In this document: piece by piece, positions 1 through 64,000 of the stretch
Numbering within the stretch: the first letter of the stretch is position 1
How the letters are laid out: the number at the start of each line of letters is the position of its first letter
DNA from: Chryseobacterium gambrini
GTDB lineage: Bacteria; Bacteroidota; Bacteroidia; Flavobacteriales; Weeksellaceae
Length of the DNA stretch: 64,000 nt
Direction: 5' to 3'
Assembly (NCBI RefSeq): GCF_900156825.1
Contig: NZ_FTOV01000011.1
Span: forward strand, 62,001 to 126,000
Translations under genes and position numbers: made by a program
Notes under the pieces: generated by a model
Told to the model about the DNA's origin: nothing
What the model saw: only the letters and a program-made list of their open reading frames with translations
The model's database searches: none

Positions 1-224
1 GCCGTTATTTTGCTGGTAATTTTAAGATATTCAAACTGCGGATGAAGATAAATTTTCTGATAAAAATCCATTCTGTCTCCAATATGATTTTCTTTTTTGT
101 CAGGATCCTTCATATCATTCACAACGAGACTGTCGGTATTCTGATTTTGTTGCATGGCTGTTTTTCTGGATTTACAGTTAAAAAGAAATACAGTTAAAAT
201 AAGTAATGGAATCCACTTTTTCAT
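1..224 (-). CDS. Partial lipoprotein, possibly DUF4292 family
   Basis: The N-terminal 74 residues are visible; the rest lies beyond base 1. The start ATG is at 222-224. Residues 1-17 (MKKWIPLLILTVFLFNC) form a lipoprotein signal with a lipobox-like LFNC, so the product is probably anchored in an envelope membrane. A short polar linker and the stretch DFYQKIYLHPQFEYLKITSKIT follow. In Flavobacteriia a DUF4292 lipoprotein commonly sits beside the sugar nucleotidyltransferase found immediately upstream here, and the final visible residues suit the start of that domain. The family call is therefore context plus weak similarity; the lipoprotein nature is clear. Confidence 0.6.
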   Translation of the reverse strand, partial: MKKWIPLLILTVFLFNCKSRKTAMQQNQNTDSLVVNDMKDPDKKENHIGDRMDFYQKIYLHPQFEYLKITSKIT

Positions 225-264
225 GCCGGAAAATTTGATAAATTGTTGCAATATTAACGCCAAA

Positions 265-286
265 CCACACAAAACATTTTGTGTGG
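265..286. terminator. Hairpin between two envelope genes
   Basis: A perfect inverted repeat has 10-base arms CCACACAAAA and TTTTGTGTGG around a 2-base loop. It lies 46 bases past the stop of the nucleotidyltransferase gene on the minus strand and before the lipoprotein gene. There is no long T run on either side, so it may be a weak terminator or an mRNA-stabilising hairpin. Confidence 0.45.
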
Positions 287-331
287 CTTGAAGATAATTT
301 ATTTATGTTAATATTTTATATTTTCGAAAAA

Positions 332-1348
332 TTATTTAGACAAAAAATCCAGAACGGAATAATCTCCCAGAGAAATTTCCCTTGCAACACCGAAATACTG
401 AGCAGAATTACCAATCATTGAATTGGAAAGGTTTCCATGGTTGATTCTTGTATTTTCCTGAATCAGAGAGTTTTCTATATTTGAATTAACAATGATGGTG
501 TTATTCCCCAAAGAAACTCCGGGACCCACTTTTGAGTTTGAAATTTTCACATTTTCCCCTATAAAACAAGGCTGAATAATCAAAGAATTTTCGATCTGCG
601 CAGAAGCGGGAAAATGAGACATTGCATCTCTTTCGTATTCAAGAATTTTACTGTTGGTTTCTACGGTTGCGTTTTTGTTTCCGCAATCCATCCAGTCATT
701 TACTTTTCCAAGCGTGAATTTTGCTCCTTTTGTTCTCAGGTTTTCCAGTGCTGTAGTCAGTTGATATTCACCACCGTTTTTAATATCATTGTCCATGATA
801 TAATTAATTTCATCCATCAGTTTCTCGGCACTGTTGAAATAATAAATACCAATAATGGCGAGATCCGAAACGAAAGTCTGGGGTTTTTCCACAAAATCTG
901 TAATGAAACCGTAGTTATCTAATTTAACTACTCCGAAAGCAGAAGGATCTTCTACACTTTTTACCCAGATTACTCCATCCGAGTTTTTATCTAAAACAAA
1001 ATCTGCTCGGAATAATGTATCTGCAAAAGCAATTACTACATCTCCCGTCATCGACTGTTCTGCACATTTAATGGCGTGAGCTGTCCCAAGAGGATCATTC
1101 TGATAATAAATGCTTCCTTTTGCTCCCAGTTTTTCGGCAATCTGAATAAGAGATTTTTCAATCTCCGGACCAAAATCCCCGATGATAAAAGCTACTTCTT
1201 CAATGGTTTCTCCCGCAACTTTAGCAATATCTTCCACCAGTCTCTGTACGATCGGCTTCCCTGCGATAGGGATAAGAGGTTTTGGTACTGTCAGTGTATG
1301 TGGACGTAATCTGGAACCGCGTCCAGCCATAGGAACAATAATTTTCAT
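332..1348 (-). CDS. Sugar-phosphate nucleotidyltransferase
   Basis: This 338-residue protein starts MKIIVPMAGRGSRLRPHT, the GxGxRxxP nucleotide-binding signature of the sugar-1-phosphate nucleotidyltransferases, followed by KPLIPIAGKP with the conserved lysine. Such enzymes couple a sugar-1-phosphate and an NTP to give an NDP-sugar for surface polysaccharide. A Rossmann-like catalytic domain occupies about residues 1-235. Repeating hexapeptide-like turns at about 250-338 (SLIIQP, ENVKIS, GPGVSLG, SLIQEN) suggest a left-handed beta-helix tail. It lies downstream of a polysaccharide flippase on the same strand with a 144-base gap. The exact sugar cannot be read from sequence. Confidence 0.88.
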   Translation of the reverse strand: MKIIVPMAGRGSRLRPHTLTVPKPLIPIAGKPIVQRLVEDIAKVAGETIEEVAFIIGDFGPEIEKSLIQIAEKLGAKGSIYYQNDPLGTAHAIKCAEQSMTGDVVIAFADTLFRADFVLDKNSDGVIWVKSVEDPSAFGVVKLDNYGFITDFVEKPQTFVSDLAIIGIYYFNSAEKLMDEINYIMDNDIKNGGEYQLTTALENLRTKGAKFTLGKVNDWMDCGNKNATVETNSKILEYERDAMSHFPASAQIENSLIIQPCFIGENVKISNSKVGPGVSLGNNTIIVNSNIENSLIQENTRINHGNLSNSMIGNSAQYFGVAREISLGDYSVLDFLSK

Positions 1349-1492
1349 AAATGATATAAATATGTTTTTTTGTTAGTTCTAATTTTTTATAAAGATAGCA
1401 ATAAAACCTTTGAGTGTGATAGTATTGCCAAGAGTTTTCAAGTTTTGTCTGGTGCAACGCAGAATCCGGTATAAGCAAATTCAGAGCCAGAT

Positions 1493-2917
1493 TTATCGTT
1501 TGATTTTTGATAAAAGCATCTCTTTTTCGGAGTAAATGAGGATACCTGCAAAAGTTATAAATAAGGCATTACTCATTAAAATATCATAATTAAAATATTT
1601 AACAATGATAAAGCTGAAAGCTCCCAATAATATCAGAAAGAATGACATTTTTTTCATTCTGTAAGGGATAGGATAATATTTTTGACCAAGTAAATAAGAG
1701 ACGATCATCATAATAGCATAAGCTCCGAAAGTTGCCCACGCAGAACCGAGCATACTGTGATAATACTTAAGTGCCAAAAGATTAAGGGTAATATTTATTC
1801 CGGCTCCAAGCCATGAAATAATGGTTCCTACACTGGTTTTGTCCGTCACTTTATACCATGTTGAAAAATTGTAATAAATTCCGAAACAGAGATTGGCAAC
1901 CACAATGATAGGAATAATATCTATCGCGATCCAGTAAGATTTATTAGGGATAAATACACTTTTCAGCCAGGAAATATTAGCGATAATTCCTAAAGCAACC
2001 ACACAGGCAAAAAATGCAAAATACTCAGCTACTTTAGCATATGTTTTTTTAGCATCTCCTTTATCCATTTGTTTAAAAAAGAAAGGTTCAATTCCCATTC
2101 GGTAAGCGGTGACAAATAATGTCATTAGTACAGCTAACTTATAGCATCCTCCATAAGCACCGGCTTCTTCATCAGAAATAAGACCTCTTTGAACAGATTT
2201 ATCGAAATTTTCATTCACCATGAAAGCAAGACCAGCCAACATCAAAGGAAACGAATATTTAATCATTCTGCTAAATAAAGAAGTCACAAACTGAAATCTT
2301 ACCTTTAATATAATAGGAAGCAGTAATAAAAATCCTAAGGCACTTCCGGCTAAATTACTAAAGAAGGGGAAGTCTACGTTTTGGTCCAATCCAAAGCTTT
2401 TAGATACATTTTCGGGGATCCAGAAGAATAATGCTGCTGTAAAAAATGCCTGAAATACAGATTGTACAATTCTTACTGCAGAGTATTTTATCGGTTTATT
2501 ATGAAAACGCAGCCAGGCAAAAGGGATTACTAAAAGATTATCAAAAAAAGCAATTAAAGCAAACCATCTGATGTACTCAGGATTATGATGATAACCTGCA
2601 TAATCAGCAATCGGCTGATTGAATAAATAACATAAAACTAGAAAAAGACTAGAGGTTGAAAATAAAAACCAAAATGAGGTATTAAATGTTTTCTTCTCAT
2701 TATCCTCTTCAGCAGAAAATCGAAAATAAGCAGTTTCAAAGCCAAAAGAAAGGATAATGTTCACAAAAGAAATCCATGCATAAAGCTGTGTGAAAATTGC
2801 AAAACCTTCGTTGGGAATTTTATAAATCAAAAGTGGATTTAGGATGAATAAAATAATTCTTGGCGCTATAGCTCCAATTCCATAGATAATTGTCTGTCCT
2901 AATAATTTCTTATACAA
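1493..2917 (-). CDS. Polysaccharide flippase (MATE/MOP, Wzx-like)
   Basis: A hydrophobic protein of about 474 residues with roughly 12-14 membrane helices, resembling lipopolysaccharide biosynthesis (oligosaccharide flippase) proteins of the MOP superfamily that move lipid-linked glycans across the inner membrane. The open frame reaches an ATG at 2974, but a TACATTTG promoter box lies at 2934-2941 inside that extension. I therefore choose the TTG codon at 2915-2917, giving the family-like N-terminus LYKKLLGQTIIYGIGAIAPR. A cytoplasmic EEDNEKK loop and late GAGINITLNLLALKYY and SAWATFGAYAIMMIVSYLL segments fit the family. The nucleotidyltransferase follows downstream. Confidence 0.85.
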   Translation of the reverse strand: MYKKLLGQTIIYGIGAIAPRIILFILNPLLIYKIPNEGFAIFTQLYAWISFVNIILSFGFETAYFRFSAEEDNEKKTFNTSFWFLFSTSSLFLVLCYLFNQPIADYAGYHHNPEYIRWFALIAFFDNLLVIPFAWLRFHNKPIKYSAVRIVQSVFQAFFTAALFFWIPENVSKSFGLDQNVDFPFFSNLAGSALGFLLLLPIILKVRFQFVTSLFSRMIKYSFPLMLAGLAFMVNENFDKSVQRGLISDEEAGAYGGCYKLAVLMTLFVTAYRMGIEPFFFKQMDKGDAKKTYAKVAEYFAFFACVVALGIIANISWLKSVFIPNKSYWIAIDIIPIIVVANLCFGIYYNFSTWYKVTDKTSVGTIISWLGAGINITLNLLALKYYHSMLGSAWATFGAYAIMMIVSYLLGQKYYPIPYRMKKMSFFLILLGAFSFIIVKYFNYDILMSNALFITFAGILIYSEKEMLLSKIKR

Positions 2918-2933
2918 CGTGTGAAATTTTATG

Positions 2934-2941
2934 CAAATGTA
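2934..2941 (-). promoter_or_regulatory. Bacteroidota -7 box of the flippase gene
   Basis: On the minus strand the sequence is TACATTTG, an exact match to the Bacteroidota sigma-ABfrA -7 consensus TAnnTTTG, 16 bases upstream of the TTG start. No convincing -33 TTTG was seen. It argues against the upstream ATG as the true start. Confidence 0.55.
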
Positions 2942-3005
2942 AATATTTAGAAATTGATTTTTTATCGGCGGCATTAAAATTCATTCATAAACCTTAATTT
3001 TGAAG

Positions 3006-3038
3006 AACTTTGTCAAAGTTTTAAACTTTGACAAAGTT
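3006..3038. repeat. Double palindrome AACTTTGTCAAAGTT
   Basis: Two copies of a 15-base palindrome (AACTTTGTCAAAGTT, then AACTTTGACAAAGTT) make one 33-base inverted repeat with 16-base arms (3006-3021, 3023-3038). It sits between the divergent flippase and dihydroorotase genes. The self-nested symmetry suggests a REP-like element or a double operator; the former is more likely, as short palindromes of this type recur in Chryseobacterium intergenic DNA (from memory). Confidence 0.6.
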
Positions 3039-3078
3039 GGAAGTATGGCTCCATCTCTAATTTGTAAAAAAAGTAAAA

Positions 3079-4413
3079 ATGAAAACCTTAATCAAAAAAG
3101 TAAAAATCGTAAACGAAGGAAAGATTGTTGAAGGCGATATTTTATTGGATAACGATTTAATTTCCAAAATAGATTCCCAGATTTCCGAAGAAGCAGACCG
3201 GATTATTGATGGCGAAGGGAAATATCTTTTACCGGGTGTTATCGACGATCAGGTGCATTTTCGTGAACCGGGATTAACGCACAAAGGAGATATTGAAACA
3301 GAATCGAGATCCGCAATTGCAGGAGGTACAACCAGTTTTATCGAGCAGCCCAATACCGTTCCTAATGCGGTAACACAGGAATTATTGGCAGATAAGTACG
3401 AAATTGCCTCTCAGAAATCTTACGCCAACTACGGCTTCATGATGGGCGGAACCAACGATAATCTGGAAGAAGTATTAAAAACAAATCCTAGAAATGTTCC
3501 CGGAATTAAATTATTCCTGGGTTCTTCCACCGGAAATATGTTGGTTGACAATCCCGAAACGCTGGAAAAAATCTTCAGCAATACAAAAATGCTGATTGCC
3601 GTTCACTGTGAGGATGAAGCAACCATCAAAGCAAATACTCAAAAATATCTGGATGAGTACGGAGAAGATATTCCTGTGAAGTTCCATCATCTGATCAGAA
3701 GTGAAGAGGCTTGTTATAAATCCTCTTCGAAAGCCATCGAGTTAGCAAAAAAAACAGGGGCAAGACTGCATGTTTTCCACTTGTCGACAGCCAAAGAAAC
3801 AGAACTTTTCAGAAATGATATTCCTTTAAAAGATAAAAAAATTACAGCGGAAGTTTGTGTTCATCACCTGACTTTCACCAATGAAGATTACGAAACAAAA
3901 GGCGGATTAATCAAATGGAATCCTGCCGTTAAAACCCAAAAAGACAAAGACGGACTTTGGGAAGCTTTGCTGGATGACAGAATTGATGTGATTGCAACGG
4001 ATCATGCGCCTCACACATGGGAAGAAAAGCAGAATGTGTATACAAAATGTCCTTCCGGAGCACCTTTGGTTCAGCATTCTCTGGTGGTAATGCTGGAAAA
4101 TTATAAAAATGGAAAAATTTCTTTAGAGAAAATTGTTGAGAAAATGGCTCACAATCCTGCCATTTTATTCAGAATTGAAAAAAGAGGTTTCATAAGAGAA
4201 GGCTATAAAGCAGATCTTGTTTTGGTAGATTTAAATGAAAACTGGACCGTTGAAAAAGAAAACATCCTCTACAAATGCGGCTGGAGCCCGTTGGAAGGAA
4301 TGAATTTCCATTCTAAAGTCACCCATACTTTTGTCAACGGAAATCTGGTCTACGAAAACGGAAAAATCAATGAACAGAAATTCGGGGAGCGTTTGCTTTT
4401 TGAAGTTGAATGA
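3079..4413 (+). CDS. Dihydroorotase-type amidohydrolase (PyrC/AllB-like)
   Basis: The 444-residue protein matches the class I dihydroorotase/allantoinase fold: a short N-terminal beta part (VKIVNEGKIVEGDILL), LPGVIDDQVHFREPG at about 53-67, then HCEDE, HVFHLSTAKE, VCVHHLTF and VIATDHAPHTWEEK supplying later metal ligands. Dihydroorotase closes carbamoyl-aspartate to dihydroorotate in pyrimidine synthesis. The usual metal-binding HxH of the first strand reads QVH here, so one histidine is replaced by glutamine; I recall the same spelling in other Bacteroidota homologues. No pyrimidine gene is adjacent, and a terminator follows, so it is probably monocistronic. Confidence 0.85.
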   Translation: MKTLIKKVKIVNEGKIVEGDILLDNDLISKIDSQISEEADRIIDGEGKYLLPGVIDDQVHFREPGLTHKGDIETESRSAIAGGTTSFIEQPNTVPNAVTQELLADKYEIASQKSYANYGFMMGGTNDNLEEVLKTNPRNVPGIKLFLGSSTGNMLVDNPETLEKIFSNTKMLIAVHCEDEATIKANTQKYLDEYGEDIPVKFHHLIRSEEACYKSSSKAIELAKKTGARLHVFHLSTAKETELFRNDIPLKDKKITAEVCVHHLTFTNEDYETKGGLIKWNPAVKTQKDKDGLWEALLDDRIDVIATDHAPHTWEEKQNVYTKCPSGAPLVQHSLVVMLENYKNGKISLEKIVEKMAHNPAILFRIEKRGFIREGYKADLVLVDLNENWTVEKENILYKCGWSPLEGMNFHSKVTHTFVNGNLVYENGKINEQKFGERLLFEVE

Positions 4414-4442
4414 TAAATATAAAATAGAACAATATCAATAGA

Positions 4443-4464
4443 AGCGGACTTTAGTCCGCTTTTT
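4443..4464 (+). terminator. Rho-independent terminator after the amidohydrolase
   Basis: Arms AGCGGACT and AGTCCGCT flank a 2-base TT spacer and are followed by TTTT, 29 bases past the dihydroorotase stop codon. A second GGCTTTAGCC stem lies at about 4485. Confidence 0.75.
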
Positions 4465-4572
4465 CCATTTAAAACGGAAAAATTGGCTTTAGCCGAAACT
4501 TGGTAACACAAAAAAATCCTTGTTAAAGTTCAAAACCTCAGCAAGGATCAAGTTACTAACAGTCTTTAAAAA

Positions 4573-5175
4573 TTAGTCAATACTAATACCCTCAATTGCT
4601 TTTTCCAAAGAAGTTTCCATTATTCCGGGGATTGATAAACCTTCAGCACGGAAAACACTTACGTCCGACACTCCGTAAAATCCAAAAACATTCTTTACAT
4701 AAGGAACATTAGAATCATAAACCTGATAAGGACCTTCAGAATAAATATTTCCGGAAGTAAAGGCAATGTATAATTTTTTATCGTTTAATAAACCTTTGGG
4801 ACCGTTTTCATCATATTTAAAAGTATATCCTGCTCTCGAAGTAAAATCAAAATACGCTCTGAGTGTTGCCGGAACCGAGAAATTGTACATCGGAGAATCA
4901 ATTACAATAATGTCTGCCTCCTGCAATTCTGAAATCAGTCCTTTTGAATAGTCGCTGATTTCCGTTTGTTCCGCAGAATGGCTTTCCTCCGGAGAGAAGA
5001 ACGCATTAATGTGCTTTTCTTCCAGAAACGGAACGTGGTCTTTCGTCAGATCACGCTCTTTAATTACAGCATCAGAATATTTTTCCTTAATTTTTTCCAC
5101 TACGGCATTTCCTAATTTTCTGCTTGCCGATATTTCAGCTCTCGGACTTGAAATGATATGAAGGATGTTTTTCAT
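4573..5175 (-). CDS. azoR: FMN-dependent NADH-azoreductase
   Basis: A flavodoxin-fold quinone/azo reductase of 200 residues. The start is the ATG giving MKNILHIISSPRAEISASRKL, whose SSPR-S-S loop binds FMN phosphate; the frame continues upstream through the promoter, so the longer form is unlikely. The hallmark PMYNFSVPATLRAYFD lies at about 95-110, with TSRAGYTFKY after it. Family members reduce quinones, azo dyes and nitro compounds using NADH. It is divergent from an HxlR-type regulator that very probably controls it through the palindromes in the shared 108-base intergenic region, an arrangement typical of redox- or electrophile-responsive reductases. Confidence 0.9.
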   Translation of the reverse strand: MKNILHIISSPRAEISASRKLGNAVVEKIKEKYSDAVIKERDLTKDHVPFLEEKHINAFFSPEESHSAEQTEISDYSKGLISELQEADIIVIDSPMYNFSVPATLRAYFDFTSRAGYTFKYDENGPKGLLNDKKLYIAFTSGNIYSEGPYQVYDSNVPYVKNVFGFYGVSDVSVFRAEGLSIPGIMETSLEKAIEGISID

Positions 5176-5199
5176 TTTTAAAAATTTAAATTTCTTCAG

Positions 5200-5217
5200 C
5201 AAAATTATGTACATTTG
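5200..5217. promoter_or_regulatory. Divergent -7 boxes for azoR and hxlR
   Basis: Two TAnnTTTG boxes lie almost back to back: TAATTTTG on the minus strand (5200-5207) pointing to azoR, and TACATTTG on the plus strand (5210-5217) pointing to the HxlR gene. Both match the Bacteroidota consensus, so RNA polymerase binding at the two should be mutually exclusive or jointly repressed. Confidence 0.55.
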
Positions 5218-5223
5218 CTTATC

Positions 5224-5261
5224 AAAAGTTAGTAGTAAACAAAAGGTTAGCAGTAACCTTT
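5224..5261. promoter_or_regulatory. Tandem HxlR operator sites
   Basis: Positions 5242-5261 read AAAGGTTAGCAGTAACCTTT, a perfect inverted repeat with 8-base arms around GCAG. An imperfect copy, AAAAGTTAGTAGTAAAC, precedes it at 5224-5240; the shared GTTAG core repeats at an 18-base interval. They lie between the azoR promoter and the HxlR start, as expected for dimer sites of an HxlR winged-helix repressor. Confidence 0.6.
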
Positions 5262-5283
5262 AGATTAGTTAAAATTGAAACAC

Positions 5284-5661
5284 ATGGAAAATACGATGGT
5301 TTTTGAAGAGCCTATGACGGCTGAAAAATGCAGCGGACATCTTTCCTCCGTGGAAGATGCTATCTATGTGATTGGAGGAAAATGGAAGCTCAAAATCATT
5401 ATAGCATTACATGAAAACGGAAATATCCGATTCAATGAGCTTCAGAGAATCGTTGCCGGAATATCCGCAAGAGTACTTTCCAATGAACTCAAAGATCTGG
5501 AGCTGAACGGTTTTGTAAAAAGAGTAGTACATGCGGAACAGATGCCTGTTGTGGTAGAATACATTTCAACCGATTACAGCAGAACCCTGAAACCTGTTAT
5601 TATGGCGCTTTCGGAGTGGGGAAGAAAGCACAAAAAAAATATCCGTGAGGATCTGTTTTAA
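5284..5661 (+). CDS. HxlR-family winged-helix transcriptional regulator
   Basis: A 125-residue regulator with the HxlR (MarR-like winged helix) core: VIGGKWKLKIIIALHENGNIRFNELQR at about 30-57, the recognition helix region AGISARVLSNELKDLELNGFVKR, and a wing followed by VEYISTDYSRTLKPVIMALSEWG. A TTG at 5275 extends the frame by three residues, but the ATG at 5284 is the conventional start. It is divergent from azoR, with a perfect palindrome between them, so I infer autoregulation and control of azoR. HxlR proteins often sense reactive electrophiles through a cysteine; C20 (EKCSGH) is the only cysteine seen, near the N-terminus. Its stop codon overlaps the converging AraC remnant by four bases. 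Confidence 0.88.
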   Translation: MENTMVFEEPMTAEKCSGHLSSVEDAIYVIGGKWKLKIIIALHENGNIRFNELQRIVAGISARVLSNELKDLELNGFVKRVVHAEQMPVVVEYISTDYSRTLKPVIMALSEWGRKHKKNIREDLF

Positions 5662-6017
5662 TTAAATGACTGCCGAAATTCCAAAGGCGACATCTTCGTT
5701 TTCTTTTTGAAAAGCGTGCTGAATGACTGCGCATGTTCAAATCCCAGCTCATAAGCAATTTCACTGACGGATAATTCCGTTGTAGAAAGCTTTTCCTTTG
5801 CTTTACTGATCAGCTTTTCGTGGATATGCTGCTGCGTGTTCTGTCCGGTATGAGCCCGCAAAAGGTCGCTCAGATAATTTGGCGAAAGATTCATGGCTTC
5901 TGCAATTTGATGAACCGTTAACAGTTCTTTCTCTGCAGAATTGTCAATAAAATAATCATTCAGATAGCTTTCAAATTTTGTTAAAAGATGATGATTGCCA
6001 TTTTTTTTGGTAATAAA
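5658..6017 (-). pseudogene. AraC-family regulator remnant (DNA-binding domain only)
   Basis: From ATG 5894 the frame gives 78 residues; it stays open upstream to a TAG at 6018-6020, adding 41 residues (including FESYLNDYFIDN and ELLTVHQIAEA). Together they form the complete two-helix-turn-helix AraC/XylS domain, ending in SVSEIAYELGFEHAQSFSTLF and the typical SPLEFRQSFN. Flavobacterial AraC proteins of this type are about 290 residues with an N-terminal cupin sensor. None is recognisable in 6018-6260, and no good start precedes the domain, so it is probably a 5'-truncated pseudogene. A free-standing DNA-binding domain cannot be excluded. Confidence 0.65.
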
Positions 6018-6260
6018 CTACTTTCTTTCACACCGGATGTATGCAAAATGAAGATTGTCGTATGCAAATTACGGATTGTGGTTCTTGAATTGAATTAACA
6101 ATAAAAATTTACAACAGAATCATCCGTACAAATAGCAAAATCAGAGGCAGGTAAAATTGCAATATAGATTCTTCATTCTGCTCTTGCTCCATTCAGGATG
6201 ACAAACTTAACGCATATAATTATGAGTGAAAATTTGTGTGAAATCAGTATTTAAATAAAA
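6018..6260. repeat. Intergenic stretch with a degenerate GATTCTTC-GATGACA repeat
   Basis: No coding potential was recognised. At 6167-6205 the sequence reads GATTCTTCATTCTG followed by TCCATTCAGGATGACA, a degenerate member of the same repeat family as 15693-15768 and 34350-34612. Confidence 0.4.
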
Positions 6261-8558
6261 CTATTTTCCATGTTTAGAAGACATATAAAAACTCAGTGTT
6301 CCGCCATTCATAATCTCAGAATGCTTCAGTGTGAAATTTTTAATTTCCTTTCCATTCAAAAGAACTTTCTGCACATACACATTCTTCGGACTTTGATTAA
6401 TCGCTTCAATCTCAAACGTTTTTCCGTTTTCTAAATTTAAAACAGCATGTTCAATTGCAGGACTTCCGATGGCATAATCTTCCGAACCCGGAGCAACAGG
6501 ATAAAAACCAAGGGAACTCAAAATATACCATGCGCTCATTTGTCCCGCATCATCATTTCCACCCAATCCATCGGGAGTGGCTTTGTATTGCATTTCTAAA
6601 ATCCGTCTGATCTGCACCTGTGTTTTCCATGGCTGCCCTACCCAGTTGTAAAGATAGGCAACGTGATGTGCAGGTTCATTTCCGTGAACATATCCTCCGA
6701 TAATTCCTTCCCGGGTAATGTCTTCCGTATCGGCAAAAAACTCGTCGGGCAAATGCATTGTGAACAATTCGTCCAGTTTGGAAGCGAATTTTTTCTTGCC
6801 GCCCATAAGCTGAATCAATTCATCCGGATTTTGAGGAACAAAAAAGCTGTAATTCCATGAATTTCCTTCAATAAATCCTTGTCCGTGAGTGCTTAAAGCG
6901 TTAAAATCCTTCTTAAAACTTCCGTCTGCCAAACGGGGACGCATAAACCCAATGTTTTTATCAAAATTATTTTTCCAGTTTTCAGAACGTTTCATAAACT
7001 GGTTGTAAATGTCTGTTTCTCCTACATATTTTGCCAATTGGGCAATTGCCCAGTCATCATAAGCATATTCCAGCGTATTGGAAACCGAAGTCCCGCTTTT
7101 TTCGGCAGGGATGTATCCTAAATCAATATATTGTCCGATGCCTTCATAATCTCTTTTGTTTGCCGTAGCAACACAGGCTTGTAACGCTGCTTTTGCATCA
7201 CCGCTGTAATTTCCTTTAATAATTGCATCTGCAACCACACTTACACTGTGATAGCCGCTCATACACCAGTTGTCGTTCGCATAATGCGACCAGATCGGCA
7301 GCATTTTCACAGAAAACTGATCGTAATGTGCCATCATGGATTTCACCATATCGCTGTTTCTTTTAGGCTGAATAATATTGAAGAACGGATGAAGCGTTCG
7401 GTAAGTATCCCAAAGTGAGAAAGTGGTGTAATTTGTAGAATTGTCTGCCTGATGAATGTTTTGATCCACACCTTTATACTCTCCGTTTACGTCCATATAA
7501 GTGGTCGGATTAATAAAAGTATGATACATCGCAGTATAAAAATTCGTTTTTTCGTTTTCAGAACCTTTGATGACGATTTTATTTAATTCTTTGTTCCAAT
7601 TGTTCTGCGTCTGCGTTTTTATCTGATCGAAAGATAAATTTCCGGCTTCTTTTTCTAAATTTTCCAAAGCGTTTGTCTGACTTACCGGAGAAATAGCCAG
7701 TTTTACTTCAATGGCTTCATTTTCATTCGTGTCAAAATCAAAATACATTTTCAGGTTTTTCCCTGCGATTTCAGGAAAGTTTTTCGTCTGGTCGAATTTT
7801 CTCCAGAATCCGTTGTAAACCTGTTTTCCGTCATAATTTTTTTGTCCGTAAGATTTAAAGGGTTTTGAAAATTTCATCGCAAAATAAACCGTTCTCGTTC
7901 TTGCCCAGCCATTGGTTTGTCTGTAGCCGGTTACTGTATTTCCGTTTTCCACACGAACATAAGTCCAGATATTTTTTCCGTCATAATTATAAATTCCGGC
8001 CATCAAATCTAATATGAGGTGTGCCTGATCAGACTTAGGAAAAGTATATCGGTGAACTCCTACTCTGGTTGTGGAAGTCAATTCTGCCAAAATATTATGG
8101 TCTTCCAGTTTTACTTGATAATATCCCGCTTCTGCTTTTTCGTTCTGATGAGAAAATCTGCTTCTGTAACCACTTTCAGGATTTGTTGCCGCTCCGGGAT
8201 TTAACTGCAGTTTTCCCACAGTCGGCATGATTAAAAAATCTCCCAAATCAGAATGTCCTGTTCCGCTAAAATGTGTCGAACTGAAACCGACAATGGTTTT
8301 ATCTTCATAGCGGTAGCCTGCGCAGTATTTGTAAACGTCACCATTGTATTTTCCATTCATTGCGTAGGAAATTGTATCGGTTTCCGGACTTAACTGAACG
8401 GCTCCGAAAGGTGCGGTTGCGCCGGGATAGGTGTGTCCCATTTTTTCTGTTCCGATGAACGGATTCACATATTGATAAAGTTTTTCGGTTTTTTGAGCTT
8501 TAAAATGTAAACTAAAAAACAAAAGAAATAGAAAAGCAATAGTTCCGTACCTTCTCAT
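6261..8558 (-). CDS. GH92 family glycoside hydrolase (alpha-mannosidase)
   Basis: A 765-residue secreted enzyme. Residues 1-21 form a Sec signal ending near FKAQ. The mature N-terminus YVNPFIGTEKMGHTYPGATAPFGAVQLSP is the GH92 hallmark. Later motifs fit the calcium-dependent exo-alpha-mannosidases of this family: FSSTHFSGTGHSDLGDF, FSLWDTYRTLHPFF, EGNSWNYSFFVPQ, YVHGNEPAHHVAYLYNWVG and GGNDDAGQMSAWYILSSLGFYPV (catalytic-site acidic residues). GH92 enzymes trim alpha-1,2/1,3/1,6 mannosides from N-glycans or yeast mannan. No SusC/SusD partner is adjacent, so it is not in a classical polysaccharide utilisation locus. It appears monocistronic. Confidence 0.93.
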   Translation of the reverse strand: MRRYGTIAFLFLLFFSLHFKAQKTEKLYQYVNPFIGTEKMGHTYPGATAPFGAVQLSPETDTISYAMNGKYNGDVYKYCAGYRYEDKTIVGFSSTHFSGTGHSDLGDFLIMPTVGKLQLNPGAATNPESGYRSRFSHQNEKAEAGYYQVKLEDHNILAELTSTTRVGVHRYTFPKSDQAHLILDLMAGIYNYDGKNIWTYVRVENGNTVTGYRQTNGWARTRTVYFAMKFSKPFKSYGQKNYDGKQVYNGFWRKFDQTKNFPEIAGKNLKMYFDFDTNENEAIEVKLAISPVSQTNALENLEKEAGNLSFDQIKTQTQNNWNKELNKIVIKGSENEKTNFYTAMYHTFINPTTYMDVNGEYKGVDQNIHQADNSTNYTTFSLWDTYRTLHPFFNIIQPKRNSDMVKSMMAHYDQFSVKMLPIWSHYANDNWCMSGYHSVSVVADAIIKGNYSGDAKAALQACVATANKRDYEGIGQYIDLGYIPAEKSGTSVSNTLEYAYDDWAIAQLAKYVGETDIYNQFMKRSENWKNNFDKNIGFMRPRLADGSFKKDFNALSTHGQGFIEGNSWNYSFFVPQNPDELIQLMGGKKKFASKLDELFTMHLPDEFFADTEDITREGIIGGYVHGNEPAHHVAYLYNWVGQPWKTQVQIRRILEMQYKATPDGLGGNDDAGQMSAWYILSSLGFYPVAPGSEDYAIGSPAIEHAVLNLENGKTFEIEAINQSPKNVYVQKVLLNGKEIKNFTLKHSEIMNGGTLSFYMSSKHGK

Positions 8559-8669
8559 GCATGAATATTTTTAATGAAAAGTAAATGTAGACAAAAACAA
8601 GGAATAATTGTTTATCGTTTTATTTTAAACTAAAATTTGAGCCTTTGCGATTAACCAAAAACAAAAAAA

Positions 8670-9350
8670 TCATTTCTCAGAAAAACGAAAGCCAATCCCA
8701 TGAAGATTTTCAATGGAAATATTTTCTTCGCCGGAAAAGACTTTTCGCAGCCTTGAAATAAAAACATCGAGACTCCGTCCCATAAAATAATCATCATCGC
8801 CCCAAACCGCCTTCAGAATATCCTGTCTTTTGAGAACGGTATTTTTATTTCGGATAAAAAATAAAAGCAGCTCCGATTCTCTTTGAGTAAGTGTTACTGT
8901 GCTTTCCGAATTGTGTAAGGTGTAATTGTTCGGATCGAAATCATAGTTTCCGACCTTGTATTTTGTTGGTGCAGATTCTTTTTTCTTAGATCTTCTCAGA
9001 AAGACTTCAATTTTAAGAATAAGCTCTTCAATGCTGAAAGGTTTTACCAGATAATCATCGGCTCCTATTTTCAATCCTTTAATCCGGTCTTCTTTCAGTG
9101 CTTTGGCTGAAATGAAAATAATGGGAATTTCAGAATCTTTTTCTCTGATATGCTGTGCAACCTCAAAACCGTTCATTTCCGGCATCATGATATCTAAAAG
9201 ACAAATGTCGAAACATTCTCTGTTAAAAGCATCCAAAGCCGATTTTCCGTCAGAATAGCAGGAAATATCGTAATGATTTTCCAGACTGTCCTGAATAAGG
9301 AACGCAATGGTTTTGTCGTCTTCGGCGTAGAGAATTTTAGATTTTTCCAT
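8670..9350 (-). CDS. OmpR/PhoB-family response regulator
   Basis: A 226-residue response regulator. The receiver domain (about 1-120) has the acidic pair EDD, the phospho-acceptor in DICLLDIMMPEMNGFEVA (about D53), the threonine/serine position FISAKA and the lysine in DDYLVKPFS. The C-terminal winged helix (about 130-226) has LTQRESELLLFFIRN and the recognition region GRSLDVFISRLRKVF. It lies 15 bases downstream of the histidine kinase on the same strand, so the two are a cognate pair. The pair resembles RprX/RprY of Bacteroides. Targets are not evident. Confidence 0.93.
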   Translation of the reverse strand: MEKSKILYAEDDKTIAFLIQDSLENHYDISCYSDGKSALDAFNRECFDICLLDIMMPEMNGFEVAQHIREKDSEIPIIFISAKALKEDRIKGLKIGADDYLVKPFSIEELILKIEVFLRRSKKKESAPTKYKVGNYDFDPNNYTLHNSESTVTLTQRESELLLFFIRNKNTVLKRQDILKAVWGDDDYFMGRSLDVFISRLRKVFSGEENISIENLHGIGFRFSEK

Positions 9351-9365
9351 GATTACACATATTCT

Positions 9366-10613
9366 TTAGAATGTCAAAAACAGGGTAGTGGTTATTCCTT
9401 GATGGCTGTTGTTTTCAACAGAAATTTTCCAGTTATGTTGCTGAACTACTTTTTTTACATAAAAAAGTCCCAGTCCGAAACCATTTACCGCATCGCTTTT
9501 TGAAGTGTTTACCCTGTAAAATTTATCAAAAATATGAGGAAGGTTTTTCGCAGGAATCCCGATTCCGTTGTCTTTGAACTTTAAATATAAACCTTTTGTG
9601 TCATTTAAAGAAGAAATAATAATGTGTGGCTGGGTTTCGCAGTATTTTATGGAATTGTCCAGAATATTGTAAATGATATTGCTGAAATGAAATTCGTCGG
9701 CTATAACGGAAATATTCTCATCAATAGATAAATCAATCGAAATGTTTTCATTCTTCTGCTTTACGGTTTCTGCAATTTCCTGAATGAAAGGCTTTAAAAC
9801 AATTCTCTGCGGTTTTAGAGACAATCCAGAAGCATCATTTTTAGCAATATTCAGGATTTTTTCAATATGACTATTCAGTTTGTGGCTCTGATCCGTAATA
9901 ATGGACGTGTACGTCTGTAATTTAGGATTTTCCTTGATCTGTTCCTGCTTGGTTAAAGCTTCCGAAGCCAGCAGTATAGAAGAAAGAGGCGTTTTGAATT
10001 CATGCGTCATATTATTGATGAAATCTCTCTGCAGTTCCGAGAATTTTTTCTGCTGAATAATGGTATAAATGGAATATACATATACCAGAAGAATGATAAT
10101 CAGGGCAAAAGTGAGAAGATACCAGAAACGTAACGAACTGATGAGATACGTGGTTTTATCCGGAAAACGGATGGAAAAATAATACACCAGATTTTTATGC
10201 TTCGGAAATTTAATCACTTTTTCATTCGGGCTTTCCTGATGTTTGGATACGAATTTTCCGTAGATCATCTGATCGCTGTGGCAATTGTACAATGCGTAAA
10301 CATAATCGGTATTAATTTGAAAACGTGTAAATTCAGTTTTCAGGTAATGTTCCAGAACTTCAGGGTGAAATTCATTGTTAATATTAACCACATAATAATC
10401 ATTGGAAATATTCTGAACAGGACTTTCAGTAAAGGAAGTTTTTCCGCCGGAAAGTTTTTCAACCACTTCCAGTAAAGCAATGTTTACAGTCTGATTGAAT
10501 TTCTTGTCTTCAAGATTATAAGCCTGTCGTGTCCATAAAAGCTGTGCTATCAGAATTCCGATAATAGCAACAAAACCAAGCGTTATAATAATATTGAGTT
10601 TCTTTATTTCCAT
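9366..10613 (-). CDS. Membrane sensor histidine kinase
   Basis: A 415-residue kinase with an N-terminal transmembrane helix (about 8-27), a periplasmic sensor of about 135 residues with no named domain, and a second helix at about 165-185. HisKA follows, with the phospho-acceptor motif FINNMTHEFKTPLSS, then HATPase_c with N box NIIYNILDNSIKYC, G1 box FKDNGIGIP, F box FDKFYRV and G2 box GFGLGLFYVKKV. All catalytic boxes are intact. It is transcribed with the response regulator 15 bases downstream and resembles the RprX-type kinases of Bacteroidota. The signal sensed is unknown. Confidence 0.93.
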   Translation of the reverse strand: MEIKKLNIIITLGFVAIIGILIAQLLWTRQAYNLEDKKFNQTVNIALLEVVEKLSGGKTSFTESPVQNISNDYYVVNINNEFHPEVLEHYLKTEFTRFQINTDYVYALYNCHSDQMIYGKFVSKHQESPNEKVIKFPKHKNLVYYFSIRFPDKTTYLISSLRFWYLLTFALIIILLVYVYSIYTIIQQKKFSELQRDFINNMTHEFKTPLSSILLASEALTKQEQIKENPKLQTYTSIITDQSHKLNSHIEKILNIAKNDASGLSLKPQRIVLKPFIQEIAETVKQKNENISIDLSIDENISVIADEFHFSNIIYNILDNSIKYCETQPHIIISSLNDTKGLYLKFKDNGIGIPAKNLPHIFDKFYRVNTSKSDAVNGFGLGLFYVKKVVQQHNWKISVENNSHQGITTTLFLTF

Positions 10614-10719
10614 TTTACAGGAACAATAATATCCAAAAATATCTATTAATTTCTGATCATTAACAACTTATTAACAAATGTTTGAGACCGGTTAACAGGA
10701 TTAATATAAATATTCATCT

Positions 10720-10727
10720 TACATTTG
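10720..10727 (+). promoter_or_regulatory. -7 box of the DUF1573 gene
   Basis: TACATTTG on the plus strand is an exact TAnnTTTG match, 48 bases before the ATG at 10776. No clear -33 element was identified. Confidence 0.5.
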
Positions 10728-10775
10728 TGAAAACAAAAATAAATCGGTTCTTTTTAATTATTAAAATTTATACTC

Positions 10776-11186
10776 ATGAAAAATTTAAAAATTTCAGCAT
10801 TATTAGCAGTTTTGGCATTTTCTCCTTTTTTTGCAAATACACTTCCGACTGACAATAATCCGGTTGTAAGAATTCTTGCAGACGTTACATGGAAATCAGA
10901 ATCTATAGATGTTGGAAATATTCCTCAGGGAAAACCAAAAACCATCAGATTCGAATTTACAAATACTTCAAAGAAGCCTATCATTATCGAAAATGTAGCG
11001 CCTTCTTGCGGATGTACAACTGCGGATTATACAAAAACGCCTATTCTTCCGGGTAAGAAAGGATTTGTAGAAGCTAGCTACAACGCTGCTGCAGCGGGTC
11101 CTTTCATGAAAACAGTGAACGTTACCACAAGCGACAGCAAAACTCCAAAGACTCTTTCTTTTAAAGGTACAGTTGTTGCTTCTTAA
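10776..11186 (+). CDS. DUF1573 domain secreted protein
   Basis: A 136-residue exported protein with a Sec signal (KISALLAVLAFSPFFANT, about 4-21). The body is one immunoglobulin-like DUF1573 domain: DVTWKSESIDVGNIPQGKPK, then FEFTNTSKKPIIIENVAPSCGCTTADYTKTPILPGKKG and a C-terminal SFKGTVV strand. The SCGCT motif is the family hallmark. Its function is unknown; the proteins are abundant in Bacteroidota and presumed periplasmic or surface-associated. It has its own promoter box and a strong terminator, so it is monocistronic. Confidence 0.92.
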   Translation: MKNLKISALLAVLAFSPFFANTLPTDNNPVVRILADVTWKSESIDVGNIPQGKPKTIRFEFTNTSKKPIIIENVAPSCGCTTADYTKTPILPGKKGFVEASYNAAAAGPFMKTVNVTTSDSKTPKTLSFKGTVVAS

Positions 11187-11214
11187 TCTGAATAAATTTA
11201 ATCTTGTTCAATAT

Positions 11215-11249
11215 AAAAACAGCCCGACAATTTCTGTCGGGCTGTTTTT
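11215..11249. terminator. Bidirectional terminator between DUF1573 and DUF1501 genes
   Basis: Fifteen-base arms, AAAAACAGCCCGACA and TGTCGGGCTGTTTTT, enclose a 5-base loop. The A run on one side and T run on the other allow use by both converging transcripts. Confidence 0.9.
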
Positions 11250-11302
11250 GATTTAAATTGAATTATTTTAAAACTTTTATTTTAGAGATTCTATAAAAAT
11301 TT

Positions 11303-12919
11303 CTAACGGTGCGAAACAATAATTTTTCTGCTGATTTCTTCAGAATCTGTATCGATTTTCAATAAATAATTTCCTTCAGGAATTCCCGAAACATGAATTT
11401 CAATTCGGTTGGATATTAGTTTTTCTGATGAACTTTGAATTACTCTTCCGCTCATATCCATTAACTGATATTTTATACTTCCGGATGTTCTGTTGTCAAA
11501 TTCCACATACACAAACTGGCTTGCCGGAACCGGATAAATCCTTATTCCTTTATCTGAAACCACATTCGATGTTCCCAAAGTTGAACATACTGCATTGGCT
11601 TTTTGAGAATTTTTGATGACATCCACTTTCTGATTTCCCGTAACGTAATAATCCAGTTCCGAAGTAATCATCAGACTCGTACTTGCTCCAAGCCAGTCCT
11701 GAAGAAGAGAAGCGAAAATCTGCCGGTAATCATATCTTCTTTGATTTTGGTTATAGTAAAAACTTGTCTGGTTGGTAAATACAGGATGATCTCCCAAAAT
11801 TCCTGCGGCTGCGGCGTTTCCAACCACGAAAAACGGAGCAAGATCTCCATGATCGGTACCGGTACTTCCGTTTTCGCGAACCTGTCTGCCGAATTCACTG
11901 AAAGTAACCGTCATTATTTTATCTGCAATTCCCAACTGCTGAATATCTGCCTGAAAAGCGGCAACAGAATTGGAAATATCAGCCAATAGATTCGCGTGGG
12001 TTCCCAAATGCGTACTTCCCGTCTGTACCTGACTCACGTGAGTATCAAATCCGCTTAGATTCACCTGAAAAATCTTGGTCTTGCTGCCTCCTTTAATCAT
12101 TCTTGCCACTGTTTTCAGTTGTTTTCCAAGAGATGAATTAGGATAAGTAGTGGTTGAATTGTTTCCGGCGTTGAAAAGCTGCATCACACGGTCATAGTAC
12201 GCATCCATACTCGTGGCAACTCCTTTTATATAATTTAGAAGATCATTATATTCAGAATTCATTAAATTTAAATTGCTGAAAACACTCGACTGAAATCCGG
12301 TCATATTGTATTCGATATTTTTCTCAGTCGTATGTTCATAAAACAGACACGGATTGAGATTTCCCATCTGTATAGCAAGCGGATCAGGATTCAGCGTCGT
12401 CGGATTTCCGGCAAGTCCCGGATATAACGCACCAAGATATCTTCCGAAAATACCGTCGAGAAGATCCGAATTTGTTGTTCCGTCTTTCCCTGCAAACATT
12501 AAATTTTCTGATCGGAAATGCGAATAATTCGGGTTCGGATAGCCCACTCCGTTCATTAAAAGCAGTTTTCCAGAATCATATAGACTTTTAAAACCCGTCA
12601 TAGAAGGATTAAGCCCTACAAGCTTACCGGAAGATACCGTACTGTCTAACGGAATGTAACTTCCCGTTCCTGAACTGGCAATTTTTATATTGGGACGTAA
12701 GGCGGCATACGTACTGTACTGGCTGATCGGAATTACCGTATTCAATCCGTCATTTGCTCCTGCAAGTCTCAGAATAACCAGAGAACGGTCGTTAACCGTA
12801 TCACAGTTCAGTTGAAAATCCAAAAACTGATTCATAAACCTCGAAGGCATTCCGTTAAGATAAAACGGAGCTCCGACTCCTGCAAGAGATATTAATTTTA
12901 AAAAATCTTTTCTGTTCAT
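11303..12919 (-). CDS. DUF1501 protein with T9SS sorting domain
   Basis: A 538-residue protein. MNRKDFLKLISLAGVGAPFYL is a Tat-like or Sec leader with a single basic pair (RK). DUF1501 follows (LVILRLAGANDGLNTVIPIS at about 46-65, NGVGYPNPNYSHFRSENLMF, SGFDTHVSQ, TVTFSEFGRQVRENGSTGTDHGDLAPFFVVG); the family belongs to the alkaline-phosphatase/sulfatase-like superfamily. The last 75 residues (IRIYPVPASQFVYVEF, then EGNYLLKIDT and SRKIIVSHR) are a type A T9SS sorting domain, so it should cross the outer membrane and be anchored or released. It lies four bases after DUF1800, its usual partner. The reaction is unknown. Confidence 0.93.
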   Translation of the reverse strand: MNRKDFLKLISLAGVGAPFYLNGMPSRFMNQFLDFQLNCDTVNDRSLVILRLAGANDGLNTVIPISQYSTYAALRPNIKIASSGTGSYIPLDSTVSSGKLVGLNPSMTGFKSLYDSGKLLLMNGVGYPNPNYSHFRSENLMFAGKDGTTNSDLLDGIFGRYLGALYPGLAGNPTTLNPDPLAIQMGNLNPCLFYEHTTEKNIEYNMTGFQSSVFSNLNLMNSEYNDLLNYIKGVATSMDAYYDRVMQLFNAGNNSTTTYPNSSLGKQLKTVARMIKGGSKTKIFQVNLSGFDTHVSQVQTGSTHLGTHANLLADISNSVAAFQADIQQLGIADKIMTVTFSEFGRQVRENGSTGTDHGDLAPFFVVGNAAAAGILGDHPVFTNQTSFYYNQNQRRYDYRQIFASLLQDWLGASTSLMITSELDYYVTGNQKVDVIKNSQKANAVCSTLGTSNVVSDKGIRIYPVPASQFVYVEFDNRTSGSIKYQLMDMSGRVIQSSSEKLISNRIEIHVSGIPEGNYLLKIDTDSEEISRKIIVSHR

Positions 12920-12923
12920 GATC

Positions 12924-14558
12924 TTAAATTATTTGGAATTCAGGAGATTTAATGATGGCTTTTACCAGTCTGTCGATCGGAATCTTTACATTATTGGCAT
13001 TTCCTGTACTGAGGTAGTTATTCCACTCGTTCTGCCAGTTGATGGTGCTTAAATTATTCAAAAAAACACCTTTAAAATAATCATAACGGGTGCCGTCCGG
13101 AACTTCCACAAACATCATCTGGAGAAATTCTGTAACGAGTGTATCTGCATTGGCAGGATTTGAAAAATATCCGCTGTCTTTTACAAAAGATGCATTGTTC
13201 AGTTTAAAGGTAAAGCCATTATAGGTAAGACCGTTGATGAGATAATCTATTGTATTGTTGTACCGTATTCTCAGAGATGAAGTGGTAATCCAGTTTTTAT
13301 CATAATTCGGACTGCTGGAATATCCTGCATATCCGTTCACCGACTGAGGACTGAAAATGGGCATTCCCATATTTGTAGAGAAATTGCCGACAACATTCAT
13401 CAGACTGTGTATTGCCGAAGGATTTACGCCATACAGCGGAACCTGAAGATTCAGCAGGGAAAACATATGAAGATAAAGCTCAACAGGATTTCTTACAATA
13501 TTTCCGATGGTCTGGTCTCCCGTAATGCTGTCTTCCTCATCGTAAAAATGTTTGCTTTTCAGCAGGGTGGTCAGTGCAGGAATAATATTGTAATTGTCTG
13601 CCTTAAGAGAAGCTGCCAAAGGAACAATGATGTCGTTTTCGATCTCGGTGGTTATTAATCTTCCCACAAAATAACGGTACATTCTTCTGCAATACGCTTT
13701 TGCCGTTTCATCCTGATTAAAAACCATGTTAATGAAATTCTGAAGTTCGGCTTTAATCGTTGCTTCTGTATTTCCTCCCGAAATTGACTGATTTCCGAAA
13801 GCTGACGAAAATGTTTTGGTTCCCGTATCATGCGTGTTAACTTTTACCTGACCGATGGGAATATTCGTTACCGGATCCAGAGAAGTAAGTCTTGCTGTTT
13901 TATCCAGATGTACCGATGAAGTCAGGGAGAATCCTGTTAAAACTCTTGCCGCCTGTTGTACATCTGTTTCCGTGTAATTGGTATAATTTCCCGTAGCAAT
14001 CTGCGGTCCTTTTAGAATCGTAAACAATTCCAGAAACTCCCTTGCATAATTTTGATTGGGACTTGTGCTCAGATTCACATTATTATTCAGGAAAATAAGC
14101 ATTCTCGGATTCTGTGTTATTCTGAAAGCCAGTTCTTTAAGACTTCCATTCGCATGAAACCTGAGAAGCTCTTTATAGTCATAATTCGTCCAGAAAGAAG
14201 CATTATCATCCGTTACAAAAAGGACGTGAAGAAAATAAGCAATCTTGTGTTGTGCAGAAGGATCCTTCAAAGCACTGTAAAGCCACCAGTAAAGATCGTT
14301 TCTCACGCTGTTTGCCGTACTTTGGGTATCGGTAATCGTAGGATTTGCTGCTGTCGGGACAATTGTTTCACCCACGTTATTCAGCGGAGAAGGCGGAACA
14401 GGATTGCTGAATGTAAACAATTCCGTAAGCGCCTGTTGTGGAGTTTTGGTTGCAAAATCCAGAATCTTTGCTTTCGTAATGTTATAAGTGGTACGTCTGA
14501 GAAGATGATAAGCATTCGAAAATCCCAGCACATTGGTTTTAGGAGTAAGACTTGGCAT
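12924..14558 (-). CDS. DUF1800 domain protein
   Basis: A 544-residue DUF1800 protein. Typical motifs are HLLRRTTYNITKAKILDF near the N-terminus, HKIAYFLHVLFVTDDNASF, NYAREFLELFTILKGP, ETDVQQAARVLTGFSL, FINMVFNQDETAKAYCRRMYRYFVG and a C-terminal LVKAIIKSPEFQII. DUF1800 and DUF1501 genes are paired across many phyla and are thought to make an exported complex; function is undefined. No clear signal peptide is visible here, so export may depend on the DUF1501 partner, or a start further upstream may be missed. It is the first gene of the pair, with a promoter box 20 bases upstream. Confidence 0.92.
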   Translation of the reverse strand: MPSLTPKTNVLGFSNAYHLLRRTTYNITKAKILDFATKTPQQALTELFTFSNPVPPSPLNNVGETIVPTAANPTITDTQSTANSVRNDLYWWLYSALKDPSAQHKIAYFLHVLFVTDDNASFWTNYDYKELLRFHANGSLKELAFRITQNPRMLIFLNNNVNLSTSPNQNYAREFLELFTILKGPQIATGNYTNYTETDVQQAARVLTGFSLTSSVHLDKTARLTSLDPVTNIPIGQVKVNTHDTGTKTFSSAFGNQSISGGNTEATIKAELQNFINMVFNQDETAKAYCRRMYRYFVGRLITTEIENDIIVPLAASLKADNYNIIPALTTLLKSKHFYDEEDSITGDQTIGNIVRNPVELYLHMFSLLNLQVPLYGVNPSAIHSLMNVVGNFSTNMGMPIFSPQSVNGYAGYSSSPNYDKNWITTSSLRIRYNNTIDYLINGLTYNGFTFKLNNASFVKDSGYFSNPANADTLVTEFLQMMFVEVPDGTRYDYFKGVFLNNLSTINWQNEWNNYLSTGNANNVKIPIDRLVKAIIKSPEFQII

Positions 14559-14577
14559 AATTATGCTTAATTTTTAA

Positions 14578-14585
14578 CAAATGTA
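14578..14585 (-). promoter_or_regulatory. -7 box of the DUF1800-DUF1501 operon
   Basis: On the minus strand TACATTTG matches TAnnTTTG, 19 bases upstream of the DUF1800 ATG (14556-14558). Confidence 0.5.
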
Positions 14586-14746
14586 CAATTTTAATGAATT
14601 AAATTTAATGTTTTAATAAAATTGCAGAGATTAAATTTAGTATATATTGAAAATGTTTGGGGATTGATTTTATGAAGCTTGGTATAGCAGGTTTTTTACA
14701 ATTCTATATCGTGCATAGCTTTTTACTCTGCCAAAACAAATATTTA

Positions 14747-14760
14747 TAGTAAATTTACTA
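14747..14760. promoter_or_regulatory. Palindrome upstream of the SDR gene
   Basis: TAGTAAATTTACTA is a perfect 14-base palindrome ending 27 bases before the SDR start codon. It sits where an operator for a TetR- or FadR-type fatty-acid regulator would lie; no regulator gene is adjacent. Function is inferred only from position and symmetry. Confidence 0.35.
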
Positions 14761-14787
14761 CTTAACGTAATCTATTAAAACTAAATT

Positions 14788-15669
14788 ATGAATCTTTATA
14801 CACAGCCGATGCTTCGTGAAGGAGCTTTAAAAGATAAAGTAGCCATTGTAACAGGAGGAGGGAGCGGTCTCGGAAAAGCAATGACCAAATATTTTCTCGA
14901 ATTGGGCGCAAAAGTAGTCATCACTTCCAGAAACCTCGAAAAACTACAGGGAACTGCAAAAGAACTGGAAGAAGAAACAGGCGGAAAAGTTCTTTGCGTA
15001 GCATGTGACGTAAGAAACTGGGATGAGGTAGAAGCCATGAAAGAAGCTGCGTTAAAAGAATTCGGAAAAATTGATATCCTGCTCAACAATGCTGCCGGAA
15101 ACTTTATTTCACCCACAGAAAGGCTCACTCACTCTGCTTTTGATGCTGTTCTGGATATTGTGTTGAAAGGAACAAAGAACTGTACCCTTTCCGTTGGTAA
15201 ACACTGGATCGATTCCAAAACACCGGGAACGGTTTTAAATATTGTAACAACGTATGCATGGACAGGTTCTGCGTATGTGGTTCCGTCCGCTTGCGCAAAA
15301 GCAGGCGTTTTGGCAATGACGAGATCTTTGGCGGTAGAATGGGCAAAATACGGAATCCGTTTCAATGCCATTGCTCCGGGACCATTTCCTACAAAAGGAG
15401 CATGGGACAGATTGCTTCCGGGAAACCTGCAGGAAAAATTTGATATGAGAAAGAAAGTTCCTTTAAGAAGAGTAGGAGAACATCAGGAACTGGCAAATCT
15501 TGCCGCTTACTTAGTTTCAGATTATTCAGCTTATATGAATGGTGAAGTGGTAACCATCGACGGTGGAGAATGGTTGCAGGGAGCAGGTGAATTTAATATG
15601 TTGGAAGATATTCCGCAGGAAATGTGGGATGCTCTCGAAGCGATGATTAAAGCTAAAAAATCAAATTAA
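14788..15669 (+). CDS. SDR oxidoreductase, 2,4-dienoyl-CoA reductase-like
   Basis: A 293-residue short-chain dehydrogenase. VAIVTGGGSGLGKAMTKYFLELG is the TGxxxGxG NADP(H) site, SRN suits NADPH, and LLNNAAGNF is the NNAG-type motif. The active-site stretch TYAWTGSAYVVPSACAKAG lacks the usual YxxxK and instead matches mitochondrial DECR1, where the tyrosine sits earlier and the lysine is in SAKAG. The following WAKYGIRFNAIAPGPFPTKGAWDRLLP also matches DECR1. I infer an NADPH 2,4-dienoyl-CoA reductase needed for polyunsaturated fatty-acid beta-oxidation. It is a single gene with a palindrome in its upstream region. Confidence 0.85.
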   Translation: MNLYTQPMLREGALKDKVAIVTGGGSGLGKAMTKYFLELGAKVVITSRNLEKLQGTAKELEEETGGKVLCVACDVRNWDEVEAMKEAALKEFGKIDILLNNAAGNFISPTERLTHSAFDAVLDIVLKGTKNCTLSVGKHWIDSKTPGTVLNIVTTYAWTGSAYVVPSACAKAGVLAMTRSLAVEWAKYGIRFNAIAPGPFPTKGAWDRLLPGNLQEKFDMRKKVPLRRVGEHQELANLAAYLVSDYSAYMNGEVVTIDGGEWLQGAGEFNMLEDIPQEMWDALEAMIKAKKSN

Positions 15670-16012
15670 ATTTTAGATTTTAATGTTTCACTGTCATTCT
15701 GATCGGAACGAAGTGGAGTGAAGAATCTCTAAAAAAGAATATTTAGATTCCTCCTTCGTCAGAATGACAATGTGTATAAAAATTTATTTGAATATACTTT
15801 ATTTATCATGCTTGGATTTTAACCGCGAAGAGCACTAAAGATTTGATAAGGAACACAATAGTTGTGAGCTTTGTGGATCACCTTAGTGTACGTTGTGGTA
15901 AAAAAATAATAATGATTACAGTAAGCAACATTTAATTATAGCATATTGCGGATAATCAGGAAAATTTAAATTGTTTTCTAATTTAAAAAGAAAAAAAACC
16001 TTTAAACAAAGC
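15670..16012. repeat. Intergenic region with two inverted repeat elements
   Basis: No gene seen. At 15693-15768 GTCATTCTGATC opens and CGTCAGAATGAC closes an imperfect hairpin containing GAAGAATCTC, a family seen again near 34.4 kb. At 15817-15905 a TTTTAACCGCGAAGAGCAC half faces CGTTGTGGTAAAA, a member of the AACCACAAAG-type repeat also present at 33472-33630. Confidence 0.55.
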
Positions 16013-16046
16013 AAAAAGTAGATTCTCAATGGGGAATCTACTTTTT
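16013..16046. terminator. Strong terminator hairpin upstream of the DUF2589 operon
   Basis: Arms AAAAAGTAGATTC and GAATCTACTTTTT around an 8-base loop, continuing into a T run. It lies 343 bases after the SDR stop, insulating the following operon from upstream transcription. Confidence 0.8.
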
Positions 16047-16111
16047 TTATTTGGGTGATTTTACGGTTGAAATTTAGGTGATTTACTGAGACATCTCATC
16101 ACGCACGACTA

Positions 16112-16119
16112 TAAATTTG
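16112..16119 (+). promoter_or_regulatory. -7 box of the DUF2589 operon
   Basis: TAAATTTG matches TAnnTTTG, 34 bases before the ATG at 16154 and after the terminator at 16013-16046. It is the likely promoter for 16154-18319. Confidence 0.5.
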
Positions 16120-16153
16120 CAGTATCAATTTTTAATAACCTAAACAACCAAAC

Positions 16154-17026
16154 ATGGAAACATTAAAGTCGGTGTTGGAAGCGAACCACACCAAGAAAAC
16201 AAAAAGTGAATTAATTGATTTATTAACAGGACTGGAAAAATCTTTAAGTCCCGCAGTTTACGAAAAAGTTTCAGGTATTGAAACGTCAGAACTTTCTTCT
16301 CTTTCCAACAAAGAATTGGTAAGCATTATTGAAGACTTCAAAAAAAATTACGATGAGAAGTGGGAAAAATCTTTCGCAGCCGTTTCTTCAGAAATCATGA
16401 AAATGATGGCAGGAAGAATGGCGGCAGACGATCAGGTTTTCAAAACTTCAGGAGCCGAAAGCGCAGATTTTGCAGCAGAATTGGGAAGCATCGATTTTGC
16501 AACCATCATCGGAGGTCCGTTGGATGCGTGTGTAAAAGCACAGTCGAACGCATCAATCAGCACAGTAAATTTCATCAAAGAAGTAGGATTCGAGCAGGAT
16601 GGAAGCGACAGCAAACTTCGTATGGCGGAATTCAAGTACAAAAAAATGGGACCAAACCCCGATTTTGATCCGGCAGAACCCGAAAGTTCCACCAATCCTA
16701 AAGAAACAATGAACGATGTTGAAATTTCAGTTCCTTTCATTGCATTACTAAATGTTCCGAGCTTCAGAATTGAAACCTGCGAAGTGGATTTCAATGTAAA
16801 ATTAAATTCTACTTACACCAAAGATGTAAGCGATGAATTCGGGATTACTGCGGGAGCTTCAGGAGGTTTCGGACCGGTGAAGTTTAAAGTGGATGTTTCT
16901 TACAAAAGAACTTCAGCCACAGGAATTAAAGTGGAAAAAGAATATTCTCTGGGCGTAAAAGTAAGAGCAACCAACGACGAAATGCCTGCAGGATTGGAAA
17001 AAGTTTTAGGATTACTTGCACAATAA
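16154..17026 (+). CDS. DUF2589 domain protein
   Basis: A 290-residue soluble protein without signal peptide or membrane helix. Residues 1-110 are helical and charged. The DUF2589 core begins at about 115 with IDFATIIGGPLDACVKAQSNASISTVNFIKEVGF. It continues with VEISVPFIALLNVPSFRIETCEVDFNVKLNS and a glycine-rich segment ITAGASGGFGPVKFKVDVSY, predicting a beta-rich C-terminal half. DUF2589 has no assigned function that I know. It is the first gene of a tight group: a related-looking protein starts 16 bases after its stop, a third overlaps that, and a subtilase with a propeptide-like protein follows. A cytosolic structural or effector role is an inference. Confidence 0.82.
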   Translation: METLKSVLEANHTKKTKSELIDLLTGLEKSLSPAVYEKVSGIETSELSSLSNKELVSIIEDFKKNYDEKWEKSFAAVSSEIMKMMAGRMAADDQVFKTSGAESADFAAELGSIDFATIIGGPLDACVKAQSNASISTVNFIKEVGFEQDGSDSKLRMAEFKYKKMGPNPDFDPAEPESSTNPKETMNDVEISVPFIALLNVPSFRIETCEVDFNVKLNSTYTKDVSDEFGITAGASGGFGPVKFKVDVSYKRTSATGIKVEKEYSLGVKVRATNDEMPAGLEKVLGLLAQ

Positions 17027-17042
17027 AAACCCTTTACGAGAA

Positions 17043-17741
17043 ATGATTAAATTATCAGATTACCTGGATTATCTCAACAACGAGATAATTCAGGCTCGTA
17101 AAAAAGCAGACGAAAATGCGGTAATGATCGCAAAAGAATATGCTAAACACGAGTATTTAAAGTTTTTTAAAGTTCCAAGATATTCGCTTCCGAGTGTAAA
17201 GATGGATATTCCCATCAAGATCACGGATATTGATGCAGATTCGAAGTACAATTTCAAGTACAGCGAAGATCAGCTTGTGGAAGATGTTAACAAAAAAATC
17301 CGCCTTGTCAATAAAGAGAAAAACCTCAACATGACAGAGATCAGTAAAAAACAGCTTCAGACCAAAGAATTTACCAGTCTTTTTAAAGCACTTGAAACCG
17401 GAGACCAGAAATTCGGAAAAAAACCTTCTGTGGAATTGCTTAAAGTTGATCTCAGACAGAATGTTAAAAGTTTAAATTCCGGAATTTTCCGCGTGCAGGA
17501 AGGAAACGGCGAAGAGGAAGTGAATGAGCTGAAAGAAATTTTTAGTAATGCTTTGCTGAACAGATTCAGCCTCGTGAATTCTAAAATCAATAACATCTAC
17601 ATCGATCCCAATACCAACTCTGCGGAAGATAAAGACAAGCTTTTCGTCAATCTTCATGTGGAAATGGAAGACGAAGGAATCAGAATCGTCTCTTTTAAAG
17701 ACAAAGACGGCAAAGAAGTCGAACAGATAATTTTTGAGTAA
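17043..17741 (+). CDS. Unknown protein, DUF2589 partner
   Basis: A 232-residue protein starting at ATG 17043 (MIKLSDYLDYLNNEII); a TTG at 17016 extends the frame into the previous gene and is rejected. I do not recognise a named domain. The N-terminus is helical (ARKKADENAVMIAKEYAKHEY). The phrase KVPRYSLPSVKMDIPIKITDI at about 45-65 echoes the VPF-LLNVPSFRIETCEVDF phrase of the DUF2589 protein, suggesting a shared beta fold. A lysine-rich middle and a strand-rich end (LFVNLHVEMEDEGIRIVSF) follow. It overlaps the next gene by one base (TAATG), indicating translational coupling. It is likely cytosolic. Confidence 0.75.
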   Translation: MIKLSDYLDYLNNEIIQARKKADENAVMIAKEYAKHEYLKFFKVPRYSLPSVKMDIPIKITDIDADSKYNFKYSEDQLVEDVNKKIRLVNKEKNLNMTEISKKQLQTKEFTSLFKALETGDQKFGKKPSVELLKVDLRQNVKSLNSGIFRVQEGNGEEEVNELKEIFSNALLNRFSLVNSKINNIYIDPNTNSAEDKDKLFVNLHVEMEDEGIRIVSFKDKDGKEVEQIIFE

Positions 17742-18319
17742 TGCAGGAACTTGTTCATCATACGATACAGAAAATTCAGGGATTGCTTGAGCATTTTAAT
17801 AAAGTTCAGGAGCTTTATCTGTCGAAGTCTTTCGATTTTGATGCGCAGTTTGAGGAATTTCTCTACGAATTTTTAGATTACCTGAAAACCAAAGGAAATA
17901 CTACGTACGAATCCGAAGTTTTAAAGGTTATGAACATGATTTCCACTGTAAAAAGAGGGTTTAATCCTGTTCAGATGGAAAAAATAGCTTCGGGAAAACG
18001 TGAGCTGACTTGGGGATTTTCATTTAGTGCAATGGAAAGTGTACACAAGTTTTTAATGGAAATGTATACCAAAGAGCATAAAAAACTGGATGAAGCAGAA
18101 GAAATTTTGTCAGGATTAATAGTTTCTCTCTATCAAAACGGAATACTGAACGACGAAATCGTGAAAAGTCTCGCCAATGTACCAAAAATTGAAGACTTCT
18201 GGAATTCTTTAATCAAACAAAACACTCAGATTTCAGGAATCAATAAAAAACTCAGATTACAGATGATCTCGGAAGACATTTACCTGCTTCTTGAAAAAGT
18301 CCTTTTGAAATTAAACTAA
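17741..18319 (+). CDS. Unknown helical protein, third gene of DUF2589 operon
   Basis: A 192-residue, almost wholly helical, cytosolic-looking protein with no recognised domain. It begins MQELVHHTIQKIQGLLEHFNKVQELYL. It has acidic aromatic stretches (FDFDAQFEEFLYEFLDYLKTK) and ends in amphipathic helices (RLQMISEDIYLLLEKVLLKLN). The ATG overlaps the upstream stop in TAATG, so translation is coupled and the products may form a complex. A 162-base gap holding a repeat separates it from the subtilase gene. It could be an adaptor or chaperone of the two preceding proteins; that is inference from coupling only. Confidence 0.72.
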   Translation: MQELVHHTIQKIQGLLEHFNKVQELYLSKSFDFDAQFEEFLYEFLDYLKTKGNTTYESEVLKVMNMISTVKRGFNPVQMEKIASGKRELTWGFSFSAMESVHKFLMEMYTKEHKKLDEAEEILSGLIVSLYQNGILNDEIVKSLANVPKIEDFWNSLIKQNTQISGINKKLRLQMISEDIYLLLEKVLLKLN

Positions 18320-18334
18320 TCTGTAATAATTTAA

Positions 18335-18432
18335 AATCTCTGTGTTTGTTAATTTAAGTGAAATCGAAGATTCGACGTAGTCAAACACCTTTGTGAGCCT
18401 TAAAAACAATTAGTTGAAAAAAAACTTATTGC
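18335..18432. repeat. Degenerate TTTGCG-type intergenic repeat
   Basis: CTCTGTGTTTGTTAATTTAAG, then CACCTTTGTGAGCC and TTAAAAACAATTAGTTGAAAA resemble the elements at 22386-22475, 39585-39658 and 39985-40065, which share a CTTAAAAnCnnTTAGT core. No coding signal. Confidence 0.45.
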
Positions 18433-18481
18433 CCTTTGTATTAAAATTAAAAGGCGAATAATAGATTTAAAAACAAAACCC

Positions 18482-19738
18482 ATGGAAAATGAAAGATACA
18501 TTGTTGTTCTCGAAGATCAGCATAAAAATTCCCTCAAAAAAATTGAAAATGAATTTGATGTAAACATTACCTCATCAGAATTTCTTTCCGCAGAAAACCG
18601 AGCCTATGATGTTATTGATGAAGATAACGGAGTCCTCTACAAAAATCTGGGTGTTCTTGTGGTTGAAAATATGGATGAAGCACAGTTGAAAAGCGCTGTG
18701 AAAAACGATTCTAACCCGATCGTTTATTTTGAAAAAGAAAGAGATTTTTTTTCGGCGGATGAACTCTCCCTCATCAGTGAACTGAAAAAGCAGTCCGCAG
18801 AGATTGCCGACAAAATCACCGAGCTGGAAAAATACATTATAAATAAACCGTTACCCCAAAAACCTTTAGTGGAAATGGAATGGGGGCTCAAAGCTTTGGG
18901 TCTCGGAAATTCATTATACACGGGAAAAGGTGTTGATATCTGTATTCTGGATACAGGTCTCGAACTTTCTCATCCCGATTTTTTCGGAAAAAATATTGAA
19001 GGGAAATCCTTTATTGCCGGAGAAGACTGGAACCGCGATCCGAACGGTCACGGAACCCACTGTGCAGGAGTTGCGACAGGAAACATACGACTGGATAACG
19101 GAAAACGGTACGGAATCGCAAAAGAGGCTAATTTAAAAATTGCAAAAGTGCTTTCCGATGCAGGAAAAGGAACCACAAGCAGCGTTATTGATGCCATAGA
19201 CTGGGCAATTACAAAGAAATTCAGAATTCTGTCCCTTTCACTCGCTTCTCCCGTTCTGCTGAATGAAGCACCTTCCCCGCTTTTTGAAACCGTGGGTGCA
19301 AGAGCTTTGGAAAACAACTGCATCATTATTGCAGCAGCAGGAAACGACAGCAACAGACCGGCTGTTCCCAAACCTGTCTCAATGCCCGCAAACTCCATGT
19401 CCGTAATGGCAGTCGGAGCGATTGACGGACAAATGAAAGTGGCTAAATTTTCCAACGCGGGCTTAAATCCTTCAACCGGAGGAAACGTCAATATCTGCGC
19501 TCCCGGAGTCGATATCATCAGTTCTTATCCCAAAAATTCTAAGAATAAAAACAGCAATTATTACGCAATGAGCGGAACAAGCATGGCAACACCGCATGTT
19601 TCAGGTCTTATTGCCTTATATATGGAACAGTTTCCCGAAAAATCGGCAAAAGAAATCTGGGAACTCGTAGAAATGAAGGCAAAGCCCATCGAAGGTTTGA
19701 AATACAGAGACATCGGAAACGGACTTATACAGATATAA
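18482..19738 (+). CDS. S8 subtilisin-like serine peptidase, no signal peptide
   Basis: A 418-residue subtilase with a complete catalytic set: D157 (CILDTGLELSHPD), H190 (NGHGTHCAGVATG), oxyanion N288 (AAAGNDS) and S367 (GTSMATPHVSGL). Residues 1-90 form a propeptide-like domain (RYIVVL, YKNLGVLVVEN) resembling I9 intramolecular chaperones, followed by a linker helix at 92-118. There is no export signal, so it should act in the cytosol, unusual for a Bacteroidota subtilase. A 65-residue protein similar to its own propeptide is encoded immediately after, overlapping by one base. It probably belongs functionally with the DUF2589 group upstream, whose products may be its substrates or scaffold. 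Confidence 0.9.
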   Translation: MENERYIVVLEDQHKNSLKKIENEFDVNITSSEFLSAENRAYDVIDEDNGVLYKNLGVLVVENMDEAQLKSAVKNDSNPIVYFEKERDFFSADELSLISELKKQSAEIADKITELEKYIINKPLPQKPLVEMEWGLKALGLGNSLYTGKGVDICILDTGLELSHPDFFGKNIEGKSFIAGEDWNRDPNGHGTHCAGVATGNIRLDNGKRYGIAKEANLKIAKVLSDAGKGTTSSVIDAIDWAITKKFRILSLSLASPVLLNEAPSPLFETVGARALENNCIIIAAAGNDSNRPAVPKPVSMPANSMSVMAVGAIDGQMKVAKFSNAGLNPSTGGNVNICAPGVDIISSYPKNSKNKNSNYYAMSGTSMATPHVSGLIALYMEQFPEKSAKEIWELVEMKAKPIEGLKYRDIGNGLIQI

Positions 19739-19935
19739 TGATGAAAACATACTTAGCAGTTCTCAAAAAAAATACAGATATCAGACAGCTTGAAAAAGAA
19801 CTGAAAAAAAACAATGTAAAATTGTCTGCCCACTATAAAACCATCGGAGTAGTAAAACTCGAAAGCGAAAAGCCGGTTTCAGATAAAGATTTTGAGCAGT
19901 ATTTTCTTTCTATGGAAGAAGATAAAGAAATTTAA
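19738..19935 (+). CDS. Small I9-propeptide-like protein, putative protease inhibitor
   Basis: A 65-residue protein (MMKTYLAVLKKNTDIRQL, ending MEEDKEI) whose ATG overlaps the subtilase stop. YLAVLKK near the start and YKTIGVVKLES at about 34-44 align by eye with YIVVLED and YKNLGVLVVEN in the subtilase propeptide, including the spacing to a helix rich in K/E. I9 propeptides and stand-alone I9 proteins inhibit subtilases by occupying the active-site cleft with their C-terminal tail. I therefore infer a dedicated cytosolic inhibitor or folding helper. The frame is intact and coupling suggests stoichiometric expression. The similarity needs a profile search to confirm. Confidence 0.7.
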   Translation: MMKTYLAVLKKNTDIRQLEKELKKNNVKLSAHYKTIGVVKLESEKPVSDKDFEQYFLSMEEDKEI

Positions 19936-19954
19936 CAAGATAAATGAAGACATC

Positions 19955-19985
19955 AGACTTTTCTGTCCGGAGAAGTCTTATTTTT
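19955..19985 (+). terminator. Terminator after the subtilase/inhibitor pair
   Basis: AGACTTTTC pairs with GAGAAGTCT (one G-U pair) and is followed by TTATTTTT, 20 bases past the stop of the 65-residue gene. Confidence 0.6.
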
Positions 19986-19986
19986 G
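19979..19986 (+). promoter_or_regulatory. -7 box of the M1 peptidase gene
   Basis: TATTTTTG matches TAnnTTTG, 28 bases before ATG 20015. It overlaps the T run of the preceding terminator, so termination and initiation share bases. Confidence 0.4.
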
Positions 19987-20014
19987 TTTACTTTGTTAAA
20001 TTAAAAATAGTAAT

Positions 20015-22213
20015 ATGAACTTCAAAATTCCAACCCTTGTTTCTGCGCTTGCCGTGATGTTCTTTTCACAGTCTGCTTTGGCTCAGGAAGCCCCGAAATA
20101 CAGCTACGTAGAAGCTTTCAAACCATTTTTCTATACACAGACAGGTACGCCTACAAGATCCGCAAGCGGACAGCCGGGACACGCCTACTGGCAAAATTCG
20201 GCAAGTTACAATCTCGATGTAAGCCTTAACGAAGCCAAAAACGAACTTTCGGGAACTGCGGAAATCACTTATACAAACAACAGTCCGGATAAATTAGGTT
20301 TTTTATGGCTGCAGCTCGACCAGAATTTATTTGCAAAAGATTCAAGAGGAAATGCAGTCGTACCGACTTCGGGAAGCCGAAACGGAGCGCACGGTGAGGA
20401 ATTTGACGGCGGTTACAAAATAAAATCGGTAAAACTGGACGGAAAGGATGTGAAATATACGATTACTGATACCAGAATGCAGATCGATCTTCCAGCAGAA
20501 CTGAAAGCGATGGGAGGCGTCGCAAAAATTAGGATTGAATATTCTTTCCTTTCTCCAAAATACGGTTCCGACAGAATGGGAATTCAAGATACGAAAAACG
20601 GAAAAATCTTTACGATAGCACAATGGTATCCGAGAATGTGTGTGTATGATGATGTCATGGGATGGAATACGCTGCCTTATCTTGGTGCTTCGGAATTTTA
20701 TCTGGAATACGGAGATATTACGGCAAACATTACCGTTCCTGCCAATCATTATGTGGTGGCTTCAGGAGAATTGCTGAATTCAAAAGAAGTGTATTCCAAA
20801 GAAGAAATCAGCCGATGGGATCAGGCAAAGAACAGTGATAAAACAGTGATGATCCGTTCCGAATCTGAATTAGGAAAAAATAATTCCTCAGGAACAAAAA
20901 CATGGAAATTTAAAATCAATCAGGCAAGAGATTTTGCTTGGGCTTCCTCTCCTGCATTTATTCTGGATGCCGCAAAAATTAACCTTCCGAGCGGAAAAAA
21001 ATCTTTGGCAATCTCTGCTTATCCTGTAGAAAGTGTAGGGAAAGAGGCATGGAGCAGATCTACAGAATACACAAAAGCGGCGATTGAGCATTACTCTGCA
21101 AAATGGTACGAATACACCTATCCGGCTGCAACCAACGTGGCAGGAAATGAAGGCGGAATGGAATATCCGGGAATTGTTTTCTGCCATATGGATTCCAAAG
21201 GCGGCGATCTTTGGGGTGTTACAGATCATGAATTCGGGCACAACTGGTTCCCGATGATTGTGGGTTCCAACGAAAGATTATTTGCTTGGATGGATGAAGG
21301 ATTTAATACATTCATCAACGAACTTTCTACGGAAGCTTTCAACAAAGGTGAGTATTACGAAAAGAAAAATATTGCGCAGATGAGCGGATATATTATGAGT
21401 GACGGTTTTGAACCCATCATGGTAGGTCCGGATAATATGAAAGAAAACAGCATCGGAGCTTTGGCGTATTTCAAACCGGGAATGGGACTGCAAATCTTAA
21501 GAGAATCTATTTTAGGACCTGAAAAATTCGACAAGGCATTCAGAACCTATGTTGAAAGATGGGCTTTCAAACATCCTACACCTTGGGATTTTTTCCACAC
21601 GATGGAAAATGTGTCGGGTGAAGAGCTGAACTGGTTCTGGAGAGGCTGGTTCATCAACAAATGGAAAATCGATCAGGGCATTAAAAATGTAAAATACGTT
21701 AACGGAGACTTTAAAAACGGAGCGCAGATCACGGTTGAAAATATCGGACAGTTACCAATGCCGACCAACGTTCAGGTTAAATTTAAAGACGGAACACAGC
21801 AGATGGTAAAACTGCCGATCGAGGTCTGGAAAAGAAATACGGAATGGACATTCAGAATCAATTCCACAAAAGAAATCGATCAGGTGAAACTGGATCCAAA
21901 TTCAGAAATTCCGGATGTAGATTCTAAAAATAACACCTGGAGTTCCGCGGATGCAAAACCGACAGAAAAAGTAAATCTTAAAGAATTTACGGGAACTTTC
22001 GGAAGCAAGGATCTTCCGATGAAAATTGTATTTACAGAGAAAAACAACCAGCTTTTTGCTCAGGCAACAGGACAGCAGGAATTTCCTCTGGAATATACCG
22101 GGAACAATACGTTCAGTCTGGAAATGGCGCAGATTTCTTTAACTTTCAGTCAGGATAAAAAATCATTTACCTTTAAGCAGAACGGAAGAGAATTTAAATT
22201 TAATAAAGAATAA
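20015..22213 (+). CDS. Secreted M1 family metallopeptidase
   Basis: A 732-residue zinc aminopeptidase-like protein with a Sec signal (1-24, ALAQEAP). The M1 N-terminal beta domain contains [24 protein letters not shown]. The zinc motif [25 protein letters not shown] (about 405-429) gives HExxH plus the distal glutamate within WMDEG. The exopeptidase GAMEN motif is replaced by GGMEYPGI, common in Bacteroidota members. The last 90 residues form an extra beta domain. It is likely periplasmic or surface-located, digesting peptides. A second M1 peptidase lies at 23607 with only about 1.4 kb between them; low overall identity suggests an old duplication. Confidence 0.92.
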
Positions 22214-22516
22214 TTTTAATCTTTTTGAACCATTAAGTTCTAAATTGAGAGGGTAAACTGTATTAAGGAAAATCATTTTTTTAAATCTTAAAAATTAGAA
22301 ACTTATATATTCTTAACTCCTTAAATCCATCTTAAGGTTCAATTTAAATAATATATGATTGTCCGTAATTTGCCATAATTGGAAAATCTTTGGGTTCTTC
22401 GCTGAGTGAAACGCCTTTGCGAACTTAAAAACAGTTAGTATATAAAGAATCTTTGCGAGTCTTTGCGTTAAAAAAAACAGTTTGATTAATAACGGATAAT
22501 CAATAAATAATAAATC
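22214..22516. repeat. Intergenic region with two repeat elements
   Basis: No gene seen. At 22228-22341 AACCATTAAG opens and CTTAAGGTTCA closes a long AT-rich inverted element related to 33312-33440 and 38218-38332. At 22386-22475 lies a CTTTGCG element (CCTTTGCGAACTTAAAAACA, then CTTTGCGAGTCTTTGCGTTA). Both look like mobile intergenic palindromes rather than regulatory sites. Confidence 0.55.
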
Positions 22517-22548
22517 AAAACTTCGGAAAATACTCCGGAGTTTTTTGT
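22517..22548 (+). terminator. Terminator-like hairpin before the EEP gene
   Basis: AAACTTCGG and CCGGAGTTT (one G-U pair) are followed by a run of T. It lies 300 bases after the M1 gene and about 80 before the next start. Confidence 0.6.
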
Positions 22549-22608
22549 TTTTAAATTGAATTTAATATTAAAATTCCCAATTCTAGAGGCTGTTTTAAGG
22601 AGAAACCT

Positions 22609-22616
22609 TAATTTTG
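22609..22616 (+). promoter_or_regulatory. -7 box of the EEP-family gene
   Basis: TAATTTTG matches TAnnTTTG, 13 bases upstream of the first ATG (22630). The predicted leader is very short, which slightly favours the ATG at 22636. Confidence 0.45.
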
Positions 22617-22629
22617 TTACTTAAAATAG

Positions 22630-23463
22630 ATGATTATGAATTACAGATTTTCAATCGTATTCCTGATGATTTTTGCATTGGGATTTTCGCAGAATCTTAA
22701 GGTGATGAGTTTTAATATCAGACTGAATGTAGATTCGGATAAAGAAAATTCATGGACGAACAGGAAACAGGATGTTGTAGATCTCCTTACGTATTATCAT
22801 CCCGATTATTTCGGCGTTCAGGAAGCGTTGCCGGATCAGATGAAGGATATAAAAAACGGATTGAAAAACTATGATTATGTAGGAGTGGGAAGAGACGACG
22901 GAAAAGAAAAAGGTGAATTTTCGGCTATTTTTTATGATACAGAGAGATTGCAGGTTTTAAAATCGGATACGTTCTGGCTTTCGGAAACTCCTGAAAAACC
23001 ATCAAAAGGGTGGGATGCCGCTTTGAACAGAATCTGTACGTATGCTGTTTTCAGAGATAAAAAATCTAAAAAAGAATTCATGGCACTGAATCTTCATTTC
23101 GATCACATCGGAAATGTAGCAAGAGTGAAGTCTTCAGAATTAATTTTAAAGAAAATCAAAGAAATCAATCCTAAAAATCTGCCTGTAACTGTGAGTGGGG
23201 ATTTTAATTTAACGGAAGATTCAGAACCGATAAAAATTATGTCGCAGAATATGCAGGACAGTTTTTATCATTCAGAAACAAAACATTACGGTCCGAAAGG
23301 AACTTTTACAGGTTTCAATGTAAATGAAATTCCACAGGACAGAATTGATTATATTTTCGTCAAAGGATTTAAGATCAAATCTCACAGACACATCAACGAC
23401 AGAAGAGAAAATCTGCTGTATCCATCGGATCACTTTCCGGTTTTGGTGGATTTAATGTTTTAA
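22630..23463 (+). CDS. Secreted endonuclease/exonuclease/phosphatase family protein
   Basis: A 277-residue member of the EEP (DNase I-like) superfamily with a Sec signal (FSIVFLMIFALGFS, cleavage near FSQNL). Metal and catalytic motifs are present: KVMSFNIRLNV, YFGVQEALPDQ (metal glutamate), LNLHFDHIG, SGDFNLTEDSEP (DxN) and PSDHFPVLVDL (SDH). Close Bacteroidota relatives are annotated as secreted endonucleases or phosphodiesterases; the substrate (DNA, phospholipid or phosphoinositide) cannot be decided. Two in-frame ATGs (22630 and 22636) occur; both keep the signal peptide. It stands alone between terminators and repeats. Confidence 0.88.
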   Translation: MIMNYRFSIVFLMIFALGFSQNLKVMSFNIRLNVDSDKENSWTNRKQDVVDLLTYYHPDYFGVQEALPDQMKDIKNGLKNYDYVGVGRDDGKEKGEFSAIFYDTERLQVLKSDTFWLSETPEKPSKGWDAALNRICTYAVFRDKKSKKEFMALNLHFDHIGNVARVKSSELILKKIKEINPKNLPVTVSGDFNLTEDSEPIKIMSQNMQDSFYHSETKHYGPKGTFTGFNVNEIPQDRIDYIFVKGFKIKSHRHINDRRENLLYPSDHFPVLVDLMF

Positions 23464-23606
23464 AATGGCTCCAGTCAAATATTTAAGATAATAGATGATT
23501 TCTGCTTAATTGTAAGCGATCAAAAAATTATATAAACGGTAATAATTATATTGCCGTTTTTTGTTACTTTTATGTTAAATAAAATACTTATTATAAAAAG
23601 ATTTTA

Positions 23607-25469
23607 ATGAAAAAACTTGTTTTGGGTGTATTGTTTTTAGTTTCATGGCAATTTTCCGCGCAGGAATTGTATATGCCGAGAAATATTAAAAAAGCATACG
23701 AAAACGGAACCCGTGATCTGTCGGGCGCTCCGGGTAAAAATTACTGGCAGAATAAAGGGATTTATAATGTTGAGGTAAAGGTAGATGCCAATTCTAAGGT
23801 GGTTTCGGGAAAGGAAACCATCGTCTATACCAACAACAGCCCAAATGATCTGAATGATCTTGCCATAAGATTTGTTAATAACCTCCATAAACCACAGGCT
23901 CCGAGATCGGGCGTTGTTTCCAAGGATTTTCTTTCTTCGGGGTTGCATATTAAATCATTTGCTGTAAATGGTGAAAAATATAACGTAAACAGCGACGATT
24001 GGGGAACGGTTGAAAAAATAAAGCTGAATTCAGCCTTAAAATCCAAAGAGAAAGCTGAAATTAAAATAGAGTGGGAGTATCCTTTATCTGTACAAAGCGG
24101 AAGAGAAGGACAGATAGATCCTGAAACATTTTATGTTGCCTATTCTTTCCCGAGAGTCTCTGTTTATGATGATTATAATGGATGGGATATGCTTCCGCAT
24201 TCCGACAGGCAGGAGTTTTATAATGATTTCAACGATTACAGTTTTGCGATTACTGCGCCTAAAAATTACGTAGTCTGGGCAACCGGAGATTTCCTGAATC
24301 CCGATGCCGTTCTTCAGTCTGAGTATTTAAAAAGATATAAGTCTTCGTTAAAAAGCGACAAAGTCATTCATATTGCGACTGAGCAAGAAATGAAGTCCGG
24401 AAAAGTAACGAAGCAGAATAAATGGAATACGTGGAAATTTAAAGCCAGTCACATCACCGATTTCTGTTTTGCTTTAAGCAATCATTATGTTTGGGATGCA
24501 GCAAGTGTGCAGCTTAAAACGAAAAGAGCAAGTGTTCAGGCAGGTTACAAAGCGGATGCAAAAGATTTTGAGCATTATGTGGAATGGATGCAGTATAATC
24601 TCGACTGGTTTTCTAAAAACTGGCCCGGAGTGGAATATCCTTACAATGCGATGACCGCAATTCAGGGATACGCAGACATGGAATATCCGATGATGATTAA
24701 TGATACCAGTATTCCGGATGATTTTCAGGATGCGAGATTAACGGCGGATCACGAAATTGCACATACTTATTTTCCTTTCTATATGGGCATCAACGAAACC
24801 CGTTATGCTTTTATGGATGAAGGATGGGCAACGACTTTGGAATATTTAATCGGAATTGATGAAAACGGAGAAGCAAAAGCCAAAGAATTTTATAAAAATT
24901 TCAGAGTGAAAAGATGGATTAATGATCCTTCTGCAGAACAGGATCAGCCAATTATTACGATGAGTACTCAGGTAAGCGGAGCAGGGTATGGAAACAATTC
25001 TTATGTAAAAGCATCCCTGTCTTATCTGGCTTTAAAAGATTATCTGGGAGATGATTTGTTTAAAAAAGCATTACATCATTATATGAACAACTGGAACGGA
25101 AAACATCCGATTCCGTGGGATTATTTTAATTCTATGAATACAGGTTCGGGAAAAAATCTGAACTGGTTCTTTAATAACTGGTTTTACACCAATAATTATA
25201 TCGATCTGAAAGTGTCTTCAGCATCTCAGATGAATGATCTTCTGACGGTAAATGTAGATAATGTGGGCGGTTTTGCCATCCCTTTTGATGCGGAAATCGG
25301 ATATGAAGACGGAAGTGTGGAGAAGCTTCATTTTTCGCCATCGGTCTGGGAAAAAGATCAGAAAAAAACAATGCTTACGGTTCCGATTACCAAAAAAGTA
25401 AAATCGGTAAATCTTGATGGTGGTATCTTTATGGATTATACACCGAAAGACAATACTAAAACATTATAA
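23607..25469 (+). CDS. Secreted M1 family metallopeptidase (second copy)
   Basis: A 620-residue protein with a Sec signal (LVLGVLFLVSWQFSAQ, 1-18). The M1 architecture is shared with the 732-residue protein at 20015: NYWQNKGIYNVEVKVDANSK, YADMEYPMM in the GAMEN position, and the zinc site HEIAHTYFPFYMGINETRYAFMDEGW (about 382-407). It lacks the extra C-terminal domain of the first copy. The role is inferred as periplasmic or surface peptide cleavage. It is monocistronic, ending in a strong hairpin that also serves the converging M43 gene. Confidence 0.92.
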   Translation: MKKLVLGVLFLVSWQFSAQELYMPRNIKKAYENGTRDLSGAPGKNYWQNKGIYNVEVKVDANSKVVSGKETIVYTNNSPNDLNDLAIRFVNNLHKPQAPRSGVVSKDFLSSGLHIKSFAVNGEKYNVNSDDWGTVEKIKLNSALKSKEKAEIKIEWEYPLSVQSGREGQIDPETFYVAYSFPRVSVYDDYNGWDMLPHSDRQEFYNDFNDYSFAITAPKNYVVWATGDFLNPDAVLQSEYLKRYKSSLKSDKVIHIATEQEMKSGKVTKQNKWNTWKFKASHITDFCFALSNHYVWDAASVQLKTKRASVQAGYKADAKDFEHYVEWMQYNLDWFSKNWPGVEYPYNAMTAIQGYADMEYPMMINDTSIPDDFQDARLTADHEIAHTYFPFYMGINETRYAFMDEGWATTLEYLIGIDENGEAKAKEFYKNFRVKRWINDPSAEQDQPIITMSTQVSGAGYGNNSYVKASLSYLALKDYLGDDLFKKALHHYMNNWNGKHPIPWDYFNSMNTGSGKNLNWFFNNWFYTNNYIDLKVSSASQMNDLLTVNVDNVGGFAIPFDAEIGYEDGSVEKLHFSPSVWEKDQKKTMLTVPITKKVKSVNLDGGIFMDYTPKDNTKTL

Positions 25470-25472
25470 ATA

Positions 25473-25505
25473 GATTCCGGCTGTTTCAGAGAAACAGCCG
25501 GAATC
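25473..25505. terminator. Bidirectional hairpin between converging protease genes
   Basis: Fourteen-base perfect arms, GATTCCGGCTGTTT and AAACAGCCGGAATC, enclose a 5-base loop. It sits between the stop codons of the M1 (25469) and M43 (25532) genes. Confidence 0.8.
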
Positions 25506-25531
25506 ATTTGTATTAAAATTAACAATAAAGA

Positions 25532-26524
25532 TTAGTATAGTCTTAGTCCTGATCTTGCTCCGTTAGAAGCTACAACAGACTGCATTCTGGTTTTTTGTCC
25601 TGCGGAGAACATAAACATGGCTGCATCATCCACATAATCCATATAATTCATGAACATTACAGATCTCTGTACGCCGCTGCAGGTATTGTAAAGAGGGTAG
25701 CTTGGTTTTCCTGTGTTAGCTGTTGTTTGTGTAGGTGTATCGCTTACAAGGTCGTTTCCACAGTTCGCATCTCCCCAGATGTGTCTTAAGTTCAGGTAGT
25801 GTCCAACTTCGTGGGTGGCTGTTCTTCCCAGATTAAATGGAGAAGAGGCACCGGTTTTACCAAAATAAGGAGCGGCAATTACCACACCATCATTCCATAA
25901 TCCGGAAGATTCAGGGAAAGTCGCATAGCCAAGAACCTGTCCCATATTTCCTACCGTCCAGATGTTTAGATAGTTAGATGGGCTTGTTGCGTCAATTCCT
26001 CCGGTAGATGCTTTCTTCATGGCATCATTGGTACCCCAGCTTGTTTTGGTAGTAGATTTTCTCACCACATTTGCCAGTCTGAATCTTACTTTCACATCAC
26101 CTGCTTTTACCCCCTGAAATTCGGAAGGAATTTTTGAAACGTCGGTGTTCGTTCCTGCATAATCCGCATTAAGAACTGCAATTTGTTCTGCAATACGCGC
26201 ATCAGAAACATTTTCAGCAGTTGTTCTGTATAAGACATTTACCACTACCGGAATTTCAACGGTACCATCGGATAATACTTTTCCCAGCTTCATGTCATTT
26301 TCAAATCGTTCGGTTTTGGCTTCGATTTCAGAATATTTTTGTCTCAGTTCCGAACTGTTTTTCAATGCCACTTTTCTGATTTCTTCTGAAGCACAGCCTC
26401 TTTGCAGTGCGGTTCCGGAAATGGCAGGAGTGTTTTCAGATCCTTCGGTCTGGTTAGAAATGTTGTCGCTGTTACACGCAGACAGGAAACTCAGCATAAG
26501 AGCTCCGAATAATAGTTTTTTCAT
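25532..26524 (-). CDS. M43 family zinc metalloprotease lipoprotein
   Basis: A 330-residue pappalysin-type (M43B, cytophagalysin/ulilysin-like) protease. MKKLLFGALMLSFLSAC ends in a lipobox with C17. A short pro-region follows. The core has IPVVVNVLYRT, the long zinc motif HEVGHYLNLRHIWGD (HExxHxxGxxH type with N in the glycine position, about residue 240) and the Met-turn SVMFMNYMDYVDD. It also has the paired cysteines of the family (ANCGNDL, YNTCSGVQ). It is likely surface-exposed and extracellular. Its stop faces the M1 gene; upstream lies a promoter-length gap before the response regulator. No T9SS tail is present. Confidence 0.93.
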   Translation of the reverse strand: MKKLLFGALMLSFLSACNSDNISNQTEGSENTPAISGTALQRGCASEEIRKVALKNSSELRQKYSEIEAKTERFENDMKLGKVLSDGTVEIPVVVNVLYRTTAENVSDARIAEQIAVLNADYAGTNTDVSKIPSEFQGVKAGDVKVRFRLANVVRKSTTKTSWGTNDAMKKASTGGIDATSPSNYLNIWTVGNMGQVLGYATFPESSGLWNDGVVIAAPYFGKTGASSPFNLGRTATHEVGHYLNLRHIWGDANCGNDLVSDTPTQTTANTGKPSYPLYNTCSGVQRSVMFMNYMDYVDDAAMFMFSAGQKTRMQSVVASNGARSGLRLY

Positions 26525-26717
26525 AAAAATACAATATTTTGTTTCGCAGGATGAAATTATATTATTTGAAGTAGATATGCAAGTATTTCACTGTATAGTT
26601 GAATTATTTTATTATTCAATAAATAGTAATTTTAAATATATGTTACTGTATTTATATTTAAACGGTGTTTTTGTTGATTATTTAAAACCATTATTGAGTA
26701 ATGCTTGAATGTTGATT

Positions 26718-27356
26718 TTATCCTGCAAAACCGTTTTTAATGGCAAAAACGGCAAGACCGACCCGTGTTTTAAGATCTAATTTATCACAAAGCTGATCTC
26801 TGTAGCTTTCCACTGTTCTCGGGCTGCAGCACATTTTATCCGCAATTTCTTTATAGCTGAGTTCTGTAACGGTATATTTTAAAAACTCTTTCTCGCGGTC
26901 GGAAATTTTTACATTATTGGCAGCATCTTCATTGTTCATGTTGGAAAAAATGATTTTCGAAGCCCATTCCGGATAAAAAAAACCGTCATTGTTAAGTTTC
27001 GTCAATGCATTCTCCAGTTCCTTCGGATGTGTATTTTTCAGTAAGTACCCTTTGGCGCCGTTCCGGATCATTTTAATAACGCTTTTATCGTCGCCCTGCA
27101 TGCTTAAAGCCATCACTTTAATGTTCGGATGATTTTCTTTAAGCCAAAGCACGGTTTCGAAACCGTCCATAATCGGCATACTGATGTCCAGAAGAATGAT
27201 ATCCGGAATTTTGCTGTTGTTTTCGAATTTCTGGATCAGATCTTTTCCGTTTTCGGCAACGTAGATCACTTCAAACTCCGGAAAATTATCAATAATTCCT
27301 TCTAAAGCTTTTGCGATAAGTACATGATCGTCTACAATTACTATCGTTTTTTTCAT
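26718..27356 (-). CDS. NarL/FixJ-family response regulator
   Basis: A 212-residue regulator. The receiver domain (1-120) has VDDHVLIA, the phospho-acceptor in ILLDISMPIMDGFETV (about D56), ALSMQGDD and GYLLKNTH. The LuxR-type helix-turn-helix at about 145-210 reads ISDREKEFLKYTVTELSYKEIADKMCCSPRTVESYRDQLCDKL. Its start overlaps the upstream kinase stop by four bases, so the two are translationally coupled. It is the last gene of a four-gene minus-strand operon (29349 to 26718). Targets are unknown. Confidence 0.94.
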   Translation of the reverse strand: MKKTIVIVDDHVLIAKALEGIIDNFPEFEVIYVAENGKDLIQKFENNSKIPDIILLDISMPIMDGFETVLWLKENHPNIKVMALSMQGDDKSVIKMIRNGAKGYLLKNTHPKELENALTKLNNDGFFYPEWASKIIFSNMNNEDAANNVKISDREKEFLKYTVTELSYKEIADKMCCSPRTVESYRDQLCDKLDLKTRVGLAVFAIKNGFAG

Positions 27357-28138
27357 GGCTGTCTTTTTAAAATAATGTTGAGCGTAGTTCCCAAATTTTT
27401 CTGACTTTCAAGGCAAAAATCTGCCCCGATAATTTCGGCTCTGTTTTTCATATTGGTGAGCCCGATTCCGTTGGATTTGATGTTGGACTGATCGAAACCC
27501 ACCCCGTCATCTTTAATATTCAGTTCCCAAAGCGACTCCTGAGAAGTATTCAGATTAATCAGAATATTTTTACAGCCCGAATGTTTGATGCTGTTCTGAA
27601 TAAATTCCTGAGTAATTCTCAGCAATACGTTTTTATGCACAAAGCTGAGATCCAGCTGATTAAAATTATGCTGAAAATCGACATGGCATTTTTTAAACGC
27701 ATTGGTATTGTCTACTTCTTCCTGAATTAAAGTTACGATTTCCTTTTGATTAATATTATCGTCCGTTAATGTTTTTGAAAGGCTCCTGAGATCGTGAAGC
27801 GACTGATTGATGATCTGTGAAACCTGCTCAATTCTTTCGCTTACCTCCGGAACTTTATTCTCATACAAAAGCTGCTGCGTGTAAAGGCTCACTAACGTTA
27901 ATTTCTGCCCGATATTATCGTGAAGTTCGCGCCCGATCTGCTGCATCGTTGCCTGCTGGATTTCAAGCTGCGTCGCTAACAATTCTTTTTGGTGAATTTC
28001 GTTTTTTATTTCAATCTCATTCAGATATTCTTTCTTGCGCTGTTTGTATTTGCGGATATAAACCATCACTGCAGCCACAAACAATACAAAGAATATATTG
28101 AAAAGGATGATTGTTATTATGAGCTCTGTTTTCCCCAT
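27353..28138 (-). CDS. NarX-type sensor histidine kinase
   Basis: A 261-residue kinase with one N-terminal membrane helix (about 5-27), a short basic coiled coil, and the HisKA_3 dimerisation box with phospho-acceptor histidine in IGRELHDNIGQKLTLVSLYTQ (about H73). The HATPase domain has TQEFIQNSIKHSG, IKDDGVGFDQ and GIGLTNMKNRAEIIGA. There is no extracellular sensor domain, so it probably reads an intramembrane or partner signal. The upstream 215-residue membrane protein, whose gene overlaps it by 22 bases, is the natural candidate. The cognate regulator overlaps downstream. Confidence 0.93.
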   Translation of the reverse strand: MGKTELIITIILFNIFFVLFVAAVMVYIRKYKQRKKEYLNEIEIKNEIHQKELLATQLEIQQATMQQIGRELHDNIGQKLTLVSLYTQQLLYENKVPEVSERIEQVSQIINQSLHDLRSLSKTLTDDNINQKEIVTLIQEEVDNTNAFKKCHVDFQHNFNQLDLSFVHKNVLLRITQEFIQNSIKHSGCKNILINLNTSQESLWELNIKDDGVGFDQSNIKSNGIGLTNMKNRAEIIGADFCLESQKNLGTTLNIILKRQP

Positions 28139-28764
28139 ATAAATGAAATTGAGAATAATAAATACATGATGATTCCGGAAACTAGGAAATAATTAAAATA
28201 CATATTCCATAATTCTGGATACTTGTTTAATAAACTGAAGAACGTCCAAAAAGGTAAAGTTCCGATATAAAATAAAGTGACCCCGAGATTAATGTAAAAC
28301 ATTTTGTTTTTACTGAAATGCAAAATATCCGAAGAGTTAATTTGCCTGTAATATTCCATTATCACAAGAACCATAAGGATAAGGCAGCCAAACGTATAAT
28401 TGAATGAAAAAATTATTTTTCCTGCTTTAAAAAAATATTCATTGGGAAGAAAGGAAAGCAGATAAATAACAGATAGCGTATAGAATAGTTTTGGTCTTTT
28501 TAATGATTTTGCTGCGTAAAGCCAATAGAAAAATAAAAACTCAACAGGAATAACAAAATAATTAAAAAACTTTGGCTTATTATATTCCATTAAATATCCG
28601 CCCCATTTCCCAAAAACTTCACATAAAAACATGAGTATTAAATAAATGGAAAAGTACTTCCAGTATTTATCTTTAGCATTCCTATAAAATATAATAGAAA
28701 TAAGAGCAGCCAGCCCTTCCATCCAGATTAAAGATTCTTGTAGTACTTTTTGAAATTCACTCAT
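28117..28764 (-). CDS. Multi-spanning membrane protein, possible signal input for the kinase
   Basis: A 215-residue integral membrane protein with about seven hydrophobic helices (LIWMEGLAALISIIFYRNA, YFSIYLILMFLCEVFG, YFVIPVEFLFFYWLYA and others). No named domain is recognised. Its 3' end overlaps the histidine kinase gene by 22 bases, indicating coupled expression. Similar seven-helix proteins beside NarX-type kinases are frequent in Chryseobacterium (from memory). A sensory role for the partner kinase, which lacks a sensor domain, is an inference. Confidence 0.75.
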   Translation of the reverse strand: MSEFQKVLQESLIWMEGLAALISIIFYRNAKDKYWKYFSIYLILMFLCEVFGKWGGYLMEYNKPKFFNYFVIPVEFLFFYWLYAAKSLKRPKLFYTLSVIYLLSFLPNEYFFKAGKIIFSFNYTFGCLILMVLVIMEYYRQINSSDILHFSKNKMFYINLGVTLFYIGTLPFWTFFSLLNKYPELWNMYFNYFLVSGIIMYLLFSISFIWGKQSS

Positions 28765-28794
28765 TGTGCTTATTCGTGTAAATATAATTTTTTA

Positions 28795-29349
28795 TTAAAA
28801 AGATTCTGTTACTTGTGTTGAAGGAGGAGACAGGGTACCATGATTCTGACATACTACCTCTCCTTGCAAACCGGAATTTCTTGCCGAAGCCATCGCCAAA
28901 AACTCTCCGCTTCCGCTTGCGCTTAAAGGATTGAAATCATAGCAGAGTTTATCTCCGTTTTCGTCTTCCTGTTTCATGGTAGGAACCAAAACTAAAGTAT
29001 GTCTTTGCGCATACTCTGTTCCGATCGGAGTTCCCGACATGATATTCCAGTCCTGCTCTTTAGGATAAGCCGCATAATAAAATCGTATTCCCAAATCCTG
29101 ATCTGTAACGCGGGAATCGTTTTTCACTGCTTCATTTTCAATGTCTGAAATAAATTTTTTCAGCGTAGCCAGATCAAAATGAATGGAATGGGCATCATCA
29201 AATCCTAAATTTTGGTTTATACACGCCAACTGATTTTTTCTGTAGTTCTCTACAAGAGTTCTGATCAAATCGCAATGAAGGGTGTTGGGATTAGAAATTG
29301 ATTCGGCAGATTCAAATTCTAAGTTTTCTAAATTTGGTTTTGTTTCCAT
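28795..29349 (-). CDS. Unknown cytosolic protein, first gene of the two-component operon
   Basis: A 184-residue soluble protein without signal or membrane segment; no domain recognised. Notable stretches are HLATL-type helical LATLKKFISDIENEAVKN, the phrase LGIRFYYAAYPKEQDWN and a strand IGTEYAQRHTLVLVPTMKQ. The C-terminus is small-residue rich (SASGSGEFLAMASARNSG). It lies 30 bases upstream of the membrane protein in the same direction, so it probably shares its transcript with the kinase and regulator. It may be a cytosolic sensor or output of that system; nothing in the sequence decides this. Confidence 0.7.
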   Translation of the reverse strand: METKPNLENLEFESAESISNPNTLHCDLIRTLVENYRKNQLACINQNLGFDDAHSIHFDLATLKKFISDIENEAVKNDSRVTDQDLGIRFYYAAYPKEQDWNIMSGTPIGTEYAQRHTLVLVPTMKQEDENGDKLCYDFNPLSASGSGEFLAMASARNSGLQGEVVCQNHGTLSPPSTQVTESF

Positions 29350-29490
29350 AAAGCTAGTTTTAAAAGGTGTAAGGTTAGTTGGTATTGCAAATCTCGTAAA
29401 ATTTCAGGGGAATACGACACGGTTTTTTCCTGATTATTTATGGGGTTTTTACGGATTGTAAATTTTAATTAAAATGATAAAGATTTTGGA

Positions 29491-29498
29491 TAGATTTG
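29491..29498 (+). promoter_or_regulatory. -7 box of the FKBP lipoprotein gene
   Basis: TAGATTTG matches TAnnTTTG, 43 bases upstream of ATG 29542. Confidence 0.45.
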
Positions 29499-29541
29499 CA
29501 GCGATTTTAAATTCGTTAATCATAAACAATAAAATTATCAA

Positions 29542-30243
29542 ATGAAAAGACAGACTATCGCATTATTTTGCATAGCAATATTTAGTGTTTCATGCGCTAA
29601 GAAAGATGAAAACGCAGTGGATGGCAAATACACGGATGATCAAAAAGCTTCTTATTATATAGGTCTGAGTATTGCCCAAAACATGAAACAGGAAGGCTTC
29701 AAAGTAGATGCAGATCTTTTGGCTCAGGCTATTAAAGAAGAAATGAATGGAGGGAAAAAGCTAATGCCCGCTGAAGAAATGGAAGCTTTTATGCAGGAGT
29801 TTATGCAGAAGCAACATGAAAAAAAGCAGGCTGCAGCGGGGGTACAGGCAGATGAAAATAAGAAAAAAGGTCTGGATTTTCTTGCCAAAAATAAAAGCAA
29901 TCCTAAAGTGAAGACCACGGCTTCAGGTTTACAGTATGAAGTTTTGCAGGAAGGTGATGGTAAAACAAAACCAAAAGCCTCAGATGTTGTACAGGTAAAA
30001 TATACCGGAAAGCTTCTGGATGGAACTGTTTTCGACTCTACCGACAAAAGCGGAGGTGCGCCAATGGATATTAATCTGGGCGCAGTAATCAAAGGATGGA
30101 CAGAAGGTATCCAGTTGATGAGCAAAGGCTCTAAATACAGATTTTACATTCCTTCAGAGCTGGCTTACGGAGATAATGGTGCCGGACCAATTCCTGCGGG
30201 AGCGACTATTATTTTTGATGTAGAATTGGTGAATATTAAATAA
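29542..30243 (+). CDS. FKBP-type peptidyl-prolyl isomerase lipoprotein
   Basis: A 233-residue Mip/FkpA-like foldase. The signal MKRQTIALFCIAIFSVSC places the lipid on C18. The FKBP N-terminal dimerisation helices (ASYYIGLSIAQNMKQEGF, long K/E/Q helix at 85-115) are followed by a C-terminal FKBP domain (TASGLQYEVLQEGDG, VKYTGKLLDGTVFDS, VIKGWTEGIQLMSKGSKYRFYIPSELAYG, IIFDVELVNI). The aromatic active-site pocket residues are present. It catalyses proline isomerisation of envelope proteins. A paralogue without a lipobox is at 60988. Confidence 0.94.
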   Translation: MKRQTIALFCIAIFSVSCAKKDENAVDGKYTDDQKASYYIGLSIAQNMKQEGFKVDADLLAQAIKEEMNGGKKLMPAEEMEAFMQEFMQKQHEKKQAAAGVQADENKKKGLDFLAKNKSNPKVKTTASGLQYEVLQEGDGKTKPKASDVVQVKYTGKLLDGTVFDSTDKSGGAPMDINLGAVIKGWTEGIQLMSKGSKYRFYIPSELAYGDNGAGPIPAGATIIFDVELVNIK

Positions 30244-30313
30244 AAATGTTGTTTGATAGGTAGATCAGCGATAATGGGATTTGCTTATTTTACATCTGAT
30301 GTATTACAAATAA

Positions 30314-30345
30314 AATTTCCGCAGATTTTTTGGTCTGCGGAAATT
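30314..30345. terminator. Bidirectional terminator between FKBP and clpB
   Basis: Twelve-base arms, AATTTCCGCAGA and TCTGCGGAAATT, enclose TTTTTTGG. It lies between the converging stops of the FKBP and clpB genes. Confidence 0.85.
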
Positions 30346-30376
30346 CTTCAAAAATAATATATATGAAAAAAACTAC

Positions 30377-32971
30377 TTATAAATCGGTCGGTCTGAAAAC
30401 CAGACCTGTTTCCTCGAAATAATCCAAAGTGATTCTGTCTCCATCATTTACCGTTCCTGCCAGAATCTCTCTTGATAATTTGTTGAGAACTTCCTGCTGA
30501 ATGACTCTTTTCAGAGGTCTGGCTCCGAACGCAGGATCATACCCTTTATTCATCAGATAATCTACAGCATCCTGAGTTGCCGTCATAATGATATTTCGTT
30601 TCGAAAGCATTTCATTAAATCCTCTCAGTTGGTAGGTAACGATTTTTCCAATTTCCTTTTTTCTTAAAGGCTGGAATAATACAACCTCATCAATTCTGTT
30701 TAAAAATTCCGGACGTAACGTCTGTTTCAATAAATCAAAGACCTCATCTTTTGTTTTGTCAACAATCTCATCCTGATTTTCATCAGTAATATGTTCAAAA
30801 TTTTCCTGAATAAGGTGCGAACCTAAATTCGAAGTCATAATAATGATCGAATTTTTGAAATTCACCACTCTTCCTTTGTTATCTGTTAACCTTCCGTCGT
30901 CTAAAACCTGTAACAAAGTATTGAAAACATCAGGATGCGCTTTTTCAATTTCATCCAAAAGAACCACAGAATACGGTCTTCTTCTCACGGCTTCCGTTAA
31001 TTGCCCGCCTTCATCATAACCCACATATCCCGGAGGCGCACCCACTAATCTCGAAACACTGTGACGCTCCTGATATTCACTCATATCAATTCTCGTCATA
31101 TTGTTTTCATCATCAAATAAAAACTCCGCTAAAGCTTTTGCCAGCTCAGTTTTTCCGACTCCGGTGGTTCCCAGGAATAAGAATGACCCGATTGGTTTTT
31201 TATCATCACTCAATCCCGCTCTGTTTCTTCGGATCGCATCCGCAACAGCGGTAATCGCCTCGTCCTGTCCAACTACTCTGTGATGAAGTTCGGTTTCCAG
31301 ATTCAATAACTTTTCTCTTTCAGACTGAAGCAGTTTCGTAACAGGAATTCCGGTCCATTTGGCAATCACTTCAGAGATATTTTCAGAAGTTACTTCTTCT
31401 TTAATTAACTCATTCTGATGATTTTGCATTTCAAGTTCAAGCTTTTTCAGCTCTTCCTCTTTTTCACGCAGCTTTCCGTATTGGATTTCCGCTACTTTTG
31501 CGTAATCTCCTGCTCTTGAAGCTCTTTCTGCCTCTAATTTCAGAGATTCTATATCTTTTTTAATCTGCGTTAAATCTTCAGATTTTTGCTTTTCTTTCAG
31601 CCATTTGGCGTTAATTTCATTTCTCTGTTCAGAAATCTTCGCAATATCTTCTTTTAAATGATCGATTTTCGTCTGGTTACCTTCTCTTGAAATGGCAGCC
31701 AGTTCAATTTCCATCTGCATTAATTTTCTGTCTAAAACGTCCAGCTCTTCCGGTTTCGAATTGATTTCCATTCTTAATTTAGCCGATGCTTCATCAATCA
31801 GGTCAATCGCTTTATCCGGTAAAAATCGGTCTGAAATATATCGTTGAGACATTTCCACCGCCGCAATAATCGCCTCATCTTTAATTCTTACTTTGTGGTG
31901 GGCTTCATATTTATCTTTAATTCCACGAAGGATAGAAATTGCCGATTCTGTATCCGGTTCTTCCACCATTACTTTCTGGAAACGTCTTTCCAACGCTTTA
32001 TCTTTTTCAAAATACTTCTGATATTCATTTAAAGTCGTTGCTCCAATCGCTCTTAATTCTCCTCTTGCTAAAGCTGGTTTCAGAATATTTGCGGCGTCCA
32101 TTGCACCTTCACCGCCTCCTGCGCCTACCAAAGTGTGGATCTCATCAATGAAAAGAATAATCTGTCCTTCCGATTTAATAACTTCATTCACCACGGATTT
32201 CAGACGCTCTTCAAACTCACCTTTGTATTTTGCACCGGCAATCAAAGCGCCCATATCCAGTGAATATAATGTTTTATCCATCAGGTTTTCGGGAACGTCA
32301 CCGCTGATAATTCTGTGGGCGATCCCTTCTGCAATTGCAGTTTTACCAACGCCGGGTTCACCAATCAGGATCGGGTTGTTTTTTGTTCTTCTGGAAAGAA
32401 TCTGCAACACTCTTCGGATTTCCTCGTCACGGCCTATTACAGGATCTAATTTTCCTTCCGCTGCTAATTCGTTGAAGTTTTTAGCGTATTTATTTAAAGA
32501 CTGATACGTTTCTTCCGAACTTGCAGAAGTGGCTTTCGAGCCTTTTCTTAATTCTTTAATTCCGCCTTCCAAAAGACTCTTGGTAACGCCCATATCTTTC
32601 AGCATTTTTGAAACTTCTGAATTCGTTTCCAATAAGGAAAGCCATAAGTGTTCAATGGTTACATATTCGTCGCCCATTTTTTTAGCAATGTTAGGCGCAT
32701 CAAGCAAAACTTTATTTGCTGATTGTGAAAGGTAAATATTGCCTCCCTGTACTTTAGGGAGTTTCTCTAAATTTTCGCGGTTTCGCTCTCTTACCAAAGC
32801 CGCATCTGCTTCAGATTTTTTTAATAAGAAAGGCGATATATTTTCATCTACCTGAAAAATACCTTCCAGTAAATGTTGAGGTTCTATCTGTTGGTTGCCA
32901 AATTCCATTGCCACCTGTTGTGCAGCCTGAATTGCTTCCTGAGATTTTACGGTATATTGATTTAAGTTCAT
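30377..32971 (-). CDS. clpB: ATP-dependent chaperone ClpB
   Basis: An 864-residue ClpB, the normal length for Bacteroidota. It has the Clp N-domain (1-145, repeats AIQAAQQVAMEFG and NKVLLDAPNIAKKMG), AAA+ domain 1 with Walker A GEPGVGKTAIAEG (about 206), the long coiled-coil middle domain (about 405-530, rich in E/K) and AAA+ domain 2 with Walker A GTTGVGKTELAKA (about 605), ending with the ClpB C-terminal domain (GYDPAFGARPLKRVIQQEV). The coiled-coil insert distinguishes it from ClpA/ClpC. It disaggregates proteins together with DnaK/DnaJ/GrpE. No CtsR- or HrcA-type site was recognised upstream. Confidence 0.97.
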   Translation of the reverse strand: MNLNQYTVKSQEAIQAAQQVAMEFGNQQIEPQHLLEGIFQVDENISPFLLKKSEADAALVRERNRENLEKLPKVQGGNIYLSQSANKVLLDAPNIAKKMGDEYVTIEHLWLSLLETNSEVSKMLKDMGVTKSLLEGGIKELRKGSKATSASSEETYQSLNKYAKNFNELAAEGKLDPVIGRDEEIRRVLQILSRRTKNNPILIGEPGVGKTAIAEGIAHRIISGDVPENLMDKTLYSLDMGALIAGAKYKGEFEERLKSVVNEVIKSEGQIILFIDEIHTLVGAGGGEGAMDAANILKPALARGELRAIGATTLNEYQKYFEKDKALERRFQKVMVEEPDTESAISILRGIKDKYEAHHKVRIKDEAIIAAVEMSQRYISDRFLPDKAIDLIDEASAKLRMEINSKPEELDVLDRKLMQMEIELAAISREGNQTKIDHLKEDIAKISEQRNEINAKWLKEKQKSEDLTQIKKDIESLKLEAERASRAGDYAKVAEIQYGKLREKEEELKKLELEMQNHQNELIKEEVTSENISEVIAKWTGIPVTKLLQSEREKLLNLETELHHRVVGQDEAITAVADAIRRNRAGLSDDKKPIGSFLFLGTTGVGKTELAKALAEFLFDDENNMTRIDMSEYQERHSVSRLVGAPPGYVGYDEGGQLTEAVRRRPYSVVLLDEIEKAHPDVFNTLLQVLDDGRLTDNKGRVVNFKNSIIIMTSNLGSHLIQENFEHITDENQDEIVDKTKDEVFDLLKQTLRPEFLNRIDEVVLFQPLRKKEIGKIVTYQLRGFNEMLSKRNIIMTATQDAVDYLMNKGYDPAFGARPLKRVIQQEVLNKLSREILAGTVNDGDRITLDYFEETGLVFRPTDL

Positions 32972-33745
32972 ATTTTGTATATTTTTGATTCTTTAATTTT
33001 TAGTTTCCAATTTTAGATTTTAGACATCAGATTTCAGACCATAAGAGTCAAATAAATGTTAATTTTTTAATCAGATTTTCTAATTTCTGATGCCCTTAAT
33101 CTTTATTTAATCATTTAATTCGGGTACATTATCGCAAAAAGTATTCTATTGTTGAATTTTTAAAAATATGGGACAAATTTTCCGAAATATTTATTTTTAA
33201 TATGTTTTGGAAAGACAAAATTTCCGATTCGAAGAATTTAAGTGAAAATTATCGGAAGAACCGTCAGATTGGGTTAAATCTTAAAATACGCCTAACCTTG
33301 TTTTTTTGATTGGATCATAAGATTTTAATTAAGAAGTTTAGAATATTTAAAATGAGCTTCGATTTCAGAATAATGCTTATTAAGAATCTATTTGATTTTT
33401 CTCAATTAAACTTAACATCTTAAAATTTTCTTAATGGTTTAAATAATAAGTTTTTTTAAACTCATTTTAAATTTAACCACAAAAGAAACAAAAGACTTTA
33501 TTGGATTGATTTAAAGTTTTTCAAAAGTCTACGAAGAGAAAAATCTTTGATTTTTTAACTTGTGTGCTCTTTTTTCATTAAAGCATTAAACTTAAGAAAC
33601 TAAAGTGTTTAAATCTTTTGTGGTAAAAAAGTTTAATTTTTTCATTTCATCATTTTGAAAAAGCATTATGCAGTGTCAGTGTTTAGCTTTTAATTCTTAA
33701 GTTAAAAATCATCTTCTCAAAATCAAATATTAAAATCAAAATAAT
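32972..33745. repeat. AT-rich intergenic region with inverted repeat elements
   Basis: About 790 bases upstream of both clpB and the TetR gene, with no convincing small gene. At 33312-33440 GGATCATAAGATTTTAATTAAG faces TTTTCTTAATGGTTT, a degenerate copy of the AACCATTAAG element at 22228 and 38218. At 33472-33630 TTTAACCACAAAAGAAACAA faces ATCTTTTGTGGTAAA, the AACCACAAAG repeat. Some small TCAGATTTCTGA-like dyads lie at 33025-33095. Confidence 0.5.
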
Positions 33746-33753
33746 TACTTTTG
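33746..33753 (+). promoter_or_regulatory. -7 box of the TetR regulator gene
   Basis: TACTTTTG matches TAnnTTTG, only 11 bases before the ATG at 33765, implying a very short 5' leader. No CTAACA/TGTTAG palindrome is present here, unlike at paaK. Confidence 0.45.
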
Positions 33754-33764
33754 CGTTTTTACAA

Positions 33765-34343
33765 ATGGAGCTTAAAGAAAAACAGAAGAAAATTTTAGAT
33801 GTTGCCGTGGAACTTTTCAAGGAGAAAGGCTACATGGGAAGCTCTGTGCGGGATTTGGCAACAAGACTGAATATCAAAGCAGCTTCTTTATATGCACACA
33901 TCCGCTCAAAAGAAGAAATTCTGGAATGGATCTGTTTCGGCATCGCGCAGGAATTTTTCGATGAACTTCAGGATGTAAAAAATACCAATATTCCACCAAA
34001 GGAAAAGCTCAATCTTTTTATTGAAAAACATTTGTCGGTTGTTCTGAAAAACCGTGATGTCACGCACATCTATTCCAACGAATGGAAACATCTGGAAGAG
34101 AGATTACCCGAATTCATCGAACTAAGAAAAAATTATCAGCAGGAAGTTGAACAGTTGATTTCTGAAATTTATACCGCTGAAAACTGGGAATTGAGATCAC
34201 CCGCTTTTACCACGAGATTTATTCTCCATACCTTAAACAACTCCTATTTCTGGTTCAAAAGAAATATAGAATCCGGTTCGGATATCACCGATGAAATAAG
34301 GGATAAAATTCTTTTTGGTTTACTGGGAAATCAAAAGAAATAA
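33765..34343 (+). CDS. TetR/AcrR-family regulator, likely of the paa operon
   Basis: A 192-residue regulator. The N-terminal helix-turn-helix at about 5-55 reads KKILDVAVELFKEKGYMGSSVRDLATRLNIKAASLYAHIRSKEEIL, the standard TetR signature. The ligand-binding half (60-192) is helical and unassigned. It sits immediately before the phenylacetate cluster in the same orientation, 408 bases from paaK, and a TetR-style palindrome overlaps the predicted paaK transcription start. In Thermus a TetR-type PaaR represses paa genes and is released by phenylacetyl-CoA; I infer the same logic. No GntR-type PaaX, the enterobacterial regulator, is present. Confidence 0.88.
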   Translation: MELKEKQKKILDVAVELFKEKGYMGSSVRDLATRLNIKAASLYAHIRSKEEILEWICFGIAQEFFDELQDVKNTNIPPKEKLNLFIEKHLSVVLKNRDVTHIYSNEWKHLEERLPEFIELRKNYQQEVEQLISEIYTAENWELRSPAFTTRFILHTLNNSYFWFKRNIESGSDITDEIRDKILFGLLGNQKK

Positions 34344-34696
34344 ACCGTTTAACTGTCATTCTGATGAAGGAAGAATCTCAACAATTATTTTAAAATTATT
34401 TAAAATTGTTATTGTCATTCCGTAGAAATTTAGACAGCTACAACGAAAACTTCGCTTATATTCCACATTTTACTCTATTCAATTTTGATTATGCAGTAAG
34501 CTGTCATTTCGACGAAGGAGAAATCTACTAAACATTAAATAAAAACAGATTCTTCACTTCACTTCTGAACTACGTTCGTAGACTTTCTGTCTATGTACTG
34601 AATGACAAAATCCTCATTAAAATCATGCTTAAACTAAGCCTCAATCTTAGCCATAATTATTTAGAATCATTAAAAATCTGACGAAAATCATAAAAA
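34344..34696. repeat. Intergenic cluster of GTCATTCTGA-type repeats
   Basis: Upstream of paaK, several copies of one family occur. They are CTGTCATTCTGATGAAGGAAG at 34351, GTCATTCCGTAG at about 34414, GTCATTTCGACGAAGGAG at about 34503, and the opposing half GATTCTTCACTTCAC to TACTGAATGACA at 34550-34608. The opposed halves can form an imperfect hairpin. No open frame of note. Confidence 0.55.
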
Positions 34697-34728
34697 TTTT
34701 GTCACGTTCCAAAATCTTTTTAAATTTA
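34697..34728 (+). promoter_or_regulatory. paaK promoter (-33 and -7 boxes)
   Basis: TTTTG at 34697-34701 is followed after 19 bases by TAAATTTA at 34721-34728, one mismatch from TAnnTTTG. Spacing fits the Bacteroidota -33/-7 promoter. The expected start lies near 34734, inside the adjacent palindrome. Confidence 0.5.
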
Positions 34729-34731
34729 CAC

Positions 34732-34745
34732 CTAACAAATGTTAG
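34732..34745. promoter_or_regulatory. Putative PaaR (TetR) operator at paaK
   Basis: CTAACAAATGTTAG is a perfect inverted repeat of CTAACA and TGTTAG with a 2-base spacer, six bases upstream of the paaK ATG. It agrees with the CNAAC....GTTNG form recalled for Thermus PaaR sites. Binding here would block initiation and the ribosome site region. Confidence 0.6.
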
Positions 34746-34751
34746 TTAGTT

Positions 34752-36068
34752 ATGGATTTTGGTGTTGAATATCTTAAGCTCGATCAGTTGAGACAGCTTC
34801 AGTCTGAGCGGTTGGCAAATTTGGTAAGCTATCTTGGGGAGAAGTCGGAGTTTTATAAAAGAAAATTTAAAGAATCAGGAATATCTCCACAGGAAATAAG
34901 GTCGATTGAAGATATTACCAAACTTCCGATAACATACAAACAGGATTTGAGAGACAATTATCCGTTCGGGTTATTTACCGTTCCGAAAAATGAACTGCAG
35001 AGAATTCACTGTTCAAGCGGAACAACGGGAAAACCAACGGTGGTGGGATATACAAAAGAAGATATTGATTTATTCAGCGAAGTCGTGGCGAGATCTTTGA
35101 ACGCAGCAGGCGCGAAACCGGGAATGCAGTTGCATAATGCATATGGTTACGGAATTTTCACGGGCGGATTGGGATTGCATTACGGAGCGGAAAAACTGGG
35201 AATGAGCGTTCTTCCGATTTCGGGAGGAATGACGGCGAGACAGGTTGATCTGATTATGGATTTTCAGCCGGAAGTAATCTGCTGTTCGCCATCTTACGCT
35301 TTAACCATTGCTGATGAATTTGCAAAAAGAGGAATCACGGCAGAAGAAATCAGTTTAAAATATGCCGTTTTAGGATCAGAACCATGGACAGAATTAATCA
35401 GACATCATATTGAAGAAAGATTAGGCGTTCATGCAACCAATATTTACGGATTAAGTGAAATTATAGGGCCGGGTGTTTCGATGGAAGATTTTGAGGAAAA
35501 AGGAGGTTCTTACATTTGGGAAGACCATTTTTACCCCGAAATTCTCGATCCGGTTACAAAGGAGCCCGTTCCTTTCGGAGAAGAAGGCGTTTTGGTGATT
35601 ACGACTTTAACGAAGAAAGCAATGCCGCTTCTGCGTTACTGGACAAATGATATCACAAGTCTTTACTATGACGAAAATGGTAAAAGAACGATGGTGAAAA
35701 TGCGCCCGATTTTGGGAAGAGCCGATGATATGCTTATTGTAAGAGGAGTAAATGTTTATCCAAGTCAGATTGAAGAAGCATTTTCTCATGTGGAAGGCGT
35801 AGTTCCGAACTATTATTTAACTCCTGTTGAGAAGGAACAAATGTGTGTTGCACTGGATATTGATGTTGAAATTGGTGACGAATTGATCGCATCGAAAAAT
35901 TTAAATCAAAATACCGACGATTATGCTATTTTTGTCGGAAACTTTGGAAAAAGTATAGAAAACGAAATAAAAAAGAGGGTAGGAATTACCACAAAAGTGA
36001 AAATTCATGCTCAGGACAGTCTTCCGAAATGCGAAGGTGGAAAAATTAACAGAATACTTAAAAAATAA
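34752..36068 (+). CDS. paaK: Phenylacetate-CoA ligase PaaK
   Basis: A 438-residue AMP-forming ligase that activates phenylacetate to phenylacetyl-CoA, the first step of the pathway, in the cytosol. The phosphate-binding loop IHCSSGTTGKPTVVGYTKEDI is at about 82-102. Further ANL-superfamily motifs are YGLSEIIGPGV (adenine site), LRYWTNDITSLY and GRADDMLIVRGVNVYPSQIEEAF. The C-terminal lysine lies in CEGGKINRIL. Length and motifs match PaaK rather than benzoate ligases. The ATG follows the predicted operator by six bases. The next gene starts at the base after its stop. Confidence 0.95.
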   Translation: MDFGVEYLKLDQLRQLQSERLANLVSYLGEKSEFYKRKFKESGISPQEIRSIEDITKLPITYKQDLRDNYPFGLFTVPKNELQRIHCSSGTTGKPTVVGYTKEDIDLFSEVVARSLNAAGAKPGMQLHNAYGYGIFTGGLGLHYGAEKLGMSVLPISGGMTARQVDLIMDFQPEVICCSPSYALTIADEFAKRGITAEEISLKYAVLGSEPWTELIRHHIEERLGVHATNIYGLSEIIGPGVSMEDFEEKGGSYIWEDHFYPEILDPVTKEPVPFGEEGVLVITTLTKKAMPLLRYWTNDITSLYYDENGKRTMVKMRPILGRADDMLIVRGVNVYPSQIEEAFSHVEGVVPNYYLTPVEKEQMCVALDIDVEIGDELIASKNLNQNTDDYAIFVGNFGKSIENEIKKRVGITTKVKIHAQDSLPKCEGGKINRILKK

Positions 36069-37154
36069 ATGAATTCATTTTATAAACTTAAAACGGTAAA
36101 AGTTCAGAAAGATACCAACGATGCAGTAAATGTAGCGGTTGAAATCCCTGAAGAGCTGAAAGATAAATTCAGATTCAAACAGGGGCAGTATCTTAATTTC
36201 CGAATGATGATCAACGGAAATGAAGAAAGACGTTCTTACTCCATTTGCAATGCGCCGAGTGAAAAAAGCAACACGCTGGAAGTTTTAGTGAAATTATTGG
36301 AAGGCGGAAAAGTTTCCGGTTATTTCAATGAACATCTTCACATGGATGAAATTCTTGAGGTAATGCCTCCGATGGGCGGTTTCAACACGTCTTATCATCC
36401 GACAAACGTAAAAACATACATTGGTTTGGCGGCAGGAAGCGGAATTTCTCCGGTTTTATCAAATATTAAAGAAAGTCTTTATCAGGAGCCGAATTCCAAC
36501 GCGTACCTGTTCTACAGCAACAGAAGCATGAATCACGTGATGAAAAAGGCTGAGATCGATAAATTGGTGGAGCAGTTCAACGGAAGATTGAAAGTAGTTT
36601 ATCTCGTAAGCCGTGAAAAGCATGAAGATCCGATTTTTGAAGGAAGAATTTCCCCTGAAAAACTGGAACATTTATTTGAAAGATATACCGATATCGATGT
36701 AAAAGAAGCCACTTATTTTATCTGCGGACCTTCGGAAATGATCAAAGGAATTGCAGATTATTTAAAAAAAGATAAAAAAGTACCGGCAATTCAGGTTTTA
36801 TTTGAATATTTCACTGCTCCTGACGAAGAAAATACGGAGGAAATGAGCGACGAATTCAAAGCCATTGCCAATATCGAAAGTATGGTAACAGTAATTATTG
36901 ATGATGATGAATATTCGTTCCATTTGAATTCAAAAAAAGAGAGTATCTTAGATAAAGCATTGAAAGACAATCTTCCTGTACCTTTTGCATGTAAAGGGGG
37001 AGTGTGCTGTACGTGTAAAGCCGAAGTCTTGGAAGGTGAAGTCTTCATGGAAAAAAACTACGCGCTTACCGAAGAAGAAGTAGCCCGAGGTTACGTTCTT
37101 ACCTGCCAGTGTCACCCGACAACCAACGTGGTGATGCTTAATTATGATGTTTAA
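36069..37154 (+). CDS. paaE: Phenylacetyl-CoA epoxidase reductase PaaE
   Basis: A 361-residue electron-transfer subunit. The FAD domain has RRSYSICNAP (about 56-65) and the NAD domain IGLAAGSGISPVLSNI and FICGPSEMIKG. The C-terminal plant-type [2Fe-2S] domain has CKGGVCCTCKAEVLEG and LTCQCHP supplying four cysteines. It passes electrons from NADPH to the PaaABCD oxygenase. It directly abuts paaK (no intergenic base), whereas a palindromic repeat separates it from paaA. In E. coli paaE follows paaD; here it precedes paaA, the order seen in some Bacteroidota. Confidence 0.95.
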   Translation: MNSFYKLKTVKVQKDTNDAVNVAVEIPEELKDKFRFKQGQYLNFRMMINGNEERRSYSICNAPSEKSNTLEVLVKLLEGGKVSGYFNEHLHMDEILEVMPPMGGFNTSYHPTNVKTYIGLAAGSGISPVLSNIKESLYQEPNSNAYLFYSNRSMNHVMKKAEIDKLVEQFNGRLKVVYLVSREKHEDPIFEGRISPEKLEHLFERYTDIDVKEATYFICGPSEMIKGIADYLKKDKKVPAIQVLFEYFTAPDEENTEEMSDEFKAIANIESMVTVIIDDDEYSFHLNSKKESILDKALKDNLPVPFACKGGVCCTCKAEVLEGEVFMEKNYALTEEEVARGYVLTCQCHPTTNVVMLNYDV

Positions 37155-37157
37155 GAC

Positions 37158-37260
37158 AATTTGAAAATGAGTCAATGTGCTAATTTGAAAATGCCATGAT
37201 TGTGTTTTAATTTCAAATTGCCTAATTCTCAAATTTTCAAATTAATTAATTTTCAAATTT
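37158..37260. repeat. AATTTGAAAAT palindromic element, copy 1 (paaE-paaA)
   Basis: Two AATTTGAAAATG half-sites (37158 and about 37182) face ATTTTCAAATT half-sites (about 37231 and 37249), giving a long AT-rich hairpin filling the 112-base gap. It is one of five such elements between paa genes. Confidence 0.75.
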
Positions 37261-37266
37261 AAAAAG

Positions 37267-38205
37267 ATGGATTTAGAAAAATTTGTACAGTACGTACACG
37301 ACGAAAATAAAGTAGAACCAAAAGATGTAATGCCGGATGATTACAGAAAACTATTGGTTCGTCAGATTTCACAGCACGCACATTCTGAAATCGTAGGAAT
37401 GCTGCCGGAAGCCAACTGGATTTCCAGAGCACCTTCTTTGAGAAGAAAAATGGCACTTCTGGCGAAAGTTCAGGATGAAGCAGGTCACGGTTTATACCTT
37501 TATTCTGCGACAGAAACTTTAGGTGATGGAACCATCAGAGCCGACAGAGATGCAACGTATGAAGATATGCTTTCAGGAAAAGCAAAATATTCAAGTATCT
37601 TCAACTATCCGACTTTAAGCTGGGCAGATATCGGTGCCATTGGTTGGTTGGTTGATGGTGCTGCAATCATGAATCAGGTGATGTTGATGGGGAATTCTTA
37701 CGGTCCTTACTCAAGAGCGATGGTGAAAATCTGTAAAGAAGAATCTTTTCATCAAAGACAAGGCTATGAAATTTTGATGGCTCTTTGCCGCGGTACAAAA
37801 CAGCAGAAAGAAATGGCTCAGGCTTCGTTAAACCGTTTCTGGTGGCCGGCTTTAATGATGTTTGGTCCAAATGATGACAGTTCACCAAACTCTAAAATCT
37901 CTATGAATTACAGAGTGAAAAGAGAAAGCAACGACAGTCTTCGTCAGAGATTCATCGACGTGACGGTTGCTCAGGCTGAATTTTTAGGCTTAACCATTCC
38001 GGATAAAGACCTGAAATGGAACGAAGAAAGACAGCATTACGATTTCGGAGAGCTTCCTTGGGATGAATTTATGGAAATCTTAAAAGGAAACGGCCCTGCC
38101 AACAAAAAGCGTATCGAAACGAAGAGAAAAGCCCAAAGAGAAAATTCCTGGGTAAAAGAAGCGGCAGCAGCTTTTGCTGAGAAGCAGAACGAAAAGGTAA
38201 ACTAA
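37267..38205 (+). CDS. paaA: Phenylacetyl-CoA epoxidase catalytic subunit PaaA
   Basis: A 312-residue ferritin-like diiron subunit that epoxidises the ring of phenylacetyl-CoA to 1,2-epoxyphenylacetyl-CoA. Iron ligands are expected in [17 protein letters not shown] (E and ExxH, about 69-85) and in [18 protein letters not shown] (about 157-174). The opening [29 protein letters not shown] and [19 protein letters not shown] are PaaA-typical. The translation start is the ATG just after the repeat element. It works with PaaC as a heterodimer, with PaaB bridging. Confidence 0.96.
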
Positions 38206-38217
38206 TTTCTTAATTTA

Positions 38218-38332
38218 AACCATTAAGATTTTATTTAGAAGTTTAGTTTAATTAAGATAAATCATTCTGGTTTTAAATCTAAAAGCGGAGCTAAACTTAA
38301 TATTCTTAACAACTTAATTGTCCTTAATGGTT
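38218..38332. repeat. AACCATTAAG/CTTAATGGTT long inverted element (paaA-paaB)
   Basis: AACCATTAAGATTTTATTTAG opens and CCTTAATGGTT closes a 115-base AT-rich inverted element between paaA and paaB. Related elements lie at 22228-22341 and 33312-33440. Confidence 0.6.
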
Positions 38333-38393
38333 CAAAAATTAAAATTTAAAATAATTCAAAATCTAAAATTTAGATAAAAATTAAAATTTGACT

Positions 38394-38675
38394 ATGGCAA
38401 ATTTAGATATGTGGGAAGTGTTTATTCAGACTAAACCGGGATTGTCTCACAAACACGTTGGAATTGTACAGGCGCCAACAGCAGAAATGGCTTTGCAAAA
38501 CGCAAGAGACGTTTATACAAGAAGAAAAGAAGGAACTTCTGTTTGGGTAGTCCCAAGTAAATACATCGTAACTTCAGAAGGAGTGGATAAAGAAGCATTT
38601 TTCGATCCGGCAGATGACAAATTATACCGTCACCCAACCTTCTACGAGATCCCGAACGATGTAAAAAATATGTAA
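38394..38675 (+). CDS. paaB: Phenylacetyl-CoA epoxidase subunit PaaB
   Basis: A 93-residue structural subunit (MANLDMWEVFIQTKPGLSHK) with the PaaB signature ANLDMWEVF..., HKHVGIVQAPTAEMALQNARDVYTRRKEG and VWVVPSKYIVTS. It joins two PaaAC heterodimers in the epoxidase. The ATG at 38394 is chosen over a TTG six bases earlier. A repeat and 188 bases separate it from paaA; paaC starts 69 bases downstream. Confidence 0.95.
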   Translation: MANLDMWEVFIQTKPGLSHKHVGIVQAPTAEMALQNARDVYTRRKEGTSVWVVPSKYIVTSEGVDKEAFFDPADDKLYRHPTFYEIPNDVKNM

Positions 38676-38744
38676 AACAGCAATTGGCTGTTAGCTGCTT
38701 GCAATTTGCCAAAAGCTAGACGCCAAAAGCCAAAAGCTAAAACA
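38676..38744. repeat. CCAAAAGC-type repeat between paaB and paaC
   Basis: ATTGGCTGTTAGCTGCTTGC is followed by GCCAAAAGCTAGACGCCAAA and a further AGCCAAAAGC, a tandem CCAAAAGC unit partly complementary to TTGGCTGTTAGC. An upstream GTG-less reading that extends paaC through it is rejected. Confidence 0.4.
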
Positions 38745-39494
38745 ATGAACCCATTATATAATTATTTATTAAAATTGGCAGACGACAGTTTCATTATGGG
38801 ACAACGTTTGTCTGCGTGGTGCGGTGAAGGTCCTTATCTGGAGGAAGATATTGCATTAACGAATATTGCGCTGGATGAACTTGGTCAGGCGAACAACTTT
38901 TACGTTTACGCTTCAAGACTTTTAGACGATGGAAAATCTGAAGATGATATCGCCTTTTTAAGATATGAACACGAATATGTGAATGCACACTGGACAGAAC
39001 TTCCGAACGAAGATTATGCCCAGACGATTTTAAAAGTGTATGTTTTTGCAGTATATCAGAAACTGATGTATGAAGCATTGTCCAATTCAGCAAATGAAGA
39101 ATTGGCGGCGATTGCTCAAAAATCATTAAAAGAGGTAAAATACCATTACACACACGCTGTTTCCTGGATGAAAATTTTTGCTCAGGGAACTGAAGAAAGT
39201 AAGAGCCGTCTGGTAAAAGCCATTGAAAACATCTGGGAATACACTAAAGGTTTATTTGCAAAAACAGAAGGAGAAGATGATTTGGTCGCTTTAAATATTG
39301 CTCCGAACACCGATGTTCTTTATGAAGAATTTGTAACTATCACCCAAAAAGATTTTGCAGATTTCCAGTTAGAATATCCTACAAATCCTTTCATGCAGCC
39401 AAAATCCAGAACAGGATATCACACAGAATATTTTGGATATATCCTTTGTGAATTACAGTATATGCAGAGAGCATATCCGGGTTGTACGTGGTAG
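38745..39494 (+). CDS. paaC: Phenylacetyl-CoA epoxidase subunit PaaC
   Basis: A 249-residue ferritin-like partner of PaaA. The start is the ATG giving MNPLYNYLLKLADDSFIMGQRLSAWCG; a longer frame runs through repeat DNA and is not used. Helical motifs DIALTNIALDELGQANNFYVYASRL, EVKYHYTHAVSWMKIFAQGTEESK and the C-terminal EYFGYILCELQYMQRAYPG match PaaC. PaaC is structural and does not bind the diiron site itself. A palindrome (39501-39533) follows immediately, perhaps limiting transcription into the second half of the cluster. Confidence 0.95.
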   Translation: MNPLYNYLLKLADDSFIMGQRLSAWCGEGPYLEEDIALTNIALDELGQANNFYVYASRLLDDGKSEDDIAFLRYEHEYVNAHWTELPNEDYAQTILKVYVFAVYQKLMYEALSNSANEELAAIAQKSLKEVKYHYTHAVSWMKIFAQGTEESKSRLVKAIENIWEYTKGLFAKTEGEDDLVALNIAPNTDVLYEEFVTITQKDFADFQLEYPTNPFMQPKSRTGYHTEYFGYILCELQYMQRAYPGCTW

Positions 39495-39500
39495 AAATAC

Positions 39501-39533
39501 AAACCTCACAGGTTTTTAAAACCTGTGAGGTTT
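39501..39533. repeat. Perfect palindrome AAACCTCACAGG, terminator-like
   Basis: Sixteen-base perfect arms (39501-39516, 39518-39533) around one T: AAACCTCACAGGTTTT and AAAACCTGTGAGGTTT. It lies six bases past paaC. The same CCTCACAG/CTGTGAGG stem recurs at 59652-59680, so it is a dispersed element; it could also attenuate the paa transcript. Confidence 0.75.
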
Positions 39534-39669
39534 AAAAATAACAAACGACCATAACAATTTTGCAGTTTACTTATTATTTATAGCATTTGCAGAGAGAAAA
39601 ACCTTTCCAAGCTTAAAAACCGTAATTGGTTAAAAAATCATAACGTAGTTGCGCTAAAAATTTTCAAAA
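39534..39669. repeat. Degenerate TTTGCG-type repeat before the small gene
   Basis: GCAGAGAGAAAAACCTTTCC, then AAGCTTAAAAACCG and TTGCGCTAAAAATTTTC (39585-39658) match the element at 39985-40065 in order and spacing. The two therefore flank the small membrane gene 39670-39915. Confidence 0.5.
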
Positions 39670-39915
39670 TTGAAAGGTAAATATTTTAATAAATTAATTT
39701 TAGGATTAATTATTTTAATTCCAATATTTTGTTTAGGAATTTTTAATTCAAATGTCAGTCTGCAATATGAAACAAATAATCCCGGTGATTGCATTTCACA
39801 AATTTCAGGGAAAAATTTATGTCAGGATATAGAACAGGGAAAAATATTAATTATAATTGATGTAATCATCCTTATTCTTTTAATGATGTTTAGAAAGAAA
39901 ATAATTAAAGCTTGA
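39670..39915 (+). CDS. Small two-helix membrane protein inside the paa cluster
   Basis: An 81-residue protein with helices at about 9-25 (LILGLIILIPIFCLGIF) and 58-74 (KILIIIDVIILILLMMF) and a short external loop with two cysteines (GDCISQISGKNLCQD). The only available start is a TTG. No family recognised. It is flanked by two copies of the same degenerate repeat (39585-39658 and 39985-40065), so it looks like an insertion between paaC and paaD rather than a pathway gene. Codon use is very AT-rich. Confidence 0.5.
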   Translation: MKGKYFNKLILGLIILIPIFCLGIFNSNVSLQYETNNPGDCISQISGKNLCQDIEQGKILIIIDVIILILLMMFRKKIIKA

Positions 39916-39984
39916 AAATCTTTTAGGCATATTGGAGTTGATTAAAGTAAGATTTAAGCTGCTGTTGCAATTATCCTTTTTGGG

Positions 39985-40065
39985 TTTGCTGAGAGAGGGG
40001 CTTTTCGAACTTAAAAGCATTTAGTATTTAAAAAAACCCTCGCGCGCTTTGCGCTAAAAATTTAA
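39985..40065. repeat. TTTGCG-type repeat before paaD
   Basis: GAGAGAGGGGCTTTTCGAAC, TTAAAAGCATTTAGTATTTA and CGCGCGCTTTGCGCTAAAAA form an element similar to 22386-22475. Confidence 0.55.
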
Positions 40066-40078
40066 GATAAAAAGAAGA

Positions 40079-40543
40079 TTGAAAAATCCTTTAGACATAT
40101 TAGAAATGGTTCCCGATCCGGAAATTCCGGTAATTAATATCGTGGAATTGGGTATTGTAAGAGAGGCGAAAATTACTGGCGAGAATTCCTGCGAAGTAAC
40201 GATTACGCCTACTTATTCTGCCTGTCCCGCCATGTTTACCATTGAGGAAGACATCATCAAAATTATGAAGGAAAACGGATGGGAAGCGAAAGTGGTCACC
40301 AAAATGTTTCCGATCTGGACAACGGACTGGTTAACCGATGAAGCGAGAGAAAAACTTCGGGTGTACGGAATTACCCCTCCCGAAAAAGGAGCCGACGAGC
40401 ATCATATCGGGAAACCGAAAAAATGTCCACGTTGTGGCTCCATGAACTCAAAACAGATCAGCAGATTCGGATCTACCTTATGTAAGGCTTCGTATCAGTG
40501 TTTAGACTGTTTAGAACCTTTTGACTATTTTAAATGTCACTAA
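40079..40543 (+). CDS. paaD: Phenylacetyl-CoA epoxidase assembly protein PaaD
   Basis: A 154-residue protein with an N-terminal MIP18/DUF59 domain (LDILEMVPDPEIPVINIVELGIVRE, TYSACPAMFTIEEDI) and a C-terminal zinc-ribbon-like segment CPRCGSMNSKQISRFGSTLCKASYQCLDCLEPFDYFKCH with paired cysteines. PaaD is needed for maturation of the epoxidase metal centre. The start is a TTG preceded by AAAAAGAAGA; the first internal ATG would cut into the conserved VPDPEIPV region. It lies 545 bases after paaC, an unusually long gap caused by repeats and a small gene. Confidence 0.93.
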   Translation: MKNPLDILEMVPDPEIPVINIVELGIVREAKITGENSCEVTITPTYSACPAMFTIEEDIIKIMKENGWEAKVVTKMFPIWTTDWLTDEAREKLRVYGITPPEKGADEHHIGKPKKCPRCGSMNSKQISRFGSTLCKASYQCLDCLEPFDYFKCH

Positions 40544-40545
40544 AC

Positions 40546-40622
40546 AATTTGAAAATGTGCTAATTTGAAAATGAGTAAATTAGTGGTGAACTAAAATTTT
40601 CAAATTGTCTAATTTTCAAATT
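40546..40622. repeat. AATTTGAAAAT palindromic element, copy 2 (paaD-paaG)
   Basis: AATTTGAAAATGTGCTAATT, a second TTTGAAAATGAG unit, and the facing ATTTTCAAATTGTCTAATTT and TTCAAATT form a hairpin that occupies the gap. Confidence 0.75.
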
Positions 40623-40637
40623 AAAAAATTATAAACT

Positions 40638-41438
40638 ATGTATACACAACTCGATATTGAGTCGCATTTCGACGGAAAACTTAAAATTGCTTATCTTAAT
40701 CAGCCGGATACCATGAACGCGCTTACAAAGCCGTCTTTATCAGATCTGAAAGATTTTGTAAAAGAATGCAGTGAAGATCCTGCAGTAAGATGCGTGGCAA
40801 TTTCCGGAAGAGGAAGAGCTTTTTGTTCCGGTCAGAATCTTGATGATGCTTTTGTTCAGGGCAATGAACATCATGACAACGATATCATCAGAAAAATTGT
40901 AACAGATTATTACAATCCTCTGGTGATGGAAATTACCCACTGCAAAAAACCGGTTGTAGCATTGGTAAACGGTCCTGCAGTTGGAGCCGGAGCAATGTTG
41001 GCGTTGATCTGCGATTTTGTTCTGGCAAATGAAAAAGCTTATTTTGCTCAGGCTTTCTCCAATATCGGATTGATTCCTGATACGGGTGGAACCTACTTTT
41101 TACCAAAATTACTGGGAAGACAATTAGCTAATTATTTAGCATTTACCGGAAAAAAATTATCCGCAGAAGAATCTAAATCATACGGTTTGGTTGCTGAAGT
41201 TTTCAATGAGGAAGAATTCAGTTCAAAATCACTGGAAATTTTAGAAAGAGTATCCAATATGCCTACAGTTGGTTTAAAATTAACCAAAAAGGCATTTGCA
41301 CATTCTTATGACAATACGCTGAAGCAGCAGTTGGAATTAGAAGGCGATCTTCAACAGAAAGCCGCAGAAACAGAAGACTTTAAAGAAGGAGTAAGTGCCT
41401 TTTTACAGAAAAGAAAACCTGAGTATAAAGGGAAATAA
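40638..41438 (+). CDS. paaG: 1,2-epoxyphenylacetyl-CoA isomerase PaaG (crotonase fold)
   Basis: A 266-residue crotonase. SGRGRAFCSGQNLDD is the oxyanion-hole loop, and GPAVGAGAMLALICDFVLANEKAYFAQAFSNIGLIPDTGGTYFLP lacks both hydratase glutamates but keeps the PDTGG aspartate of PaaG, which marks an isomerase rather than a hydratase. PaaG turns the ring epoxide into the oxepin-CoA and later shifts a double bond. It lies between two repeats in the operon. It is the only crotonase in the cluster; a PaaF hydratase is not adjacent. Confidence 0.92.
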   Translation: MYTQLDIESHFDGKLKIAYLNQPDTMNALTKPSLSDLKDFVKECSEDPAVRCVAISGRGRAFCSGQNLDDAFVQGNEHHDNDIIRKIVTDYYNPLVMEITHCKKPVVALVNGPAVGAGAMLALICDFVLANEKAYFAQAFSNIGLIPDTGGTYFLPKLLGRQLANYLAFTGKKLSAEESKSYGLVAEVFNEEEFSSKSLEILERVSNMPTVGLKLTKKAFAHSYDNTLKQQLELEGDLQQKAAETEDFKEGVSAFLQKRKPEYKGK

Positions 41439-41484
41439 GAATTAATATAGCAATGTACCAATGTAGCGGCTTATCAATTAGATG

Positions 41485-41507
41485 CTTCGACAAGCTCAGC
41501 ATGACAA
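41485..41507. repeat. GCTTCGACAAGCTCAGC repeat between paaG and paaH
   Basis: TGCTTCGACAAGCTCAGCAT is a short dyad (GCTTCGACAAGC core) followed by GACAATGA. It is a widespread intergenic repeat; here it lies within a frame that would extend paaH upstream, which is rejected. Confidence 0.5.
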
Positions 41508-41544
41508 TGATTGTTATATTGGTATATTGATACACTGTTACATA

Positions 41545-42678
41545 ATGAAAAATGTAGGAATTATCGGTGCCGGAACCATGGGAATCGGCATTGCACAGGT
41601 AGCCGCAACGAACGGATGCAAAGTCTGGATTTATGACGCTAATGCAAAACAAGTAGAAACGGCAACCGTAGGTCTGGAAAAAACATTGACTAAACTGGTT
41701 GATAAACAAAAAATTTCATCAGAGAAAATGACTGAAATTTTAGCCAGTATTTCCATTGCTACAGAATTAAAAGACTTCAAAGATTGTGAACTGATTATTG
41801 AAGCGATCATAGAAAACAAAGAAATAAAAACCAAAGTTTTCACAGAATTAGAGAAATACGTTTCAGAAAGCTGTGTTATTGGTTCCAATACTTCTTCTAT
41901 TTCCATCACCTCTCTTGGTGCGGAATTACAGAAACCGGAGCGTTTCATCGGAATTCACTTCTTCAATCCGGCTCCGTTGATGCCTTTAGTTGAGGTTATT
42001 CCATCTTTATTAACCGAAAAATCTTTAGCGGAAAAAATCTACAGTCTGATGAAAGATTGGGGAAAAACTCCGGTTATTGCCAAAGATATTCCCGGATTTA
42101 TCGTCAACAGAATTGCCCGTCCTTACTATGGAGAAGGGTTGAGAATAGTTGAGGAAAACATCGCAATGGTAGAACAGGTTGATGATGCTATGAAGACTTT
42201 AGGTAACTTTAAAATGGGACCTTTTGAGTTAATGGATTTAATTGGAGTTGACGTAAATTTCTCGGTAACCAAAACCGTTTATAACGAATATTTCTACGAT
42301 CCTAAATACAAACCGTCTCTTCTTCAGCAAAGAATGTCGGAGGCAAAACTTCACGGCAGAAAAACAGGAAAAGGATTTTACGATTATTCGGAAGGAGCCG
42401 TTAAACCGGAACCTGTGAAAGATGATACGCTTTATCAGCAAATATTCATGAGAATTATTTCCATGCTGATTAACGAAGCCGTAGAAGCAAAAAGATTAGG
42501 CGTGGCGAATGACGAAGATATCGAACTTGCAATGCAGAAAGGCGTAAATTATCCTAAAGGATTATTGGCTTGGGGAAAAGAAATAGGATATGCTAAAATC
42601 TCAGAAACTTTGCAGAATCTTTACGAAGAATATCAGGAAGAAAGATACAGACAAAGCCCGTTGTTGAGAAAATTATAA
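41545..42678 (+). CDS. paaH: 3-hydroxyadipyl-CoA dehydrogenase PaaH
   Basis: A 377-residue 3-hydroxyacyl-CoA dehydrogenase. The start is ATG 41545 (MKNVGIIGAGTMGIGIAQVAA, the GxGxxG NAD site); the 21-residue upstream extension is repeat DNA. Catalytic features include IGIHFFNPAPLMPLVEVI (catalytic His), KDIPGFIVNRIARPYYGEG and a second C-terminal domain (MRIISMLINEAVEAKRLGVAN). The length exceeds the 280-residue FadB-type enzyme because of this C-terminal repeat. It oxidises 3-hydroxyadipyl-CoA before thiolysis by PaaJ. Confidence 0.93.
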   Translation: MKNVGIIGAGTMGIGIAQVAATNGCKVWIYDANAKQVETATVGLEKTLTKLVDKQKISSEKMTEILASISIATELKDFKDCELIIEAIIENKEIKTKVFTELEKYVSESCVIGSNTSSISITSLGAELQKPERFIGIHFFNPAPLMPLVEVIPSLLTEKSLAEKIYSLMKDWGKTPVIAKDIPGFIVNRIARPYYGEGLRIVEENIAMVEQVDDAMKTLGNFKMGPFELMDLIGVDVNFSVTKTVYNEYFYDPKYKPSLLQQRMSEAKLHGRKTGKGFYDYSEGAVKPEPVKDDTLYQQIFMRIISMLINEAVEAKRLGVANDEDIELAMQKGVNYPKGLLAWGKEIGYAKISETLQNLYEEYQEERYRQSPLLRKL

Positions 42679-42679
42679 G

Positions 42680-43144
42680 ATGAAGTTTTTTCCTGAAAAA
42701 TCTGAAGAATTAAAATCTTCAAAAATAATTGAAGAAGTATTATTAAATATCAAAGATAATACTGAGATCAGTTCTTTAACAATGAGAAGGTCTGATAAAT
42801 ATTTCAAGGGAAATATAGAAAAGAATTTTTTCAAAATCATCAGTTCAGAAAAGCCTTTGGGAATTTTTTGTGTTTTTGAAGGAAGGCTGGTTTAGAAGGA
42901 AAGAGAGACAATAATAAGGTTGGATGCAAAATTTCATAATACATTTAAAATATTAATTTATATATGGAGTTTGCTTCCTTTTTTCACGATTATTATAAAT
43001 TTTTTAGAATTTGGAGTAAAAGCTTTTGCCTTATTTATACCACTTTTAATGACATTTGGATTTTTATATTTTATAATTAATTTTCTTTTTAAGAAATCTT
43101 ATGAAAATGGGATTAAAGATTTGAAAAGGATAATCAATCAATAA
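42680..43144 (+). pseudogene. Small membrane protein gene interrupted by an in-frame TAG
   Basis: The ATG one base after the paaH stop opens 71 residues (MKFFPEKSEELKSSKIIEEV, ending GIFCVFEGRLV) before a TAG at 42893-42895. The same frame then continues through KERETIIRLDAKFHNTFKIL to two hydrophobic helices (LIYIWSLLPFFTIIINFLEF, AFALFIPLLMTFGFLYFIINFLF) and a stop at 43144. Read as one gene it is 154 residues, with an N-terminal cytosolic part and a C-terminal membrane hairpin. No separate good start exists for the second half (only a TTG). I infer one gene with a nonsense mutation; two separate small genes are possible. Confidence 0.55.
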
Positions 43145-43160
43145 AATTTAATTTATTTTT

Positions 43161-43388
43161 ATGAGTAGATCAAAAAGAAAAACTCCGATTACCGGAATAA
43201 CAACTGCTGAGACAGAAAAGAAAAATAAATTAGAAGCCAATAGAAAGCTTAGAAGACTGAATAGAATGAAAATTCATAAGGGAGATTTTGAATTTTTTCA
43301 GCTAAGAGAGATATCAGATGTCTGGTGTTTTGATAAAGATGGTAAACAATATTTAAAACATCCCGACAGAAAAGATTTGATGAAATAA
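43161..43388 (+). CDS. Small basic protein of unknown function
   Basis: A 75-residue cytosolic protein (MSRSKRKTPITGITTAETEK). The opening SRSKRKTPI-GIT, the ANRKLRRLNR tract and the ending VWCFDKDGKQYL resemble a widespread small uncharacterised protein that begins M(S/A)RSRRKTPI and ends in a VW-FDKDGKQY phrase. It may bind nucleic acid, judging only by charge. It lies in the three-gene insertion between paaH and paaI and is not expected to act in phenylacetate breakdown. Confidence 0.65.
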   Translation: MSRSKRKTPITGITTAETEKKNKLEANRKLRRLNRMKIHKGDFEFFQLREISDVWCFDKDGKQYLKHPDRKDLMK

Positions 43389-43399
43389 TATTATTTAGG

Positions 43400-43714
43400 A
43401 TGGATATAGAATCATTCAGAGCTGAACTGGAAACAAGACTTATCATTGAAAAAGAATACATCATTCAGGAACTTTCTTCGATTGAAGATTATCAGGAAAA
43501 ACTTGAATTATTAGGCAAATTCAATGAAAAATATAAAGAGCTGATTAAAAGATTAGCGAATGAATTTGGAATTGATTTACATGAACCTTTTCAAGCTGAA
43601 GATCCATCAAATTGCGAAAATCTTTCATACCATCAGATTATTCTTGGAAAGACCATGTCGGTTTACGACAAGTTGGCTGATGAATTATATGAAAAAATAA
43701 CAACTATAAATTAA
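43400..43714 (+). CDS. Small acidic helical protein of unknown function
   Basis: A 104-residue, glutamate-rich, helical protein (MDIESFRAELETRLIIEKEY, IEDYQEKLELLGKFNEKYKELIKRLANEFGIDLHEPFQ). No recognised family, signal or membrane helix. It lies 11 bases after the 75-residue basic protein and ends two bases before paaI. With the two preceding genes it forms an AT-rich block inserted in the paa operon. A basic/acidic pair could be partners; this is speculation from charge and adjacency. Confidence 0.6.
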   Translation: MDIESFRAELETRLIIEKEYIIQELSSIEDYQEKLELLGKFNEKYKELIKRLANEFGIDLHEPFQAEDPSNCENLSYHQIILGKTMSVYDKLADELYEKITTIN

Positions 43715-43716
43715 AA

Positions 43717-44130
43717 ATGAATCCGAGACAGGTTGCAGAATATATGTTCGATCAGGATTATTTTTCCCAATGGATGAATATCAAATTGATTGAAGTCAGA
43801 GAAAATTATTGTTTAATAGAAATGCCCATTAAAAAAGAAATGATTAACGGGCTGAAAACGGTTCACGGAGGCGTTACATTCGCTTTTGCAGATTCTGCAC
43901 TGGCTTTTTCGTCCAACAATTCCGGAGACGCTGCCGTTGCTTTAAACTGCATCATCAATTTTACAAAAGCGGGAAAAGAAGGCGATACTTTCAGAGCAGA
44001 AAGTATTTTGGTAAATGAAACCAGAAAAACCGCTGTTTATGACATTAAAATTACCAATCAAAACGAAGAATTGGTTGCCAAATTTGTCGGAACGGTTTAT
44101 AAAATAGGAAAAAAAGTAACAGAATTATAA
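43717..44130 (+). CDS. paaI: Hotdog thioesterase PaaI
   Basis: A 137-residue hotdog-fold thioesterase. TVHGGVTFAFADSALAFSSN at about 48-67 carries the HGG and the catalytic aspartate region, followed by VALNCIINFTKAGKEGDTFRAES. PaaI hydrolyses dead-end (hydroxy)phenylacetyl-CoA products to recover CoA when the pathway stalls. It is the first pathway gene after the inserted small genes. A repeat element follows directly at its stop codon. Confidence 0.92.
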   Translation: MNPRQVAEYMFDQDYFSQWMNIKLIEVRENYCLIEMPIKKEMINGLKTVHGGVTFAFADSALAFSSNNSGDAAVALNCIINFTKAGKEGDTFRAESILVNETRKTAVYDIKITNQNEELVAKFVGTVYKIGKKVTEL

Positions 44131-44219
44131 ATTTGAAAATTTGGAAATGAGGCAATTTGAAAATTATTTTTTACTGCTTTTTTCATTTTCAAATTATAAA
44201 ATTAACACATTTTCAAATT
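44130..44219. repeat. AATTTGAAAAT palindromic element, copy 3 (paaI-paaJ)
   Basis: AATTTGAAAATTTGGAAATG and GGCAATTTGAAAAT face CATTTTCAAATTATAAAATT and CATTTTCAAATT. The first base overlaps the paaI stop codon. Confidence 0.75.
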
Positions 44220-44224
44220 AAATC

Positions 44225-45430
44225 ATGAACAACGTATACATCATAGATTACATAAGAACTCCCATTTCAAAATTGAGCGGAGGTCTTTCAGAAGTAAGAG
44301 CCGACGATTTGGCTGCCATTGTTATTAAAGAAATTGTAGCAAGAAATCCTGAAGTTCCTGCTGAGGAAATTGAGGATGTTATTTTCGGATGTGCCAATCA
44401 GGCAGGTGAAGACAACAGAAACGTAGCCAGAATGGGACTTTTACTAGCTGGACTTCCATATAAAATCGGAGGGGAAACGGTGAATAGATTGTGTGCTTCA
44501 GGAATGTCTGCGGTGGCAAATGCTTTCCGTTCTATTGCTGCAGGAGAAGGTGAAATTTATATCGCAGGTGGAGTAGAACACATGACGCGTTCTCCTTATG
44601 TAATGTCAAAACCAAGTACAGCTTTCGGTAGAGATAGCCAAATGTTTGATACCACTTTCGGATGGAGATTTGTAAATCCGAAAATGAAAGAAATGTACGG
44701 GATTGATGCAATGGGTGAAACGGCTGAAAATTTAGCGGATATACATAACATCAGCCGTGAAGATCAGGACAAATTTGCCCTTTGGTCACAGCAGAAAGCT
44801 ACCAAAGCTCAGGAAAGCGGAAGACTGGCGGAAGAAATCGTAAAAGTTGAAATTCCACAGAAAAAAGGTGAACCTAAAATATTTGATACCGACGAATTTA
44901 TCAAGCCGACTTCTTCAATAGAAGGATTAGGAAAACTTCGTCCGGCTTTCAGAAAAGAAGGAACGGTAACCGCAGGAAATGCATCCGGAATGAATGACGG
45001 AGCAGCAGCTTTAATCTTAGCAAGCGAAGAAGCTGTAAAAAAATACGGGTTGAAACCAAAAGCGAAAATCTTAGGATCTTCCGTTGCCGGTGTTGAGCCA
45101 AGAATCATGGGAATCGGACCTGTTGAAGCCACTCAAAAACTATTAAAAAGACTGAATCTTTCATTAGATGATATGGATATCATCGAATTGAATGAAGCAT
45201 TCGCTGCTCAGGCTTTAGCCGTAACAAGAACCTTAGGTTTAAAAGATGACGATTCAAGAGTAAATCCAAACGGAGGTGCTATTGCAATCGGTCATCCACT
45301 TGGAGTTTCGGGAGCCAGAATCGTTGGTTCAGCAGCAATGGAACTTCGAAAACAGGATAAGAAATATGCATTGTGTACTCTTTGTATCGGTGTCGGACAA
45401 GGGTATGCGATGGTGATTGAACGGGTTTAA
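44225..45430 (+). CDS. paaJ: 3-oxoadipyl-CoA thiolase PaaJ
   Basis: A 401-residue type II thiolase. Nucleophile Cys lies in VNRLCASGMSAVANAFRSIAAGE (about C90), the catalytic His in NPNGGAIAIGHPLGVSGARI, and the second Cys in ALCTLCIGVGQGYAM. It cleaves 3-oxoadipyl-CoA to succinyl-CoA and acetyl-CoA, and probably also the dehydro form produced after ring opening. It is the last beta-oxidation step of the pathway. The opening NNVYIIDYIRTPISKLSGGLSEVRADDL is PcaF/PaaJ-like. Confidence 0.94.
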   Translation: MNNVYIIDYIRTPISKLSGGLSEVRADDLAAIVIKEIVARNPEVPAEEIEDVIFGCANQAGEDNRNVARMGLLLAGLPYKIGGETVNRLCASGMSAVANAFRSIAAGEGEIYIAGGVEHMTRSPYVMSKPSTAFGRDSQMFDTTFGWRFVNPKMKEMYGIDAMGETAENLADIHNISREDQDKFALWSQQKATKAQESGRLAEEIVKVEIPQKKGEPKIFDTDEFIKPTSSIEGLGKLRPAFRKEGTVTAGNASGMNDGAAALILASEEAVKKYGLKPKAKILGSSVAGVEPRIMGIGPVEATQKLLKRLNLSLDDMDIIELNEAFAAQALAVTRTLGLKDDDSRVNPNGGAIAIGHPLGVSGARIVGSAAMELRKQDKKYALCTLCIGVGQGYAMVIERV

Positions 45431-45532
45431 TTTGAAAATGAGCTAATTTGAGAATTTGAAAATACTATTCACAGCGTTTTAATTTTCAAATTGGCACATT
45501 TTCAAATTTCCAAATTGATTTATTTTCAAATT
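45429..45532. repeat. AATTTGAAAAT palindromic element, copy 4 (paaJ-paaY)
   Basis: It starts inside the paaJ stop codon. AATTTGAAAATGAGCTAATT and GAATTTGAAAAT face AATTTTCAAATTGGCACATT, TTCAAATTTCCAAATT and ATTTTCAAATT. It fills the gap up to paaY. Confidence 0.75.
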
Positions 45533-45538
45533 AAAATT

Positions 45539-46132
45539 ATGAATATCTACTCATATCACGGAATTCGGCCGATAATAAAACCTTCCGCGTACGTTCACCC
45601 ACAAGCGGTGATCATCGGAAATGTGGAAATTGGCGAAGAAGTTTATGTTGGTCCCAATGCAGTGATTCGTGGCGACTGGGGTAAAATTATTGTGAAAGAC
45701 GGTGCCAATGTTCAGGAAAACTGTACCCTTCACGTTTTTCCGGGAATTGAAACCATACTTGAAGAGTCTGCACACATTGGTCATGGAGCAATTATTCACT
45801 CCGGACATATCGGAAAAAATTGTCTGGTCGGAATGAACTCAGTCGTGATGGACAAAGCGGTCATCGGAGATGAATGTATCATCGGTGCTTTGGCTTTTGT
45901 TCCGGCAAATTTCAGATGTGATGCAAGAAAATTAATTGTCGGAAGTCCTGCAAAAATCATCCGCGATGTTTCCGATGAAATGATTAAATGGAAAACAGAA
46001 GGAACAAAACTGTATCAGGAATTGGCAAGAGAAGGAAAAGATGCTATTTTGCCTTGTGAACCTTTTACAGAATATGTTCAGCAGATTCCTACGAAAGTTG
46101 TAGATTACAGCATCTGGGATGATATTAAGTAA
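45539..46132 (+). CDS. paaY: PaaY-like hexapeptide thioesterase (gamma-carbonic anhydrase fold)
   Basis: A 197-residue left-handed beta-helix protein. The start is ATG 45539 (MNIYSYHGIRPIIKPSAYVHP); the 16-residue upstream extension is translated repeat. Hexapeptide turns AVIIGNVEIGEEVYVGPNAVIRGDWG, VQENCTLHVFPG and HIGHGAIIHSGHIGKNCLVGMNSVVMDKAVIG hold the metal-binding histidines typical of PaaY/CaiE. PaaY is a thioesterase that rescues PaaZ by clearing an inhibitory cyclic CoA product. Location between paaJ and paaZ supports PaaY over a carbonic anhydrase. Confidence 0.9.
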   Translation: MNIYSYHGIRPIIKPSAYVHPQAVIIGNVEIGEEVYVGPNAVIRGDWGKIIVKDGANVQENCTLHVFPGIETILEESAHIGHGAIIHSGHIGKNCLVGMNSVVMDKAVIGDECIIGALAFVPANFRCDARKLIVGSPAKIIRDVSDEMIKWKTEGTKLYQELAREGKDAILPCEPFTEYVQQIPTKVVDYSIWDDIK

Positions 46133-46140
46133 AATTAAAT

Positions 46141-46219
46141 AATTTGAAAATGTGCTAATTTGAAAATTTTATCATAGGAAATTAATTTTCAAATTGACTC
46201 ATTCTCAAATTTTCAAATT
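46141..46219. repeat. AATTTGAAAAT palindromic element, copy 5 (paaY-paaZ)
   Basis: AATTTGAAAATGTGCTAATT and TGAAAATTTTATC face TTAATTTTCAAATTGACTCA and ATTTTCAAATT. It ends eight bases before the paaZ start codon, close to the ribosome site. Confidence 0.75.
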
Positions 46220-46227
46220 AGATAAAT

Positions 46228-48723
46228 ATGGAAAAGTTAAAAAACTATATCTACGGCGAGTGGATCGAAGGAAACGGAAACGGAATTCCTTTATATAACG
46301 CTGTTAATGGAGAGCAGGTTGCTGTTTCCGACACAGAAGGTCTGAATTTTGAGCAGGCTTTGGATTACGGAAGAACAGTAGGCTACAAAAACCTATCATC
46401 CATGACGTTCTACGATCGTGGTGAAATGTTGAAAAAAGTAGCGCTTTACCTTTTAGAAAGAAAGAAAAAATATTACGAATTATCATATAAGACAGGAGCT
46501 ACTCATGTAGATTCATGGGTAGATATTGAAGGAGGTTTCGGTACATTCTTCACGTATTCAGGATTGGCAAAAAGAATGCTTCCGAATACGCCGTTTTGGG
46601 TAGATGGAGATACGCAGAAAATTTCAGCAAATGGAACTTTCTTAGGAACTCATATTTTAACACCAAGTGAAGGAGTTTCCGTTCAGATTAACGCCTATAA
46701 CTTTCCGGTTTGGGGAATGCTGGAAAAACTATCCACCTCTTTATTGGCAGGTGTTCCATCCATTGTGAAACCTTCTCCGTTTGGTTCTTATTTAACGAAT
46801 GCCGTCTTTCAGGATATGATTGAAAGTGGAATCCTTCCTGAAGGAGCGGTTCAGTTGGTTTGCGGTGATCCGGGAAATATTCTGGATTATGTTCAGGATG
46901 GAGATTCTGTGCTGTTTACAGGTTCTGCAAATACAGGTAGAAAATTAAAATCTCTGCCTTCAATTGCAGGAAATGCCGTTCGCTTCAATATGGAAGCCGA
47001 TTCTTTGAACTGTTCAATTCTTGGGTTGGATGCAAAACCGGGAACTCCCGAGTTTGATTTATTCATTAAAGAAGTCCGTAATGAAATGACGACGAAAGCC
47101 GGACAAAAATGTACAGCGATCCGTAGAATCCTCGTTCCTGAAAACTTAATCGGAGACGTTCAGAATGCTTTGTCCAAAGCTTTAGACCAGACAAAAATCG
47201 GAAACCCGTTGAGTAGGGAAACAAGAATGGGTTCTTTGGTGGGAAAACAGCAGTATGATGAAGTTGTAAGAAAAATAAATTTATTAAAAGCCGAAACAGA
47301 ACTGGTTTACGACGGAAAGCACGAATTGGTAGATGCCGATTACGAAAACGGAGCATTTATGAGTCCGAAACTCTTCCTGAATGATAAACCTTTTGAAAAA
47401 AATATCTCTCACGATGTCGAAGCATTTGGTCCGGTTTCTACATTAATGCCTTACAAAGATGCGGAAGAAGCGGCGGCGTTGGCAAAAAGAGGAAAAGGAA
47501 GTCTGGTAGGTTCCATCGTTTCCCATGATAATAATTTTGTTGCCGAAACGTCATGGAAAATGGCTTCACAGCACGGAAGAATCTTTGTTTTGAACAGAGA
47601 CAGCGCGAAAGAAAGTACGGGTCACGGTTCTCCGCTTCCGACTTTAATGCACGGCGGTCCTGGAAGAGCAGGAGGAGGAGAGGAAATGGGCGGATTAAAC
47701 GGTCTTCATTTCTTCCTTCAGAAGACAGCAATTCAGGGGTCTCCGGATATTTTAACAGCCATTACAAAGATTTATCAGCAGGGAGCTGAAAAAAAATATT
47801 CAGATAAACATCCGTTCCAGAAATATTTTGAAGAAGTTGAGGTGGGAGATTCTCTGGAAACAGCAGGAAGAACGGTTACCGACGCAGATATCGTGAATTT
47901 CTCCAATGTTTCGTGGGATCATTTCTACGCACACACCGATGCAACGAGCTTAACCGGAACTATTTTCGATAAAACCGTTGCTCATGGCTATTTCATTCTT
48001 TCCGCAGCGGCAGGATTGTTTGTTTCAGGGAAAAAAGGACCGGTTATCGCAAATTACGGATTGGAAAACTGTTCGTTCTTCAAGCCGGTTTATGCAGGAG
48101 ATACCATTACGGTGTATTTAACGGCGAAAGAAAAAATCAATCGTGGCGTAAAAGGAAGAAACATTCCTTCCGGAGTGGTAAAATGGCTGGTTGAGGTCGT
48201 GAATCAAAGAGATGAGATCGTTTGTGTTGCTACTATTTTAACTTTGGTGGCAAAACAATCTCCTTTTATTGATTTAAACTTAAAAAATATTCAGAAAATG
48301 CTGAATGGATTAACAGAATCTACTCAGCCAAGCTGGGGTAAAATGTCTCCACAACAAATGATTGAACATTTGGAGCATGGGGTTTTGGTAAGTCTTGGCG
48401 AACCTGAAGCAGACAAATGTTTCACTCCTGAAGAGCAATTGGAAAAATGGCAGGATTCTTTGTATAATCACCGAAAAATGCCAAAAGATTTCCCTGCGCC
48501 GTTTTTAGAGGATGACGAAAAACTATTGGAGTTAAGACATAAAAATCTTGAAGCTGCTAAACAGTCTTTCATTGATAACTTAAAAAGATTTATCATTTAT
48601 TACAAAGAAAATCCACAGGCAGAACACCTGAATTTCGTTTTCGGAAAACTGAATAAGGAAATGTGGGAACTGATGCACAAAAAGCATTTTACACATCATT
48701 TTGAGCAGTTTGGATTGATTTAA
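46228..48723 (+). CDS. paaZ: Bifunctional PaaZ with C-terminal DUF1569 domain
   Basis: An 831-residue fusion, about 150 longer than E. coli PaaZ (681). Residues 1-520 are the aldehyde dehydrogenase with Glu in FNMEADSLNCSILG and Cys in TKAGQKCTAIRRI. Residues 530-680 are the MaoC hydratase that opens oxepin-CoA, with VNFSNVSWDHFYAHTDATSL and HGYFILSAAAGLF. Residues 690-831 match a DUF1569 (DinB-like four-helix) domain: SWGKMSPQQMIEHLEHGVLVS, a proline-rich loop, and HKKHFTHHFEQFGLI at the end, supplying histidines suited to metal binding. Ring opening and oxidation yield 3-oxo-5,6-dehydrosuberyl-CoA. The role of the third domain is unknown. It is the last gene of the cluster. Confidence 0.95.
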   Translation: MEKLKNYIYGEWIEGNGNGIPLYNAVNGEQVAVSDTEGLNFEQALDYGRTVGYKNLSSMTFYDRGEMLKKVALYLLERKKKYYELSYKTGATHVDSWVDIEGGFGTFFTYSGLAKRMLPNTPFWVDGDTQKISANGTFLGTHILTPSEGVSVQINAYNFPVWGMLEKLSTSLLAGVPSIVKPSPFGSYLTNAVFQDMIESGILPEGAVQLVCGDPGNILDYVQDGDSVLFTGSANTGRKLKSLPSIAGNAVRFNMEADSLNCSILGLDAKPGTPEFDLFIKEVRNEMTTKAGQKCTAIRRILVPENLIGDVQNALSKALDQTKIGNPLSRETRMGSLVGKQQYDEVVRKINLLKAETELVYDGKHELVDADYENGAFMSPKLFLNDKPFEKNISHDVEAFGPVSTLMPYKDAEEAAALAKRGKGSLVGSIVSHDNNFVAETSWKMASQHGRIFVLNRDSAKESTGHGSPLPTLMHGGPGRAGGGEEMGGLNGLHFFLQKTAIQGSPDILTAITKIYQQGAEKKYSDKHPFQKYFEEVEVGDSLETAGRTVTDADIVNFSNVSWDHFYAHTDATSLTGTIFDKTVAHGYFILSAAAGLFVSGKKGPVIANYGLENCSFFKPVYAGDTITVYLTAKEKINRGVKGRNIPSGVVKWLVEVVNQRDEIVCVATILTLVAKQSPFIDLNLKNIQKMLNGLTESTQPSWGKMSPQQMIEHLEHGVLVSLGEPEADKCFTPEEQLEKWQDSLYNHRKMPKDFPAPFLEDDEKLLELRHKNLEAAKQSFIDNLKRFIIYYKENPQAEHLNFVFGKLNKEMWELMHKKHFTHHFEQFGLI

Positions 48724-48795
48724 ATTCAGAAGATGATATAAGGCAGCATTCTCTAACGAATTGCTGCTTTTTAATTGTATAACTGTTTGATTAAA

Positions 48796-48826
48796 TTGTT
48801 TTTAAATAATTTTATTGCTAACTTTA
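48796..48826 (+). promoter_or_regulatory. Predicted promoter of the cysteine-rich peptide
   Basis: TTG at 48796-48798 and TAACTTTA at 48819-48826 (one mismatch from TAnnTTTG) are 20 bases apart, about 57 bases before the ATG at 48883. Confidence 0.4.
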
Positions 48827-48882
48827 GAATGCGAAATCCGAAAAGCATAAAGAGTAGGAACAATCATTAAAACTAAATCATT

Positions 48883-49044
48883 ATGAAAAACTTAAAAAAA
48901 CTGTCAAGACCAGAGTTGAGAGCCATTGAAGGATCTGGTCCAAACTGGTCTTGTACACCAACTTCGTGTCCTAAAGGAAGCTGCTGTATTCCCGGAAGCT
49001 GGCCGAGTACTCCAAGAGCGTGCGTTATTTGTGCAGATTCTTAG
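48883..49044 (+). CDS. Cysteine-rich bacteriocin-like peptide precursor
   Basis: A 53-residue peptide. The leader MKNLKKLSRPELRAIEGSG resembles the double-glycine-type leaders of Chryseobacterium bacteriocin-like proteins (usual form MKNLKKL-R-ELK-I-GG; here GSG). The core of about 34 residues has six cysteines (C24, C29, C34, C35, C47, C50) with tryptophans and prolines: NWSCTPTSCPKGSCC, then RACVICADS. I infer secretion by a C39-type peptidase transporter and disulfide folding; neither transporter nor modifying enzyme is nearby. It has its own predicted promoter and a strong terminator. Antibacterial activity is unproven. Confidence 0.75.
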   Translation: MKNLKKLSRPELRAIEGSGPNWSCTPTSCPKGSCCIPGSWPSTPRACVICADS

Positions 49045-49102
49045 TCGTACAAATAAATTTCATGTATTATTTTACTTAGCCTGTTTCGGTTAAAATAATT
49101 CT

Positions 49103-49138
49103 AAACACCCTTTCAGCTTTTGTTGAAAGGGTGTTTTA
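49103..49138 (+). terminator. Terminator of the cysteine-rich peptide gene
   Basis: Thirteen-base perfect arms AAACACCCTTTCA and TGAAAGGGTGTTT enclose GCTTTTGT and are followed by TATAATTTTA. It ends the single-gene transcript. Confidence 0.85.
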
Positions 49139-49222
49139 TAATTTTATGTTAAAAAACTTATGGATAGTTATGTCTTTATTTTTATTCCTTATTTTAAGGC
49201 TTAAAATTAAATCATAAAAGAA

Positions 49223-49957
49223 ATGAATGAAAACTGGCTACAGAAATATGAAGAAGTAAAAAATGTTCTCATATGTCCGACGGATTTGGAAACTTATTTT
49301 ACGTCTGATGAAATTGCAGGGCAGCCATTGGAAACGATGGAAATCGGAAATGTTTCCCTTCCTTCCGGAAAAATAGTGGTGAGAGATCCGCTTGTGAATC
49401 TGAATGCCAATCAATCACCTTATTTTATTCAGGCTCCGCAAGGAAATTTTCCGGTAACGGTTGCCGTGGTAAAATCTAAAGATTGGGGAGATAGATATGC
49501 TGTTGTAAAAGTTGAATTTGCAAAAGAAAAGCCTATTATTTACAGGGAGGCTTTAGTAGGAATTGAGGAATTGGAGGATGTAAGTGAAGATGATTTCTTT
49601 GGTTTTGAGGTAGATGCGGGACTAGGCTGTATTGCTGATGCGGAAGTGCTTCCTTTTGTGGATAATTTTTTTGATGAAGCAGATATTGATAATGTTTACG
49701 ACGATTATTTTGCCGATTTATTTGAGCAAAGCTATCAGTAAAATCCTAAAAACCAGAGAGATGAAGGAGACTGGATCAACTGGAAGGTTCCGAATACAGA
49801 ATACCGGATTCCTATGTTTGCAAGTGGTTTTGGCGATGGTATTTATCCTGTTTATTTTGCCTATGATGCAAATGGAAATATTTGTGGATTGTACATTCAG
49901 TTCATTGATGTTGAATTGGCCTTAAGCGAAGATGGAGATGAGGATGATGTAGATTAA
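49223..49957 (+). pseudogene. DUF4241 protein gene with in-frame stop
   Basis: ATG 49223 opens 172 residues ending FADLFEQSYQ at a TAA (49739-49741). The same frame continues NPKNQRDEGDWINWKVPNTE, RIPMFASGFGDGIYPVYFAYDANGNICGLYIQFIDVEL and stops at 49957, completing a 244-residue DUF4241 protein. DUF4241 traits lie on both sides of the stop: FPVTVAVVKSKDWGDRYAVVKVEF and GFEVDAGLGCIADAEVL before it, and the conserved FASGFGDG-YPVYFAYD after it. A single change (AAA to TAA fits the SY-KNP context) would explain it. Either a recent pseudogene, a truncated product, or a base error. Function of the family is unknown. Confidence 0.8.
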
Positions 49958-49995
49958 AAAGATCAGCCAGATAATTTTTTTCTTAAAAACCAAAT

Positions 49996-50682
49996 ATGAC
50001 GAAAACTTTTGCTGAGGAAGTAGTAGAATTTAATCGAAACTTACATTACTCCGGAAATCTTCCCGATGATTTTCAGGTTTTAAACCCATATCTCGATAAT
50101 CCTGAAACCATGATTGTCATGGAAAAGTTTTATCAGAAATATTACAATGACAGCCATCAAAGGAAATTTTTAATCGGAATTAACCCAAGTCGTCACGGAG
50201 CCGGAGTTACAGGCGTTCCGTTTACCGATACCAAACGTCTGGAAGCGGTTTGCGGAATTAAAATGGAATCTGCTCACACCCACGAAGTTTCTTCGGTCTT
50301 TATGTATGATGTGATTGGGCAGTATGGTGGAGCAGAAGAATTTTATAAAGAGGTTTACATCAACTCACCATTTCCTTTGGCGATTGTAAGAAAATCGAAA
50401 GGCAGCTGGATCAATGCCAATTATTATGATGATAAAGAGCTTTTTAAAGATGTAAAAGACTTCATGATTGATTCTTTAAAAAAGCATATCACCCTAAATC
50501 TCGACACTTCAGAAGTTTTTATTTTGGGTAAAAAAAATGCAGATTTTATTTCAAAATTAAATAAGGAAGCCAATTTATTTGAAAAAATGACGGTTTTGGA
50601 ACATCCGAGATACATTCAGCAGTATAAATCCAAAGAGAAACAATTATATATCGATAAATATATTCTCACACTGAAAAATTAA
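49996..50682 (+). CDS. SMUG2-like uracil-DNA glycosylase family (DUF4918)
   Basis: A 228-residue protein of the SMUG2 branch of the uracil-DNA glycosylase superfamily. The active-site motif FLIGINPSRHGAGVTGVPFTDTKRLE at about 58-83 replaces the UDG GxDPYH-type motif. EVSSVFMYDVIGQYGGAEEFYKEVYINSPFPLAIV and NYYDDKELF match DUF4918 members. The last catalytic region is VLEHPRYIQQY (HPR-like, the motif-II histidine). It should excise uracil or related bases from DNA. It follows the DUF4241 gene by 38 bases and ends within a terminator. Confidence 0.88.
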   Translation: MTKTFAEEVVEFNRNLHYSGNLPDDFQVLNPYLDNPETMIVMEKFYQKYYNDSHQRKFLIGINPSRHGAGVTGVPFTDTKRLEAVCGIKMESAHTHEVSSVFMYDVIGQYGGAEEFYKEVYINSPFPLAIVRKSKGSWINANYYDDKELFKDVKDFMIDSLKKHITLNLDTSEVFILGKKNADFISKLNKEANLFEKMTVLEHPRYIQQYKSKEKQLYIDKYILTLKN

Positions 50683-50709
50683 AACTCTCTGAATTTCTCA
50701 GAGAGTTTT
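50681..50709. terminator. Terminator after the SMUG2-like gene
   Basis: Twelve-base arms AAAACTCTCTGA and TCAGAGAGTTTT overlap the stop codon. A second stem (ATCCCC/GGGGAT, 50755-50776) lies beyond, usable by the converging T9SS gene. The rest of 50710-50871 shows nothing further. Confidence 0.85.
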
Positions 50710-50871
50710 AGAACGGTGATAATAAATATCGCCAGAACGAGGGAAAATATGATAATCCCCCGATCTCTCAGGGGATATCATCACAATATTATGCTTTAAA
50801 ATCTTTCACGGTACAATCGCTTATCCTAATGAATTTCATGGTTATTAGTTCTTACTTTAATAATAAGCGTA

Positions 50872-51699
50872 TTACTTTTTAATAATTTTATAAGATTCTC
50901 TGGAAGACTTTACCGTATAAACACCTTTCGGAAGCTCTGAAATGTCTGTTTCATTGATTCCTTTTTGGGTTTCAATTGTTTTTACCAATTGTCCGGCCTG
51001 GCTGTATACCTCAAACTTAGTATTTTCGTCAGTTTTAATGGTTAGCGGACCGTTAGTCGGGTTAGGATAAACCCCTGAATCTTTTTTCGATGGTTTTACT
51101 TCATTGGCGGCTAATACAAGTCCGGTATCTTTTACCCATGTAAAAGCATCCAATGCCATATAACGGAAGTCCCCGCCTATTGTTACAACAAGCTCATCAA
51201 GAACGATATTGCTGTAGTTCTGGCCATTCAGATTCGTAAGGTCAATAAGCGTAAATCCATTATTGGTAGAGATTGAGGTTGTAAAACCAGTGCTTTTTGT
51301 CTGGGAAAATTTTGTTACACCGGAAAGCTTCCCGGTTACGGTTAGTGTTCCCGGAGCAGAAAGTACATTAAGTCTGTCTGTTAAATATACCCAGAATCTG
51401 TTTACCTTAAAAAGATTTGAGGTTGTCTTTATAGTCAATGATGAGTTGGCATACTGTGCAGTTGCTGTTCCTGTATTGTCTATAAATCTGTTATCAGCTG
51501 CTGTACCATTCCATCCGCCTCCGCTAAGCGCGTAGATGTCGTAGGTAGCCACACCGGATATAATATTAAAGATCACTCCATTATCAGTAAAACTTGTACT
51601 TCCGACTGATTCGGTTTCAAACTGCTCTGTACTGGTCTGCGCATTTGAAAAGGTAGAAATGAACAGGCTAAAGATTAATAAAATGGTAGTGCTTTTCAT
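50872..51699 (-). CDS. T9SS-sorted secreted protein of unknown function
   Basis: A 275-residue secreted protein. The signal peptide is MKSTTILLIFSLFISTFSNAQ. The body (22-195) is beta-rich, with no named domain: TEQFETESVGSTSFTDNGVIF, IDLTNLNGQNYSNIVLDELVV. The tail (VYPNPTNGPLTIKTDENTKFEVYSQAG, then LPKGVYTVK and YKIIKK) is a type A T9SS sorting domain. It lies 28 bases downstream of the tail-collar pair on the same strand and probably shares their transcript. The body resembles the carbohydrate-binding beta sandwiches often found in Bacteroidota surface proteins; this is a guess. Confidence 0.85.
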   Translation of the reverse strand: MKSTTILLIFSLFISTFSNAQTSTEQFETESVGSTSFTDNGVIFNIISGVATYDIYALSGGGWNGTAADNRFIDNTGTATAQYANSSLTIKTTSNLFKVNRFWVYLTDRLNVLSAPGTLTVTGKLSGVTKFSQTKSTGFTTSISTNNGFTLIDLTNLNGQNYSNIVLDELVVTIGGDFRYMALDAFTWVKDTGLVLAANEVKPSKKDSGVYPNPTNGPLTIKTDENTKFEVYSQAGQLVKTIETQKGINETDISELPKGVYTVKSSRESYKIIKK

Positions 51700-51727
51700 G
51701 ATTTAAATATTTAGGTTGGTTTTTTGT

Positions 51728-52273
51728 TTATGGTCTGGATGGGAAAATACCCTGAACACAGATAATATAATTCATCCCCAAATACGGAGGCATTGTGTTC
51801 ATAGGAAGATTTGGTCCAACATGTACCACAGATGTTCCGTTAATAGCTGTATTTGGAGCAGTATCCGCAAAACTAGGAATAGCATCAAATTGTCTTCCGT
51901 TCGGTTGTCCTGTAATGGCAATCGAAGAAGCCGGATTTGGAGTTACAGATGTTGCATTGGTATTAGCTATTCTCAACTGACTGTTAAAGCTTGGAAGGTT
52001 TTGCTGTAAAATAGTTGTCTGCGGACTTCCTGAAGCTTCCCCGAGAGCAATACTTTTTCCGGTATTAGAAGCACCAGCTCCAAAAGGCGCACGACCATTA
52101 AGATTCGGTAATGCAAATGTTGTTCTCCCGTCTCCTCCGTAAGTGTTGCCCAGAATGGCAAAAAGTGCCTGATTTTGATTGATGTTTAATAATGCGCCAT
52201 TGCACAACATATATCCTCTTGGTGCAAAATTTCCTGCAAATAATTTGATGGTTCCTATTAATTCTTCGTCCAT
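51728..52273 (-). CDS. Tail-collar domain protein (MdpB-like), copy 2
   Basis: A 181-residue protein of the phage tail-collar/microcystin-dependent-protein family. MDEELIGTIKLFAGNFAPRGYMLCNGALL is the hallmark opening; LFAILGNTYGGDGRTTFALPNLNGRAPFGAG and the C-terminal MPPYLGMNYIICVQGIFPSRP complete the domain. It is about 70 percent identical by eye to the copy at 52307. Such proteins occur as small operons in Bacteroidota outside prophages and their function is unknown; a role in sugar or surface binding is proposed from the tail-fibre fold. There is no signal peptide. Confidence 0.92.
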   Translation of the reverse strand: MDEELIGTIKLFAGNFAPRGYMLCNGALLNINQNQALFAILGNTYGGDGRTTFALPNLNGRAPFGAGASNTGKSIALGEASGSPQTTILQQNLPSFNSQLRIANTNATSVTPNPASSIAITGQPNGRQFDAIPSFADTAPNTAINGTSVVHVGPNLPMNTMPPYLGMNYIICVQGIFPSRP

Positions 52274-52306
52274 GATTATCGTATTTGGTTGTTATTAGTT
52301 TTAAAA

Positions 52307-52852
52307 TTATGGTCTTGATGGATAAATTCCCTCTACGCAGATAATATAATTAAGCCCTACATACGGAGGCATTATATTAACAGGTGAATTTTGTCCTGAA
52401 TAAGTTACAGACATCGCATTAATAGGAGTGTCCGGAGTTCCATCTACGAAGCTTGGAATAGCATCAAACTGTCTTCCGTTCGGCTGTCCTGTGATGGCAA
52501 TAGAAGATACGGAAGTTGGAGTTACTGATGTTGCATTGGTGTTTGCAACTTTCAATTGACTGGTAAAACTTGGTAAATTAGAAGAAAGTAAAGTTACTTG
52601 TGGTGTTCCGCCAACTTCTCCTAAAACGTAAGATTTTCCTGTAGTTGAATTTCCCTGTCCGATAGGAGTACGTCCGTTAAGATTAGGTAAAGCAAATGTA
52701 TTAATACCATCACCTCCATAGGTTGTTCCTAAAATTGAGAAAAGCGCAGTGTTTTGAGCAATACTTAGTAAAGCACCATTGCAGAACATGTAGCCTCTAG
52801 GTGCAAAATTGCCTGCGAATACTTTGATTACGCCCATTAATTCGTCGTCCAT
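52307..52852 (-). CDS. Tail-collar domain protein (MdpB-like), copy 1
   Basis: A 181-residue tail-collar protein, the first of the tandem pair. MDDELMGVIKVFAGNFAPRGYMFCNGALL, SILGTTYGGDGINTFALPNLNGRTPIGQG and MPPYVGLNYIICVEGIYPSRP are the conserved blocks. The middle part differs most (VGGTPQVTLLSSNLPSF). It lies 33 bases upstream of its paralogue, a recent tandem duplication. No other phage gene is near, so this is a domesticated chromosomal operon. Transcription begins in 52853-53056, which contains a 20-base palindrome. Confidence 0.92.
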   Translation of the reverse strand: MDDELMGVIKVFAGNFAPRGYMFCNGALLSIAQNTALFSILGTTYGGDGINTFALPNLNGRTPIGQGNSTTGKSYVLGEVGGTPQVTLLSSNLPSFTSQLKVANTNATSVTPTSVSSIAITGQPNGRQFDAIPSFVDGTPDTPINAMSVTYSGQNSPVNIMPPYVGLNYIICVEGIYPSRP

Positions 52853-53003
52853 GATAATATAATTTTCAGTTTTTTTAAATTCCTACTCTGTTCATGGCTT
52901 TTCGGATACCGCCAAAAAATCTTTAAAAACTTATGTCTTATTGACATGTCAAAGTAACGACAATAGAATAATTCACAGTAGAGTAGAAAATACCAAATTT
53001 AAG

Positions 53004-53023
53004 ATTACGTATTTCTACGTAAT
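53004..53023. promoter_or_regulatory. 20-base palindrome upstream of the tail-collar operon
   Basis: ATTACGTATTTCTACGTAAT is a perfect inverted repeat with 8-base arms ATTACGTA/TACGTAAT. It lies 152 bases upstream of the first tail-collar ATG and 100 bases upstream of the crotonase ATG. Its dyad form suits a dimeric activator site between divergent genes. Confidence 0.5.
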
Positions 53024-53091
53024 GAGAATTGTAAAAAATATTCAGGGCATAAATATTTGAATAAAACAATCATTAAAATTCCTGTAATTAG

Positions 53092-53099
53092 TATTTTTG
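53092..53099 (+). promoter_or_regulatory. -7 box of the crotonase gene
   Basis: TATTTTTG matches TAnnTTTG, 23 bases before ATG 53123. It lies inside the longer frame that begins at 53057, so that start is excluded. Confidence 0.5.
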
Positions 53100-53122
53100 C
53101 AGAAATCCAATTAAAACTAAAA

Positions 53123-53887
53123 ATGAGCGAATTTGTAGTATCAGAACTAAAGAACAATATTGCCGAAATTACATTCGGAACACCCAAAAGCAATTCTCTT
53201 CCGGGAGCAATTCTTGAAAAATTAGCACAGACTATTTTAAATGAAGGAGCAAAAGAGAATGTAAAAGCCATTCTTGTAAAAAGTGAAGGTGAAAAAGCTT
53301 TCTGCGCAGGAGCCAGTTTTGATGAACTTCTGGAAATTGAAGAACTGGATAAATCGACAAAATTTTTCGGAGGCTTTGCCAAAGTTCTGAATGCCATGAG
53401 AAACTGTGGTAAAATAGTTGTGGTAAGAGTTCAGGGGAAAACAACCGGCGGTGGAGTAGGAATTGCCTGTGGAGCAGATTATTGTTTCGCTACAAAAGAT
53501 TCGGCATTAGCTTTAACGGAAATCAATCTGGGAATCGGACCTTTTGTGATCGGACCTTATGTGGAAAGAAAAATCGGAAAGTCTCAGTTTTCAGCCATGG
53601 CGATTGATGCAGATTTCAGATCTGCAGAATGGGCAGAACAGCACAATATTTATCATTCGGTTTCAGAAACTATTGAAGAAATGGATACCAAGCTTGAAAA
53701 ATTCCTTCAGACACTGGCTTCAAGAAGCAGCGATGCTTTGGCATTAATAAAAAAGGTTTCGTGGGAAGGAACAGATCATTTCAACGAACTGATGCCTGCA
53801 AGAATTCATATGAGTGCAAGTCTGATTCTGGAAGATTCTGCAAAAAAGAATATTGAATCCATTAAAGAACGATTAAGAGCAAAGTAA
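53123..53887 (+). CDS. Enoyl-CoA hydratase/isomerase family protein
   Basis: A 254-residue crotonase starting MSEFVVSELKNNIAEITFGT. The oxyanion loop is GEKAFCAGASFDELL. The active-site run GKTTGGGVGIACGADYCFATKDSALALTEINLGIGPFVIGPYVERKIG has glycine where hydratases carry the first catalytic glutamate but keeps the second (TEINLGI). That pattern points to an isomerase or atypical hydratase. It lies about 4.4 kb beyond paaZ and might supply the missing PaaF-like step, although it is not in the operon and has its own promoter. The exact substrate is unknown. Confidence 0.85.
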   Translation: MSEFVVSELKNNIAEITFGTPKSNSLPGAILEKLAQTILNEGAKENVKAILVKSEGEKAFCAGASFDELLEIEELDKSTKFFGGFAKVLNAMRNCGKIVVVRVQGKTTGGGVGIACGADYCFATKDSALALTEINLGIGPFVIGPYVERKIGKSQFSAMAIDADFRSAEWAEQHNIYHSVSETIEEMDTKLEKFLQTLASRSSDALALIKKVSWEGTDHFNELMPARIHMSASLILEDSAKKNIESIKERLRAK

Positions 53888-53898
53888 TTTATACATTG

Positions 53899-53927
53899 AG
53901 CCGTTGAGAAATCAGCGGCTTTTTTTT
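53899..53927 (+). terminator. Terminator after the crotonase gene
   Basis: AGCCGTTGA and TCAGCGGCT (one mismatch) flank GAAA and are followed by a seven-base T run. Confidence 0.75.
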
Positions 53928-53957
53928 GAAATAAATTCTAAATTTCCCAAAAAAATA

Positions 53958-54000
53958 TTTTGCAGATTCAAAATAAATAATAACTTTGTAATTCAAAGTT
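53958..54000 (+). promoter_or_regulatory. Promoter with overlapping operator, first of a pair
   Basis: TTTTG at 53958-53962 and TAACTTTG at 53981-53988 (18-base spacer) form a good Bacteroidota promoter. The -7 box is embedded in AACTTTGTAATTCAAAGTT (53982-54000), a perfect inverted repeat with 7-base arms. A near-identical site lies at 55577-55595, suggesting control by the winged-helix regulator encoded between them. Confidence 0.6.
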
Positions 54001-54006
54001 CTTTTT

Positions 54007-54624
54007 ATGGAATCAAAAAACTATCACGAAGACTTATCACACATTCGCTCTATGATGGAGCGTTCTTCCAGATTTATTTCTTTGAGCGGGTTGTCCGGAG
54101 TTGTTGCGGGATTAGCGGCAATTATAGGAGCAGTGTATGTCTATTTTGTTTTTCAGAGAGAGGGAATTGATTATTTTGATGGAGAAAGAAATATTTTCGG
54201 ACCGTCATTGGTAAAAGAACTTGTTGTAACTGGAGTTGTTATTCTGGGTGTGGCATTGCTCAGTGGTTATATTTTTACAGCCAACAAAAGCAGAAAGAAA
54301 GGTTTGAAGATTTGGGATGCAACCACTAAAAGACTTTTGGTTACCTTTGCAGTTCCTTTGGTAACGGGAGGCTTCTTTTGTCTGGCACTTCTTTATCATC
54401 ATCTTTTTGTATTTATTGCTCCGGCAACATTGCTGTTCTACGGACTGGCTCTGGTAAGTGCGGAACGATACACGTTAACAGATATAAAATATTTAGGCTA
54501 TTGTCAGATTGTTTTAGGATTAATTTCTTTGTTCTTTTTAGGATGGGGATTGGTTTTTTGGACAATCGGATTTGGGGCTTTGCATATTGTGTATGGATTG
54601 ATAATGCATAAGAAGTATAAATAA
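54007..54624 (+). CDS. Six-helix membrane protein of unknown function
   Basis: A 205-residue integral membrane protein with a cytosolic start (MESKNYHEDLSHIRSMMERSSRFISLSG) and about six helices (LSGVVAGLAAIIGAVYVYFVF, LVVTGVVILGVALLSGYIFT and others). It is of a type common next to PF13601 winged-helix regulators in Flavobacteriia. The promoter carries the palindrome described at 53958-54000. The next gene overlaps its stop by one base (TAATG), so expression is coupled. Function is unknown. Confidence 0.8.
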   Translation: MESKNYHEDLSHIRSMMERSSRFISLSGLSGVVAGLAAIIGAVYVYFVFQREGIDYFDGERNIFGPSLVKELVVTGVVILGVALLSGYIFTANKSRKKGLKIWDATTKRLLVTFAVPLVTGGFFCLALLYHHLFVFIAPATLLFYGLALVSAERYTLTDIKYLGYCQIVLGLISLFFLGWGLVFWTIGFGALHIVYGLIMHKKYK

Positions 54625-55234
54625 TGGGAATAGGTTTTGTGATGTTATTTCACCTCATCATAATATTGATATTAAGTTCTATTATTGCTATTATAGGAGG
54701 CTTAATTACAGCTTTTTGTAGTAAAGAAAGGAAAAAAAGAAAAATTTTATTGGCGTTTTTAGCACCGTTTGCGGGATTTTATACTTTGTATTTTTGTGCA
54801 ATTATAGGTTCATCTATTGTTTCGGAAAAGAAAAATATAGACATAGGATTTGGTGATTGTTGGTATGTTCCTTTAGAAAACGACTGTCAGTTATTATTTA
54901 TTTACCAGAACAATCATCTATTGAAAAAAATGGAGAGACTGTTGTTTCTTCTATTTCAGAGATACGAGAAAATGGAAATTATGTTTTAGGTAAGACAGAT
55001 AATAGCAAATACTTTTCTTTTAATACAAAAAATAATGTATTGAAGGAATTTAATAATGAAATAGAATTATTGCATTTTAGCTCAATGAAAGAACTAAAAC
55101 TAGTTGACACATTTGATTTCTATTCAACTAAATATAAAGAGATTGCAGGAAATTGGTTTATAGTTGTCGGAGTCATATCCTTAATTATAAGTATTTCAGT
55201 TATTTATCTGTTAAAGCTAATAATGGCTATTTAA
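54624..55234 (+). pseudogene. Membrane protein gene split by a frameshift
   Basis: Frame one from ATG 54624 gives MGIGFVMLFHLIIILILSSI, two helices and VPLENDCQLLFI, then runs into nonsense ending at 54989. A second frame shifted by -1 carries on sensibly from about 54900: YLPEQSSIEKNGETVVSSIS, through a soluble middle, to a C-terminal helix WFIVVGVISLIISISVIYLL ending at 55234. A one-base deletion near 54899-54903, in TTATTATTTATTTACC, rejoins them into a protein of about 203 residues with helices at both ends. This could be a real pseudogene or a base-call error in the AT run. Confidence 0.7.
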
Positions 55235-55263
55235 TGAAAAAGAAATTAATTTTATAAATTAAA

Positions 55264-55554
55264 ATGATAAATATAAATCAACTCAATAAAGAATTCGAAA
55301 GCCGTGTAAGATTGGGCATTATGTCTGTTCTCATGGTAAACGACTGGGTTGATTTTTCAGAAATGAAAAGCCTGCTGGAAATTACGGACGGAAATCTTGC
55401 CAGTCACAGCAACGCGCTGGAAAAAGCAGCATATATAGAAGTGAAGAAAGAATTTGTGGGCAAGAAACCCAAAACATCGTATCGCGTAACCCAAAGTGGA
55501 AGAGAAGCCTTTACAGAACATCTTAATGCTTTGGAAAAATTACTCGGAAAATAG
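55264..55554 (+). CDS. Winged-helix transcriptional regulator (PF13601 type)
   Basis: A 96-residue single-domain regulator. The fold reads FESRVRLGIMSVLMVNDWVDFSEMKSLLEITDGNLASHSNALEKAAYIEVKKEFVGKKPKTSYRVTQSGREAF, matching the PF13601 winged-helix domain with helix-turn-helix at about 30-58 and the wing at 62-78. Single-domain members usually bind as dimers. The matched palindromes AACTTTG-N5-CAAAGTT upstream of 54007 and 55612 are likely its operators. It sits between the genes it would control. Confidence 0.9.
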   Translation: MININQLNKEFESRVRLGIMSVLMVNDWVDFSEMKSLLEITDGNLASHSNALEKAAYIEVKKEFVGKKPKTSYRVTQSGREAFTEHLNALEKLLGK

Positions 55555-55576
55555 AGATTAAATTTTTTTATTTTTA

Positions 55577-55595
55577 AACTTTGAAATACAAAGTA
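55577..55595. promoter_or_regulatory. Operator-like palindrome, second of a pair
   Basis: AACTTTGAAATACAAAGTA matches the 53982-54000 site in 16 of 19 positions, with the same AACTTTG/CAAAGT arms and 5-base spacer. It lies 16 bases before the ATG at 55612. Confidence 0.6.
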
Positions 55596-55611
55596 CTTTT
55601 AATAATTTAAA

Positions 55612-55911
55612 ATGAAAATTATGACTTTAGAAAAACAAAAAACAACCATCATTTTCGCAGTTCCTGCATTATTAATGCTTACGGCATTTTTTGCCAATCT
55701 TTTTGCAGAAGGCTGGAACTGGTCACCTGCTGATTTTATTATTGCCGGAATTTTACTTTTCGGAACTGCATTTTTCATCAATCTTGTCATCCGTTCGAAA
55801 AAATCTTTAAGGTATAAACTGCTGATCTGCTTTGCGATTTTATTAGCTCTGGCTTTAGTGTGGATCGAACTGGCAGTCGGGCTTTTCGAAACTCCTTTTG
55901 CGGGAAGCTAA
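55612..55911 (+). CDS. Three-helix membrane protein of unknown function
   Basis: A 99-residue membrane protein with helices at about 12-31 (TIIFAVPALLMLTAFFANLF), 40-60 and 70-88 (LLICFAILLALALVWIELAV). No recognised domain. It begins with MKIMTLEKQKT just after the second operator-like palindrome and opens the downstream set of small membrane genes ending at 59635. Proteins of this type are seen beside PF13601 regulators in Flavobacteriia (from memory). Confidence 0.75.
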   Translation: MKIMTLEKQKTTIIFAVPALLMLTAFFANLFAEGWNWSPADFIIAGILLFGTAFFINLVIRSKKSLRYKLLICFAILLALALVWIELAVGLFETPFAGS

Positions 55912-55935
55912 TGTTGTAAAAAAACTAAAACATAA

Positions 55936-56775
55936 ATGAACAGGAAAACATTTTTAAAAAAGATCTTTCAGCTTTCTGTAATAGGAGCATTTCCTCTTCT
56001 CTATTCATGGCAGATCGAACCGTTTTGGCTGGAGTTTGTAGAGCGGAAACTTCCGATTAAAAATCTACCCAAAGATCTTGAAGGAAAAATTCTGATGCAG
56101 ATTTCCGACCTTCATGTTGGAACCCGCTTCGACTGGAATTTCATTATCGATTCTTTTCAGAAAGCTAAAAAATACAATCCGGATTTTGTGGTGTACACGG
56201 GAGATTTTGTTAATCGGGGAGGAGCTAAAGAAACGGAAGACCTTAAAAAAGTGATGAAGCACGCTGTGTTGGGAAATCTGGCAACATTCGGAATTCTGGG
56301 AAATCACGATTATGGAAAAGACTGGCAGGATCTTCAGTCGTCCGACAATATCTGCAATGTTCTGCAAGGCTTCGGAATCACAATGCTGAATAATGCGAAA
56401 CAGGAAAGCAACGGACTCAATTTTATCGGTTTTGAAGATTTATGGTCGCCCAATTTTGCACCGCACAAAGTGATGAAAGATTATGATCCTTCCAAGGCAA
56501 ATATTATTCTCTGTCATAATCCTGATGCCTGTGATAAAGATATCTGGAATGGTTATCAGGGATGGATTCTGAGCGGACATACGCATGGAGGACAATGCAG
56601 AATTCCCGGAGTCATTACGCCTCTGCTTCCCGTGGAAAACAGAAAATATATTTCAGGAGAAATTGATCTTGAAGATGGAAGAATGCTTTACATCAACCGT
56701 GCTTTGGGACATTCTTTTCAGGTTCGCTTTATGGTGCGTCCGGAAATTACGGTTTTTACTTTAATGCAAGGATAA
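55936..56775 (+). CDS. Metallophosphoesterase (YkuE/YaeI-like)
   Basis: A 279-residue calcineurin-like phosphoesterase. A hydrophobic N-terminal segment (KIFQLSVIGAFPLLYSW) suggests membrane association. All five metal motifs are present: ISDLHVG (about 56), VVYTGDFVNR, GILGNHDYG, ILCHNPD and SGHTHGGQ. Family relatives act on phospholipid-linked or UDP-sugar substrates or other phosphoesters; the substrate cannot be assigned. The start follows the preceding gene by 24 bases, and the next gene starts immediately after the stop. Confidence 0.93.
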   Translation: MNRKTFLKKIFQLSVIGAFPLLYSWQIEPFWLEFVERKLPIKNLPKDLEGKILMQISDLHVGTRFDWNFIIDSFQKAKKYNPDFVVYTGDFVNRGGAKETEDLKKVMKHAVLGNLATFGILGNHDYGKDWQDLQSSDNICNVLQGFGITMLNNAKQESNGLNFIGFEDLWSPNFAPHKVMKDYDPSKANIILCHNPDACDKDIWNGYQGWILSGHTHGGQCRIPGVITPLLPVENRKYISGEIDLEDGRMLYINRALGHSFQVRFMVRPEITVFTLMQG

Positions 56776-57150
56776 ATGATGAAACTGGGACTAAAAATTT
56801 TTGCATTGGGAATATTGGTGATCATAATTTTCACCATAGATTTTCCTTTAAGAGAAAAAACACTGTATGGTAAATATGTCAATACAAATTACGAAAATCC
56901 GATTTGCTGTGTTGAAGCTCCTCATCAACCGGATACTTTGATCTTATTCCGTGACGGACATTTTGAAAGCGGATTTTATGGGAAAGGTCGGTTTGAGGTA
57001 AGTAACGGGCTCGTTTCCACAATTATCCTACATTATATAAGTGATGGAGAACCAGCATTAGGTAATACTTATTTTTCGAATAAACTTTTTGAAAAACCAA
57101 AAATTATTCTGAACGCAGATATGAATCATGTCTATACTAAAATCGATTAA
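56776..57150 (+). CDS. Small membrane-anchored protein of unknown function
   Basis: A 124-residue protein with a single N-terminal hydrophobic segment (LKIFALGILVIIIFTIDFPL, about 5-24), then an exported soluble domain (YGKYVNTNYENPICCVEAPHQPDTLILFRDGHFESGFYGKGRF). It begins on the base after the metallophosphoesterase stop; a second ATG is three bases later. No family recognised. The organisation suggests co-translation. Confidence 0.7.
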   Translation: MMKLGLKIFALGILVIIIFTIDFPLREKTLYGKYVNTNYENPICCVEAPHQPDTLILFRDGHFESGFYGKGRFEVSNGLVSTIILHYISDGEPALGNTYFSNKLFEKPKIILNADMNHVYTKID

Positions 57151-57161
57151 AATTATAAACT

Positions 57162-57461
57162 ATGAATGAAAAAACAATCATAACAATCGGAAAAACTCTG
57201 TTTTGGCTTTCTTTCGGACTGGGAAATATTTGTCTTTTCGGATATATTTTCACAAAAAGTAACAGTTTCATAGAAGGAGGACTTCTGTTATTAGGATGGG
57301 GATTCTATATTAATCTTATAGCAGTTTTAATCCTAATTGTTTATGGAATTTTTGATAAATCGAAGCTGAATGTTTGCTTAAAATCGGCAGGTATAATGTT
57401 ACTCAATATACCGTTTGCAATGATTTACATAGTAATTGGAATGAGTGTAATAACAATTTAA
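57162..57461 (+). CDS. Three-helix membrane protein, paralogue of 57960
   Basis: A 99-residue membrane protein with helices at about 12-30 (LFWLSFGLGNICLFGYIF), 38-60 (GGLLLLGWGFYINLIAVLILIVYGIF) and 75-95 (AGIMLLNIPFAMIYIVIGMSV). It is similar by eye to the 96-residue product at 57960 (ILLNIPIAAFYFIIF near the end), with a COQ4-like gene between them. Function unknown. Confidence 0.75.
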   Translation: MNEKTIITIGKTLFWLSFGLGNICLFGYIFTKSNSFIEGGLLLLGWGFYINLIAVLILIVYGIFDKSKLNVCLKSAGIMLLNIPFAMIYIVIGMSVITI

Positions 57462-57471
57462 AATATAAACT

Positions 57472-57957
57472 ATGAAAAAAATACGCGTCAAATTTCTTCT
57501 TTTCGTTTACAATAAAACCCAGAAACTGTACAGAACCTATTTCAAGAAAAAGAAAAGGCAGTGGCAGTTTACCGAAAAACAATTGCTGGAATTTCAGGAA
57601 GATTCTCTGGGCAGAAAATTGGGAGAATTTTATAAAAAACATGGTTTCACGATGATTCCCAAAATGGAAAATCACGATGTTCATCATCTTATTACAGGAT
57701 GCGGAACCAATTTTGAGGACGAAATCGCCATGCAGTTTCTCCTGTTAGGAAACGGAAAACTCAACGCCCATCTTTTGGCAGCGATTGTTTTGGGAAGCGT
57801 CATTTTACCGGAATATTACAAAATCTACATCAAAGCCTACAAAAAAGGACAAAATATGCGTCCGTTTTACCAGTGGGATTTTGAAGCTTTGCTCTGGCAG
57901 AATTTTGAGCATCTGAAAGATTTCATTCAACAGAAGAATACCGCTGTTTTATATTAA
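57472..57957 (+). CDS. COQ4-like protein
   Basis: A 161-residue protein containing HDVHHLITGCGTNFEDE, an exact HDxxHx11E zinc motif of the Coq4 family (about 62-78). Basic N-terminal helices (YNKTQKLYRTYFKKKKRQWQF) could associate with the membrane. Coq4 is an assembly and C1-decarboxylase-type factor for ubiquinone synthesis in eukaryotes and some Proteobacteria. Bacteroidota make menaquinone, so a different role is implied. It sits between the two paralogous three-helix membrane proteins with gaps of 10 and 2 bases. Confidence 0.85.
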   Translation: MKKIRVKFLLFVYNKTQKLYRTYFKKKKRQWQFTEKQLLEFQEDSLGRKLGEFYKKHGFTMIPKMENHDVHHLITGCGTNFEDEIAMQFLLLGNGKLNAHLLAAIVLGSVILPEYYKIYIKAYKKGQNMRPFYQWDFEALLWQNFEHLKDFIQQKNTAVLY

Positions 57958-57959
57958 TT

Positions 57960-58250
57960 ATGGAAAGGGTAAAATTTAGTCCCGTCGGAAAAAGTCTGTT
58001 TCTAATTTCATGGCTGCTTGGAACCATCATCTTACTGACATTCTGGATCTCCGAATCTTGGTTTTTTGTATGGCTCGGATTTTATTATGTTGTTATTGCC
58101 ATTGTTGTCAACATGATTGTTTTCTGTTCCGAATTGCTGACTTTTTTAACAGATGTTTCAGATAAAAAATCGCACGGAAACTCAGCTTTGCTGATTCTGT
58201 TGAATATTCCGATTGCCGCCTTTTACTTTATTATTTTCACCAACATTTAA
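57960..58250 (+). CDS. Three-helix membrane protein, paralogue of 57162
   Basis: A 96-residue membrane protein (MERVKFSPVGKSLFLISWLL) with helices near 12-32, 35-57 and 75-93. It shares organisation and the LLNIPxA...Y motif with the protein at 57162, suggesting local duplication. Starts two bases after the COQ4-like gene and precedes DUF4153 by eight bases, so it is in the same transcript. Confidence 0.75.
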   Translation: MERVKFSPVGKSLFLISWLLGTIILLTFWISESWFFVWLGFYYVVIAIVVNMIVFCSELLTFLTDVSDKKSHGNSALLILLNIPIAAFYFIIFTNI

Positions 58251-58258
58251 ACTAACCT

Positions 58259-59635
58259 ATGAAAACACATCACTATATATTTCTTACGACCCTGCTTTTT
58301 GTTATTGTATTTTATGATCAGAATGTAGGTCTCAATCTCGGAATTATCGGAATTATTTATGCCGTACTTACTTTCTTCAGAACACCTGAAAGAAACCGAA
58401 CCAAAACGTTTATTTTTCTTTTCGCAACGAGCATTATTTCGAGTGCTGCGTTTGCGTGGTACGGAGATTTTCCGTCCTTTCTGGCGGTTGTCAGTTCACT
58501 GTTATTGTTAGGATACAGATCCCGAAACCGCAGGATGAAAATCCTTTTGCTGGTTTCGGTTTTTGTAACGAACTGCTTTACAGAGTTTTTCAGAATCCTG
58601 AATTTCGATGCATGGCTTCCCAAAAGAAACGTTTCCGGTTTGTGGCAGAAAACACTGGCTTTTGTCATAATTCCTTTAATTCTGATCTCTGTTTTCTTCG
58701 GAATTTATTCCGCAGGAAGCGATCATTTTGCCAATTTATTCACGAATGTGGAGCTGGATATTAATTTCTGGCAGCTTTTTGCTATGATTGTTTTAGGCTT
58801 TTTTATCGCATTCAATTACTGGAATTTCGCCGTTGAACGTTTTATTTACAAAAGCAACAGATTGCTGGATAACAATTTCGGGGAGAAAGATAAAATTCAG
58901 AAAGCCACCTATTCTTTTCTTGATCTGGATGCAGAAAGAATGAGCGGTGTGATTTCTTTATTTGCGCTGAATATTCTGCTCGTCTTTTTCATCATCACCT
59001 ACAACTATGAACAGTTTTACGAGTCAGTAAAAAGTCCTGTAAAACTCTCCGAAGAAACACATGAAAGAGTAAATGCAGTCATTCTGTCGATCATCATGTC
59101 GATTCTGGTGATCATGTTTTACTTTAAATCGAATTTCAATTTTGATCCGAAAGCCGGACTAATGAAAATGTTAGCCAAAGTCTGGATTTTCCTGAATGCC
59201 GTTCTCGTTATCTCTGCCATGGTGAAAAACTCAGAATACATCATCAATTATGGGTTTACCTACAAAAGATTGGGGGTTTATGCATTTTTGATATTGGCTT
59301 TAATTGGTTTGTTCACCACTTTTATTAAAATTCAGAAGCAAAAAAGAAACGTTTTCCTTTTCAATACGATGGCTTGGTATATTTACGGAGTAATCCTTGT
59401 TTGCAGCTACATCAATTGGGGCGGAATCATTACTTCTGAAAATAGAAAACGTAAAGACTTTGCTTTAAACTACCATAAAACTCAAATTAATTTCAGCGAA
59501 AAACAATTATTAAAATATGCGGAAGAGAAACATGATAATGCTTTAAAATCCGAAATTTTAAATTTAGAAAGAGTGAAATTCCAACAAAATGAAACATTTC
59601 TTTCTAAAGTTCTGTATTATCAGAATTTGAAATAA
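58259..59635 (+). CDS. DUF4153/DUF4173 family membrane protein
   Basis: A 458-residue polytopic protein with about ten helices. Its composition and motifs (FAWYGDFPSFLAVVSSLLLLGYRSR, the GSDHFANLF loop, NFAVERFIYKSNRLLDN, LNYHKTQINFSEKQLLKYAEEKHDNAL at the C-terminus) match DUF4153/DUF4173 proteins, membrane proteins of unknown function often adjacent to PF13601 regulators. It is the last gene of the small-membrane-protein operon and ends in a palindromic terminator. Confidence 0.85.
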   Translation: MKTHHYIFLTTLLFVIVFYDQNVGLNLGIIGIIYAVLTFFRTPERNRTKTFIFLFATSIISSAAFAWYGDFPSFLAVVSSLLLLGYRSRNRRMKILLLVSVFVTNCFTEFFRILNFDAWLPKRNVSGLWQKTLAFVIIPLILISVFFGIYSAGSDHFANLFTNVELDINFWQLFAMIVLGFFIAFNYWNFAVERFIYKSNRLLDNNFGEKDKIQKATYSFLDLDAERMSGVISLFALNILLVFFIITYNYEQFYESVKSPVKLSEETHERVNAVILSIIMSILVIMFYFKSNFNFDPKAGLMKMLAKVWIFLNAVLVISAMVKNSEYIINYGFTYKRLGVYAFLILALIGLFTTFIKIQKQKRNVFLFNTMAWYIYGVILVCSYINWGGIITSENRKRKDFALNYHKTQINFSEKQLLKYAEEKHDNALKSEILNLERVKFQQNETFLSKVLYYQNLK

Positions 59636-59651
59636 GTTGATTGCTGTTCAT

Positions 59652-59687
59652 ACCTCACAGGTTTCAAAAAACTGTGAGGTTTTTTTA
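59652..59687 (+). terminator. CCTCACAG palindrome with T run
   Basis: ACCTCACAG (59652-59660) and CTGTGAGGT (59672-59680) enclose an 11-base loop and are followed by seven T. It is a shorter relative of the palindrome at 39501-39533 and here makes a good terminator for the DUF4153 operon. Confidence 0.75.
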
Positions 59688-59803
59688 ATCAATCAGAAAA
59701 GATTGTCATCAAAAAATCATCTAAATAATCAATGGAACAATTTTGGCATCTTAATAAACTTTAAAAATCAAGACGGCTTAGATCGTGCTTAAAAATTATT
59801 ATT

Positions 59804-60343
59804 ATGAAAAAATTCTTATTGCTCATACCGTTACTTATTGTTTCATGTCAAAAAGAATCTGCTCCGGCAGAAACTCAGAAAAATGATTCAGTAATCGTAA
59901 GCGAACAATCTGATACTGCTCCGAAAATGGATTCCGCAGCCGTAAAAATGAAGGATTCTGTGATCAACAACGCGCCGAAAACCAAAGAAGTTCTTAAAAC
60001 CGGAGTCATGAGAAGTGTGAAGGACGGACAGATTACCAGAACGGTAGATGCAGAACAGTTTCCGTTAACTTTAGGAGAAGAATTTACAAAAGACGGACAG
60101 GAATTTATTCTTAAAATCATCAATTTCGATCAATCTAAAATAAAGGCAAAAATTTCGACCAATGAAAAGGATTTCAACATCCGCTTTAACCAGATCAAAC
60201 TTCCCAACGGAGATTATGACGGACCTTTCGGAAGAGAAATTACATATGACGTAAAAGGTAAAGGAGAAGTGTGGCTTATGATCGGCAAAAGTAATATGGC
60301 TTCCGGAAATACCAAAGGCAGTTTTACCGTAAGTATAGAATAA
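59804..60343 (+). CDS. Lipoprotein of unknown function
   Basis: A 179-residue lipoprotein. MKKFLLLIPLLIVSCQKES has C15 in the lipobox. A low-complexity S/D/K-rich linker to about residue 60 is followed by a small beta domain (RSVKDGQITRTVDAEQFPLTLGEEFTKDGQEFILKI and GEVWLMIGKSNMASGNTKGSFTVSIE). No family recognised. It is followed by a second lipoprotein 52 bases on. Confidence 0.75.
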   Translation: MKKFLLLIPLLIVSCQKESAPAETQKNDSVIVSEQSDTAPKMDSAAVKMKDSVINNAPKTKEVLKTGVMRSVKDGQITRTVDAEQFPLTLGEEFTKDGQEFILKIINFDQSKIKAKISTNEKDFNIRFNQIKLPNGDYDGPFGREITYDVKGKGEVWLMIGKSNMASGNTKGSFTVSIE

Positions 60344-60395
60344 TTTTCATCATTTTGGTACAGTTTCTGCAAAGACAATGTTAAAATTTATCATT

Positions 60396-60908
60396 ATGAA
60401 AAATATATTTTTGACGGCGGCAGTAGCTTCAGTAGCTCTGGTAAGTTGTGGAACGGTGCAGTCGTTGGTTCAGAATACATTTCCTTATACAGCCAATGTG
60501 TTAGTTTCCACAGGAGTTCCCGCAGATAAAGAAGTTTCTTCTACTTCTACCGCTTCCAACGTTCAGACTTGGTTTGGAGGAAATAACAATGCAAAAATTA
60601 AAGACGTAAGAATATCGGATGCAAAAGTTTCTGTTGTTTCTCCTACAGGAGGAAGCCTGAATGCTTTTAAATCCATAAAAGTATACATATCATCCAGCGG
60701 AACGGCCGAAAGACTGGTTGCTTCGAGATCCAATATTTCTACAGATGCATCAAGTTTGAATCTTGATCTTGCAACCTCAGGATTTTTGGATGAGGTAGTA
60801 AAAAGTACGGGGGTTACCGTAAGAACGGTTTATGAACTGAAGAACCAGACAAGTTCTGACATGAACCTTAGAATCGCACTAAATTTCAGCAGTGTTCCTG
60901 CAAATTAG
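60396..60908 (+). CDS. Lipoprotein of unknown function, lipid on C18
   Basis: A 170-residue lipoprotein; start chosen at ATG 60396 (MKNIFLTAAVASVALVSCGTVQSL), which puts a proper signal at the N-terminus, rather than at ATG 60378. The body is beta-rich with TVQSLVQNTFPYTANVLVSTG and LNLRIALNF-like ending (MNLRIALNFSSVPAN). It carries no recognised domain; the architecture resembles small outer-membrane lipoproteins of Flavobacteriia. A strong terminator follows. Confidence 0.78.
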   Translation: MKNIFLTAAVASVALVSCGTVQSLVQNTFPYTANVLVSTGVPADKEVSSTSTASNVQTWFGGNNNAKIKDVRISDAKVSVVSPTGGSLNAFKSIKVYISSSGTAERLVASRSNISTDASSLNLDLATSGFLDEVVKSTGVTVRTVYELKNQTSSDMNLRIALNFSSVPAN

Positions 60909-60932
60909 TTTTTTTATAAAAGTTTATTTTAA

Positions 60933-60966
60933 AAAAACGTCTTTCAGAAATCTGAAAGACGTTTTT
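60933..60966. terminator. Bidirectional terminator, lipoprotein versus FKBP
   Basis: Sixteen-base perfect arms AAAAACGTCTTTCAGA and TCTGAAAGACGTTTTT enclose AA. It lies between converging genes. Confidence 0.9.
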
Positions 60967-60987
60967 GCTATTTTTTAACAGGAAAGA

Positions 60988-61671
60988 TTATTTAAAATCT
61001 ACCAGTTCAACATCAAAAATAAGAGTGGCTCCCGGAGGAATTACGCCACCTGCTCCGTTGTCTCCGTATGCAAGATCAGCCGGAATGTAGAATCTGTATT
61101 TTGCACCTTTCGACATCAGTTGGATTCCTTCTGTCCAACCTTTGATAACGCCTGAAAGATTTAATTCGATCGGTTGTCCTCCGTTTTTATCCGTAGAATC
61201 GAAAACGGTTCCGTCCATTAATTTTCCGGTGTATTTTACGTTTGCAGTACTTGAAGCAGTTGGTTTTACTTTACCATCGCCTTCTTTAAGAACTTCATAT
61301 TGTAAACCGCTTGCTGTGGTTTTTATGTTCTTGTTCAGTTTATTTTTAGCTAAAAACTCAGCACCTTTCTTTTTGTTTTCCTCTGCTTTTACTTTTGCTT
61401 CAGCCTGTTTTTTTTCGTTCTGCTTCTGCATAAAGCCTTGTAAAAAAGTTCCCATTTCTTCTTTCGGGAATAAACTTGGCTTATCTCCGAAAGCATCTTT
61501 AAAACCTTGTGCCAGTAATTCAGGATCTGCCGGAAAGCCCTGCTTCTTCATGTTTTCAGCAATATCAAGACCGATGTAGTAAGAAGCTTTCTGCTCGTCT
61601 GTATAAGATTTCTGAGCGAATGCAAGATTTACTCCTGTTAAAAGAACTAAGGTAAATAACGTTTTTTTCAT
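60988..61671 (-). CDS. Periplasmic FKBP-type peptidyl-prolyl isomerase
   Basis: A 227-residue Mip/FkpA-like foldase with a Sec signal (TLFTLVLLTGVNLAFAQ) and no lipobox cysteine, so it is soluble in the periplasm, unlike the lipoprotein paralogue at 29542. The N-terminal dimerisation helices (EQKASYYIGLDIAENMKKQGF) and C-terminal FKBP domain (TASGLQYEVLKEGDGKVKPTA, VFDSTDKNGGQPIELNLSGVIKGWTEGIQLM) are about 65 percent identical by eye to that paralogue. It is the last gene of the XRE-dtd-FKBP set. Confidence 0.94.
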   Translation of the reverse strand: MKKTLFTLVLLTGVNLAFAQKSYTDEQKASYYIGLDIAENMKKQGFPADPELLAQGFKDAFGDKPSLFPKEEMGTFLQGFMQKQNEKKQAEAKVKAEENKKKGAEFLAKNKLNKNIKTTASGLQYEVLKEGDGKVKPTASSTANVKYTGKLMDGTVFDSTDKNGGQPIELNLSGVIKGWTEGIQLMSKGAKYRFYIPADLAYGDNGAGGVIPPGATLIFDVELVDFK

Positions 61672-61700
61672 TGTTGAATGTAAATATATTTTCTGCGAAT

Positions 61701-62150
61701 TTAAGCTTTTGTAACGGAATCCATCACAATTGTTACCGGTCCGTCATTAATTAACGAAACTTTCATGTCTGCTCCGAAAATTCCGCTCTCGGTTTTCAGT
61801 CCGGATTTTGAAATTTCTTCTTTAAAATAATCAAACAAAGGAATGGCTTTATCCGGTTTTGCTGCTTTAATGAAAGAAGGGCGGTTTCCTTTTTTGTAAT
61901 CGGCAATCAACGTAAACTGACTGATGCATAATATCTCTCCCTGAATTTCCTGAACAGAAAGATTCAGTTTCCCATCTTCATCTCCAAAAATCCTGAGGTT
62001 TAAGATTTTCTGTACAAGCCTGTCTGCATCGCTTTTTTCATCATTTTCATCAATTCCTACCAGAAGCATTAGTCCGTTTCCGATTTCCCCGACTATTTTC
62101 CCATCCACTTTTACGCTGGATTCTGAAACTCTTTGTATGACAACTTTCAT
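61701..62150 (-). CDS. dtd: D-aminoacyl-tRNA deacylase
   Basis: A 149-residue Dtd. MKVVIQRVSESSVKVDGKIVGEIGNGLMLLVGI is the family opening, LCISQFTLIADYKKGNRPSF carries the catalytic-site SQFTL motif, and the C-terminal GxP-type motif lies in SLINDGPVTIVMDSV (the NxGPVT motif of Dtd, here NDGPVT). It hydrolyses D-aminoacyl-tRNAs, preventing D-amino-acid incorporation. Full length and intact. It lies nine bases after the XRE regulator. Confidence 0.97.
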   Translation of the reverse strand: MKVVIQRVSESSVKVDGKIVGEIGNGLMLLVGIDENDEKSDADRLVQKILNLRIFGDEDGKLNLSVQEIQGEILCISQFTLIADYKKGNRPSFIKAAKPDKAIPLFDYFKEEISKSGLKTESGIFGADMKVSLINDGPVTIVMDSVTKA

Positions 62151-62159
62151 TACAAATTT

Positions 62160-62531
62160 TTAACTGTTCTTTGTTTTCCAGAATTCTACCTGTTCTTTCA
62201 GCTCTCGGATGCGTTCTTCATACATTTCAATTACTTTCTCAGATAATTGATTGATGGTGATGTGAGTATCATGATGAGGATTAGACTGAACAGCAGAAGC
62301 GTTATCCTGATTTGTATTTATGTTGTTCTCAGAATTAATAAAAAAATCTTCCGGTTTGATATCTAAATTTTCGCATAACTTCTCAATATGATTAACCCAA
62401 GAGTTTGTTTCACCCATTTCTATACGGCTGTATGCTGAACGGGAAATTTGCAGCCTTTCAGCCATTTCTTCCTGAGAAAAACCTTTAGTTTCTCTCAATC
62501 TTCTTATTTTACTTCCTATCTGAATGTTCAT
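62160..62531 (-). CDS. XRE-family helix-turn-helix regulator
   Basis: A 123-residue regulator with a Cro/CI-type helix-turn-helix at residues 5-62 (IGSKIRRLRETKGFSQEEMAERLQISRSAYSRIEMGETNS) and a C-terminal coiled coil (VIEMYEERIRELKEQVEFWKTK, about 95-120), likely for dimerisation. A low-complexity N-rich linker joins them. Targets unknown; first gene of a minus-strand set with dtd and FKBP. Confidence 0.93.
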   Translation of the reverse strand: MNIQIGSKIRRLRETKGFSQEEMAERLQISRSAYSRIEMGETNSWVNHIEKLCENLDIKPEDFFINSENNINTNQDNASAVQSNPHHDTHITINQLSEKVIEMYEERIRELKEQVEFWKTKNS

Positions 62532-62555
62532 TGTGATCTAATATTATACTGATAA

Positions 62556-62563
62556 CAAAAGTA
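62556..62563 (-). promoter_or_regulatory. -7 box of the XRE-dtd-FKBP set
   Basis: On the minus strand TACTTTTG matches TAnnTTTG, 24 bases upstream of the XRE ATG. Confidence 0.45.
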
Positions 62564-62657
62564 ACAAAAACTATCTTTCCAATTCATAAAATTTATTCCT
62601 CCCGAAAAAAGAGAATAGATTCCCGAAAATAGAACAGTAAGGTATCGGAATAAAATA

Positions 62658-62665
62658 TATATTTG
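62658..62665 (+). promoter_or_regulatory. -7 box of the terminal lipoprotein gene
   Basis: TATATTTG matches TAnnTTTG, 28 bases before ATG 62694. It is divergent from the XRE promoter, about 95 bases away. Confidence 0.45.
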
Positions 62666-62693
62666 AAGCATCAAATTTTTAATTCAATACAAA

Positions 62694-64000
62694 ATGAAAA
62701 AATCTTATTTCCTGATGCTTATGGCATTGGTATTCTTATTGCAGGGATGCAGAACAGAAACTATTAACGAAGAAAACAACCAGTACAGCCATGAGGTAAC
62801 CAAAGCACTGTATGATATGCAGAAGGTCCCGCAATTCAGCTCTTTTATTTCCCGCGCAAAAAGCAAAAAAGAGAATTCCAAAAATAGTCTTAATGCTTTA
62901 AATGATAAGAGCAAAGTACTTGTAATAACAAAGCCGGACATTACCTCTTATTCTACCCTTATACGGAATGCAGATTCAGACTTTGAAATTTTGGTGTATT
63001 CTGTTGATAATAACGGAAAAGAATCTTTTTACAAAGCAAAATATATCCCTGAAAATAAAACGGTAAATAACAAAATAGAAAATTTTACAGGAAAAGTAGA
63101 ATTTAGTAACGAAACTGATGAACTGTTACAAACGGTTCGTTACAACAATGGCGTTGTGGTAAGTACAAATGAAAAAACGAATGTAAGTTCCAAATCTTCA
63201 CCCTGTCACTACTATGTTACCATTACTGCCGTTAGATGTACAGCAGGAGATGGGCATGCGCCGGGAGAAGCATGCAGCGGTACAGCAGATCAGCAGCCTT
63301 ATTATGATGTATATGTAAGCCAGTACTGTAATCAGGAGCAGGACGCGGGAGGTTTTACTACAGGCAGCGGAAGCTATGGAGGCACTGGCGAGTATGGAAG
63401 TTATGGCGGAGGATTCAATGCTTTGGAACTTATCATGAATAATACAAATGCCTATCACTGGAATTTATTTAATCAGCTAAGTGCAGATAACAGAACCAAA
63501 ATTGTTGAACTGATTACCTATAACGCGATAGACGGAAGTATGTATAATTTTATGATTAGTTTTTTTAATCAAAATCCTACGACTACTGTTCAGCAGTTTC
63601 AAGATTGGTTTTTCAATCAAAATAGTTTATCCTTCGATAGCACTGTAAATGGAAATAATTCTATTTTATTTAATAATTTACAAGATTTTAAATCAAGTTT
63701 AGCATTAAAAAACAGTAATTTAATAACTGAAAGTTCGGTTTTACAAGATAACGGTTCGGAAAAAGTAGTTTCAGCAAGAGTAAAACGAACAGGAGTTTGG
63801 GGAAGTGGAGAAGAGGTTAGAATTAAATTAAAAAAAGTTAATAATGTTTGGGCTTTTGACAGTGTAACATCTACTGAATATGGCTTAACTTTGGGTGTTT
63901 GGAGTTTCACTCAGCTAGACTATAGCCAAAATACAAGTTCAAATATTTTAACTGTTGAAGTAACTGGTCTTGAAAATTATAATGTATTTTTAGAAGGTTT
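62694..64000 (+). CDS. Large secreted lipoprotein, 3' end beyond window
   Basis: At least 435 residues are visible, the frame still open at base 64000. MKKSYFLMLMALVFLLQGC is a lipoprotein signal with C19. Residues 20-170 are a mixed domain (SHEVTKALYDMQKVPQFSSFISRAK, EILVYSVDNNGKESFYKAKYIPENK). A segment at about 165-205 has four cysteines (SPCHYYVTITAVRCTAGDG, GEACSG, SQYCNQ). A glycine/tyrosine/serine-rich linker at about 218-240 (GGFTTGSGSYGGTGEYGSYG) leads to an unassigned C-terminal region. No named domain recognised. Such Cys plus Gly-rich linkers occur in Flavobacterial surface proteins with variable C-terminal modules. Confidence 0.72.
   Translation, partial: MKKSYFLMLMALVFLLQGCRTETINEENNQYSHEVTKALYDMQKVPQFSSFISRAKSKKENSKNSLNALNDKSKVLVITKPDITSYSTLIRNADSDFEILVYSVDNNGKESFYKAKYIPENKTVNNKIENFTGKVEFSNETDELLQTVRYNNGVVVSTNEKTNVSSKSSPCHYYVTITAVRCTAGDGHAPGEACSGTADQQPYYDVYVSQYCNQEQDAGGFTTGSGSYGGTGEYGSYGGGFNALELIMNNTNAYHWNLFNQLSADNRTKIVELITYNAIDGSMYNFMISFFNQNPTTTVQQFQDWFFNQNSLSFDSTVNGNNSILFNNLQDFKSSLALKNSNLITESSVLQDNGSEKVVSARVKRTGVWGSGEEVRIKLKKVNNVWAFDSVTSTEYGLTLGVWSFTQLDYSQNTSSNILTVEVTGLENYNVFLEG

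What the first reader, a model, noticed from the sequence alone, without database searches (positions are those of the whole stretch)
48883..49044. Six-cysteine bacteriocin-like peptide behind the paa cluster
A 53-residue ORF not seen by length-limited gene finding has a double-glycine-style leader (MKNLKKLSRPELRAIEGSG) and a short core with six cysteines and two tryptophans, plus its own promoter and strong terminator. No processing transporter is near. It could be a secreted defence or signalling peptide, or a scaffold for modification.
Basis: partly seen in the sequence, partly recalled or inferred. Interest (0 to 1): 0.62.

Follow-up and report, generated by a model that had tools for sequence, protein, structure and literature searches.

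The report
Exported six-cysteine peptide with shared hub
A tiny Chryseobacterium gene makes a precursor that is probably trimmed, exported and disulfide-bonded by a maturation cluster lying just beyond the window, and its message begins with a small folded RNA that many other genes in this group of bacteria also carry.

Summary
The ORF is real and conserved: a precursor of the Chryseobacterium double-glycine-leader peptides (NF047798) that NCBI labels 'bacteriocin-like'. The genome holds 33 such leaders over cut-off. In 148 genus genomes 42, own included, have a match; in the 30 best, length, six Cys and two Trp are invariant, dN/dS about 0.15. 'No transporter near' holds only inside the window: about 24 kb downstream on the same contig lie a C39-peptidase ABC transporter, HlyD, nine more leader peptides and a VKOR–DsbA fusion. 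All 21 leader-bearing genomes of 120 also have fusion and transporter. Cys counts are even in 31 of 32 leader peptides here. Likely product: a 35-residue peptide with three disulfides, matured in trans; activity untested. Less expected: the 5' UTR is an Rfam DUF805b RNA. It also precedes 11 of 33 leaders including all three peptide groups of the hub, LodA here and a pinensin precursor elsewhere, but only 8 of 78 leaders sampled elsewhere. The fusion's N-terminus models, at low confidence, as a Cys-less C39-like fold, hinting at leader-guided oxidation.

The parts
48796..48827 (+). Bacteroidota-type promoter-like element TTG-N20-TAACTTTAG
   Evidence: Read from the sequence; TAACTTTA kept in at least 90% of 30 ortholog upstream regions; the promoter consensus itself is recalled, not from a call.
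48828..48860 (+). DUF805b RNA (Rfam RF02914): short stem-loop plus 3-bp pseudoknot, at the presumed 5' end of the mRNA
   Evidence: 45.1 bits vs gathering 35.6; covariation of stem and pseudoknot over the family. The 5' end of the mRNA is inferred.
48883..49044 (+). precursor peptide gene, 53 aa
48883..48936 (+). leader, residues 1-18 (MKNLKKLSRPELRAIEGS): L7(-12), E11(-8), L12(-7), I15(-4), G17-S18
   Evidence: NF047798 match to residues 1-17; positions fit the C39 substrate rules quoted in PMC6363468 (passages).
48937..49041 (+). predicted mature core, residues 19-53, six Cys (spacing 4,4,0,11,2)
   Evidence: cleavage site inferred, not measured
49103..49136 (+). intrinsic terminator

Best explanation
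The gene encodes the precursor of a small exported disulfide-rich peptide. It is transcribed from its own promoter, its message beginning with a DUF805b RNA. The 18-residue leader is recognised and cut after Gly-Ser by the C39 peptidase domain of the ABC transporter encoded about 24 kb away, which with its HlyD partner exports the 35-residue core; the VKOR-DsbA fusion of the same cluster forms three disulfides. One hub thus serves many precursors scattered over the chromosome. The most likely role is antagonism of neighbouring bacteria, as for bacteroidetocins; a signal is the main alternative. Shown here: the gene, leader class, conservation, hub genes, co-occurrence, Cys parity, RNA element. 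Inferred: transcription start, cleavage, export, disulfides, activity. I give the maturation route alone about 0.8; the figure below is for route plus antagonism.
For: Leader family match; 33 leaders over cut-off in the genome; leader residues fit the C39 recognition positions (passages of PMC6363468). C39-ABC transporter at C23:135041-137227 with HlyD, nine leader peptides and a VKOR-thioredoxin fusion. Of 120 family genomes 21 have leaders; all 21 also have a match to the fusion (26 genomes) and to the transporter (54 genomes): Fisher p 5e-19 and 4e-9 by genome; by genus 6 of 33 have leaders and all six are among the ten with the fusion, p 2e-4. Cys counts after the leader are even in 31 of 32 leader peptides of this genome (the 33rd had no locus) and in 69 of 73 distinct ones elsewhere. 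Six Cys invariant in 30 orthologs, dN/dS about 0.15. Precedent: bacteroidetocins, GG-leader Cys peptides from a region with a thiol oxidoreductase and a C39 transporter; deleting the oxidoreductase attenuates the toxin (PMC6671954, section 7 and passages).
Against: The gene is not adjacent to the transporter, and a second C39 transporter exists (C16:528909-531113, 47% identical). Some co-occurring matches are weak or broken (G398 fusion 25% identity, G346 fragments), and related genomes are not independent. The core is not a known bacteriocin: no Pfam match, CCPGW model far below cut-off (23.6 vs 80 bits). AlphaFold gives no confident fold (mean pLDDT 56.5). No immunity gene was recognised beside it, though none was sought systematically. 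Leader and core evolve at a like, slow rate, not the pattern of a fast-changing toxin. Synthetic bacteroidetocins made without disulfide-forming steps were still active, so disulfides need not be essential. No expression or activity data.
Confidence: 0.5

Rival explanations
1. Same export and disulfide route, but the product is an intraspecies signal or has another extracellular function (adhesion, protease inhibition), not an antibacterial one.
For: One match per genome in each of the 42 positive genomes at E<=1e-6; purifying selection on the core (dN/dS about 0.15); many different precursors per genome.
Against: Bacteroidetocins also lack an obvious immunity gene and kill (PMC6671954 section 7). 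No receptor gene was sought.
Confidence: 0.33
2. The peptide is a scaffold for a chemical modification (lanthionine, graspetide, radical SAM crosslink) and the Cys are not disulfides.
For: A grasp-with-spasm maturase (TIGR04193, 353.5 bits) lies just upstream of the hub of another species (L189); one Bacteroidota precursor with a DUF805b RNA is pinensin-like (L314).
Against: No radical SAM match on this contig (16 elsewhere); Cys parity 31 of 32; the co-occurring partner has disulfide-oxidase domains. LanM, YcaO and ATP-grasp genes were not searched for.
Confidence: 0.08
3. Orphan relic: a duplicated precursor far from the hub, no longer expressed or exported.
For: Distance from the transporter; in one species (C. 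viscerum, L164) the frame is lost.
Against: Purifying selection and identical length in the 30 best orthologs, conserved UTR, PaaZ upstream in 27 of 29 loci.
Confidence: 0.05
4. Chance ORF.
For: Short.
Confidence: 0.01

Closest known systems
NCBIfam NF047798 leader_Chryseo ('bacteriocin-like protein')
   Same: Leader domain over the curated cut-off (31.8 vs 23.5 bits).
   Different: The model covers only the 18-residue leader; this core matched no other NCBIfam model over its cut-off and no Pfam model.
NCBIfam NF047792 CCPGW family putative bacteriocin
   Same: Leader plus part of the core aligns (residues 1-40, 23.6 bits); here CCIPGSW or CCLPGRW stands where the name suggests CCPGW.
   Different: Far below the 80-bit cut-off; not a member.
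Bacteroidetocins (PMC6671954)
   Same: Double-glycine leader, Cys-rich core, C39 transporter and thiol oxidoreductase; no obvious immunity gene.
   Different: Theirs: 15-residue leader, 42-residue core, four Cys, four-gene region with a separate five-TM protein. Here: six Cys, precursor far from the hub, VKOR and DsbA-type domains in one protein, many precursors per hub.
Rfam RF02914 DUF805b RNA
   Same: 5' UTR match over gathering score.
   Different: Rfam types it as cis-regulatory; the structure line seen shows the stem alone, and the pseudoknot is added here from covariation. A link to GG-leader peptides was not found in the library searches; the original report could not be read.

Membership tests
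NF047798 leader_Chryseo | curated domain score 23.5 bits | tested here: met
   31.8 bits
NF047792 CCPGW family | curated score 80 bits | tested here: not met
   23.6 bits
C39-processed double-glycine peptides | leader with Leu(-12), Glu(-8)-Leu(-7), hydrophobic -4 and GG/GA/GS | tested here: met
   L7, E11, L12, I15, G17-S18 (against passages)
C39-processed double-glycine peptides | C39 peptidase transporter in the genome | tested here: met
C39-processed double-glycine peptides | actual cleavage and export | not testable with these tools
   needs mass spectrometry
Bacteroidetocins | precursor in one region with thiol oxidoreductase, five-TM protein and C39 transporter | tested here: not met
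   The precursor is about 24 kb from the hub; the hub has transporter and VKOR-DsbA fusion
Bacteroidetocins | core sequence similarity | not tested
   bacteroidetocin sequences were not fetched
Radical-SAM-modified peptides | maturase gene beside the precursor | tested here: not met
   16 radical SAM matches in the genome at E<=1e-5, none on contig C23
Inhibitor cystine knot peptides | Cys spacing C-x3..7-C-x3..8-C-x0..7-C-x1..4-C-x4..13-C (recalled) | tested here: not met
   Window spacing 4,4,0,11,2; 2 of the 29 leader peptides listed (window's included) fit
RF02914 DUF805b RNA | gathering score 35.6 bits | tested here: met
   45.1 bits
C39-like domain (in the VKOR-DsbA fusion) | C39 fold without catalytic Cys | tested here: inconclusive
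   For: model residues 1-111 match C39 peptidases 6mpz (Z 8.6, 2.4 A, 85 aligned), 7n87 (8.7, 2.6 A, 98) and 5xe8 (8.4, 2.5 A, 84); no Cys in the ten aligned N-termini, columns 1-110. Against: whole-model pLDDT 43.9; papain-like toxins score alike (9l5u Z 8.5, 8ssk 7.8); hhalign probability 0.2%; no Pfam C39 match.

The most novel reading that the evidence does not exclude
Two linked novelties. (1) The VKOR-DsbA fusion carries an N-terminal C39-like, protease-dead leader-binding domain, making it a leader-guided disulfide oxidase that reads the same double-glycine leader as the transporter, so that one hub can oxidise and export dozens of unrelated cores encoded anywhere in the chromosome. (2) The DUF805b RNA, a hairpin/pseudoknot placed typically ~22 nt before the start codon, is a post-transcriptional switch for a Bacteroidota set of genes in which antagonism and secreted-peptide genes recur (GG-leader peptides, a pinensin precursor, LodA).
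Probability: 0.3. Interest if true: 0.75.

Novelty: new variant of a known kind. Interest (0 to 1): 0.52.

Why it matters
It turns a 53-residue ORF into one of a genome-wide set of Cys-rich peptide precursors with a defined, testable maturation hub, and it gives an RNA family for which no function appears in any output seen here a concrete, recurrent set of client genes to test. If the oxidase does read the leader, it would be a compact way to make many different disulfide-rich peptides with one enzyme.

Tried and rejected
Modified-peptide scaffold: the radical SAM search found nothing on the contig; two matches lie near other leaders (C19:20228 and C46:169043); of these only the second was looked at, as a 370-aa ORF, and not resolved.

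Cystine-knot reading: spacing does not fit.

Structure of the peptide: AlphaFold uninformative. Structure of the fusion: low confidence from a two-sequence alignment; its C39-like match is reported as inconclusive. hhalign between shallow profiles gave no support; a PDB sequence search with the N-terminus gave two designed proteins at E 0.17 and 0.66; with the whole fusion the five hits cover only the DsbA part.

DUF805b clients are not clearly enriched in signal peptides by a crude rule: 43 of 90 clients against 20 of 57 window ORFs. The link of DUF805b to leaders is partial: 11 of 33 here; 25 of 46 genome-contig loci chosen by similarity to the window peptide (regular expression); only 8 of 78 leaders in 60 regions of other genomes taken from the best leader scores. 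Of 15 named ortholog loci 2 reach the Rfam gathering score; 11 of the other 13 were rescanned and all 11 match at 29-34 bits. MFE folding of the window UTR shows no stable fold (z 0.04); that program does not model pseudoknots, so it neither supports nor refutes. In one search two of five measures do not stand out: further pair types (210 of 500 shuffles reach it) and pairs changed on both sides (10 of 500); the outermost stem pair is unpaired in 15 of 42 rows.

Rows dropped or chosen: the 30 orthologs are the 30 best of 42 matches (locus cap). dN/dS uses pairs with dS 0.05-2 only (422 of 435 for the whole gene). Covariation counts use 47 of 48 motifs, found by a regular expression that fixes GAAAA and TAGG (L123 failed); alignment A6 left out five of the 47 (L090, L104, L105, L106, L127). 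In one search, 9 of 107 loci did not match the expression and 4 of 98 had no ORF found. In one search one of 33 leaders had no locus. The 29-peptide list came from a stricter expression than the 33. In some searches the minus-strand proteins were given without their first codon, which lowers the leader scores there.

Full report
What is there. The ORF at 48883-49044 (+) is an ATG-started 53-residue frame with six Cys and two Trp in its core. Its first 17 residues match NCBIfam NF047798, a leader domain of Chryseobacterium 'bacteriocin-like' proteins, at 31.8 bits (cut-off 23.5). It has its own terminator at 49103-49136. In 148 genomes of the genus 42, own included, hold a match at E<=1e-6; 40 of the 42 cover residues 1-53 and none of the 42 has an internal stop. 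In the 30 best orthologs (28 distinct DNA, 23 distinct proteins) length, all six Cys and both Trp are invariant and the median dN/dS is about 0.15 in leader and core alike. The paa-type gene upstream is found in 27 of 29 ortholog loci within about 1.5 kb, so this is mostly a stable chromosomal gene, though its downstream neighbours vary.

Leader. Passages of the LahT paper (PMC6363468) give the C39 recognition positions: Leu(-12), Glu(-8)-Leu(-7), a hydrophobic residue at -4, and Gly-Gly, Gly-Ala or Gly-Ser; in LahT the Glu at -8 proved dispensable. With G17-S18 as -2/-1 the window leader has L7, E11, L12 and I15 exactly there.

The hub. The genome has three C39 matches over cut-off. The best lies on the same contig, in a transporter gene at C23:135041-137227, about 24 kb downstream of the ORF and 9 kb past the window's end. 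The region (L055) runs, on the minus strand: three leader peptides, a 506-aa protein, three leader peptides, the C39-ABC transporter, three leader peptides, HlyD. The 506-aa protein has VKOR and DsbA-type thioredoxin domains. Neither HlyD nor the fusion reaches a curated NCBIfam cut-off. In 120 genomes of the family 21 carry NF047798 leaders; all 21 have a match to the fusion (26 genomes at E<=1e-20) and to the transporter (54 genomes at E<=1e-100) (Fisher tests). Some of these matches are weak or broken (G398, G346). By genus, 6 of 33 have leaders, 10 of 33 have the fusion, and the six are among the ten. The genomes are related, so p-values are indicative.

Disulfides. Peptides carry 4, 6 or 8 Cys after the leader in 31 of 32 cases of this genome and an even number in 69 of 73 distinct peptides of other genomes. 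One recurrent peptide has five (C46:170082; like ones in L247, L250, L251). Bacteroidetocins are the tested precedent: a C39 transporter plus a thiol oxidoreductase whose deletion attenuates the toxin, and peptides whose gel mobility shifts on reduction; yet synthetic peptides made without disulfide-forming steps were active (PMC6671954, section 7 and passages).

A possible leader-guided oxidase. The ten aligned N-termini of the fusion have no Cys in columns 1-110. On a low-confidence model (mean pLDDT 43.9; block means 60-81 in residues 51-110) Foldseek and VIA-align match this part to C39 peptidases 6mpz, 7n87 and 5xe8 (Z 8.4-8.7, 2.4-2.6 A, 84-98 aligned), and the C-terminus to DsbA/ScsC-like proteins. 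Two papain-like toxins score about as well (9l5u Z 8.5, 8ssk 7.8). Profile comparison and Pfam do not support the C39 match. The Z values are only just above the level the tool calls common. I hold this as a hypothesis.

The RNA element. The UTR at 48828-48860 is Rfam DUF805b, 45.1 bits against a gathering score of 35.6. In this genome 13 matches pass the gathering score and 19 have E<1e-3; 11 of those 19 stand 19-23 nt before a leader-peptide start, where about 0.008 would be expected by a rough chance estimate. All three peptide groups of the hub begin with one. The five named loci that hold a whole transporter gene each have one, over the gathering score, before the leader gene that brought them in (L181, L183, L186, L189, L190). 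The association is weaker elsewhere: 8 of 78 leaders in 60 sampled regions. In the class, 95 of 198 genomes have a match at E<=1e-6, 75 over the gathering score. Among 94 clients with an ORF, 87 have TAGG 15-32 nt before ATG (median 22). Clients are diverse: LodA lysine oxidase and a tail-collar protein in this genome; bacteriorhodopsin, DUF5684 and a pinensin-type lanthipeptide precursor in others. Covariation supports a 4-bp stem and a 3-bp pseudoknot between the hairpin loop and the conserved 3' GG: 93.2% of cells paired against 70.0% in shuffles and covariation score 0.571 against 0.144, with 0 of 500 shuffles reaching either, and slid structures at 0.102 or less (42 rows; 47 rows). Two other measures do not stand out (see Tried and rejected). 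The Rfam structure line seen shows only the stem. No paper of the library names DUF805b and one names RF02914, a deep-learning study seen only in the listing. The original 2017 report could not be read, so I cannot say whether it mentions the pseudoknot or these clients.

How it works, most likely. Transcription from a Bacteroidota-type promoter gives a short mRNA that starts with the DUF805b fold; translation gives the precursor; the hub cuts, exports and oxidises it. The activity is unknown; antagonism is the first guess because of the bacteroidetocin precedent, yet slow evolution of the core leaves room for signalling.

Verdict. The peptide itself is a member of a family NCBI already labels. 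What is less expected is the split arrangement with one hub for many scattered precursors, the possible leader-reading oxidase, and the RNA element found on both precursors and hub.

Noticed in passing
window 52880-52915 (-): A second DUF805b RNA (45.5 bits) before a tail-collar-domain protein gene at 52307-52852 (PF07484).
   Followed up: partly
window 49223-49957 (+): A DUF4241 gene appears split by an in-frame stop: ORFs 49223-49741 and 49814-49957 match the two parts of the model in the same frame.
   Followed up: no
L164 (C. viscerum): The ortholog has lost its reading frame after the leader.
   Followed up: no
L189:146-1246: In C. taeanense a grasp-with-spasm maturase (TIGR04193) sits directly upstream of the VKOR-DsbA fusion.
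   Followed up: no
G000:C46:170082-170135; L247, L250, L251: A recurrent leader peptide with an odd number (five) of Cys, against the rule.
   Followed up: no
L090 (G000:C19:662425-662459): DUF805b RNA before a CTQ-dependent lysine 6-oxidase LodA gene (NF038172).
   Followed up: partly
L314: DUF805b RNA before a pinensin-family lanthipeptide precursor in another Bacteroidota genome (NF038180).
   Followed up: partly
L057 (G000:C16:524000-534000): A second C39 transporter next to a different GG-leader-like peptide (51 aa) and two similar-looking ~430-aa proteins.
   Followed up: no
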